A DNA stretch of 32,155 nucleotides, taken from NCBI GenBank assembly GCA_013329415.1, contig DUKH01000067.1:2139-34293 (forward strand), given 5' to 3'. Of the stretch, positions 1 through 32,155 are shown piece after piece. Each line of letters starts with the position of its first letter. Position 1 is the stretch's first letter. The notes under the pieces are model-generated. The model ran no database searches. It was not told the origin of the DNA and worked only from the letters and a program-made list of their open reading frames with translations. Both the position numbers and the translations under genes were made by a program. Origin of the DNA: Methanosarcinaceae archaeon (GTDB taxonomy: Archaea; Halobacteriota; Methanosarcinia; Methanosarcinales; Methanosarcinaceae).

Positions 1-227
1 CTACCCTACTTCTCTTTTTCCTTTCTCTTTTCCCCTTTTTCATCCCCTAGGTGTTCTCAGCGCATGATTTCCCTTTTTTCTATCTTTCACTTCTCCATCA
101 CAATACTTTTGTAAGATCATATTTTATCTCTTATTCATTATATGATTACAATATCCTGAATACTGCAATCTTCGGGATTTCCCACCTGTCATGGGGATTT
201 CTTCTTATTGAAAAGGTGAAGACAATT

Positions 228-1061
228 ATGCTTGAAATCTATTGTGATTCTTCTTACAACGAAAATGAAGACTCCTATATCGGCTGCACGGTTCTCAGAG
301 GTGGCCGGCAGATCCACCAGTCCACTACAAGGGTTCCCGCAAGCCCTGAAAATAACCTTGAATGCGAGCTTGCAGCTCTGGATTTTGCCGTGTCTCTTGC
401 AAGGATTTTTTGTGGAAATGATAAAGAAATCTTCATTTACAACGATTCTACGGAAGCAGTAAGGGCTTTTCAGGCTAAACGGGTTGAAATCGAAAAGGAA
501 CTCCCGGGTTCCGGGGTTAGCCTCAATTTTGAATATATTCCCCGGGAAAAGGTTCATCAGGCAACAGCAGATAGTCTCTCTAAAAAGTTTCCTGTATTTT
601 TCCTGGATGTCCTATCCTTTGAAGTTGAATCTTTTTCGAGGCGAGACGATATCCTTTCCGACATTGCCCGAAACGAGCGCAGCGTTTTCTACCTGGAGAA
701 GGTGCCGGAAGAATCAACGAACAAGAAGACCTGCTACAGGCTGGTCATCCGTTCCTTTAAAAAAATTCTTTCCGATGACAGGCTTTATCCGATCAAAAAA
801 GGTGGTCCTGGAACTCAGGTAAGGGCTGCCGAACAAATTCGAAATGACCTCTCTGACCCTGAAATCCGTTCTGGCCTTGAAGCAAAAGGGGTCAGGCTTG
901 AAAATTCGTACTTCCTGCTTACGGACGAGACCTGGGGACTCCGTGGAACGGACAACCAGGCACAGTCTATCCTGCCCTCCGCAGTCCCTCACAGGATCAT
1001 CTGCGACGAGGTGGACAGGTCTCCCGAAAACCTCTTCATGAGGGCCGAACGCTTCAGCTAA
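228..1061 (+). CDS. RNase H-fold protein with an unassigned C-terminal domain
   Basis: The N-terminal 120 or so residues match the RNase HI fold. A first strand carries D7 (YCDSSY), an ECELAAL helix carries E47, a strand ends in D73 (IYNDSTEA), and an ATADSLSKKF segment carries D115, so a complete D-E-D-D metal-binding set appears present. The family cleaves the RNA strand of RNA-DNA hybrids or related substrates. The remaining 150 or so residues are hydrophilic and I do not recognise them. I chose the ATG at 228 because a GGTGA ribosome-binding site lies about 9 bases upstream; the open frame continues back to 51, but that extension is hydrophobic and AT-rich and looks non-coding. It stands alone, followed by a small hairpin. 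RNase H fold likely; exact substrate unknown. Confidence 0.75.
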   Translation: MLEIYCDSSYNENEDSYIGCTVLRGGRQIHQSTTRVPASPENNLECELAALDFAVSLARIFCGNDKEIFIYNDSTEAVRAFQAKRVEIEKELPGSGVSLNFEYIPREKVHQATADSLSKKFPVFFLDVLSFEVESFSRRDDILSDIARNERSVFYLEKVPEESTNKKTCYRLVIRSFKKILSDDRLYPIKKGGPGTQVRAAEQIRNDLSDPEIRSGLEAKGVRLENSYFLLTDETWGLRGTDNQAQSILPSAVPHRIICDEVDRSPENLFMRAERFS

Positions 1062-1089
1062 TTTCAATAGCCAGATTTATTTATTTCCT

Positions 1090-1110
1090 GTCCCGTTAAT
1101 CTGGCGGGAC
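1090..1110 (+). terminator. Possible terminator hairpin
   Basis: GTCCCG at 1090-1095 and CGGGAC at 1105-1110 form a six-pair stem with a nine-base loop, followed by TTAATT. It lies 29 bases after the stop of the RNase H-fold gene. Only a short T-rich tail follows, so the terminator role is an inference. Confidence 0.35.
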
Positions 1111-1200
1111 TTAATTCCTGTAAATATATAAAAAACGAAACCCTAAAATCCTATACCTAAAAATCCTATACCTAAAAATTCTGAACCCCAAAAACTGTGA

Positions 1201-1344
1201 ACCCTAAAAACTCTATACTCCATAACTCCCAAAAACTCAATACTTTAACCCTAAAAACTCTATATTCCATAACATCCCAAAAACTCAATACTCTACCCTA
1301 AAAACTCTATATTCCATAACCCCAATAACTCTATACTCCATAAC
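1201..1344. repeat. 47-bp direct tandem repeats, three imperfect copies
   Basis: Units begin with ACCCTAAAAACTCTATA at 1201, 1248 and 1295, giving an exact 47-base period; the third copy diverges after about 30 bases. Shorter degenerate copies of CCTATACCTAAAAAT lie just upstream from about 1141. The array fills most of the space before the frameshifted transporter gene. No protein coding is apparent in it. Confidence 0.8.
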
Positions 1345-1362
1345 TCTAAACCCCGAGAATCC

Positions 1363-2045
1363 ATGAAACCCATAGATTACAAGTTGCAACTTTTGCTTAC
1401 GGTCTTTATCAGTTCCCTGCTCCTGGGAAACCTCCTTGGGAGCAAGTTGATCAGTGTATTTGGCATTGTAACTTCAGTCGGCTTTTTCGGATTCCCTGTT
1501 ACTTTCCTCATCACGGATATCGTGGAAGAGGTTAAAGGAAAAGAAGTCACCAGGGTTTTCGTGCATGCCGGATTTCTGGGCCTTTGCATAGCAGTTTTTT
1601 TTGTTTTCTTCAGTACAAGTTTTCCCCCTGCTGCCCAGTATACGAGCAATGAGGCTTTCAACAGTGTTTTTCCAGTTCCCTGCGATTGATCGTGGCGAGC
1701 CTGACCGCTTTTCTCATAGGTCAGTACCACGACCTCTGGGCTTTCAACTTCTGGAAGCAAAAGACAAACGGAAAGCATCTCTGGCTCAGGAACAACCTCT
1801 CAACGATAGTTTCCCAGTTAATCGACTCCCTGGTGTTCATGTTTGTCGCTTTCTACCACCAGACCCCGGAACTGGGCGCTGCCTTTGTTTTCTCCATGGC
1901 TATGCCTTACTGGGTCCTTAAAGTTGTCTTTGCTCTGCTCGATACTCCCTTTGTGTACCTTGGGGTCAGGTGGCTTTCATCTGATGTTGAGGACAGTCTC
2001 TCAGATTCAGGGGATTCCAGGGGAACGGGAGTTTCCAATGGGTAA
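1363..2045 (+). pseudogene. yhhQ: Frameshifted queuosine-precursor transporter (YhhQ/VUT family, DUF165)
   Basis: Two successive reading frames together make one YhhQ-family multi-pass membrane protein, which takes up queuosine/archaeosine precursor bases in characterised members. Frame one (1363-1689) carries the N-terminal helices and the conserved FLITDIVEEVKGKE segment. Frame three resumes with SLRLIVASLTAFLIGQ and carries the hallmark HLWLRNNLSTIVSQLIDS and the last helices. The frames join at a run of five T at 1667-1671; adding one T restores NSVFSSSLRLIVAS without other change. So the lesion is a single-base deletion in a homopolymer, or a sequencing error at that run. The ATG at 1363 has only a weak GAGA upstream. 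The C-terminal tail after about 1990 is acidic and serine-rich. Confidence 0.85.
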
Positions 2046-2126
2046 AGGCTGCAAAGAGGGAACGTAGATCCGGGTCAAAAAAACCTATTAAAAAATTCTC
2101 CGAATAAGTCGTGTGAGGCTCCCCAA

Positions 2127-2138
2127 TATTTATAGGAT
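2127..2138 (+). promoter_or_regulatory. TATA box for the 2211 gene
   Basis: AATATTTATAGG matches the archaeal TATA consensus. Transcription would begin about 25 bases downstream near 2155, which is after the ATG at 2148 and so argues for a later translation start. Confidence 0.45.
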
Positions 2139-2210
2139 TCCCGCCCTATGTTATATTGGGGTGCTTACACAGTGGTAAAAGAGCCTGAGATTAAATCGGG
2201 GGGATTAGAG

Positions 2211-2801
2211 GTGGCAGTTCATTCTGCGCAGAAAGAGGCGCCTGAAAAAGGCGCAAAAGGTCCGGAAATGGGCGGAGATATACCGGAACCCCTGAAGCCA
2301 GGAGGGGAAGAGCTCTGCAAGTCCTGTCTTGATATGCCCGAAGAGCAGCGCAAATCCATGATTCTGGAAATCCAGCAGCTGACCGAAAAGATCCTTAGGG
2401 CCCATGGACTGGTCAAAAAGCTTGACGACCTGCTTAAAGGGGAATGGTTCCTGAAACTCGGAAAACCCGGGTTTGAGAAAAAATTCGTAGCCGCAAAAAA
2501 CGGGGAGGAGATTTTTGTGGGGCTTTACAGTTATTCTAATGGGACACCGATCCCTGATCCAAACCTTGTTTTGCTTTCCCAGTACGGCTTCTGGTATCCC
2601 CAGCGGATTGAGGAGCAATTTGATGAGATGGTCTGTTCCTTCTTTACGGGAGCTTACGGGGATTACGAATACCTGAACATTATCCCTGAAAACGTGGTGA
2701 AGTTCCAGGCTTTCCAGAGGGATTTTTCAAAAATTCTCGAGGAGCACGGATGGGACGGGCCGGATGTTGAAGTAATTGAAAAGATCATGCCCAGGGACTG
2801 A
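2211..2801 (+). CDS. Conserved-looking soluble protein of unknown function
   Basis: I do not recognise this family. The protein is about 196 residues from the chosen start and soluble, without a signal peptide or membrane segment. After a charged Gly/Pro/Glu-rich N-terminus comes a CKSCLDMP segment, a probable helix, then a globular C-terminal half rich in aromatic residues (YSYSNGTPIPDPN, QYGFWYPQRIEEQFDEM, GAYGDYEY). I chose the GTG at 2211 because GGGGGA lies six bases upstream and because a TATA-like box at 2127-2138 would place the transcript start near 2155. An in-frame ATG at 2148 would add 21 residues but lies ahead of that predicted transcript start. It is monocistronic: the transporter remnant ends upstream and a promoter region follows. 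Confidence 0.6.
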   Translation: MAVHSAQKEAPEKGAKGPEMGGDIPEPLKPGGEELCKSCLDMPEEQRKSMILEIQQLTEKILRAHGLVKKLDDLLKGEWFLKLGKPGFEKKFVAAKNGEEIFVGLYSYSNGTPIPDPNLVLLSQYGFWYPQRIEEQFDEMVCSFFTGAYGDYEYLNIIPENVVKFQAFQRDFSKILEEHGWDGPDVEVIEKIMPRD

Positions 2802-2929
2802 TCATGTTCCGGGCTTGATCATTTTATTTGTTTTGGATGCCCGGATTTTTTCCTTCTATTCTTTTTCCCTTTTTACCTTTTGCCTGGAAGGATAGTTTAC
2901 CATTCTGAATCTTTTTTCCTGTCTGTCTA

Positions 2930-2989
2930 CTGAATATAAACTGTTTATCCGCTGAATATAAACTGCCTATCCATAGAATATATAAATCT
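2930..2989 (+). promoter_or_regulatory. TATA box with two upstream 22-nt direct repeats
   Basis: Two near-identical copies of CTGAATATAAACTG plus a TATCC tail occupy 2930-2951 and 2952-2974, directly followed by a strong TATA (AGAATATATAAATC, about 2976-2989). This lies about 80 bases before the aminotransferase start. The duplicated block abutting TATA could be a regulator-binding site; that role is inferred. Confidence 0.45.
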
Positions 2990-3066
2990 TGAGAACATAC
3001 GCAAATTCAGATACATAAGTCGCTTTTACATATATTGTTTTTATAATGCTTTTCAGAAGGTTTTCT

Positions 3067-4251
3067 ATGTTTTCAAAGAAATTAGATTGCATCTTATCAA
3101 AAAAATCCGAAGACATTCCTCCTTTCTATGTGATGGAAGTGCTGGAAAGTGCCCAGGCCCTGGAAGCTGAGGGAAAGAGCATCATTCACCTGGAAATCGG
3201 GGAGCCTGACTTTCCCACTGCCCCCCATATCTGTGAAGCTGCTACCGCTGCTATGGAAAGAGGGAACACGAAGTACACCCACAGCCAGGGGCTCCTTTCT
3301 CTCAGGGAGGCAATTGTGGAGTCTTACCGACAGAAGTTCGGGGTGGACCTGAGCCCTGAACAGGTGATCGTAACCTCCGGGACAAGCCCTGCCCTGCTGA
3401 TGGTTTTTATGGCAATTCTTGAACGCCTGGACGAAGTAATCATGTCCAACCCTTACTACGCCTGCTACCCTAACTTCGTGAAATATCTGGGAGGGACTCC
3501 TGTCTATGTCTACACAAACGAGACAAAAGGCTTTGCCCTGGAAACCGAGACAGTACGCCAGTGCCTGAGCCCGAACACCAAAGCCATCCTTATTAATAGC
3601 CCCTCGAACCCGAGCGGGCACGTGATGTCTGCAGAATGTTTGAAGGGGCTTGCCGAGATTGCGGAGGAGCGTAACATCCCGATTATTTCTGACGAGATCT
3701 ACCAGGGCCTGGTTTACAGCGGGGAGGAACACAGCATCCTGGAATACACGGACAAGGCCTTTGTCCTGAACGGCTTTTCCAAGCTCTACGCAATGACCGG
3801 GTGGCGGCTCGGCTACATCATCTGTCCTAATGAGTGCGTCCGCGCCCTGCAAAAACTGCACCAGAACTTCTTCATCTGCGCAAACGCCTTTGTCCAGGAA
3901 GCCGGGATCGCCGCCCTGAAAGGTCCTCAGGAACACGTAACCGAGATGGTAAAAACTTACAACGTCCGCCGCCAGTATGTGCTCAAACGCCTCCTCGAGA
4001 TGGGCCTGGACGTAAGGAGTGAACCCATGGGCGCTTTTTATATCCTCGCCGATGCCCGCAAGTTCAGCAACGACTCTCTGGAACTGAGCCGCCGCATCCT
4101 CAACGAAGCCGGCGTTGCCGTAACCCCCGGAATCGACTTCGGGAACGGCGCCGAAGGTTACCTGCGCTTTTCCTACGCTAACAGCCTTGAAAATCTAAAA
4201 GAAGGAATGGACCGGCTGGCTGCTTTCTTTGAAAAAGAGCTCGAGGTTTGA
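3067..4251 (+). CDS. PLP-dependent class I/II aminotransferase (aspartate aminotransferase-like)
   Basis: A fold-type I aminotransferase of about 394 residues, the usual length. Visible landmarks are the substrate-loop EIGEPDFPT near 43-51, the NSPSNPSG cofactor-binding segment (N181), the SDEIYQ aspartate (D209), the Schiff-base lysine in NGFSKLYAMTGWRLGY (K239) and the C-terminal YLRFSYA arginine that binds the substrate carboxylate. It transfers amino groups between an amino acid and a 2-oxoacid in the cytoplasm; aspartate, alanine or aromatic specificity cannot be fixed from motifs. I prefer the ATG at 3067, which has AGAAGG six bases upstream, over the ATG at 3046 seven codons earlier. 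It is followed by a long T-rich tract, so it is probably transcribed alone. Confidence 0.9.
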   Translation: MFSKKLDCILSKKSEDIPPFYVMEVLESAQALEAEGKSIIHLEIGEPDFPTAPHICEAATAAMERGNTKYTHSQGLLSLREAIVESYRQKFGVDLSPEQVIVTSGTSPALLMVFMAILERLDEVIMSNPYYACYPNFVKYLGGTPVYVYTNETKGFALETETVRQCLSPNTKAILINSPSNPSGHVMSAECLKGLAEIAEERNIPIISDEIYQGLVYSGEEHSILEYTDKAFVLNGFSKLYAMTGWRLGYIICPNECVRALQKLHQNFFICANAFVQEAGIAALKGPQEHVTEMVKTYNVRRQYVLKRLLEMGLDVRSEPMGAFYILADARKFSNDSLELSRRILNEAGVAVTPGIDFGNGAEGYLRFSYANSLENLKEGMDRLAAFFEKELEV

Positions 4252-4257
4252 AAATAA

Positions 4258-4332
4258 AATAACTTTTTTCTCACTCTTTTTCTTCCTTTTTTCTCACTTT
4301 TCTTATTCTTGTTTAATATTTTTTAATATTTT
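4258..4332 (+). terminator. T-rich terminator tract after the aminotransferase
   Basis: Several T runs of 5-7 bases occur in succession immediately after the stop codon, without a strong hairpin. Poly-T tracts are a common archaeal transcription stop. The converging PEGA-domain gene ends on the other side. Confidence 0.45.
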
Positions 4333-5361
4333 TTAATCGTTTTCTTTCTTTTTTATGGTATACTTGAATTCTAGCTCGGGCATTTTTTTCAGTTCAACAA
4401 GTTCGTCTGGTTCTGCTCCAGCTCCTGGTTCTGCTCCAGCTCCTGGTTCTGCTCCAGCTCTTGCTTCTACTTCTACTCCCCTTTTTCCTGCGCTTTCTTT
4501 CTCTCTGGAAAAAGAGGTTTCCCGCCCTTTTTCTTTTTCTTTCTCTTTCTTTTCTCTTTCCCCAACTGTCCTGAGTTTCTTTTCGTATTTTTCCAGTGAA
4601 CCTCTTCCTGTCGGGATCTTGAATTCCGGTATTTCCGGCTTCTTTTTTACGAAAACGCCACCTACAAGCAGGACCAGAGCAGCAGCCAGGTACACGAAAA
4701 TGCTCAGGTGAAGCTTTTCTTTAAGCAGGAAAGGCTCATCATAGGAAACGTTCACATCTTTTGAAACCGTCCCGTACCCGGTTTTTTTGATTTTCAACGA
4801 GTGGGTCCCTTCGTCTGCATGGAAAACCACAGGTGTTATTCCTTTGTATTTTCCATCAAGGTAAACTCTTGCCCCATTGGGCTCGGAAGAGATGCTGCAG
4901 ACTCCCTCTTTAAAGCTGAGCTTTTTCGAGATCACAGCCGTTTCTCCGGCTCTGACAAGGACGCGCTCAAAGACGTCGTCGTATCCTTCCTGCTTCAGCA
5001 CCACTTCATAGAATTTCGGGGGTACATCGGTTAGCCGGGCGGGTGTTGTTCCCCTGTATCTGTCGTCTATGTAGATCTCAGAGCCGTTTGGAATTGTTGT
5101 TATTTTGATTTGCCCGAAATCAGAAGCTTTATCATCTGCATTTTCGAGCTCTTCATCTGCAGAGCTGTTTTGCGGTGCCGTTGTATCACTACCATTTTCA
5201 GTTTGGCCCGGGCTGGCTGTGGATGTGTCTGCAAGAGCATTTCCGACTGATACGGAGGTGAGGATCAGGAGAATGAAAATTAAGCTGGCAAAGGGTTTTT
5301 TGAACCCTTTCAATTTCAGATCGGATTTATGGTTTATTGAAGATCCCTTCGTTTTGAGCAA
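4333..5361 (-). CDS. Secreted/membrane PEGA-domain protein
   Basis: An N-terminal hydrophobic segment (FASLIFILLILTSVSVGNALA) looks like a signal peptide or anchor. A Ser/Thr/Asp linker and two PEGA repeats follow: GSEIYIDDRYRGTTPA with YEVVLKQEGY, then GARVYLDGKYKGITPV with HSLKIKKTGY. A transmembrane helix (IFVYLAAALVLLVGGVFV) comes next, then a very charged lysine/glutamate cytoplasmic tail. PEGA domains are surface beta domains often attached to envelope proteins. Near the C-terminus an 18-bp tandem repeat encodes GAGAEP units. No internal methionine exists; the frame opens with a TTG at 5361 that lacks a clear ribosome-binding site, so the start is uncertain. It converges with the aminotransferase. 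Confidence 0.75.
   Translation of the reverse strand: MLKTKGSSINHKSDLKLKGFKKPFASLIFILLILTSVSVGNALADTSTASPGQTENGSDTTAPQNSSADEELENADDKASDFGQIKITTIPNGSEIYIDDRYRGTTPARLTDVPPKFYEVVLKQEGYDDVFERVLVRAGETAVISKKLSFKEGVCSISSEPNGARVYLDGKYKGITPVVFHADEGTHSLKIKKTGYGTVSKDVNVSYDEPFLLKEKLHLSIFVYLAAALVLLVGGVFVKKKPEIPEFKIPTGRGSLEKYEKKLRTVGEREKKEKEKEKGRETSFSREKESAGKRGVEVEARAGAEPGAGAEPGAGAEPDELVELKKMPELEFKYTIKKKEND
4407..4460. repeat. 18-bp in-frame tandem repeat, three identical copies
   Basis: CTGGTTCTGCTCCAGCTC is repeated perfectly three times. On the minus strand it encodes three six-residue Gly-Ala-Glu-Pro units in the cytoplasmic tail of the PEGA-domain protein. Perfect identity suggests recent slippage. 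Confidence 0.9.
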
Positions 5362-5561
5362 TTGATATCTGTAACTGACTTGACTTGATATTTTCAGTAA
5401 TCTCTTTAGTGATATCTGATTGCTTATTTCTGTTAAACATATTACAAGTCTGCTTACAGGTCTGCTACCCGGTAATTTTTTCTTATCTTATATATTTATA
5501 TCTCCTTTCCCTTTTTTTCACCTACTTTTGCTCCCCTTGTTCAGATTTGAGAATCCACAAA

Positions 5562-6353
5562 TCACGTCCCTGACCCGGCAGCAACAGTTCCTTGCTTTTC
5601 GAAATCCTGCAGGCTGCTCTGGTTCCTGCTATCCTTTTCCGGGCAGAAAATTCCTATGATCATCCAGGTCCCGTGCCTGAAATGTGTCCCCATTATAAAG
5701 TAAAGGTCTCTCTCCTGCATGCGCTCGAAGAACTCTTCCCGTGTCTTCTTTTCCATAACCCCCGTATCCTGCTCACTCCTGATTATCCTCCTTGCGGCTT
5801 CGTTAAATTCCCAGTCCATCACTATTATTTTGTGCCCCCTGCAGGCTTCCTCTCCCTCGCACCTGAAAACATACCTGAGTTCAACCGGTATTTTCGCTTT
5901 TTCCCGCTTTTCCAGGAAATCTCCCATCAGGTTAAAGTACTGCTGCCTATCGTGGATCTCTATATTGTTTACCCTGATCTCCACGTCCAGAAGCTCCGGT
6001 TTTACAACCCCCAGGCTCGCCCCCTCGATATTCAGCCTCTCAACCGAAGTTGCCAGAGGCAGGACGAGCTCCCCGATCTCCCTGTCTTTCAGGGGCTCTC
6101 CCAGGTTTACATAGTCAAGCACTTTCCTGCTCTCCCACCTGAGGTCATGCTCCGGTTTCGTAACCGTGACCTCCAGCCGGTCATTTCTCCCGAAATCTAC
6201 CAGCCCCTCGCCGTATCTGTATTTAAGGGGATACAGTCTCCTTAGTTCTCCGTCTTTGTTGATGCCGGTAACTCCTACAACATGCCCCTTCCTTTCGCTT
6301 TTTTCTGGAGTAGCTTTGACAAGGACGATTATTTCTTCTTTTTCTCGTTTCAA
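5562..6353 (-). CDS. Protein of unknown function with a CxGH-type motif
   Basis: A soluble protein of 263 residues. The N-terminal part (IIVLVKATPEKSERKGHVVG followed by TGINKDGELRRLYPL) is beta-rich and resembles proteins with one or two OB-like folds. The C-terminal part has CEGEEACRGHKIIVMDWE, a basic helix with EFFERMQERDL, then YFIMGTHFRHGTWMIIGIFCP. This layout recalls small uncharacterised prokaryotic proteins sometimes described as dual OB-domain, but I cannot name the family with confidence. The frame starts with TTG at 6353, seven bases after AGAGG, which supports it. The last 25 or so residues are polar and may be disordered. It stands alone between the PEGA and Ig-like genes, downstream of three 19-base repeats in its leader. 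Confidence 0.7.
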   Translation of the reverse strand: MKREKEEIIVLVKATPEKSERKGHVVGVTGINKDGELRRLYPLKYRYGEGLVDFGRNDRLEVTVTKPEHDLRWESRKVLDYVNLGEPLKDREIGELVLPLATSVERLNIEGASLGVVKPELLDVEIRVNNIEIHDRQQYFNLMGDFLEKREKAKIPVELRYVFRCEGEEACRGHKIIVMDWEFNEAARRIIRSEQDTGVMEKKTREEFFERMQERDLYFIMGTHFRHGTWMIIGIFCPEKDSRNQSSLQDFEKQGTVAAGSGT

Positions 6354-6365
6354 GGGGTGGCCTCT

Positions 6366-6420
6366 GGGTTGTTTTTTGAACAGGTAGTTGTTTTTTGAGC
6401 AGAGAGTTATTTTTTAGCAG
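6366..6420. repeat. Three imperfect 19-bp spaced repeats
   Basis: GTTGTTTTTTGAACAG, GTTGTTTTTTGAGCAG and GTTATTTTTTAGCAG begin at 6368, 6387 and 6406, nineteen bases apart. They lie just upstream of the minus-strand gene starting at 6353, in its probable leader or promoter. No function is evident. Confidence 0.7.
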
Positions 6421-6480
6421 GTAAAAGTAGATTGGATTTGGAGGATATTAACCGTTGAGGAAGCGGAGTGAAAGTATTGA

Positions 6481-6505
6481 AGTAAAGTAAAGTAAAGTAA
6501 AGTAA
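6481..6505. repeat. Pentanucleotide repeat AGTAA x5
   Basis: Five perfect AGTAA units in the 220-base gap between two minus-strand genes. A simple-sequence tract; nothing else is visible here. Confidence 0.9.
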
Positions 6506-6571
6506 CTGTTGTCTTCAAAAAAAGAAAGGAAGGTAAGGCCGATGATTGTTTGAAAGTATTGTTTTTTATCC

Positions 6572-8398
6572 TCACCCTACTCTCTCAAAGATGCCTGAAA
6601 AGAAACTCCAGATGCCTCCTTCTTTAACTCCTCCCGAACCTTCGATTGTCATGAAACTTTTTGATCCCGATGTATTGTTACCGGTTTCCCAGGTCTTGAA
6701 GGCTTCTTCCGAGGCCTGGCCTCCTCCTCTGGCGGATATTGTATCGTTGCCGGTGAATATGCCGTAGTAGCACCAGGTGGCTGTCCCGTTGGCGTTGGTC
6801 AGGCTTGTGCCGGAGGTGCCCACGTGGGGGCCGTCGCTTACGACGAAGGTGATCATTTCTCCGGGCCCCGGAGCTCCGCTTTCATCGACCAGCTTTGCTC
6901 TTACTATATGGGAGCTGCCAATGCTATTGGTGGCTGAGCGGGGGTCCAGGGTCAGCAGGGTAGAAGCTACCTCGGCTGCTTCCCAGGTCTTGGTGACCTC
7001 GTTTGAGGTTCCCCCTCCGCCCGTGGCAACTATTGTGTCCGTGCCAGGACTTATCCCATAGGACAAGGTAGCGATCCCGTTAGCATCCGTCACTGCGGTG
7101 GCTGAAAGTCCGGCAAACGGCCCATTGGTTACATTGAAAGTTATCGTCTCATTGGGTATGGGAGTCCCGTTGTCATTGCTTAGGACGGCTTTCACTATAT
7201 GAGTGGTGCCGAGTATGTTGGTGGCAGATTCGGGTTCCAGGACCAGCCTTGGCTCTGCGGCGCCTTCTTTTTCCCAGATCTTGGTTACTTTGTTAGAGGT
7301 CTCTCCTCCACCTGTGGCAATTATGGTATCAGATCCGGCGATTGTCCCGGTGTAGTTCCAGGTGGTTATGCCGTTTTCGTCAGTCGTACCCGTGCCTGTT
7401 GTCCCGTTATTGGGGCCTGCGGTCACGTTGAAACTTATGCTTTCCCCGGCTATCGGAGTTTCGTTTTCGTCGACTAATGTGGCGGTCAGGGTATGGGTCT
7501 CGCCGAGATTGTTGGTTGCTGATTCGGGTTCCAGTGTCAGCCTGGGAGATACGAAACTCTCGGCCCTGATGATTACGTTGGAGTCCAGCGCATAGTCCCC
7601 GGCATCAGCGATAGCCATTCTGATGCGGTTTGTCTCATCAGGGTTGACTTCGGCTGTCGCGGTCAGGACCACCGTTAGACCGTCCATCTCGGTGTTTATT
7701 TCCCCTCCCCCGTCACTCAGGTCGTTGTTGATATAATATTCAGGATTGCTTGCGTTCGTGCCGAAGGGGTTGCCGTTATTGACATTGTTAATGGCAACCG
7801 CTGTGATGGTGCCCGGTATCAAAGCTATGTTCTCTCCGTTGACAAAGAATCCGAAAACATCGTTATACTCCGTGTTAACAAATTCTTTGTACTCATCGGA
7901 GGTAAATACGTATTCGAATTGTATAATCCCTGTCTCCGGCACAAAATCAAATTCCAGCACAGTAGCGTCAAAGGTCTTAAAGCCCGGGATCAGGGCATCC
8001 AGGTCCGGGTCTCCTGGCAGGTCATTTATAGCCGTAACATCGTCAAATTCATTAGGGCCTGGTACATATGCTATATTACCAGTGCTGAGAATGATTCCGT
8101 TTTCAAAGCCGAGGATCCCTTCTCCTCCGGTGAATGTCCCGGCTGCTATATTTGCCCCTGTCAATGTAACGTTAGAAACATTGACTCCTTCCCCAAGCAA
8201 ATTATTCACGAGGTCTTCTGCTGTCAGCCCCGAATTCAGGTCCGCTGTCACGATCCCCTCGGAATCTTCCTGGAAAGTTATTTTGCCTTCTCCCTGCCTG
8301 GAAATATTTGTAATTTCTTCTCCATATACCATACTTGCAGCTAGCGCTGTCAGGATAATAATAATTCCTGAGAACGCTAATATTCTTCTTTTTTCCAT
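6572..8398 (-). CDS. Secreted choice-of-anchor L protein with three Ig-like (Big_1-type) repeats
   Basis: The 608-residue protein begins with a signal peptide (about 1-26, ILAFSGIIIILTALAASMVYG). Residues 50 to 290 match the choice-of-anchor L domain, with FENGIILSTGNIAYVPGPN, FEYVFTSDEYKEFVN and DVFGFFVNGENIALIPG. Three repeats of about 90 residues follow; each starts LxLxPxSATNxxG, continues through ITFxVTxGP, and ends GGGxxSxxxxKTWE, typical of bacterial/archaeal Ig-like Big_1 modules that act as adhesin stalks. The last 25 residues lack an obvious anchor helix, ending in WSFFSGIFERV. The ATG at 8398 has a strong GGGGGGAG site three or four bases upstream. Likely exported and associated with the cell surface. 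Confidence 0.85.
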   Translation of the reverse strand: MEKRRILAFSGIIIILTALAASMVYGEEITNISRQGEGKITFQEDSEGIVTADLNSGLTAEDLVNNLLGEGVNVSNVTLTGANIAAGTFTGGEGILGFENGIILSTGNIAYVPGPNEFDDVTAINDLPGDPDLDALIPGFKTFDATVLEFDFVPETGIIQFEYVFTSDEYKEFVNTEYNDVFGFFVNGENIALIPGTITAVAINNVNNGNPFGTNASNPEYYINNDLSDGGGEINTEMDGLTVVLTATAEVNPDETNRIRMAIADAGDYALDSNVIIRAESFVSPRLTLEPESATNNLGETHTLTATLVDENETPIAGESISFNVTAGPNNGTTGTGTTDENGITTWNYTGTIAGSDTIIATGGGETSNKVTKIWEKEGAAEPRLVLEPESATNILGTTHIVKAVLSNDNGTPIPNETITFNVTNGPFAGLSATAVTDANGIATLSYGISPGTDTIVATGGGGTSNEVTKTWEAAEVASTLLTLDPRSATNSIGSSHIVRAKLVDESGAPGPGEMITFVVSDGPHVGTSGTSLTNANGTATWCYYGIFTGNDTISARGGGQASEEAFKTWETGNNTSGSKSFMTIEGSGGVKEGGIWSFFSGIFERVG

Positions 8399-8633
8399 AT
8401 GCTCCCCCCTTTAACTGGGCATTTGATGCATTCACCACACTGCCCTGGCGGTAAACCCCCCGCATCTCGGATTTTTCAAAGTGTGGGTTTATTGTGGATT
8501 CTGAAGCCGGGAATCTATCTGCCCGGTGTTTTACTCTAAAAATTATATTTTCTTCAAAATATCTATTGTTTTTTATATATATTCCACGGGATTAATTCTC
8601 CTGAACAATGATCTCTTTTCCACCTCCGATTCT

Positions 8634-8789
8634 ATGTCTAAAAGCAGTATTCTGACTGAGAAGGCCTGGAAAACTCTTTTGTATGAGCAAAAAGATTGGC
8701 TGAACACAGATTATCTAACCTCAAATCGGGCTAAAAAATTCAGAATAAAAAATGATGAGTTAATAATGGGTAAGCTAAAAAAGGTTTAA
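8634..8789 (+). CDS. Short ORF, possibly a gene remnant
   Basis: A TATA-like TTTTTATATATATTCC near 8567-8583 precedes a 51-residue frame starting ATG at 8634. The product is charged and helical (LTEKAWKTLLYEQKDWLNTD). The pattern resembles the extreme N-terminus of archaeal AAA-type ATPases that begin with an EQ-K/D-rich helix, but that is only an impression. There is no clear ribosome-binding site. The frame extends to 8526, but that part overlaps the promoter and looks non-coding. Either a tiny gene or a truncated remnant. Confidence 0.25.
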   Translation: MSKSSILTEKAWKTLLYEQKDWLNTDYLTSNRAKKFRIKNDELIMGKLKKV

Positions 8790-8826
8790 GATAACGGTTT
8801 TCCTGTTAATTGGTGAAAAATCGAAG

Positions 8827-8890
8827 CGTATTTCGGCATGAAACTTGGACGTATTTAGCATGAAATGTAGACGTATTTAGCGTGAAAAAA
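8827..8890. repeat. Three 22-bp direct repeats
   Basis: CGTATTTCGGCATGAAA, CGTATTTAGCATGAAA and CGTATTTAGCGTGAAA follow each other at a 22-23 base period, between the short ORF and the 3' end of tRNA-Trp. Function unknown. Confidence 0.8.
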
Positions 8891-8941
8891 AATATTTATT
8901 TTTTAAACAAGTAGTTCTTTTTTAACGTATAAAAATAAAGG

Positions 8942-9137
8942 TGGGGCTGGTGAGATTCGAACTCACGATCGACGGGTCTCTCCGAACAACTGCCTCAACA
9001 GTTTTAGTTCTATGAGCATCAATCAGTGCTCCAACGGCTCCTCATCGCCCTTCCCCGTCGGGAAGAACTCGGTAGACCCGTTGTTCATCATTTTATCCGC
9101 TGGAGCCCGTCGCCATACCGGGCTAGGCCACAGCCCC
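8942..9137 (-). tRNA. tRNA-Trp (CCA anticodon), intron-containing
   Basis: Exon 1 runs from 9137 to 9100: acceptor GGGGCTG, D arm GCC...GGC, anticodon 5' strand ACGGG, loop CTCCAG. Exon 2 runs from 8977 to 8942: A38, anticodon 3' strand CCCGT, T arm GTGAG TTCGAAT CTCAC, acceptor CAGCCCC, discriminator A. Anticodon CCA gives tryptophan. The 122-base intron sits at the canonical 37/38 position. CCA is not encoded (ACC then T). A TATA box lies upstream at 9171-9181 on this strand. Confidence 0.95.
8978..9099 (-). ncRNA. tRNA-Trp intron carrying a box C/D 2'-O-methylation guide
   Basis: Within the intron I read box C ATGATGA (9085-9091), a guide ACGGGTCT (9074-9081), a D'-like CCGA (9069-9072), C' CGATGA (9042-9047), a guide TGGAG (9029-9033) and box D CTGA (9023-9026). 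By the rule that the fifth nucleotide upstream of D/D' marks the target, the D guide pairs with positions 32-36 and marks C34. The D' guide pairs with A36-T43 across the spliced junction and marks C39. This matches the intron guide known from Haloferax tRNA-Trp (positions 34 and 39), except that nucleotide 39 is C here. D' departs from CTGA by one base. Confidence 0.75.
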
Positions 9138-9170
9138 TTATAAGGGTAAGCGTATGAACATCTACTTTCT

Positions 9171-9181
9171 ATTTTATATAG
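9171..9181 (-). promoter_or_regulatory. TATA box of tRNA-Trp
   Basis: On the minus strand the sequence reads CTATATAAAAT, about 35-45 bases ahead of the tRNA 5' end at 9137. Confidence 0.65.
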
Positions 9182-9496
9182 TTGTCGGCATGAGGGGCCC
9201 GGGTCATGGATTTTTTGGGGCTTACTGTTCCATAAAGTTTATCTCACTTTGGGGGTGAGAACTTTTCTGGGTTTCTGGAGCTGTGTTTCGGGAAATATTC
9301 ACAAAATCTGTGGTTCCCAACCGGAAAGGTAGAATAATCCGAATTTTGGTATACCCGAGTGTCTGGTGAACCTTTAAGGCCGGGCCGGAACTCTTTGTAT
9401 GGAAGTGTCCAGGGCCTGAACCCTCAAAGCTGAACCTTGAGGATCTTCAAACCTGAACCTTAAGCTGGGCTTTTAAGCCTGAACTCTGCAGGGAAT
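9182..9496. other. Gene-free stretch with CTGAACC repeats
   Basis: No open frame longer than about 22 codons with coding character is apparent. From about 9415 to 9490 there are repeated CTGAACC motifs and small inverted repeats such as CCTCAA...TTGAGG. Nothing else is recognised. Confidence 0.5.
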
Positions 9497-9652
9497 TCAA
9501 GCCAGGTAATTGTAATAAATCCATACCAGGATTGCCAGAATCGCAATTGTAAAAGAGATGTATCCCAGCAGACGAATTATGAAATCATATACGGTTATCT
9601 TACCCGTACCTTTACGGTCGAAGTACTTCGCTATTTTTCTATTTAATCTCAA
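9497..9652 (-). CDS. Small membrane protein with an EF-hand-like loop
   Basis: A 51-residue frame from a TTG at 9652, with GGAGG eleven bases upstream. The N-terminal half is basic and contains FDRKGTGKITVYDF, a degenerate EF-hand-like loop (Asp at position 1, Gly at 6, Ile at 8, Asp at 12, but Lys at 3). The C-terminal half is a single hydrophobic helix (YISFTIAILAILVWIYYNYL). Such an arrangement suggests a peptide held in the membrane with its charged head in the cytoplasm. Coding is supported by clean helix periodicity and the ribosome-binding site; the rare start and 11-base spacing weaken it. Function unknown. Confidence 0.45.
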   Translation of the reverse strand: MRLNRKIAKYFDRKGTGKITVYDFIIRLLGYISFTIAILAILVWIYYNYLA

Positions 9653-9712
9653 TGCTGTTGGAGCCTCCGATTCTATTTTTTCCTCTTATATTGGGAGTTT
9701 TTGCACTTAAAG

Positions 9713-9850
9713 ATGTTTATGACACCTGAAGAAGAAAGGCCCTCAAAGGCTGATCCCAAATCTGTAATGTCTGCCGAAAAAGTTGTATTGAATGACCCGG
9801 GACCAGCTCAGCAAAACGAAAACACTTCTGCGTCAAAACTCCATAAATAA
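9713..9850 (+). CDS. Small hydrophilic ORF, possibly leaderless
   Basis: A 45-residue frame, ATG at 9713 or at 9719. The product is polar and low-complexity, rich in Glu, Pro, Ser, Lys and Asn, with no predicted fold. A TATA-like CTTATATT at 9685-9692 lies about 25 bases before the first ATG, which would fit a leaderless transcript. It diverges from the small membrane protein gene at 9652. The evidence is weak, since a frame this short can occur by chance. Confidence 0.3.
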   Translation: MFMTPEEERPSKADPKSVMSAEKVVLNDPGPAQQNENTSASKLHK

Positions 9851-10182
9851 ATATGGCAAATTTTATACGCTATGAAATGTATGTACTGGATGTACCACAT
9901 TAAAACGAAGGTCTCAAAACTTTATTCGGGTCCTATATATGTATCGTAAAAACGGAACAAAGGGACATTAGGGATAAGTAGATATTTTCACTCAATTGCT
10001 GCGATTACATGCTCATGGTTCACTACATAGGGTTAGAAGTAGAATCAGGGCCTTTTGACGTTTCTGAGACCTATTTTGCTTTTTTTTCATCCATTCGGGA
10101 ACAATTTCCACTAAAAAGGAATTGAAAAATAACAATCCACCATGTAATTTTTTTCAGACAATTACTAATTTTTTTTAGATTG
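9851..10182. other. AT-rich stretch without recognised genes
   Basis: No convincing reading frame on either strand and no RNA gene recognised. Base composition is AT-rich, with several T runs near 10080 and 10147-10176. Confidence 0.5.
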
Positions 10183-10192
10183 TTTTATATAG
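10183..10192 (+). promoter_or_regulatory. TATA box of the small transcript at 10.2 kb
   Basis: TTTTATATAG, a strong archaeal TATA match, would start transcription near 10215. Confidence 0.6.
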
Positions 10193-10211
10193 TATTACTT
10201 CAATTGCTTTT

Positions 10212-10228
10212 TGGCTGATATTCAGCCA
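10212..10228 (+). promoter_or_regulatory. Perfect 7-bp hairpin at the predicted transcript start
   Basis: TGGCTGA, TAT, TCAGCCA forms a perfect seven-pair stem with a three-base loop, at the 5' end expected from the upstream TATA box. It could be an operator palindrome or a 5' stem in the RNA. Confidence 0.5.
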
Positions 10229-10257
10229 CTAACCCAAATAAAAAACGAGGGGATTAA

Positions 10258-10377
10258 TTGGGTATGATTCTTGCAATTGGCTATCTCGTGGTCATCGTGT
10301 GGTGCTTTAGACTGCTTGATGAAGCCAGTTGCAGTATCGCAGCAATCGCCGGCAACATCGCTTCACCGTATCAGTAA
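10258..10377 (+). CDS. Small membrane protein (37-39 residues)
   Basis: TTG at 10258 lies six bases after GAGGGG; the ATG two codons later, at 10264, is the alternative start and is twelve bases from that site. The product begins with a hydrophobic stretch (MILAIGYLVVIVWCFRLL), has two cysteines, and ends in a small-residue segment (SIAAIAGNIASPYQ). Composition is clearly richer in G+C than the surrounding DNA. A TATA box, a 5' hairpin, a ribosome-binding site and a strong 3' hairpin frame it as a transcript of about 220 bases, so it may be a small-protein mRNA or a dual-function small RNA. I do not recognise the family. Confidence 0.5.
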   Translation: MGMILAIGYLVVIVWCFRLLDEASCSIAAIAGNIASPYQ

Positions 10378-10400
10378 TTGAAGTAGTGTACCGTGCGATA

Positions 10401-10430
10401 CTGGAGGGAGAGCCCCCTCTCTTCCTCCAG
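10401..10430 (+). terminator. Strong terminator-like hairpin
   Basis: CTGGAGG then GAGAG, loop CCCC, then CTCTC, a TT bulge and CCTCCAG: twelve base pairs with one bulge, followed by ACAACATTTTC. It ends the small transcript that begins near 10215. Confidence 0.65.
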
Positions 10431-10465
10431 ACAACATTTTCACCTCTTCATGCATATTTCACATT

Positions 10466-10774
10466 TTAAAAGGAGAATTGAAACATCGACTTAAAAATGA
10501 AATACAGATTATTAAGGCAGAGAAAAATTCCAGCTGAAGTAGGAATTGCCGTATATACTTTTCTTAATAATGGTGAAGAAGTTTTGTAAAGATAGACAAA
10601 CACGGGCAGGATTGACATCTTTACTAACAGGAACAAACCCGGCTTTGCCACTATATCATACAGGATGGGATTTCTTTCAACATATCCAAATTCAATGGCA
10701 ATTAATGTAGTTACGAAGTCACCTATAACAAAAAACGTAACGACTGGCAGAGAATATGTGATAAATTTCTTCAT
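10466..10774 (-). CDS. DUF5658-like small membrane protein
   Basis: The 102-residue protein has three or four hydrophobic helices. The N-terminal segment GDFVTTLIAIEFGYVERNP matches the signature of DUF5658-type proteins: a helix with an acidic residue and double threonine, then an E-x-NP motif. The family's function is not known to me. The ATG at 10774 has a modest GAGA upstream, and a TATA-like ACTATATATT lies at about 10802-10811 on the opposite strand sense. It converges on the terminator hairpin of the small transcript. Several neighbouring short frames also encode membrane peptides. Confidence 0.7.
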   Translation of the reverse strand: MKKFITYSLPVVTFFVIGDFVTTLIAIEFGYVERNPILYDIVAKPGLFLLVKMSILPVFVYLYKTSSPLLRKVYTAIPTSAGIFLCLNNLYFIFKSMFQFSF

Positions 10775-10974
10775 ATTTCTCGAAAAATAAACATTTCTAA
10801 TACTATATATTCATTTTTAAAAATATCAATATTGTTTTTTTATTTTTATAACGTTTTATATTTTTGAAGCTTCTTATCTGTTGGGGATTAGAATAGATCA
10901 GTAAGGGTCCGCAGGGGTCGGAAAAAGAGCCTCATAAAAAACTTTAATTTATATGTTTAACATATTGAATCAAG

Positions 10975-11142
10975 ATGAATGTAATGATAGGAGTCTTCAT
11001 ATTTATAATAACATTTGCAACAGCAATTGTATATTTCTCAAAAACAAAAAATTTGACATTCTCGACATTTCGCGATTCAATTTTTATAGCATTATTATTT
11101 GGAGTAATAGCTGCAAGTAGGCAAGAAATACGCGGGTACTAA
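10975..11142 (+). CDS. Small two-helix membrane protein
   Basis: A 55-residue frame with two hydrophobic helices (MIGVFIFIITFATAIVYF and DSIFIALLFGVIAA) separated by a polar, threonine-rich turn with basic residues. A TATA-like AATTTATATG at 10946-10955 ends about 20 bases before the ATG, so the message is probably leaderless; there is no ribosome-binding site. The next small membrane gene starts 41 bases downstream. No family recognised. Two clean helices in such a short frame favour a real gene, but AT-rich DNA can encode hydrophobic peptides by chance. Confidence 0.45.
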   Translation: MNVMIGVFIFIITFATAIVYFSKTKNLTFSTFRDSIFIALLFGVIAASRQEIRGY

Positions 11143-11183
11143 AAATAAGCTACATTTTAGGCTAAAACATTGCTAGTCAGGAA

Positions 11184-11354
11184 ATGTTAAATATGGAGAA
11201 AGTTTCAAAGAAATACCTATTTTTACAGTTCATTACAGCCTTTATAACATGCACATTCTTAGGGTACCTGTTTCACGATGTAATGAATGGAATAATCACT
11301 GGAATTGGCGTTGGAATTGGGTTAATTATAGTATCTGCAATGCAGAACTCCTAA
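11184..11354 (+). CDS. Small two-helix membrane protein, second of a pair
   Basis: A 56-residue frame with start at ATG 11184 or ATG 11193; CAGGAA immediately ahead of the first could serve the second. A basic head (EKVSKKY) precedes helix one (LFLQFITAFITCTFLGYLF), then a HDVMNG turn and a glycine-rich helix two (IITGIGVGIGLIIVSAM). Topology is much like the preceding 55-residue protein, and both are probably on one transcript. No family recognised. The glycine-spaced second helix suggests helix packing or oligomerisation. Confidence 0.45.
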   Translation: MLNMEKVSKKYLFLQFITAFITCTFLGYLFHDVMNGIITGIGVGIGLIIVSAMQNS

Positions 11355-11490
11355 ATTCATTACTTTGTTAAAAATCCGTTGTATCCGGGGTTGTAAACAT
11401 GTAGATACTGGGTAGCTGAATGAGGTAATAATAACTAAATATTTTTGGGGCTTTGTCTTAAAAATAATTTGGACACTAAAGGTGTTTTTA

Positions 11491-12347
11491 ATGACCAAAT
11501 CAGAAACGACTCCTACAGCACAAGTTTTTATGGATATTTTTGATGTTTTTGATGCGAATATTGTACGAATTAATGATTAGGACTTACGCAGTTGAACAAA
11601 AAACCAGTGTCATGAGACACCAAACTGTCTAAATCACAATATTTTTGATAACGCCTTATGCACTTGTTTTCACATTTCAAGTGCGTAACTCCTAAATGAT
11701 GTTGTTAATAATGATTTTTGTGATGCAGCAATAATTATGACAGTCAGTGCGCTAGAGGTTTTTTTCACTGACTTACTCAAAGAATACAAAAATTTCTGGT
11801 TCACTTCGTAGGCCGGAGGTAATATAACTGCGGTAACTCGGGAAAAAAGACTTGAAATTAAAAAAAAATACGTTCATTTTTAATTTCAATTAGGGCATAT
11901 GATGATTTTTTGAAGAATTACTATGTATATCAGGATCAAACAGATCCAGATATTGATAGTATTTATGAAACACTTTTCTTCGGAAATGGCAGAAGTAAAT
12001 TAAATTTTCAAAACTTGAAGGAAGATTATGGTGTAAGGAAAGCATATAATTTGTTTTTTAATGTTGACCTGATGAAAATGCTTGATCCTAATGAAAATGA
12101 ATCTTCTAATAAATGGAATGACTTGAATCTTTTATTTAAAGAAAGACACGATATAGTACACAAAGGAAAAGGCACTTCTTTTTCACAAGATAAAATCAAA
12201 GAAATATTGAAATCCCTAATATACATGAGGGATCGGTTGGCTGAAATAGTGATTCCTCGTTATCCATACCCTGATAGCTGTCTAACGCAAACACCTGCCT
12301 CGCATGAATTTAGAGACTCTTATCCTGCTAAAAAATTACTTACTTGA
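11491..12347 (+). pseudogene. HEPN-type protein gene disrupted by a MITE-like insertion
   Basis: Three pieces read together as one protein. Piece one (11491-11577) encodes MTKSETTPTAQVF to RIND. After the inserted element, piece two continues in the same frame (VVNNDFCDAAIIMTVSALEV then FFTDLLKEY), ending at a TAG at 11809. A shift within an A run near 11861-11869 leads to piece three, open to 12347, which holds KWNDLNLLFKERHDIVHKG. The SALEVFF helix and the RHDIVH (R-x4-H) motif are typical of HEPN RNases of the MAE_28990/RiboL-PSP kind, often toxins. Piece three is open from a TTG at 11910 and could still be expressed alone. The HEPN subtype is uncertain. Confidence 0.65.
11578..11694. mobile_element. 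117-bp MITE-like element with 19-bp inverted ends
   Basis: The left end TAGGACTTACGCAGTTGAA (11578-11596) and the reverse complement of the right end, TAGGAGTTACGCACTTGAA (11676-11694), match at 17 of 19 positions. The element is flanked by a direct 6-bp AATGAT at 11572-11577 and 11695-11700, the expected target-site duplication. It has no coding capacity. Removing element and one duplicate restores the HEPN reading frame exactly. The parent insertion sequence is not in this window. Confidence 0.8.
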
Positions 12348-12807
12348 ATTTTTGTCGTGAACTTTGTTGCCTGTAAACAACTGCCAGGAATTCATTTTCC
12401 AGTAGACTTGCCCCATAGCCTGCAGGAGCGCTAGAATTCTTGTAATCAAAAAAAGGTTCAGTTAATTTAAGGCCTGAAGCCCCATGTTCTACCCTTCATT
12501 TTTTTGACTAATTTTTCCTTCGTCTGCAAGTTTTAGTTATCTATTCCTTGCAAATATTGGATTGAATCCTACCGTTTCAGAAACTTAAGAAGCCGTACAA
12601 GTGGTCTCTTCCATACATTCCGTGACCGCCTTCAAAAAATATTCATCCATAAATTCTTTTGAAAATCGAGAGTCGTTTTCAGTCCTTTGGGAGTGACCCC
12701 ACATTGTAATAAGGATTGAAGGGAACCCTGTATAAAATTTAGATTAGGATATCCTTATAACTCAATGACCCCAAAAAAAGAAGTAAGGCTTTGTACTGAT
12801 AGCTTTA
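12348..12807. other. Non-coding stretch with one possible remnant ORF
   Basis: Mostly unrecognised sequence. On the minus strand, 12585-12704 encodes 39 residues (MWGHSQRTENDSRFSKEFMD, then EYFLKAVTECMEETTCTAS), and the frame stays open about 13 codons upstream (SKFYTGFPSILIT). It looks protein-like and may be the tail of a decayed gene, but I cannot assign it. Confidence 0.3.
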
Positions 12808-12891
12808 CGCCCAGGGCAGGATTTGAACCTGCGCTCTCCCAAAGAAGAAACGGTTTTCGAGACCGTCGCCCTACCGCTAGACTACCTGGGC
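12808..12891 (-). tRNA. tRNA-Ser (CGA anticodon)
   Basis: Acceptor GCCCAGG/CCTGGGC, anticodon stem ACGGT/ACCGT with loop CTCGAAA (anticodon CGA), a long variable arm (TTCTTCTTTGGGAGAGC region) typical of class II tRNAs, and T arm GCAGG TTCAAAT CCTGC with discriminator G. No intron, no encoded CCA. A TATA box (GGTATATAAGAG on this strand, about 12925-12936) lies upstream. Confidence 0.95.
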
Positions 12892-12958
12892 AATTTGAAG
12901 CGAATTTAGTGAATATACTTCCTCTCTTATATACCTTATTCTAAACCGGCTCAGTCGC

Positions 12959-14335
12959 TTAAAAATCAAAAAGTGATCTCTGACCTGCAGGCTTTTCTGC
13001 GTTTTCTCCCTTTTTTTCCTCATCCTCTTTTTCCGGTTCTCCGGGGGTAAGGTCGAAGAGGGATGCCTGCTTTGGGTCTTTATCGTTGTCGGTTTTTTCT
13101 TTTTTACCTGTCTTCCGGGATTCCAGGCCGCCCTTTTCGCTTCTTTTTTTAGGCTCCGGTTTTTCTGGTTTCAGGTGGTCGGGAAGCTCCAGCCAGCCGT
13201 ATTGCCCGCCTCCGCCGGGATGGATGGTTACGTCGCCGTTCCTGAATGCCAGGACTGCGTTTACTATCCGCCTGTCCACAATTGCAAGGGCCTCAGGTTC
13301 CGCGTAGATAAGGGCTTCAACTTCGTTTCCGAAGCGTTCTACCAGGGTATTCCAGGCTGTCTTTACCCCTTTGGTCTGGATGCTTGCATGGCCAAGGGCC
13401 ATCTGAATTATTTCCGCCAGGGGGATCAGGTGGAGGTAAGGCGGGCGGTGGTCGGGGGGCCTGGGCTCGTCGAGATCAGCCAGTTCGTTTACCCGGTCGA
13501 ACACTCCCTTCTTTATCGTTCCCCTGCATTCGGGGCAGCGCCAGGAATGCGCCTCTGCTTCGGGAATGGTATACTGGGTGAAGCATTTGATGCAGGCGGA
13601 CTGGTTGTACTTCCCTTCCTGGGGGAAAAGCCCTACGTTCAGGGTGGCTCCGTAGCCCTCTTCTCTGAGGATGGCTTTTTTCAGGCCGTCGAAGGTGATT
13701 TCCGGGACTTCGAACTGGGTAAATTCCCGGGCAAGCTTGTTGGTCCAGGGCGAATGGGCGTCCGAGTTTGAGAGGAAGGTCAGCCTGTGCAGTTTGGAAA
13801 TTCGGTCTGCGTAGTCGCTGTCTGCGCTCAGGCCGAGTTCAAGGAAAGAAATGTAATCGGTCATGTCCCCGTAGCAGCTTTCAAGGGTGTCGTGGTAGGC
13901 GTAGAGGGCTGTCCAGGGGGTAAAAGCATGACAGGGTCCTACCAGGGCTCCCAGTTCCTTTGCGATTTCGGCAATTTCCTGGCCCCCCAGTTTGACTGTG
14001 GGACGGCCGTCGACTGCCAGGTCTCCGAAGGGAGCCATTGCTTCCGCAAGCTCTTCTGCTTTTGAAATCGAAGGTAAAATTAGAAGGTGGTGGACTCGCC
14101 TGTTGTCCTCTATTTCGGTTGTTGGAACAAAAAAAGTGTTTTCGATCCGGATTTCTTCGTCGGAAATAGCTGCTTTCTTTATCTCGTTCAGCCATTTCGG
14201 GTGGATGCAGTCTCCTGTGCCTATCAGTTCCATTCCTTTTTTTGCGGCTTCCCGGGCGATGGTAGGAAGTTCCATCTTCTCGGAGCAGGCCATGGAGTAT
14301 CTGGAATGGAGGTGGAGGTCTGCATTGACTTTCAT
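12959..14335 (-). CDS. endoQ: Endonuclease Q-type PHP-domain DNA repair nuclease with PCNA-binding motifs
   Basis: A PHP phosphoesterase domain shows the metal-binding histidines H8/H10 (DLHLHSRYS), H136 (GPCHAF) and the SNSDAHS segment (D192, H194). A four-cysteine zinc ribbon follows (C248-x2-C251, C267-x2-C270), then a helical region ending in a helix-hairpin-like stretch and HPGGGGQYG. This order matches archaeal EndoQ, which nicks DNA 5' of deaminated bases and abasic sites. A long charged linker carries QASLFDL (423-429), and the protein ends exactly with QRSLFDF (452-458); both resemble the archaeal PCNA-interacting motif Q-x-x-L-x-x-F. It starts 58 bases after the PAC2-family gene and is probably last in that operon. 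Start ATG 14335 has AAAGG upstream. Confidence 0.85.
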   Translation of the reverse strand: MKVNADLHLHSRYSMACSEKMELPTIAREAAKKGMELIGTGDCIHPKWLNEIKKAAISDEEIRIENTFFVPTTEIEDNRRVHHLLILPSISKAEELAEAMAPFGDLAVDGRPTVKLGGQEIAEIAKELGALVGPCHAFTPWTALYAYHDTLESCYGDMTDYISFLELGLSADSDYADRISKLHRLTFLSNSDAHSPWTNKLAREFTQFEVPEITFDGLKKAILREEGYGATLNVGLFPQEGKYNQSACIKCFTQYTIPEAEAHSWRCPECRGTIKKGVFDRVNELADLDEPRPPDHRPPYLHLIPLAEIIQMALGHASIQTKGVKTAWNTLVERFGNEVEALIYAEPEALAIVDRRIVNAVLAFRNGDVTIHPGGGGQYGWLELPDHLKPEKPEPKKRSEKGGLESRKTGKKEKTDNDKDPKQASLFDLTPGEPEKEDEEKKGENAEKPAGQRSLFDF

Positions 14336-14393
14336 TTCCGGACCTTTCCTGCAACTTTTTAGGCTGATCTGGCTTTATTAGCCTTATTTTTAC

Positions 14394-15164
14394 TCAGCCT
14401 ATGTAACGCAGGTCTTCTTCCGGAGGCTTCACTTCCGGGAATTTCTGCTGCTCTTCTTTTTCCTTGAGCTTTTCGACGATAATCTCCATCTCTTCTGCCT
14501 TTTTCTCAAGGTTTTCCATGTTTACCTCAATATTGAGGATTTTGCAGAGTAACTTCAAAAGGGATTGGGCACTTTTCGGGTCCATCAGGTACCCTGAAGT
14601 CATACCCATGAAGCAGGCAGCGTCAATATTTCGAAGCCGGCTGAAGGCAACCATCAGGCCTGATGCTCCCACGATACCTCCGCTTGGTTCGGATTCTCTG
14701 AACTCGACGCCGTAGCCCTTGAGTTCTTCAATCAGCTCCGGGGTGCTAGTAACTCCGAGGATCGTTTCATCATATGCCAGCTTGCCTGTAGGATAGCCTC
14801 CAAGCGTGTAGACCCTACCTACCCCGAGTTCTTCCGCAAGGTCCAGGTAAAGGGTACAGAGCTCATAATGGCCCTGAGAAGTCGTGCTCTGGTGGTCTCC
14901 CACAAGGAAAAGAACATCGGTTTCGTTTGCTCTCCCGAGGTAAATTGAGTTGCTTACGGGGCGGACGGTCGAGTCACTGTTTACCAGCACCTGGGGTGGA
15001 AAATGAGGGGAGTAGACTTCCATAACCTTTTCGGCTTTCAGTTCGTCTATCAGGTGTTCGGCTACTAGTTTGCCTACAAGCCCTACCCCCGGAAGCCCGA
15101 CTACCATAAGAGGATTTTCAAGCTCAAATTCTTCTTTCAGGCGGATAAGTGTACTTTTCTGCAT
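14394..15164 (-). CDS. PAC2-family proteasome assembly chaperone-like protein
   Basis: A 256-residue member of the archaeal PAC2 family (PbaB/COG2047-like). The N-terminal LMVVGLPGVGLVGKLVAEHL and the later VYTLGGYPTGK and FMGMTSGYLMDPKSAQSLL segments are the family's conserved glycine-rich turns. Homologs help assemble proteasome alpha rings, though for many archaeal members direct evidence is lacking. The C-terminal 45 residues form a lysine/glutamate-rich probable coiled coil (EEMEIIVEKLKEKEEQQK). The gene begins 9 bases after nop10 and follows the conserved archaeal order eIF2-alpha, nop10, PAC2. Start ATG 15164 follows GGGATAATT closely. Confidence 0.85.
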   Translation of the reverse strand: MQKSTLIRLKEEFELENPLMVVGLPGVGLVGKLVAEHLIDELKAEKVMEVYSPHFPPQVLVNSDSTVRPVSNSIYLGRANETDVLFLVGDHQSTTSQGHYELCTLYLDLAEELGVGRVYTLGGYPTGKLAYDETILGVTSTPELIEELKGYGVEFRESEPSGGIVGASGLMVAFSRLRNIDAACFMGMTSGYLMDPKSAQSLLKLLCKILNIEVNMENLEKKAEEMEIIVEKLKEKEEQQKFPEVKPPEEDLRYIG

Positions 15165-15173
15165 AATTATCCC

Positions 15174-15329
15174 TTATCCTCTCTTTGCCAGTCTGCGGAA
15201 CCTGCCATATGGGTCCCGTGGAGAAAAGCGGGCCGGAAATGCGGGTACACTTCCTTCCCCGCAGACCGGACATTTTTCTTTTAAAGTGTATTTGCCGCAG
15301 TTTTTGCATTTGCGGATTTTTTGTCCCAA
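15174..15329 (-). CDS. nop10: H/ACA ribonucleoprotein subunit Nop10
   Basis: A 51-residue protein starting MGQKIRKCKNCGKYTLKEKC with a zinc ribbon (C8, C11, C20, C23) and the conserved PAFPARFSPRDPYGRFRR tail that contacts Cbf5. Nop10 is a core part of the archaeal H/ACA RNP, which makes pseudouridine in rRNA, and is normally 50-60 residues. The start is a TTG at 15329, only six bases after the aIF2-alpha stop codon; no ATG is available in frame. It is easily missed because of its length and rare start. Operon position agrees with archaeal convention. Confidence 0.93.
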   Translation of the reverse strand: MGQKIRKCKNCGKYTLKEKCPVCGEGSVPAFPARFSPRDPYGRFRRLAKRG

Positions 15330-15335
15330 AAGGCA

Positions 15336-16142
15336 TCACGCCTTCGTGGATTCGATGTGCCGCTTGAAGATCCCTGTTCCTCCGAGCCCGGAGATGGTAT
15401 CGATTGCAGCCTGGGCTGACTTTCTGAGGATCGATTCCGCCTTCTTGTAATCGGGGGCAATCACTTTGATCCTGTATCTCGGAGCTCCGGTGTAGGTTAC
15501 TTCGAGCCTGATGTCCTTTCCATCCACTTCACTGATGGAATCCGCAGCACGCAGGGCTTCTTTTATATGCTCTATGCCGTCCATCTCATTACTGGTCAGG
15601 TCAACGTATCCTGCGATGTCAACGAAGGGTAGTTTGATGTTTTCCCCTGCGATTTTTACAATGCTTTTCAAGTCCTTCTTGTTGATCTTAAGGTCCTTGA
15701 AAGCTTTTTCGCCTTCAATTGCGGCTTCCTCGAAGGCGGTGTACGCACTTCCAAACTCGCTAACAAGCTGTTCGTGCAGTTCCCGCAGGGTCTGTTCATC
15801 GGTTTTTGTCTCTTCAGCCACGAACTGGAGCCACTTGGTGGCTTTTTGCTCGTTCTTCCATTCCTGAATTTTGGCCCGCCGCTGGTGCTCATTTACGTCT
15901 TTCAATGAAAGGTCAATATGTCCACGGGTTGTGTCCACGTTCAGGACCTTGCAGACGATCTTCTGCCCTTCCCTTACGTAGTCTCTGACGTACTTGACCC
16001 AGCCTGCTTTGATTTCGGAGATGTGGATGAAACCTTCCTTACCTTCGAATTCTTCAAGCTCGACGTAAGCGCCGAAATCAGTTACATGCTTTACCGTACT
16101 GACAACGAACTCTCCAATTTCGGGCCAGTTATCGTTTCCCAT
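15336..16142 (-). CDS. eif2a: Translation initiation factor aIF2 alpha subunit
   Basis: A 268-residue alpha subunit of the heterotrimeric initiation factor that delivers initiator Met-tRNA to the small ribosomal subunit. The N-terminal S1/OB domain is clear (VKHVTDFGAYVELEEFEGKE, GFIHISEIKAGWVKYVRDYV), followed by a helical middle domain and the C-terminal alpha-beta domain that binds the gamma subunit (RLEVTYTGAPRYRIKVIAPD). I chose the ATG at 16142 because GGAGAAGTGGTG lies just upstream and the length then equals the archaeal norm; the open frame extends fourteen codons further to 16184. It sits between rps27e and nop10, the usual archaeal arrangement. Confidence 0.95.
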   Translation of the reverse strand: MGNDNWPEIGEFVVSTVKHVTDFGAYVELEEFEGKEGFIHISEIKAGWVKYVRDYVREGQKIVCKVLNVDTTRGHIDLSLKDVNEHQRRAKIQEWKNEQKATKWLQFVAEETKTDEQTLRELHEQLVSEFGSAYTAFEEAAIEGEKAFKDLKINKKDLKSIVKIAGENIKLPFVDIAGYVDLTSNEMDGIEHIKEALRAADSISEVDGKDIRLEVTYTGAPRYRIKVIAPDYKKAESILRKSAQAAIDTISGLGGTGIFKRHIESTKA

Positions 16143-16221
16143 TTGCACCACTTCTCCTGAGTTCTGCTTCTTTTCTTTATACATATCCTGTGAAATGCTT
16201 TTTCAGATTTCGCTTTCGCGA

Positions 16222-16697
<476 letters not shown>

Positions 16698-16720
16698 CTA
16701 CACCTTTTTTGATTATCGGT

Positions 16721-16733
16721 ATATTTTTTATAT
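16721..16733 (-). promoter_or_regulatory. TATA box of the rpl44e operon
   Basis: Minus-strand ATATAAAAAATAT, about 27-39 bases ahead of the rpl44e start codon. Confidence 0.55.
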
Positions 16734-16739
16734 GCCAGC

Positions 16740-17238
16740 ACCGGTCTTTCACGGTCAGGCTAATTAATTGCGGCTGTGTCCTGCAGCCGGAAGTTCGGTT
16801 TTAATCACGTATTTGATTTAAATTTTATCTCAATTACGTGTTATATTTAAATTACGTCTGTGGCTTTTGGATCCTGGGAAGATCTTTTTGGGAAGCTTAA
16901 TTGATAAATTTGAATATTGTGATGGCACCTCTTTTTCCCGGAATCTTTCAGATTGGCGGTCAAGATATCCGGCGAGGACCGGCCATGCTAACAAGGTTAA
17001 GCTACACAAATATAGCTACACATATATAACTGATACTATCGGCTGATACTCCCAACTTACTATCAATTAAATACGGCAATTAAAAGCTTACCTTCTCTCA
17101 GGCTTGATCCGGAGCTTTTCGAGTGTTTCGGAGGAGTTTGGAGGGTTTCTATGTTTTTTGAACTTTGAAATCCCTGCACCTGATTCCCTGTCCCTTAATG
17201 AACCTTTCTGCCTGAAATCGGCTGACTACCCGCCGAAT
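16740..17238. other. Gene-free intergenic region between the rpl44e and priS-GINS units
   Basis: About 500 bases with no convincing reading frame or RNA gene. A short direct repeat AGCTACACAAATAT / AGCTACACATATAT occurs near 17000-17026. Otherwise nothing recognised. Confidence 0.5.
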
Positions 17239-17988
17239 TTAACCCTTTTGTTCGGGTGCCTGTTCTGCGGTTTGGCCTGAAATCATTTTTGCCGCTTTTC
17301 GCTTTATCAGTCCGGTCGCGTTCAGTTGCGGCAACATGACGACGTCCTGGGCGCTGACAGTGTAATTCCTGCCGTCTGCGCCTGTGAATGTAGGCAGGTC
17401 CTTCAATATCTGGACGACAATGTACCCTTCATTTATATTGTTTTTGGGTCCTGCTGCTCCGGATGCTTCTGTTTTCTTCCCCGCTGGCTCCCTGCTTCCA
17501 GTTCCTGCTCCTCCTTCCTGCTTCACATTCCCGGGTTGTGGGCCCGGTATTTTCCCGATTTCTCCTCTTGGCTGCGGCCAGGAAGCATTTTTTTTCGAAT
17601 TCGGGTACATGATGGGTTCAAGAGGTCCCAGGAGTTCTGCTTTCGTATCCTCGATCCCCTGAAGTACGAGTTCATACAGGAGTTTTTCCGGCGGCAGAAG
17701 CTTTTCGATATCCTTAGAAATAGGTTTCTCTGCCTGGGACTGGTTCGTGGCCCGGGTGATGACCTTTCCTATTCTCTTCATAAAAATTGTCCTCAGATCC
17801 GAAAGTGCCTGATCAAGTTCGTCATTAAGCATCTTCGATTCATGGGACCTTGGGTTGTTGATTTCCCTTATTTCCTCTTCCAGTTCCCGGACATACTTCC
17901 CCGCTTCCCGGTAAAAATCAGCCTGAATAGCCTTCAGGGTCTGGCTTTTTTCCTTATACAGGGTTTGGCTGATCTCTTCTATGTCCAT
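17239..17988 (-). CDS. GINS complex subunit (Gins51-type)
   Basis: The 249-residue protein has an alpha-helical A domain (about 1-110, with SQTLKAIQADFYREAGKYVR and LPPEKLLYELVLQGIEDTKA), a proline/glycine/lysine-rich linker, and a small C-terminal beta B domain (YIVVQILKDLPTFTGADGRN, then YTVSAQDVVMLPQLNATGLI). The A-then-B order is that of archaeal Gins51. GINS binds MCM helicase and the primase or GAN nuclease in the archaeal replicative CMG-like complex. The start overlaps the end of priS by 35 bases, so both are on one transcript and possibly translationally coupled. This PriS-GINS pairing is common in archaea. Confidence 0.85.
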   Translation of the reverse strand: MDIEEISQTLYKEKSQTLKAIQADFYREAGKYVRELEEEIREINNPRSHESKMLNDELDQALSDLRTIFMKRIGKVITRATNQSQAEKPISKDIEKLLPPEKLLYELVLQGIEDTKAELLGPLEPIMYPNSKKNASWPQPRGEIGKIPGPQPGNVKQEGGAGTGSREPAGKKTEASGAAGPKNNINEGYIVVQILKDLPTFTGADGRNYTVSAQDVVMLPQLNATGLIKRKAAKMISGQTAEQAPEQKG

Positions 17989-19198
17989 ACTCCGCTACAC
18001 CTCTACACATCAGATATACGGCTGCATACTCCGGAACTTCCTGTATGCCTTCTTCTACTTTTAAATCCTTGCCCTTCAACTGCACGGTAAAAGTTTTGGA
18101 TACATTTACCTTTACCGGCTTCTCCCCGAAAACGACGGCATCTTCAAGAGGTTTAAAATTATCAAGCTCGGAAAAAGCAAGCTTTCTCACCTGCATCCCC
18201 GACCCGCCGTGCAAAGACCCCGGCACCCGGATCAGGCGTTTGATGTCTGCGGTCACAGGTTCGTCCACGCTTGCCCCGAAGCGCTGCAGGAAATTCTCCG
18301 ACGATTCCTGCATAAAGTATGAGGCTATTTCCTTAAAATTCCTTACATCAAAGTCCAGCCTTCCCTGTTCCAGGATGTCTTTCAAGCCGTTTTCGCTGTT
18401 TGCAATCCTCAGCAGCTTCTTAATCGCCGTGGGACCCACTTTTTCGTGCCTGCGAAGCTCCGGGAACATGTCTTTCTTATACTTTCTCCCGCTCTCCGAC
18501 TTCAGGTAATCCGCAAGGTAACGTGCAATCCTCTTTCCCCACCCTGAATCGTGCCCCACCAGCATGCACTTCATCGGGACGTTTTTTACCCCCTTGAAAG
18601 CCTTCGACCCTGTCCCATACTCCCCATCCATGGCAACTTCCCGGAAAAAGTACTTGAAATCGACATCCCTGCCGCTCACGTAGTTTACTATCTCTCTCCT
18701 CTCTGAACTCCCGAGAGTCATCACTTTCGGGCTTGTGATGTGGAAGTGATATCCCCTGCCTCCGGAAAACACAAGCTCAACCTCATCTTCCGAAAACCCG
18801 AAATCATCAAGAATAAAGTCCATCAGCTTGAACGTCTCTTTCTTCACGTTCTCCAGCATCTCCGCATAATTCCGGGGAGCATTTGGCAGGTGGTCTGCAT
18901 CAAGGTCAAAAATAAGCTCTGCCCCTAGCCAGTTCTTCTCGTTCATCTTCTTAGCGTTCGGGTACTCATAGTACGCCGTAGAATTATATACGTGGGCAGG
19001 AGCCATCCCGTGCAGATAGTCCAGCGCCTCTCCCGGCGAGCCGAAGGATTTGTGCCTGCGCATTATCTTCTCCTCCATGTCGTCAAAGAGGATGAAAGCC
19101 CATTCCCGGTTGGGGAGGTGGTCCGGGAGCGAGATATCGGCGGTTTTATAGTACTGCTGGAAGCGGGATTTTAAAAAGCGGATTGTTCGTTTGTCCAT
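17954..19198 (-). CDS. priS: DNA primase small (catalytic) subunit PriS
   Basis: A 414-residue archaeo-eukaryotic primase catalytic subunit. The metal-binding pair lies in IFDLDADHL (D98, D100), followed by the conserved SGGRGYHFH loop (145-153) and, near the C-terminus, RLIRVPGSLHGGSGMQV containing the nucleotide-binding SLHGG. It makes RNA/DNA primers with PriL at replication forks. The start ATG at 19198 has no clear ribosome-binding site, which may mean a leaderless or weakly translated message. Its 3' end overlaps the GINS gene. All expected motifs are present. Confidence 0.95.
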   Translation of the reverse strand: MDKRTIRFLKSRFQQYYKTADISLPDHLPNREWAFILFDDMEEKIMRRHKSFGSPGEALDYLHGMAPAHVYNSTAYYEYPNAKKMNEKNWLGAELIFDLDADHLPNAPRNYAEMLENVKKETFKLMDFILDDFGFSEDEVELVFSGGRGYHFHITSPKVMTLGSSERREIVNYVSGRDVDFKYFFREVAMDGEYGTGSKAFKGVKNVPMKCMLVGHDSGWGKRIARYLADYLKSESGRKYKKDMFPELRRHEKVGPTAIKKLLRIANSENGLKDILEQGRLDFDVRNFKEIASYFMQESSENFLQRFGASVDEPVTADIKRLIRVPGSLHGGSGMQVRKLAFSELDNFKPLEDAVVFGEKPVKVNVSKTFTVQLKGKDLKVEEGIQEVPEYAAVYLMCRGVAEYGHRRDQPNPV

Positions 19199-19445
19199 GG
19201 TTTCTGAGTTTGTTTGGTTTTTGGGGTTTGTCTGGTTTGTACGAGTTTCTTTATGATGGTATAACCCATATTTTATTTTTGCTTATTTGAAAGTTTCTGA
19301 AAATAATTTGAGTGTTTCTGGTCTCAAATTATGTTTTTGAAAGAGGGAGTATTATATTACTGTTTTCTAAGGACCGGCGTTACCGGATAGTTCTCGGAGG
19401 CTTTTGATGTCAGAGGTGCCGGAAATGGCGTATTTTGTCGTTCTT

Positions 19446-19901
19446 GTCCCGCACCTGCGGTGCGGTCTTTCCCGTATCCATACTTAAATCAAAATGAAAT
19501 TCCCTGCGTAAACCCTTGTTTCCACAACAATCATGATTTTTCGCTTGCTGAGTTCACCGTCTTCAAAAAGTTGAACACCCCTCTTGCTAATAAAAGTTAG
19601 TTTGTCCGCTTGAGCGTAGCGAAACGGACTCCGTGCTCCCGACGCGGAACTCGGGTGCCAGAAGCCGCAGTGTTTACAGATGCTGCACCCGTGCGTCGAT
19701 GGTGACCAGACCGCAAGTCCTGTGCCGATGTTCACCGGACAAAGATAATCTGGAACCGTTGCCTCTGGTAGGGCTAATAAGTTTCGAAGGCGGTAGCGGT
19801 TCATACAATCTGGTACTTTTTCTGGTTCACACGTTTTTTCTTTCGTGATGTCTTTATTATACTCTACGTTAGGGAAAAGCCGCACCTGGGGTGCGGGACA
19901 A
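19446..19901. repeat. Region bounded by hairpin-containing inverted repeats
   Basis: GTCCCGCACCTGCGGTGCGG at 19446-19465, extended by TCTTTCCCGTA, matches the reverse complement of 19869-19901 over about 30 bases with a few changes. Each arm itself forms a seven-pair hairpin (CCGCACC-3 nt-GGTGCGG, 19449-19465 and 19880-19896). The 400-base interior holds a minus-strand open frame of doubtful reality. It may be an intergenic repeat or a decayed element. Confidence 0.5.
19604..19656 (+). repeat. Two-hairpin intergenic module, copy 1
   Basis: Stem GTCCG/CGGAC is followed by a stem CCCGA/TCGGG, with GTGCT between them. A second copy lies at 19965-20024 with the same layout. See that entry for covariation. 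Confidence 0.55.
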
Positions 19902-19964
19902 GACAGACGGAAGACGATATTCAAGGCTGCCCCGGTTCCAATCCCTCCTCTCACCGAACTTAAA

Positions 19965-20024
19965 GTCCTCTTGAGTGAGCGCAGCGAGCGAAAAGGACCT
20001 CGTGCTCCCGAAGCGAAATTCGGG
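19965..20024 (+). repeat. Two-hairpin intergenic module, copy 2
   Basis: Same layout as copy 1: stem GTCCT/AGGAC, then GTGCT, then CCCGA/TCGGG. In the first stem the closing pair changes from G-C in copy 1 to T-A here, a compensatory change that preserves pairing. This copy ends about 40 bases before aRqcH. Confidence 0.55.
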
Positions 20025-20030
20025 ACAGGA

Positions 20031-20041
20031 AACCTTATACA
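20031..20041 (+). promoter_or_regulatory. TATA-like box of the aRqcH-aPelota operon
   Basis: AACCTTATACA lies about 25-30 bases before the ATG at 20066, which suggests a leaderless transcript; no ribosome-binding site precedes that ATG. Confidence 0.4.
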
Positions 20042-20065
20042 GGTGTCGCATATTATACTCCCCTC

Positions 20066-22525
20066 ATGAAACAGGACATGTCAAGTGCCGACGTGGCTGC
20101 ATTAGTCTCCGAGCTTGCAGCCGGTCCTAAGTCCATCATCGATGCGAAGATCGGGAAGATCTACCAGCCCAGCGGTGAGGAGATCAGGATCAACCTTTAT
20201 GTTTACAATAAGGGGAAGGATAACCTTGTTATCGAGGCCGGGAAGCGAATCCACCTGAGCAAGCACCTCCGGCCAAGCCCCCAGCTTCCCCAGGGATTTC
20301 CGATGCTGCTCAGGAAGCACCTCCTGGGGGGGAGGATTACTTCTGTTAAGCAGCACGACTTTGACAGGATCGTGAAGATTGGGTTTATAAGGGGAGAGGT
20401 CGAGACTACCCTGATCGTGGAGCTGTTTGCCCGGGGGAACATTGTGCTCGTGGATTCCGATAACAGGATCATCCTCCCCATGAACCCCGTGACCTTAAAG
20501 GCAAGAAGGCTCAGGAGCGGGGAGACCTATGAGCTCCCCGAGGCGCAGATGAGCCCGGTGGACGCGGAAGTCTCCGACCTGATGGGGGCGTTTTCAAAGT
20601 CCACGGCCGATATCGTGCGGACCATCGCTACCCGTTTCAACCTCGGAGGGGTGCTGGCAGAAGAGGTCTGTTTCCGGGCCGGGGTCGATAAAGCGAAGCC
20701 TGCAAAGGAGGCCATTGAAGAGGACGCGGTTCTGGTTCGGGATGCCATGCAGGCCGTTTTTGCTCCGCTGCTCGTGGGCAGAGCTGAGGAGGTGGCTGAA
20801 GCTGGAGTTGAAGGCGAAGTTGAAGCTGAAGTTGGAGCCGAAGTTGAAGCCGAAACTGTAGTTGAAGGTGAAGTTGAAGCCGAAGTCGAAACTGTAGTTG
20901 AAGGGGAAGTCGAAACTGAAGTAGAAGCTGAAGTTGAAGCTGAACCTGTAGCAGGAGCTGAAGTCGGAGCCGAAGCCCCCGGACTGAAACCTCACCACGT
21001 CAAAAAGGAAATCAACGGCAAAGTGGAAGCTTTCGATGTCGTACCTTTTGATCTGATCCGCTATTCCGATTACGAAAAGGAATACTTCGATTCCTTTAAC
21101 ACGGCACTTGACGAGTTCTTCGGGAAAAAGGCGATGGAGCAGGTCGCAGAAATTAAGGAGGCGGAAAAGAAGGAAAAGACTCTCGGGGTTTACGAGCGTC
21201 GGCTCTTGCAGCAGGGAGGGGCCATAGCCAAATTCGAAAAAGAAATCGTGAAAAACACTGCCCTTGCCGAAACCGTCTATGCCAATTACCAGATCATCGA
21301 AGAGCTCTTCTCGGTTCTGAACGGGGCAAGGGCGAAAGGGTATTCCTGGGACGAGATCCGCTCCATCCTGAAGCAGGCCAAAAATACCGTGCCTTCCGCC
21401 CAGAAGATTGTGAACATCGACGCGAAGACCGCCACTGTCCAGGCGGACCTTGACGGAATGATTGTGAATCTGGATATCCGGAAGACCGTGCCCCAGAATG
21501 CCCAGGAATATTATGAGAAGGTCAAGAAGCTCAGCAAGAAAAAGGACGGGGCTATCCGGGCTATCGAGGATACGAAAAAGGCGATGGAGAAAAGGCCTGC
21601 AAAGGCTGCAAAAGCTGGCAGGAGAGTTCTGGCCCGCCGGAAAAAGCACTGGTACGACCGCTTCAGGTGGTTTGTGTCTTCGGACGGTTTCCTGGTGGTC
21701 GGCGGCAGGGATGCCGATACGAACGAGGATATCTTCAAGAAGTATATGGAAAAGCGGGATATTGTCTTCCACACCCAGACGCCCGGCGCTCCCCTTACTG
21801 TCATCAAGACCGGGGGCAAGGAAGTTCCTGAAACTACCTTACAGGAGACAGCGCAGTTTGCGGTTTCCTATTCCAGCCTCTGGAAAGCCGGGCATTTCAG
21901 CGGGGACTGCTACTGGATCAAGTCTGAGCAGGTTACCAAGACCCCGGAGTCCGGGGAGTATCTGAAGAAAGGGGCTTTTGTCATCCGTGGAGAGAGGAAC
22001 TACTTCAAGGATGTGCCTCTGGGAATTGCTGTCGGGCTTGAGTTGAAGGGTGAAACCCGGGTTATAGGTGGGCCTGTCTCGGCGGTCCGGAAGCACGGGG
22101 ACTATATTCTGGAAGCCGTCCCTGGCAAGTTCAACCAGAACGACATCTCGAAAAAGATCTACCGGATCTATGCGGATGAGCTGAATGACCCCCGTTTCGT
22201 TAAGCAGATCGCGTCCCCTGACCAGGTCGCCATGATGGTGCCGCCGGGAGAATCGGACCTGAAGAGCCAGAAGCCCGAGAAAAAGGCTGAAAAAGCCGGC
22301 CCGGAAAATGAATCTGGAGCCGAATTTGAGGCTGAAGTAGAATCTGAAGCTGAAGGAGATGCGGAGGCTGAATTTGAAGCTGAAGGAGAATCTGAAGAAG
22401 AAACTGAAGCTGAATTTGGAGTTGAAGTTGAAGTTGAAGTAAAAACTGAATGTGGAAGCGAATCTGAGAATGAAGGTGAGAGTGAGGTTGAAACTGAAGC
22501 AGGAAATAATTCCAGAGAGGCTTAA
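20066..22525 (+). CDS. rqcH: aRqcH (NEMF/Rqc2/NFACT family), ribosome quality-control factor
   Basis: The 819-residue protein has the NFACT N-terminal domain (IYQPSGEEIRINLY, then RIHLSKHLRPSPQLPQGFPM), a helix-hairpin-helix region near 175-215, a long coiled-coil middle and the NFACT-R domain (KHWYDRFRWFVSSDGFLVVG from about 527). The family binds large subunits carrying stalled peptidyl-tRNA and, in bacteria and archaea, adds C-terminal tails that mark the chain for degradation. Two Glu/Val/Ala-rich acidic stretches stand out, one inserted at about 245-310 and one at the C-terminus from about 735; both are built from degenerate GAAGTTGAAGCT-like repeats. aPelota starts two bases after the stop. 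The ATG at 20066 lacks a ribosome-binding site. Confidence 0.92.
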   Translation: MKQDMSSADVAALVSELAAGPKSIIDAKIGKIYQPSGEEIRINLYVYNKGKDNLVIEAGKRIHLSKHLRPSPQLPQGFPMLLRKHLLGGRITSVKQHDFDRIVKIGFIRGEVETTLIVELFARGNIVLVDSDNRIILPMNPVTLKARRLRSGETYELPEAQMSPVDAEVSDLMGAFSKSTADIVRTIATRFNLGGVLAEEVCFRAGVDKAKPAKEAIEEDAVLVRDAMQAVFAPLLVGRAEEVAEAGVEGEVEAEVGAEVEAETVVEGEVEAEVETVVEGEVETEVEAEVEAEPVAGAEVGAEAPGLKPHHVKKEINGKVEAFDVVPFDLIRYSDYEKEYFDSFNTALDEFFGKKAMEQVAEIKEAEKKEKTLGVYERRLLQQGGAIAKFEKEIVKNTALAETVYANYQIIEELFSVLNGARAKGYSWDEIRSILKQAKNTVPSAQKIVNIDAKTATVQADLDGMIVNLDIRKTVPQNAQEYYEKVKKLSKKKDGAIRAIEDTKKAMEKRPAKAAKAGRRVLARRKKHWYDRFRWFVSSDGFLVVGGRDADTNEDIFKKYMEKRDIVFHTQTPGAPLTVIKTGGKEVPETTLQETAQFAVSYSSLWKAGHFSGDCYWIKSEQVTKTPESGEYLKKGAFVIRGERNYFKDVPLGIAVGLELKGETRVIGGPVSAVRKHGDYILEAVPGKFNQNDISKKIYRIYADELNDPRFVKQIASPDQVAMMVPPGESDLKSQKPEKKAEKAGPENESGAEFEAEVESEAEGDAEAEFEAEGESEEETEAEFGVEVEVEVKTECGSESENEGESEVETEAGNNSREA

Positions 22526-22527
22526 GT

Positions 22528-23577
22528 ATGAGAGTTACGAAGCGTTTCCTTAAAGGCAGGGAAGGGGAAATCGCTGTCACTGCCGAGACCCTGGATGACC
22601 TCTGGCACCTGAAGTACATCATTGAAAAAGGGGACATGGTCTTTGCTCTGACAAAAAGGAAAGCCGATGCTGCAAGTGACAAAATCCGTCCGGAAAAGGT
22701 TGAGAAGGTAAAAGTCCGTCTCGGGATAAGGGTGGAGGAACTGGAGTTTCACAAGTTTGCGAACAGGCTGCGCGTCCATGGGCCGATAGAGCACGGGATG
22801 GATGCGGGCTCTTACCACACCCTGAATCTCGAACTCGGGACTAACCTTTCCATTTTCAAGGAGCACTGGAAGAACGACCAGCTCCAGCGCATCAAGGATG
22901 CCGAAGAGGCAGGAAAACGCCCGAAGGTCGTGATCGTGGCAATAGAAGAGGGAGATGCGGACATCGGCTTTGTGCGCCACTACGGAATCGAGGTCTACTC
23001 CCATATCAGTCAGTCGTCGGGGAAGCGGGAAACAGGCCTGAGGGATGAGTTTTTCAAGGAAATCGTGGAACAGCTCAGGCATGCGGTCCCTGAAGATGCT
23101 TCCATCGTGGTTGCAGGGCCAGGGTTTACCAAGGACGATTTCATGAAATACTTCCGGGATGCCCAAAAGGACCTGGCTTCAAAAGCTCTGACCGAGGACA
23201 CTTCCATGATCGGGATGTCCGGGTTTCAGGAAGTGCTGCGCAGGGGAGCCGTGGACAGGATCATGCAGGAGTCGCGGATTGCCCGGGAATCGTCTCTAAT
23301 GGAAGAGCTGATCAAGGAAATTGCCATGAGCGGGAAAGCTGCCTACGGGTTTGCAGATGTCAGGAACGCACTTGATTTCGGGGCAGTGGAAACTCTCCTG
23401 ATTGCGGATGAAACCCTCAGGGAAGGGCGGGAAAAAGGGGACATCGATAACCTGCTTCTGGAAGTTGAGCAGGCCCAGGGGAAGGTGGTGGTATTCAGTA
23501 CGGCTTTCGAGCCCGGGGAAAAGCTTCACAAGCTGGGTGGGATCGCAGCTCTGCTCCGCTTCAAGGTGCAGGGCTGA
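22528..23577 (+). CDS. pelA: aPelota (Dom34), mRNA surveillance and ribosome rescue factor
   Basis: The 349-residue protein has an N-terminal Sm-like domain (MRVTKRFLKGREGEIAVTAE), then the eRF1 domain 2-like part (KVVIVAIEEGDADIGFVRHY) and domain 3 (GKAAYGFADVRNALDFGAVE to KLHKLGGIAALLRF). Like all Pelota proteins it lacks the GGQ peptide-release motif of aRF1. It enters the empty A site of stalled ribosomes with aEF1-alpha and, with ABCE1, splits them. The ATG at 22528 lies two bases after the aRqcH stop, and AGAGAGGCTTAAGT upstream supplies the ribosome-binding site. Splitting by aPelota yields the large subunits that RqcH acts on, so the pairing is functionally coherent. Confidence 0.96.
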   Translation: MRVTKRFLKGREGEIAVTAETLDDLWHLKYIIEKGDMVFALTKRKADAASDKIRPEKVEKVKVRLGIRVEELEFHKFANRLRVHGPIEHGMDAGSYHTLNLELGTNLSIFKEHWKNDQLQRIKDAEEAGKRPKVVIVAIEEGDADIGFVRHYGIEVYSHISQSSGKRETGLRDEFFKEIVEQLRHAVPEDASIVVAGPGFTKDDFMKYFRDAQKDLASKALTEDTSMIGMSGFQEVLRRGAVDRIMQESRIARESSLMEELIKEIAMSGKAAYGFADVRNALDFGAVETLLIADETLREGREKGDIDNLLLEVEQAQGKVVVFSTAFEPGEKLHKLGGIAALLRFKVQG

Positions 23578-23667
23578 GCCAGGCCCCTTTACTATCTATA
23601 TTTATTTCCCCATTTTCCGGTATGTTTTTGCAGGTGCTCCTCTTCGGGTTCCTGCAAAATTAAATAA

Positions 23668-23758
23668 TGTATGACTGGCTGTCTAAATGTTGTATAAATG
23701 CTGTATGACTGGCTGTCTAAATGTTGTATAAATGCTGTATGACTGGTTGCGTGACCGG
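23668..23758. repeat. Perfect 34-bp tandem repeat, two copies plus a partial third
   Basis: Units starting TGTATGACTGGCTGTC occupy 23668-23701 and 23702-23735 with no mismatches; a third partial copy follows and diverges after TGTATGACTGG. It lies about 90 bases after the aPelota stop. Purely repetitive, with no coding sense. Confidence 0.9.
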
Positions 23759-23974
23759 TCGTATAACATTCTGAATTTTTCGGGCCTTTCTTTTGAAATA
23801 TTTTTGCTGGTTGTGGTTTCTTCAAATAGCTTATTTCCTACCTATTTTCTTCAATTAAGCCTCTTATAATGTCTTTTCTAACAGGCTTTCTTTATTGGTC
23901 ATTTGTATTTTTCGGTTTGTACTAATATGATAATCCTTATCTGTTATTCAGTCCCCATATCTTTCTGCAAATAT

Positions 23975-24218
23975 ATTTCTCACTATTATTAATCTGTTCG
24001 TCAGTGGTGAGATTGGCGTACAATGGTGAGAATTGCATAAAATGATGAAACTGTATATAAAAACATATAATAGTTGTTTTTAAAAACAAAACCCCTACCA
24101 ATAATATTCCTCGCTATTGTCAATTCGTTAGCTTGTGGTGAGACTAGCGTCCAATTGTGGGAATACAGTACAAAGTGTACAAAATTTGTTTTTAAAAACG
24201 AAAACCCCTACCAAAATA
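23975..24218 (+). repeat. Tandemly duplicated leader/promoter segment of the S-layer gene
   Basis: Copy 1 (23975-24105) and copy 2 (24106 to about 24218) share ATTYCTCRCTATT, GTGGTGAGAYTRGCGT and GTTTTTAAAAAC, then AAACCCCTACCAA, in the same order. Copy 1 holds the TATA box; copy 2 instead has a palindrome GTACAAAGTGTAC (24168-24180). The gene starts at 24238. Confidence 0.65.
24051..24062 (+). promoter_or_regulatory. TATA box of the large S-layer gene
   Basis: CTGTATATAAAA is a strong TATA match inside copy 1 of the duplicated leader. Predicted start near 24085 leaves a leader of about 150 bases. Confidence 0.5.
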
Positions 24219-24237
24219 AAAAATGTGGAGTTGCGAC

Positions 24238-26451
24238 ATGGAATTCAATTTTTCAAGAATGATAGCGGTAGCTGTAGCCGGGCTTATGTTACTGACTCTT
24301 TTAAGCCCTTCAGCTTTTGCGGTTACTTCTGTAAGCAGGAGCATTTCTTACGACACAAACAAAACCTCCTCAAGTGGACTCACATGGGATGCGACTACTT
24401 TTGAAGGCTTTTACTACTCCGTAAACAAGAACGTCAATTACCTCAACGACGGCTGGGGTGAAAGGCTCTACTTCCAGGAGGATGCTGAAAGTGATAACGG
24501 GCCTCTCGGAAATGATGATAACCCTGACAACAATATCATCGATGATGGGGAACTTATCTACACAATCACGCCTTACCCCAGCACCTACAAGCTCGTATCC
24601 GAACTCGGGCTTGCTGCCGACGAGGTCCCTTCCGATGTAGGGGGCACCTGCTACTACGAAACCCCGTGGTTCGGTGTGCCTTACGTTGCTGTTGAAGGTG
24701 ATGCAACCCAGCTTGCCAAACTCGTTTACAAGCAGGGCGGAAGCGACAAGAAGACCGTTAAAGCCGGCGAGAGCTGGGACCTTGGCTGCGGGTATAGCCT
24801 TAACGTAAACCAGGTCGATGTCGATGGTAACAAAGTCTGATTCTCCCTGTACAAGGACGGGGAAGAACTTGAGGACGGCATCATTGATGTTGACAGTACT
24901 GTTGAGAGCCAGACCTTTGCCGCTCGTGCCGATTTCGGTGATGATTCCGACCAGCTTTACTTTATGACCTACGTTGAGCAGGTCTTCCAGGGCAGTGTCG
25001 ACTCCCTTGCTGTTTTCAGGTACACCTGGCTCATTGACAAGGGAAACGTGCTTCTCATCTCCAGTGACGATGTCTACCAGGGCTTCAATGTTGACGTTGC
25101 CTCTGAAGGCGGGCTTGAGCTCTCTAATGACAATTCCATCACAATCGATGTTGAAGACGACCGGAAGACCTACTTCACCGACTCCTGGTACTTCCAGCCC
25201 TCTGATGAGGACAAAGGAACCGGGGGAAACGGTTACATCTTCTATCCCGCAGTGGACAGGAGCCAGCCAGGGACCTATACCGTGAGAGGTATTCCTGTTG
25301 ACACGGCCCTTACCTCTGCTCTGGACTGGAACCCGGCCATTTTCAGGGGTTTCTACTACTCCGTAAACAAGAACGTCAATTACCTCAACGACGGCTGGGG
25401 TGAGAGACTCTACTTCCAGGATGAAGAAGGCAGTGACAACGGCCCTCTCGGAAATGAAGATGACCCTGACAACAATATCATCGATGATGGGGAACTTATC
25501 TACGAAATCACACCCTATACCAGCACCTACAAGCTCGTTTCCGAACTCGGGCTTGCTGCCGAGGATGTCCCTGCGGATGTAGGCGGGACCTGCTACTACG
25601 AAACCCCCTGGTTCGGTGTGCCTTACGTTGCCGTTGAAGGCGATGCCACCCAGCTTGCCAAACTCGTGTACAAGCAGGGCGGAAGTGACAAAAAGAATGT
25701 TAAGGCCGGGGAGAGCTGGGACCTTGGCTGCGGGTACAGCCTCAACGTAAACCAGGTCGATGTTGAAGGTAACAAAGTCTGGTTCTCCCTGTGCAAGGAC
25801 GGGGAAGAACTTGAGGACGGTATCATTGATGTAGACGGCACTGTTGAGAGCCAGACCTTCGTAGCCCGTGCGGATTTCGGGGACGATTCCGACCAGCTTT
25901 ACTTCATGACCTACGTTGAACAGGTCTTCCAGGGCAGCGTTGACTCCCTTGCTGTCTTCAGGTACACCTGGCTTATCGACAATGAAAATGTGCTTCTCAT
26001 CTCAAGCGACGATGTCTACCAGGGCTTCAACGTTGATGTTGCCGCTGAAGACGGGCTTGAGCTCTCAAACGACGATTCCATCACAATCGATGTTGAAGAC
26101 GACCGGAAGACCTACTTCACTGACTCCTGGTATTTCCAGCCCTCCGACGAGGACAAAGGGACCGGGGAAAACGGTTACATCCTCTATCCTGCCTGCGACA
26201 TAACAGTCGAAGCTCCGGAAGAGGAAACCGAATCCGATGAAGTAGGCGAATCCAACGAAACAGAAGTCATCGAACCTGCAGAAGACAAATCTGCCGAAGA
26301 TGAAACCGGAGACGAGCAGGTTAAATCCGGGTCAGAAGAAGAGGAATCCGAAGGTTCGGAACCTGGCAGTGAAGAGAAGTCTCCTGGTTTTGGCCTCCTC
26401 ACGGCGGTCTTCGGAATCTCTGCAGTGGGCTTCCTTGTGAGGAAAAAATAA
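24238..26451 (+). pseudogene. S-layer protein with two S-layer duplication domains, interrupted by one TGA
   Basis: One frame runs from the ATG at 24238 (GGAG seven bases upstream) to 26451, broken only by TGA at 24838, codon 201. It encodes a signal peptide (IAVAVAGLMLLTLLSPSAFA), two Methanosarcina-type S-layer domains (DUF1608 family) offset by 314 residues, a Glu/Ser-rich stalk, and a C-terminal SPGFGLLTAVFGISAVGFLV helix with a basic tail, like PGF-CTERM sorting signals. At the matching place the second domain and the neighbouring paralog both have TGG (NKVWFSL), so TGG to TGA is a single G-to-A nonsense change. Everything else is intact. Such proteins form the paracrystalline cell surface. 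Restart within domain 1 from the ATG at 24964 would lack a signal peptide. Confidence 0.88.
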
Positions 26452-26982
26452 CTTAAAAGAATGTCAGAAGGACGAATCCGTAAAAAGGATATATTCGGGA
26501 GAAGGATAATTTAATTTCCTTCTTCTTAATTTTTTAGTTGTTTCCCTCCGTAATTTTATATTTCGACCGGCTTCTTTGAACTGGTTTCAATCAGGCCGGC
26601 ATATTTTTCCACTCTTTTTATTTTGCTATTTCACTTTCTTTTCTTCACCCGGATTTTTTTTCTTCCCCAAGATTTTAATTTCATTTATTATCTTCCTCTT
26701 TTCTTCCTCTTTTCCTTGTCATTTCCTTTTCCTTGTTATTTCCTTTTCCTTGTTATTTCCTTTTCCTCTTCTCTATTTTTCATTCTGTTAACACCTGTTT
26801 ACGCCCGGTTTGCTTTTTTCAGATGTTATTTTCTTATATTTTTGTTCAAATTAGTAAAACTTATAAATTATTGCAAATTATTTATTGCTACTTTGGTTTA
26901 ATTTGATGTTATCCTGTGTTCATAATATCTGTATTGTTGTTATCTTGAGTATGGGATTCTATGAATGTGATGGTGTTGTTTC
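26452..26982. other. Pyrimidine-rich intergenic region between S-layer paralogs
   Basis: From about 26520 to 26800 the plus strand is almost entirely T and C, including three 17-base units beginning CCTTGTTATTTCC at 26714-26764. It probably ends transcription of the upstream gene. A TATA-like CTTATAAATTA near 26859-26869 may serve the downstream paralog. No coding frame is credible here. Confidence 0.6.
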
Positions 26983-28236
26983 ATGAATAATCTGCCAAAA
27001 ACCCTATCTTTAATTCTGGCCGCTTTCACGGTTTTTTTACTCCTTGCCCCGGCAGGGATGGCGGCTTCCATAAGGGGCCTCCCCCTTGACACAAATGAAA
27101 CCTCAGCTGATGAATTTTCCTGGGGTGCAACTACCTTCGGAGCTTTTTGCTATCCTGTGAACAAACACAATAATTTCGTCACCAAGGGGTGGGGCGAACA
27201 GCTCTACTACGAGGATAAAGCGGGTAGTAACAACGGTCCTCTGGGGAGTTCCGCTCCCGGGAACAACGTGATCGATGAAGAGGAACTTTTTTACAAAACC
27301 GTCCCGTACTCCTCCAAGTATACTCTTGTTTCCGAGCTCGGCCTTGATACGAACACTTCCGAAGAAATGCTGGGCGGAATGTTTTATTACATGCTCCCCT
27401 GGTTCGGGAGACCCTATATTACCGTTGAAAACGATGCCACCCAGCTTGCAGCAGTTGTCTGCAAACAGGGAGGGAGTGACAAAAAGACCATAAAATCCGG
27501 CGAAAGCTGGGAACTGGGCAAAGGCTATACCCTTACTGTCCACCAGGTCGATGTTGACGGCAACAAAGTCTGGTTCTCTCTCTACAAAGACGGGGACGAA
27601 ATCGAATCCGGCATCATTGAAACCGACGGCACGGTCGAAAGCCAGGTTTTTACCGCAACCGCCGACTTCGGGGATGCGGATGACCAGCTCTACTTCATGA
27701 CCTATGTCGATAAAGTTTTTATGGGTGCAGTCGACTCTCTTGCAGTTTTCAAGTACACCTGGCTCATTGACAAAGACAATGTGATGCTTATCAAAACCGG
27801 TGACGAGTACCAGGGGCTTGAAGTTGATACTGCAGAAGCTTCGGAAATCATCCTCACTAACAAAGACACAATAACCCTGGACCTCGACAAGGACAAAAAG
27901 AACTACTTCACCGATTCCTGGTACTTCCAGACCTCCGATGAAGGAAAGGGTAGCTCCGGGAATGGTTACGTAATATACCCTGCAATGGATGTCACGATTG
28001 AGGACAATACCGTTTCCGAATCCGTGGAAAACGATGTGACAGAAGAGGTGGATATCACTCCTGAAGATACGGATTCGACGGTCGATTCACCGGGTTCAAA
28101 AGCTAGCCCTGTTCCTGATGTCCGGGAATCCGAATCTTCTTCTGAATACACTGAGGAAAGTTCGGAGCAATCTCCGGGATTCGGGTTTCTGACCTGTATT
28201 CTGGGACTTTGTGCAGGCTTTGTAAGAAGGAAATGA
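26983..28236 (+). CDS. S-layer-family protein with a single duplication domain
   Basis: The 417-residue paralog of the preceding gene has a signal peptide (LSLILAAFTVFLLLAPAGMAA), one S-layer duplication domain (about 35-330, with GWGEQLYYEDKAGSNNGPLG, then NKVWFSLYKDGDE and NYFTDSWYFQTSDEGKG), an acidic Ser/Glu/Asp stalk and a C-terminal SPGFGFLTCILGLCAGFVRRK, a PGF-CTERM-like anchor. Domain sequence is well diverged from the two halves of the large gene. Start ATG 26983 has GGTG upstream. It could be an auxiliary envelope protein, and is the only intact S-layer gene here. Confidence 0.88.
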   Translation: MNNLPKTLSLILAAFTVFLLLAPAGMAASIRGLPLDTNETSADEFSWGATTFGAFCYPVNKHNNFVTKGWGEQLYYEDKAGSNNGPLGSSAPGNNVIDEEELFYKTVPYSSKYTLVSELGLDTNTSEEMLGGMFYYMLPWFGRPYITVENDATQLAAVVCKQGGSDKKTIKSGESWELGKGYTLTVHQVDVDGNKVWFSLYKDGDEIESGIIETDGTVESQVFTATADFGDADDQLYFMTYVDKVFMGAVDSLAVFKYTWLIDKDNVMLIKTGDEYQGLEVDTAEASEIILTNKDTITLDLDKDKKNYFTDSWYFQTSDEGKGSSGNGYVIYPAMDVTIEDNTVSESVENDVTEEVDITPEDTDSTVDSPGSKASPVPDVRESESSSEYTEESSEQSPGFGFLTCILGLCAGFVRRK

Positions 28237-28416
28237 TTATTTATCCATAATCCTCCCTTCTTTCTTTTTTGTTCCTTCTGATTTGTTTTTTTATTTGACT
28301 TCCAATTCCTCTTTACCAGTTGTCTCCACAGGTAAAACCTATAAGGGTTAAGCCCCATTGCTAATTTCTTCTTATTGAGCGTAAAATTGAAAAAAACAAA
28401 ATTGTTCTGAGAAATT

Positions 28417-29391
28417 ATGAGCTGCGGTATTCGGGATGAAATTGTTGAGAATGATTTCTCTGAGGCAGGTAATAATGGCCGGCTCTCCAGGGCTGTTCGG
28501 GTAACGAAACTGGCGGTTTTTGTTAATGTTTCCCTTACTATTTTCAAGTTTGCGGCAGGAGTGCTTGGCGGCAGTGCTGCGATGGTTGCCGATGCGGTCC
28601 ATTCTTTTTCGGATTTGCTGACCGACTTTGCGGTAATCCTGGGCTTCCGGGCTGCTGAAAAGCCCGAGGATAACACTCACAATTACGGGCACGGTAAAAT
28701 CGAGACCCTGGCAGCGGTGTTTGTGGGCCTGATGCTTTTTGCAGTCGGTTTTGAAATCTTATGGTCCGGGTCGCAGAAAGTGCTCTCCGTTGCAGGGGGT
28801 GCAGAACTCTCCGCTCCGGGCTGGATCGCCTTTGCTGCAGCGGTAATCTCTATTTTCTCAAAGGAAGGCATGTACCGATACACAATTAAATGTGCCCGGG
28901 ACCTGGGGAGTGATGCGCTGGTTGCAAATGCCTGGCACCAGCGCTCAGATGCCTTTTCCTCAGTCGGGACTGCACTTGGTACCGGAGGGGCTATACTGCT
29001 CGGGGGCAGCTGGGCAGTGCTCGATCCGCTTGCTGCTGTTATCCTGAGTTTTTTCATTTTCAAGGTTGCAGGCGAGATCTTTTACAAAAACATAAATGAA
29101 CTGCTGGAAGCTTCTCTGGACCCCGAGACCTGCTGCAAGATTGAGAAACTTATAAGGTCTACTGACGGGGTTTTGGACTTCCATAAATTAAAAACCCGAA
29201 AAATAGGAAACGCCGTAGCCGCAGATGTCCATATTGAGGTGGACTGCAAGCTGAACATCGTTGAAGCTCATGAGATTTCGACGCGGGTGGAAAAAAGGTT
29301 AAGGGAAGCTTGCGGCAATAAAGGGCATTTTTCCATTCATGTGGAGCCCTTTCCGGATTCTGTACATCATGTATCCCATCAGGGGGATTAA
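28417..29391 (+). CDS. Cation diffusion facilitator (CDF) metal transporter
   Basis: The 324-residue protein has six predicted membrane helices and a soluble C-terminal domain. The two metal-site motifs are present: H62-x3-D66 in DAVHSFSDLLTD and H174-x3-D178 in NAWHQRSDAFSS, along with the conserved HNYGHGKIETLAA loop. CDF proteins export divalent metals (Zn, Fe, Mn, Co, Cd) against protons. The HxxxD pattern fits the FieF/MamB-like subgroup, but metal choice cannot be read. The C-terminal domain (ADVHIEVD...FSIHVEP) is the usual dimerising fold. Start ATG 28417 follows GAGAAATT. It converges with the DUF1614 gene across a T-rich region. Confidence 0.92.
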   Translation: MSCGIRDEIVENDFSEAGNNGRLSRAVRVTKLAVFVNVSLTIFKFAAGVLGGSAAMVADAVHSFSDLLTDFAVILGFRAAEKPEDNTHNYGHGKIETLAAVFVGLMLFAVGFEILWSGSQKVLSVAGGAELSAPGWIAFAAAVISIFSKEGMYRYTIKCARDLGSDALVANAWHQRSDAFSSVGTALGTGGAILLGGSWAVLDPLAAVILSFFIFKVAGEIFYKNINELLEASLDPETCCKIEKLIRSTDGVLDFHKLKTRKIGNAVAADVHIEVDCKLNIVEAHEISTRVEKRLREACGNKGHFSIHVEPFPDSVHHVSHQGD

Positions 29392-29396
29392 TAAAG

Positions 29397-29498
29397 CTAA
29401 AACTTTTCCTGTTTTTAGTTCTGGGTTTTTCCCTTTCTTTTTTTTCTCTTTTTTGAGTTTGGGTTTTTCCCTATCTGTTTTTTCTGTTTTTTCTTCCT
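29397..29498. terminator. T-rich intergenic tract between converging genes
   Basis: Repeated T runs of 5-8 bases and a duplicated TTTGGGTTTTTCCCT-like segment lie between the CDF gene and the minus-strand DUF1614 gene. A probable transcription stop for the plus-strand gene. Confidence 0.4.
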
Positions 29499-30215
29499 TT
29501 ATATGAGGAGCAGGGCAATAAATCCGCTCAGGAATATCCCGTCAAAGGTTCCCGCTCCCCCTATACTTGCAACAGGGGCGCCGAGGTTCTTTATTTTTCC
29601 AAGGTTCAGGAGGTCGGCTCCGATCAGGGTGCCCAGCACGCCTCCTGTGTAGGCAGTTACAAAGCGGCACTGGTCGGCCAGGCATTCCGGCATCTGAAAT
29701 ATCGAAGTCAGGATAACTGCTGCAAAAGCGGCTGTAAGGGGGGGAAGCAGGGCAGGGGTTGCAATCCCCACTCCCCGGATTGGCTTTGCAACGGAATATG
29801 TTACGGCCGTTACGATTGCAATTCCTGTTCCCGCAAGGAGCAGGGAAGAGGGAAATTTTATGAGGAGATATGCGGAGATCAGGACCGGGATTATTGCCCC
29901 TCCGACATTTACGGCGAGCAGCGTTTCATTCCTGACGAATTTGCGTACCGGAATCCTGTAGGTAACTCCAAAACCCCTGACATAATTTTCCCTGACAACC
30001 GGAACGTCGGACTTGAGGGTTGCAACGGGGACGTTGACCCCGCTTCCAAGTAATGATAAAAGGAGGATAAGAAGGGCATCTTCCGCGGAAAAACCTATTT
30101 TCATGAAGGTAGATATGACTACTCCGAGAAAGGGAGTGCCAAACCCGAACATTAAGATAATAATCAGAAGTATCAGGAACTTAAGGCTAAACGGGCTGTA
30201 GAACATTCTCTTCAT
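29499..30215 (-). CDS. DUF1614 integral membrane protein
   Basis: A 238-residue protein with about seven hydrophobic helices and glycine-rich loops (LLSLLGSGVNVPVATLKSD, LLAVNVGGAIIPVLISAYLL, ending GAPVASIGGAGTFDGIFLSG). This matches DUF1614, widespread in archaea and some bacteria; the function is not established. The conserved loops suggest a transporter or membrane enzyme. ATG 30215 has AAGGGA upstream. It lies 111 bases downstream of the dacZ-type gene in the same orientation and may be cotranscribed with it. Confidence 0.85.
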   Translation of the reverse strand: MKRMFYSPFSLKFLILLIIILMFGFGTPFLGVVISTFMKIGFSAEDALLILLLSLLGSGVNVPVATLKSDVPVVRENYVRGFGVTYRIPVRKFVRNETLLAVNVGGAIIPVLISAYLLIKFPSSLLLAGTGIAIVTAVTYSVAKPIRGVGIATPALLPPLTAAFAAVILTSIFQMPECLADQCRFVTAYTGGVLGTLIGADLLNLGKIKNLGAPVASIGGAGTFDGIFLSGFIALLLI

Positions 30216-30326
30216 GGATTTCCCTTCTTTTTGTTGATTGTGGGAATATATGGCATCAGTTATTATGACACGTACCAGTTATTATGATGCGGGTTATTAA
30301 TGGATATTTGGGATTTTCCGGAGGAA

Positions 30327-31232
30327 TCAGAGGTATCTGGTCGCAGGCTGTACGGATTCGATGCAGATACTTTCTTTTCCGTCTTTGTAGATCCTGATTA
30401 CTCCCCCTGACTCGGAAATGGTAATTGCGACTGCTACGGTATCCCTGCTTATGGCAGCTGCGGAAACGTGCCTTCCTCCCAGGCCTTTTTCAATATCTAT
30501 ATTTTTCCCGTCGACGTCCAGGTAACGTCCTGCTGCGTGGATCAGGCCGCTTTCGTCCACCACGAAGATCCCGTCAAGCTGGGCAAATTCCTTTATCGAT
30601 TCCCCGTTTTTCTTGTCCAGGACGTTTCTGTCGCTTTCTTCCTGGCCTGCATATGGGTTCAGGATCATCTGGTGGGAACGTTTCAGCACTTCTTCGGAGT
30701 CGCCTATGACAAAGGCAGTCCCTATTTTTTTTCCTTCCCTTCCCGTAACTGCGATGTCAAACGCAATTTTCAGGACAGCACTGATTACTTCGGGTTTGAC
30801 CCTTTCCTCGCATTCCTTCATGGCTTTTATAAGGGGGTTTTCGTCCAGGTTGTGCACTATAATGGAACTGGAATCCCGGGTCTCGATTATCCCTATGACA
30901 ATCCCTTTTTTCATTTCATCGAGCACGTATTCGATGGCAACGGCGTTTTGCAGGTGTTCGATGTTACCGGCAGATTCCCGACTGAGCTGGTCAATGAGCT
31001 CTCTTGCAGCGCCTTTTCCCTCTTTTCCGGTGGCGACCAGGTGGTCGATTATACTTTTCGGGCGCATAGAGGTATAGTAGATCGGGGTGTCGGTCTCAAC
31101 CCCTTCAAAGCTCAGTTCGCCGGAAACCATTATTGCAACGGCATCGAGCTCCCTGGCCATCCGGGCTGCCGCCTCTACGATTACGCGTGCTCTGTCCATT
31201 CGATCCTCTGCTTTTTTTGTTTTTCCACTCAT
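30327..31232 (-). CDS. dacZ: DacZ-type diadenylate cyclase (c-di-AMP synthase)
   Basis: The 301-residue protein has an N-terminal alpha/beta domain (about 1-150) and a C-terminal DisA_N-type cyclase domain. The two active-site motifs are recognisable: LDGIFVVDESG (D220-G221, the DGA-type motif) and GLGGRHVSAAAIS (R254-H255, the RHR-type motif). It joins two ATP to make cyclic di-AMP, which in archaea such as Haloferax is essential and linked to osmotic balance. ATG 31232 gives the full frame without a ribosome-binding site; ATG 31199 has AGAGG five bases upstream and may be the true start. Confidence 0.9.
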   Translation of the reverse strand: MSGKTKKAEDRMDRARVIVEAAARMARELDAVAIMVSGELSFEGVETDTPIYYTSMRPKSIIDHLVATGKEGKGAARELIDQLSRESAGNIEHLQNAVAIEYVLDEMKKGIVIGIIETRDSSSIIVHNLDENPLIKAMKECEERVKPEVISAVLKIAFDIAVTGREGKKIGTAFVIGDSEEVLKRSHQMILNPYAGQEESDRNVLDKKNGESIKEFAQLDGIFVVDESGLIHAAGRYLDVDGKNIDIEKGLGGRHVSAAAISRDTVAVAITISESGGVIRIYKDGKESICIESVQPATRYL

Positions 31233-31551
31233 TAGATTTTTTTTACGTCCGATCCTAATCTTGAGGTTGACATTATGCGGTGTTGAAACCTCTACTTAAA
31301 TCTATCTCTTTCCATTATACCGTTATATCTACTACATTATAATTGTTATGTGGTGTCCACATTTTTTCCTTTCTATCTTTTTTAATTATTTCCCTCTTTC
31401 TGTCTCTTTTCTTCCTGCCTGTCCCTTAAGCTTCACCGGGGATAGAAGGTTTACAATGCGGCAGTAAGAGATTTTTCTCGGGGTTTTTCCAGAGCTTTTG
31501 TATGGAAACTTTTTTCTTGTCTGTTTTTCTAATCTACAGTGGTGAGATGCT
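31233..31551. other. Divergent promoter region between dacZ and thpR
   Basis: About 320 AT-rich bases separating genes transcribed away from each other. No coding frame on either strand is convincing. A weak TATA-like GATTTAAGTAG on the minus strand near 31285-31296 could serve dacZ. Confidence 0.45.
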
Positions 31552-32097
31552 TTGATCAGGACTTTCATAGCAGTTGAACTTGACCCGAATTTCAGGGAAC
31601 AGATTCGGGAGATTCAGGCCAGATTTGCGGATTTTCCCCTGAAGTTCGTGGACCCCGAAATCGTTCATATTACTTTGAAGTTTCTGGGGGATGTGGACGC
31701 ATCAAAAATACCTTCCCTGGCCGCAGCCCTCGATTCCATGATGTGTGAACCTTTCGAAGCCGGGATTGAAGGAGTAGGAGTTTTCCCCAAACCTTCGAAC
31801 CCGAAGGTACTCTGGCTGGGGGGAGTCGGGAATTTTAAGGCTCTCCATGATGAGGTGGAGGCTTTGCTTGAGCCTTTTAAGTTTGAAAAAGATGGCAGGG
31901 AATTTACCGCCCATGCAACCCTCGCAAGGGTGAAGTTTCTCAAAAAGGACCAGAAAAAAGCTTTTGCGGATATCCTTAAGGATTTGAGGGACCTGAAATT
32001 AGGGAGCATGCGGGTGAATAGGGTAATACTTAAAAAGAGCACTCTTACTCCGAAGGGCCCTATCTACGAGACCATGCACACAGTTTACCTTGACTGA
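31552..32097 (+). CDS. thpR: RNA 2',3'-cyclic phosphodiesterase ThpR (LigT family)
   Basis: A 181-residue member of the 2H phosphoesterase family, with the two catalytic H-x-T motifs in HITLKFLG (H39, T41) and HATLARV (H121, T123). The enzyme opens 2',3'-cyclic phosphate RNA ends to 2'-phosphate and can join tRNA halves in the reverse sense. Length is typical. Start is the TTG at 31552, with GGTGA eight bases upstream and MIRTFIAVEL being the usual N-terminus of the family. Only 58 bases follow before the window ends, so its downstream neighbour is not seen. Confidence 0.93.
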   Translation: MIRTFIAVELDPNFREQIREIQARFADFPLKFVDPEIVHITLKFLGDVDASKIPSLAAALDSMMCEPFEAGIEGVGVFPKPSNPKVLWLGGVGNFKALHDEVEALLEPFKFEKDGREFTAHATLARVKFLKKDQKKAFADILKDLRDLKLGSMRVNRVILKKSTLTPKGPIYETMHTVYLD

Positions 32098-32155
32098 AAT
32101 AATACTCTGAAAACCGATCCTGGAATAGGAATTCTAAAGTTGGTTCATGAAATGG

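Follow-up and report, generated by a model that had tools for sequence, protein, structure and literature searches.

Positions 10183-10430 had been predicted to specify a self-contained small transcript for a short hydrophobic peptide, which raises the question whether this locus is an independent small gene and, if so, whether it acts through its peptide, its RNA or both. The window, i.e., the whole stretch of 32,155 nucleotides that was analysed, represents contig C4 of the source genome (G000; 226 contigs, 95% complete), which together with G001, G002 and G003 makes up a set of four genomes of one Methanosarcinaceae genus. The small unit is located between a minus-strand gene for a small membrane protein and a convergent DUF5658 gene (10466-10774; Pfam PF18902, E 3.4e-8). 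As originally predicted, a TATA box, a 7-bp hairpin, the motif GAGGGG, a frame of 37-39 codons and a 12-bp terminal hairpin are all present in this order at 10183-10430, and the frame is richer in G+C (50%) than the DNA upstream (33%) and past the terminal hairpin (26%). On the minus strand, a small membrane-protein frame at 9500-9646 (stop codon 9497-9499) has DNA matches in G001, G002 and G003 and contains a weak EF-hand-like stretch below the cut-off (E 0.013).

The TATA (box A) promoter element TTTTATATA occupies 10183-10191 on the plus strand and is conserved in G002, the sole homologue found; the exact sequence TTTATATA occurs three times on the plus strand of the 32-kb window. The 7-bp hairpin TGGCTGA-TAT-TCAGCCA (10212-10228, plus strand), which is invariant in G002, begins approximately 25 nt past the TATA box, the position expected for an archaeal transcription start. 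The hairpin that had been placed at the start of the transcript is present and would form the 5′-end of the RNA, with the start itself being predicted and not mapped. Moreover, the 10-mer TATATAGTAT occurs twice in the window as compared to 0.01 expected occurrences, once in the promoter of the unit (10186-10195, plus strand) and once in the promoter of the DUF5658 gene (10800-10809, minus strand). Both sites are retained in G002, and G001 carries TATATAGTGT 5′ of DUF5658. Judged by this shared element, joint regulation of the unit and the DUF5658 gene is possible.

Downstream of the predicted start, the presumed ribosome-binding site GAGGGG (10247-10252, plus strand) lies in the large loop of a start-site hairpin with the stem CCCAA...TTGGG (10234-10262, plus strand), which G002 retains with an additional A-U pair created by one change. 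The frame (10264-10377, plus strand) extends from the ATG at 10264 to the TAA at 10375 and specifies a peptide of 37 residues, for which one membrane helix is predicted; the alternative start codon TTG at 10258 would yield 39 codons. The spacing between GAGGGG and these start codons amounts to 11 nt for the ATG and 5 nt for the TTG. The 3′-end of the frame and the 3′-untranslated part are predicted to form a stem, CGCCGGC...GTACCGTGCG (10347-10398, plus strand), followed by the 12-bp terminal hairpin (10401-10430, plus strand), which includes one G-U pair and exposes the loop CCCCCT (10413-10418). Its stem is likewise retained in G002 by a change from G-C to G-U. The terminal hairpin is followed by ACAACATTTTC only, without a long T-run, and was not called at 10401-10430 in a terminator scan. 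It may also serve the convergent DUF5658 gene.

The homologue in G002 corresponds to the record JAENZL010000006.1, a metagenome-assembled archaeon designated 'BM5_bin.6'. Between G000 and G002, 234 of 250 alignment columns are identical at 10180-10429 (93.6%), as compared to 79/103 (77%) at 10080-10179 and 39/50 (78%) at 10430-10479. The stretches 9530-9929 and 10880-11280, which are partly located outside genes, are also 94-100% identical, and this equal identity counts against the identity of the unit as proof of constraint. Furthermore, searches with the peptide, with the DNA of the full unit and with a covariance model (at a meaningful E-value) placed the unit in only two of 111 genomes of the family, so the peptide does not recur across Methanosarcina as had been anticipated. 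Within the genus it is absent from two of the four genomes. In G001, only about 14 bases separate the match to 9473-9910 from that to 10465-10925, indicating the absence of the unit together with its upstream spacer as one block, and in G003 about 140 bases stand in for 9720-12806.

The peptide search of genome_contigs returned one locus, the G002 record JAENZL010000006.1, and no homologue of the unit was found in viral contigs (searched with the peptide and a DNA pattern) or in plasmids (peptide and DNA). Two matches from the phage peptide search were discarded (E at least 3). At the class level, a profile built from the two sequences was searched against 237 genomes. A match in G097 (E 2.5e-4) was rejected, as it lies in another frame of an ORF of 276 aa that looks permease-like by its sequence, and the number of the other weak profile matches (E 0.0036-0.1) is about that expected by chance over 237 genomes. 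Likewise, a DNA match in G082 comprises just 28 AT-rich promoter bases, and a covariance-model match in G008 reached an E-value of only 0.66; neither was accepted as a homologue. Since the unit is present in a single copy in its own genome, it does not represent a repeat family, as was considered under the reading as a mobile element. Its distribution in the genus would reflect either a gain in G000/G002 or a loss in G001.

The surrounding region from 9720 to 12806, beside a tRNA-Ser gene, is variable within the genus. It includes two small hydrophobic frames of 55 and 53 aa (10975-11142 and 11193-11354) with no family above the cut-off. Both have counterparts in G002; for the second, the match covers the first 40 residues and stops with the end of the shared stretch. 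Neither is found in the corresponding stretches of G001 and G003. An element of about 118 bp at 11578-11694 with the inverted ends TTAGGACTTACGCA... and ...TGCGTAACTCCTAA looks like a MITE by its sequence; it has 14 matching places in its own genome and is located just ahead of what is left of a HEPN-domain frame (11910-12347, PF18735). Farther along the window, an S-layer gene (24223-26451) carries an in-frame TGA at approximately 24839, which reflects either a true nonsense codon or an assembly error; the parallel repeat of the gene is uninterrupted at the matching place.

Does the unit then represent a gene at all? The hairpin could merely end the convergent DUF5658 transcript, with the rest of the block being a decaying insert, in line with the location of the 12-bp hairpin about 36 nt past the DUF5658 stop codon and with the retention of DUF5658 in G001 though the whole block is missing. 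A terminator, however, needs no conserved promoter, leader or frame, and the identity falls on either side of the unit, which renders this explanation very improbable. At the level of sequence, the unit is a real feature.

The predicted RNA (10213-10432) has a folding energy of -84 kcal/mol. For 10196-10437 we obtained a fold z-score of -5.5, with none of 200 shuffled sequences being as stable, as compared to -2.9 for the opposite strand. When 194 windows of 220 nt were sampled over both strands of the 32 kb, the lowest z-score (-5.1) was that of the window covering the unit and the next was -3.9, values that are rough given 15 shuffles each. The frame alone is not unusual (z = -0.38), and 10228-10377, which lacks the end hairpins and the 3′-part, is equally ordinary (z = -0.38); extension to 10228-10398 lowers the value to -2.7. 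Thus, the stability stems from the ends of the RNA and the 3′-stem. The sharp-edged conserved block together with this exceptional fold fits the reading of the unit as a self-contained small transcript, as originally proposed.

The consensus fold of G000 and G002 comprises 67 pairs and contains, in both sequences, the predicted 5′-hairpin, the start-site hairpin, a long central stem, the 3′-stem and the terminal hairpin. Two substitutions fall into pairs and each keeps a standard pair; double-sided compensatory changes are absent from the 67 pairs in this comparison of two sequences, and simulation indicates that the structure is preserved in G002 no better than in random mutants (p = 0.13-0.20). 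An inverted repeat (10196-10208/10373-10385) was dismissed as an end-to-end pairing of the RNA, because the RNA is predicted to start only downstream of the left arm. In Rfam, the unit has no match at the gathering score. Elsewhere on the minus strand, an intron-bearing tRNA (8942-9137), presumably tRNA-Trp, holds within its intron a C/D-box RNA of the Rfam family sR3; this tRNA was not reported by ARAGORN as run here.

We then asked whether the frame is translated. The reading as a translated peptide is favoured by its hydrophobicity, by the conservative nature of its replacements and by the intact frame in the homologue. The maximal 17-residue hydropathy of the peptide MILAIGYLVVIVWCFRLLDEASCSIAAIAGNIASPYQ was matched in 0.18% of 5000 shuffled open frames (p = 0.0018), and it is predicted to be a strongly hydrophobic single-helix membrane peptide. 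The window contains 243 ORFs of 25-60 aa, of which three reach this hydrophobicity and 46 are preceded by an SD-like match of 4 nt or more; the frame of the unit is the only one that combines both, with about 0.6 expected by chance. The presence of several membrane microproteins encoded nearby was also counted in favour of a microprotein mRNA. In G002 the frame is free of frameshifts, and the stop codon TAA is changed to ATA, which adds three residues and results in 40 residues from the ATG. Frameshifts with the hairpins alone being conserved, the pattern named as refuting a coding role, are therefore not seen in this homologue. The four amino acid replacements (V/A, D/E, A/T and Q/K) all have BLOSUM62 scores of at least 0, with a mean of 0.75; 6.5% of simulated four-replacement sets are as mild and 4.0% have all four scores at or above 0. 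The score over all five changes is not unusual (30% of simulations). Searches of the peptide against Pfam, NCBIfam, PHROGs and PDB sequences revealed no family match, the best E-value of 0.047 (PHROGs) lending no support.

The substitution ratio by itself speaks against constraint on a protein. The original prediction had looked for a conserved peptide with synonymous-site variation, but only one of the five substitutions between G000 and G002 is synonymous and four are nonsynonymous, a ratio as would be seen without protein constraint (Fisher test against neutral site numbers, p = 1.0, with low power given five changes). It differs from that of nine neighbouring genes, pooled after leaving out the two small genes around 10975 and 11193 (276 synonymous and 129 nonsynonymous changes; Fisher p = 0.04). 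Moreover, only 1 of 25.7 synonymous sites in the frame is changed, as compared to 0.06-0.25 changes per site in the nine neighbouring genes read in frame. The coding claim thus stands with regard to hydrophobicity, conservative replacements and the intact frame, and lacks the backing of the synonymous sites.

These results bear on the alternative that the unit specifies a non-coding regulatory RNA, whose frame is incidental and whose terminal loop, being C-rich, would base-pair to G-rich ribosome sites in other mRNAs. Consistent with this notion, leader, frame and 3′-part are under like constraint, the synonymous sites of the frame change less than those of neighbouring genes and show no excess, the stop codon has moved in G002, and a second overlapping frame, which is not hydrophobic, is likewise open in G000 and G002. 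In addition, sRNA162 of M. mazei is described as using a single-stranded linker to mask a ribosome site (PMC3510493). Against it, exactly the frame 3′ of GAGGGG is the one that is unusually hydrophobic, and its replacements are conservative. We therefore consider a purely non-coding RNA unlikely. From the two sequences compared, translation of the frame appears probable, with constraint at the RNA level likely dominating.

How might translation of such an RNA be controlled? In the fold predicted for both species, the large loop of the start-site hairpin leaves most of GAGGGG unpaired, and CCCCTC at 10414-10419 (plus strand) is its exact complement. The match AGGGG/CCCCT is located wholly inside the two loops, and GAGGGG/CCCCTC reaches one base into the terminal stem. 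No 6-nt Watson-Crick match other than the latter connects largely unpaired parts of the RNA. The match is retained in G002, where the terminal loop reads TCCCCT instead of CCCCCT and the change extends it to GAGGGGA with TCCCCTC. This complementarity between the ribosome-site loop and the terminal loop, 6 nt in length and present in both species, is new here. Any 6-nt match between loops was found in 12% of shuffled sequences, and a match opposite the ribosome site in 0.7% of cases when the loop letters were permuted (P = 0.007). The duplex has a calculated stability of -13.2 kcal/mol. Because the two loops are complementary, closure of the ribosome site by the RNA itself is possible, and we propose from the two sequences that the contact with the terminal loop does so. 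The same C-rich loop could pair instead with ribosome sites of other mRNAs.

If the peptide and such pairing with other mRNAs both mattered, the unit would encode a dual-function RNA. This possibility would reconcile conservation at the RNA level with a peptide, and it is in line with the published account of M. mazei, where 21% of 314 unannotated small ORFs found to be translated reside inside sRNA candidates (PMC11456600). The trans target is putative, though, and we regard this variant as distinctly unlikely. A further alternative is a self-closing mRNA whose membrane peptide would inhibit growth in the manner of type I toxins. A short hydrophobic peptide, a folded mRNA and an occluded ribosome site are traits of type I toxins, and the unit combines a short hydrophobic peptide and a stable folded mRNA with a 3′-end that is predicted to occlude the ribosome site. 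Yet, weaker promoters aside, the minus strand of 10200-10520 contains no box A when up to one mismatch is allowed, and an antisense RNA is thus not evident. Moreover, previously known type I systems are placed in three bacterial phyla in the available account (PMC12390103). We consider a toxin of this kind extremely unlikely.

Taken together, the most likely assignment, as far as the sequence allows, is an orphan microprotein mRNA or dual-function RNA that is specific to one small lineage of archaea. More specifically, we see an even chance that 10183-10432 constitutes an independent small gene, i.e., a self-folding mRNA for a single-span membrane microprotein, whose ribosome site would be closed by the 3′-loop. 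Under this model, the TATA box would drive an RNA of about 220 nt with hairpins at both ends, which would be translated from the ATG at 10264 into a single-span membrane microprotein of 37-40 residues. Pairing of CCCCT in the loop of the 3′-hairpin with AGGGG in the loop of the start hairpin would repress translation of the RNA until the contact is opened, and the peptide might then act in the membrane on a partner. Archaeal microproteins and dual-function RNAs are known mostly from few model species, and a lineage-restricted unit with defined ends and the AGGGG/CCCCT contact renders self-regulation of a microprotein mRNA directly testable. Were it only a non-coding RNA, the unit would still represent a clean orphan small RNA gene of the kind that annotation would overlook.

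The closest parallels are provided by M. mazei, a member of the same family. Half of its 314 unannotated translated small ORFs comprise at most 30 aa, and sORF_05 of strain Go1 is reported as a membrane-associated hydrophobic helix (PMC11456600). Like these, the unit would yield a short hydrophobic, helical membrane peptide, here predicted, from a small transcript; in contrast to them, where the source reports translation as measured, translation is inferred here, and the peptide is present in two of 111 family genomes with no sequence relative in the others searched. The transporter-regulating small protein sP36 of M. mazei, which regulates AmtB1 and to which the original prediction alluded by analogy, is likewise a small protein of this archaeal family and acts at the membrane. 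However, sP36 is described as soluble, hydrophilic and devoid of a transmembrane helix (PMC10714827), unlike the predicted single-span membrane peptide, and no transporter gene directly adjoins the unit. The analogy with a transporter regulator is thus weak at best. With sRNA162, as it is described, the unit shares a multi-hairpin structure, homologues in few close relatives and a presumed action on a ribosome-binding site. In contrast to its linker, the candidate pairing segment here is a hairpin loop, and the complementary site is located in the same RNA.

Finally, the unit resembles by prediction the type I toxin mRNAs of bacteria, which are described as combining a short hydrophobic peptide with a folded mRNA in which a distant segment closes the ribosome site. 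It differs from them in its archaeal host and in that no antisense RNA promoter was found. It is thus conceivable, though in our estimate quite improbable, that a kissing contact between start-loop and 3′-loop allows an archaeal mRNA to shut its own ribosome site and thereby to control a membrane-active microprotein. Such an mRNA would be a functional, but not an evolutionary, counterpart of the self-closing type I toxin mRNAs of bacteria.

Follow-up and report, generated by a model that had tools for sequence, protein, structure and literature searches.

An in-frame TGA in a two-domain S-layer paralog of a Methanosarcina-type archaeon, probably a recent null allele in a dispensable gene

In Methanosarcina barkeri and M. 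acetivorans, nearly all of the S-layer is made by a single gene of the PF07752 (DUF1608) family, slmA1 (Mbar_A1758 and MA0829, respectively), and transcripts of the slmA1 paralogs reach a few percent of slmA1 levels at most (PMC3361143). In-frame stops that lie within sequence under purifying selection have been reported to be widespread in prokaryotes (PMC7918605), and a form of tRNA-Trp with a 4-bp anticodon stem is known to read UGA (PMC13092985). Here we describe a PF07752 paralog (gene A) that carries one in-frame TGA in a Methanosarcinaceae archaeon. The gene lies in a window of 32,155 nucleotides (GCA_013329415.1, contig DUKH01000067.1, positions 2,139 to 34,293), whose coordinates are used below. 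The assembly (G000) is of Methanosarcina type and has 3.86 Mb in 226 contigs, with a completeness of ~95%. It was compared mainly with the complete 4.21-Mb genome of a sister species (G001) and also with sequence of a second sister species (G002). Methanosarcina sp. KYL-1 is the closest named relative at the gene A locus (71% in protein).

Gene A (24238 to 26451, forward strand) belongs to a frame of 743 codons (24223 to 26451) that has a single internal stop, a TGA at 24838 to 24840 in the context GTC TGA TTC. This is codon 201 counted from the ATG at 24238 and codon 206 counted from the ATG at 24223. The former ATG is the likely start; a GGAG motif (24227 to 24230) lies 5′ of it, and the G001 ortholog has no earlier in-frame Met. 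Both of its PF07752 domains score over the curated cut-off, with matches to the family on either side of the stop, and the gene also encodes an acidic linker. The N terminus is hydrophobic and signal-peptide-like (MIAVAVAGLMLLTLLSPSAFAV) and the C terminus is hydrophobic and anchor-like (SPGFGLLTAVFGISAVGFLVRKK), and, as seen in translation, both are kept in the orthologs. This layout of signal-peptide-like start, tandem PF07752 domains, short acidic linker, and anchor-like hydrophobic C terminus is that of the slmA1-type proteins (MA0829, MM1976, and Mbar_A1758) and of the DUF1608/PF07752 paralogs, and gene A matches MA0829 (PDB 3u2g) by sequence. The frame has no lesion other than the TGA, and the stretch 3′ of the stop still looks constrained.

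Within domain 2 of gene A (25348 to 26192, forward strand), the codon that matches the TGA reads TGG; it lies at 25780 to 25782 and is codon 516 of the frame from 24223, in which the stop is codon 206. TGG is also present in the adjacent paralog (gene B) and its two-domain counterparts in G001, G002, and KYL-1, as well as in each domain of the G001 gene A ortholog. Translation of the KYL-1 gene A ortholog gives Trp at this position in both domains. The comparison with domain 2, gene B, and the orthologs thus reduces the stop to a single G-to-A difference at base 24840. The first-pass annotation, made from the letters of the window, had described a lone TGG-to-TGA change in an otherwise open S-layer frame, with TGG in the second domain and the paralog, and this holds in the orthologs as well; the position it gave, 24838, marks the start of the codon, whereas the base that differs is the third. 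Gene A carries one mark of a pseudogene, a disabling in-frame mutation found in none of its orthologs. It resembles young nonsense-mutation pseudogenes and the in-frame stops of prokaryotes (PMC7918605) in having one stop, no other lesion, and intact orthologs. Unlike those, it is built of tandem repeats, and a homologous copy of the mutated codon survives intact at a distance of 942 bp.

We consider it probable that the TGA is a recent and genuine nonsense mutation in a dispensable and probably weakly expressed paralog, making gene A a young null allele. A ribosome that terminates at the TGA would stop after about 200 residues. The predicted product (24238 to 24837, forward strand; 200 residues) would have the signal-peptide-like start and PF07752 positions 2 to 140 of 259. 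Since it would thus consist of an incomplete first domain with no membrane anchor, the gene would effectively be a null allele in this strain, and the mutation would be too young for other lesions to have built up. The open frame 3′ of the stop (24964 to 26451, forward strand; 495 aa from an internal ATG) keeps a PF07752 match and the putative anchor and has no signal-peptide-like start. We infer that the stop is real and terminates translation, that the fragment is nonfunctional, and that expression is low. Most likely, then, the stop reflects gene decay of an ordinary kind and no new mechanism. If it is real, it would mean that Methanosarcina can dispense with S-layer paralogs apart from slmA1, and that these decay or vanish between sister species.

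Loss of a major envelope gene, as the first-pass annotation had proposed among its options, is ruled out by the presence of a separate slmA1-type ortholog in G000. The slmA1-type protein of G001 has 684 aa, and its predicted start (...ADSVEIR) agrees with the published mature N terminus of Mbar_A1758 (PMC3361143). Its ortholog in G000 is split over contig ends (C106, 6773 to 7407, and C90, 2 to 145), with 81 to 94% identity to the G001 protein overall and 86 to 94% in the larger pieces; because of this break, a search of the G000 assembly would misjudge the gene as missing. Gene A, in contrast, is a diverged paralog interrupted by the TGA, with 36% identity to the G001 slmA1-type protein, and is not the closest match to it in the genome. 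By our count, G000 has about ten genes of PF07752 type.

Gene A is absent from G002, where a 370-bp spacer between a pelota-like gene and gene B matches 26693 to 26964 of the window, a segment that sits just upstream of gene B. That the whole gene is missing from a sister species indicates that it is dispensable, and of the explanations originally listed for the stop, a strain-specific knockout is the best supported. Gene B (26983 to 28236, forward strand) is an intact tandem PF07752 paralog. It has one domain, not two, as does its counterpart in G003 (L069, 253 to 1551), whereas the counterparts in G001, G002, and KYL-1 have two. The one-domain forms of G000 and G003 are closely related to each other and differ from the two-domain form found in G001 and G002. 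This distribution suggests allele exchange or loss of a domain at the locus. The variable domain number of gene B, together with the loss of gene A in G002, points to a recombining locus, at which the gene A/B region may have been gained, lost, and reshaped through recombination.

Two other PF07752 genes of G000 also contain in-frame stops and no other damage, giving 3 of about 10 with gene A, compared to 4 of 158 other genes (p = 0.005, post hoc test), and in-frame stops may therefore be over-represented among the S-layer paralogs of this genome. The gene on C212 (L070, 7549 to 12249, reverse strand) has 1,567 codons, three PF07752 domains, a NosD-like repeat stretch, and no frameshift, with a TGA at codon 544 (Trp in related domains) and a TAG at codon 1142 (Glu in related domains). 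The gene on C82 (L110, 2603 to 5956, reverse strand) is the ortholog of a 1,113-aa PF07752 protein of G001, and TAG replaces two of its conserved residues, a Tyr and a Gln near the C terminus; elsewhere it is as conserved as its relatives. A tRNA-Pyl (CTA) was found on C57, so TAG could be read as pyrrolysine, and either pyrrolysine insertion or error is possible for the C82 codons. In-frame TGA codons were also seen in two genes on C166 (L121): one at 17097, which replaces a conserved Gly (GGA) in a gene of 256 aa with 93 to 97% identity to its relatives, and one at 2013 in a large repeat-containing protein of surface type. The possibility that in-frame stops are a general trait of PF07752 genes is ruled out, as there was 1 internal stop among the ~155 best PF07752 matches listed for 61 genomes of the family and, at 27 other loci, relatives of genes A and B lacked genuine internal stops, the few apparent cases there looking like frame noise. 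None of the PF07752 matches over the cut-off in G001 to G003 had an internal stop. Redundancy among the paralogs or locally poor assembly of the repeated domains would each explain the clustering in G000; clustered, undamaged stops of this kind set a base-calling problem against rapid turnover of surface genes.

The TGA could also stem from a miscalled base or a faulty consensus, or from a minority strain variant that entered the assembly, with gene A intact in the cell; we consider this possible but unlikely. The fragmentation of the assembly, many sampled stretches of which contain N gaps, is compatible with such an error, as are the otherwise undamaged C212 and C82 genes, the well-conserved C82 gene having two TAG codons. 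Indirect comparisons across the genome speak against it, though not at the level of a single base. Private nonsynonymous and synonymous changes numbered 270 and 765 in G000 and 340 and 989 in G001 (52 gene comparisons, with two query genomes and some genes counted twice), and this equal ratio indicates that errors are not in general excess in the assembly. In the alignments of orthologs, internal stops were likewise as frequent in G000 (6 in 53,768 codons) as in G001 (4 in 50,242 codons; p = 0.76), with a few cases near gene starts that may be start-site noise, and none were present in the PF00005 and PKD domains among the matches listed for G000. A best-of-six-frames version of a codon-usage scan missed gene A itself. 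These comparisons also weaken the idea of a genome-wide error or an altered genetic code, which the several in-frame stops had first hinted at, and, because the complete G001 genome has a similar stop rate, they place the gene A stop at the background level of gene decay. The TGA could alternatively be read through, a near-cognate tRNA-Trp sometimes inserting Trp at the UGA so that a low level of full-length protein is made. The replaced residue is indeed Trp, gene A has no other lesion, and in-frame stops amid purifying selection are reported to be widespread in prokaryotes (PMC7918605), but the stop is conserved in no ortholog. Among all 39 tRNA matches in the G000 assembly (~95% complete), the sole tRNA-Trp found (8940 to 9137, reverse strand) has the anticodon CCA and a 122-nt intron, and its mature form has the normal 5-bp anticodon stem, unlike the UGA-reading form with 4 bp (PMC13092985); no tRNA with a UCA anticodon was among the matches. 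Furthermore, TGA ended 223 of 441 long open reading frames sampled (TAA, 201; TAG, 17), with a similar distribution in G001, and is thus a working stop in this organism. A reassignment of TGA to Trp is ruled out by the tRNA set and by TGA being the commonest stop. With TGA as the commonest stop, a CCA-only tRNA-Trp, and no suppressor tRNA found, programmed read-through is unsupported, and we regard read-through of any kind, an option in the first-pass annotation, as very unlikely.

The presence of TGG in domain 2 also allows for a reversible off-state, in which gene conversion from domain 2, a possible donor, restores TGG or spreads the TGA, so that the gene could be turned on and off. The locus does undergo conversion: the two gene A domains of KYL-1 are 96.8% identical to each other and 76 to 79% identical to those of other species and have therefore been homogenized, and the variable domain number of gene B and the loss of gene A are in line with recombination here. 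The repair by conversion that had been suggested earlier is therefore possible in principle. In G000, however, the two domains of gene A, previously called near identical, are 89.9% identical in DNA (76% at third positions), and domain 1 has 46 private sites, whereas the three remaining copies have 11, 18, and 19 (p of about 1e-6), which indicates that there has been no recent homogenization. Nor was a simple repeat or slippage tract found at 24838; the change is a substitution, which speaks against a phase-like switch as first envisaged, and no on/off population is known. We thus find it extremely unlikely that the gene is in a switchable off-state. A broader scenario, in which S-layer paralogs of the lineage (gene A and those on C212 and C82) are repeatedly silenced by in-frame stops with no further damage and can be reactivated by conversion from neighboring domains as a reversible coat repertoire, is likewise extremely unlikely. 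A young null allele that arose by nonsense mutation remains our preferred interpretation of the gene A stop.

The excess of private sites in domain 1 includes synonymous changes and so suggests that this domain has had a separate history, through a higher rate of change or through exchange with a lineage that was not sampled, rather than relaxed selection alone. The ratio of private nonsynonymous to synonymous codons was 17:18 in domain 1 and 11:27 in the other copies, a difference that was not statistically significant (p = 0.10).

Two minor observations concern the part of the window around the tRNA-Trp gene. At 9021 to 9095 (reverse strand), the intron of this tRNA gene is a match to sR3, a family of box C/D guide RNAs (Rfam RF01133). 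The segment from 8400 to 12800 is gene poor between densely coding flanks and contains only short or apparently broken frames (for example, around 11680 to 12350) along with two tRNA genes.
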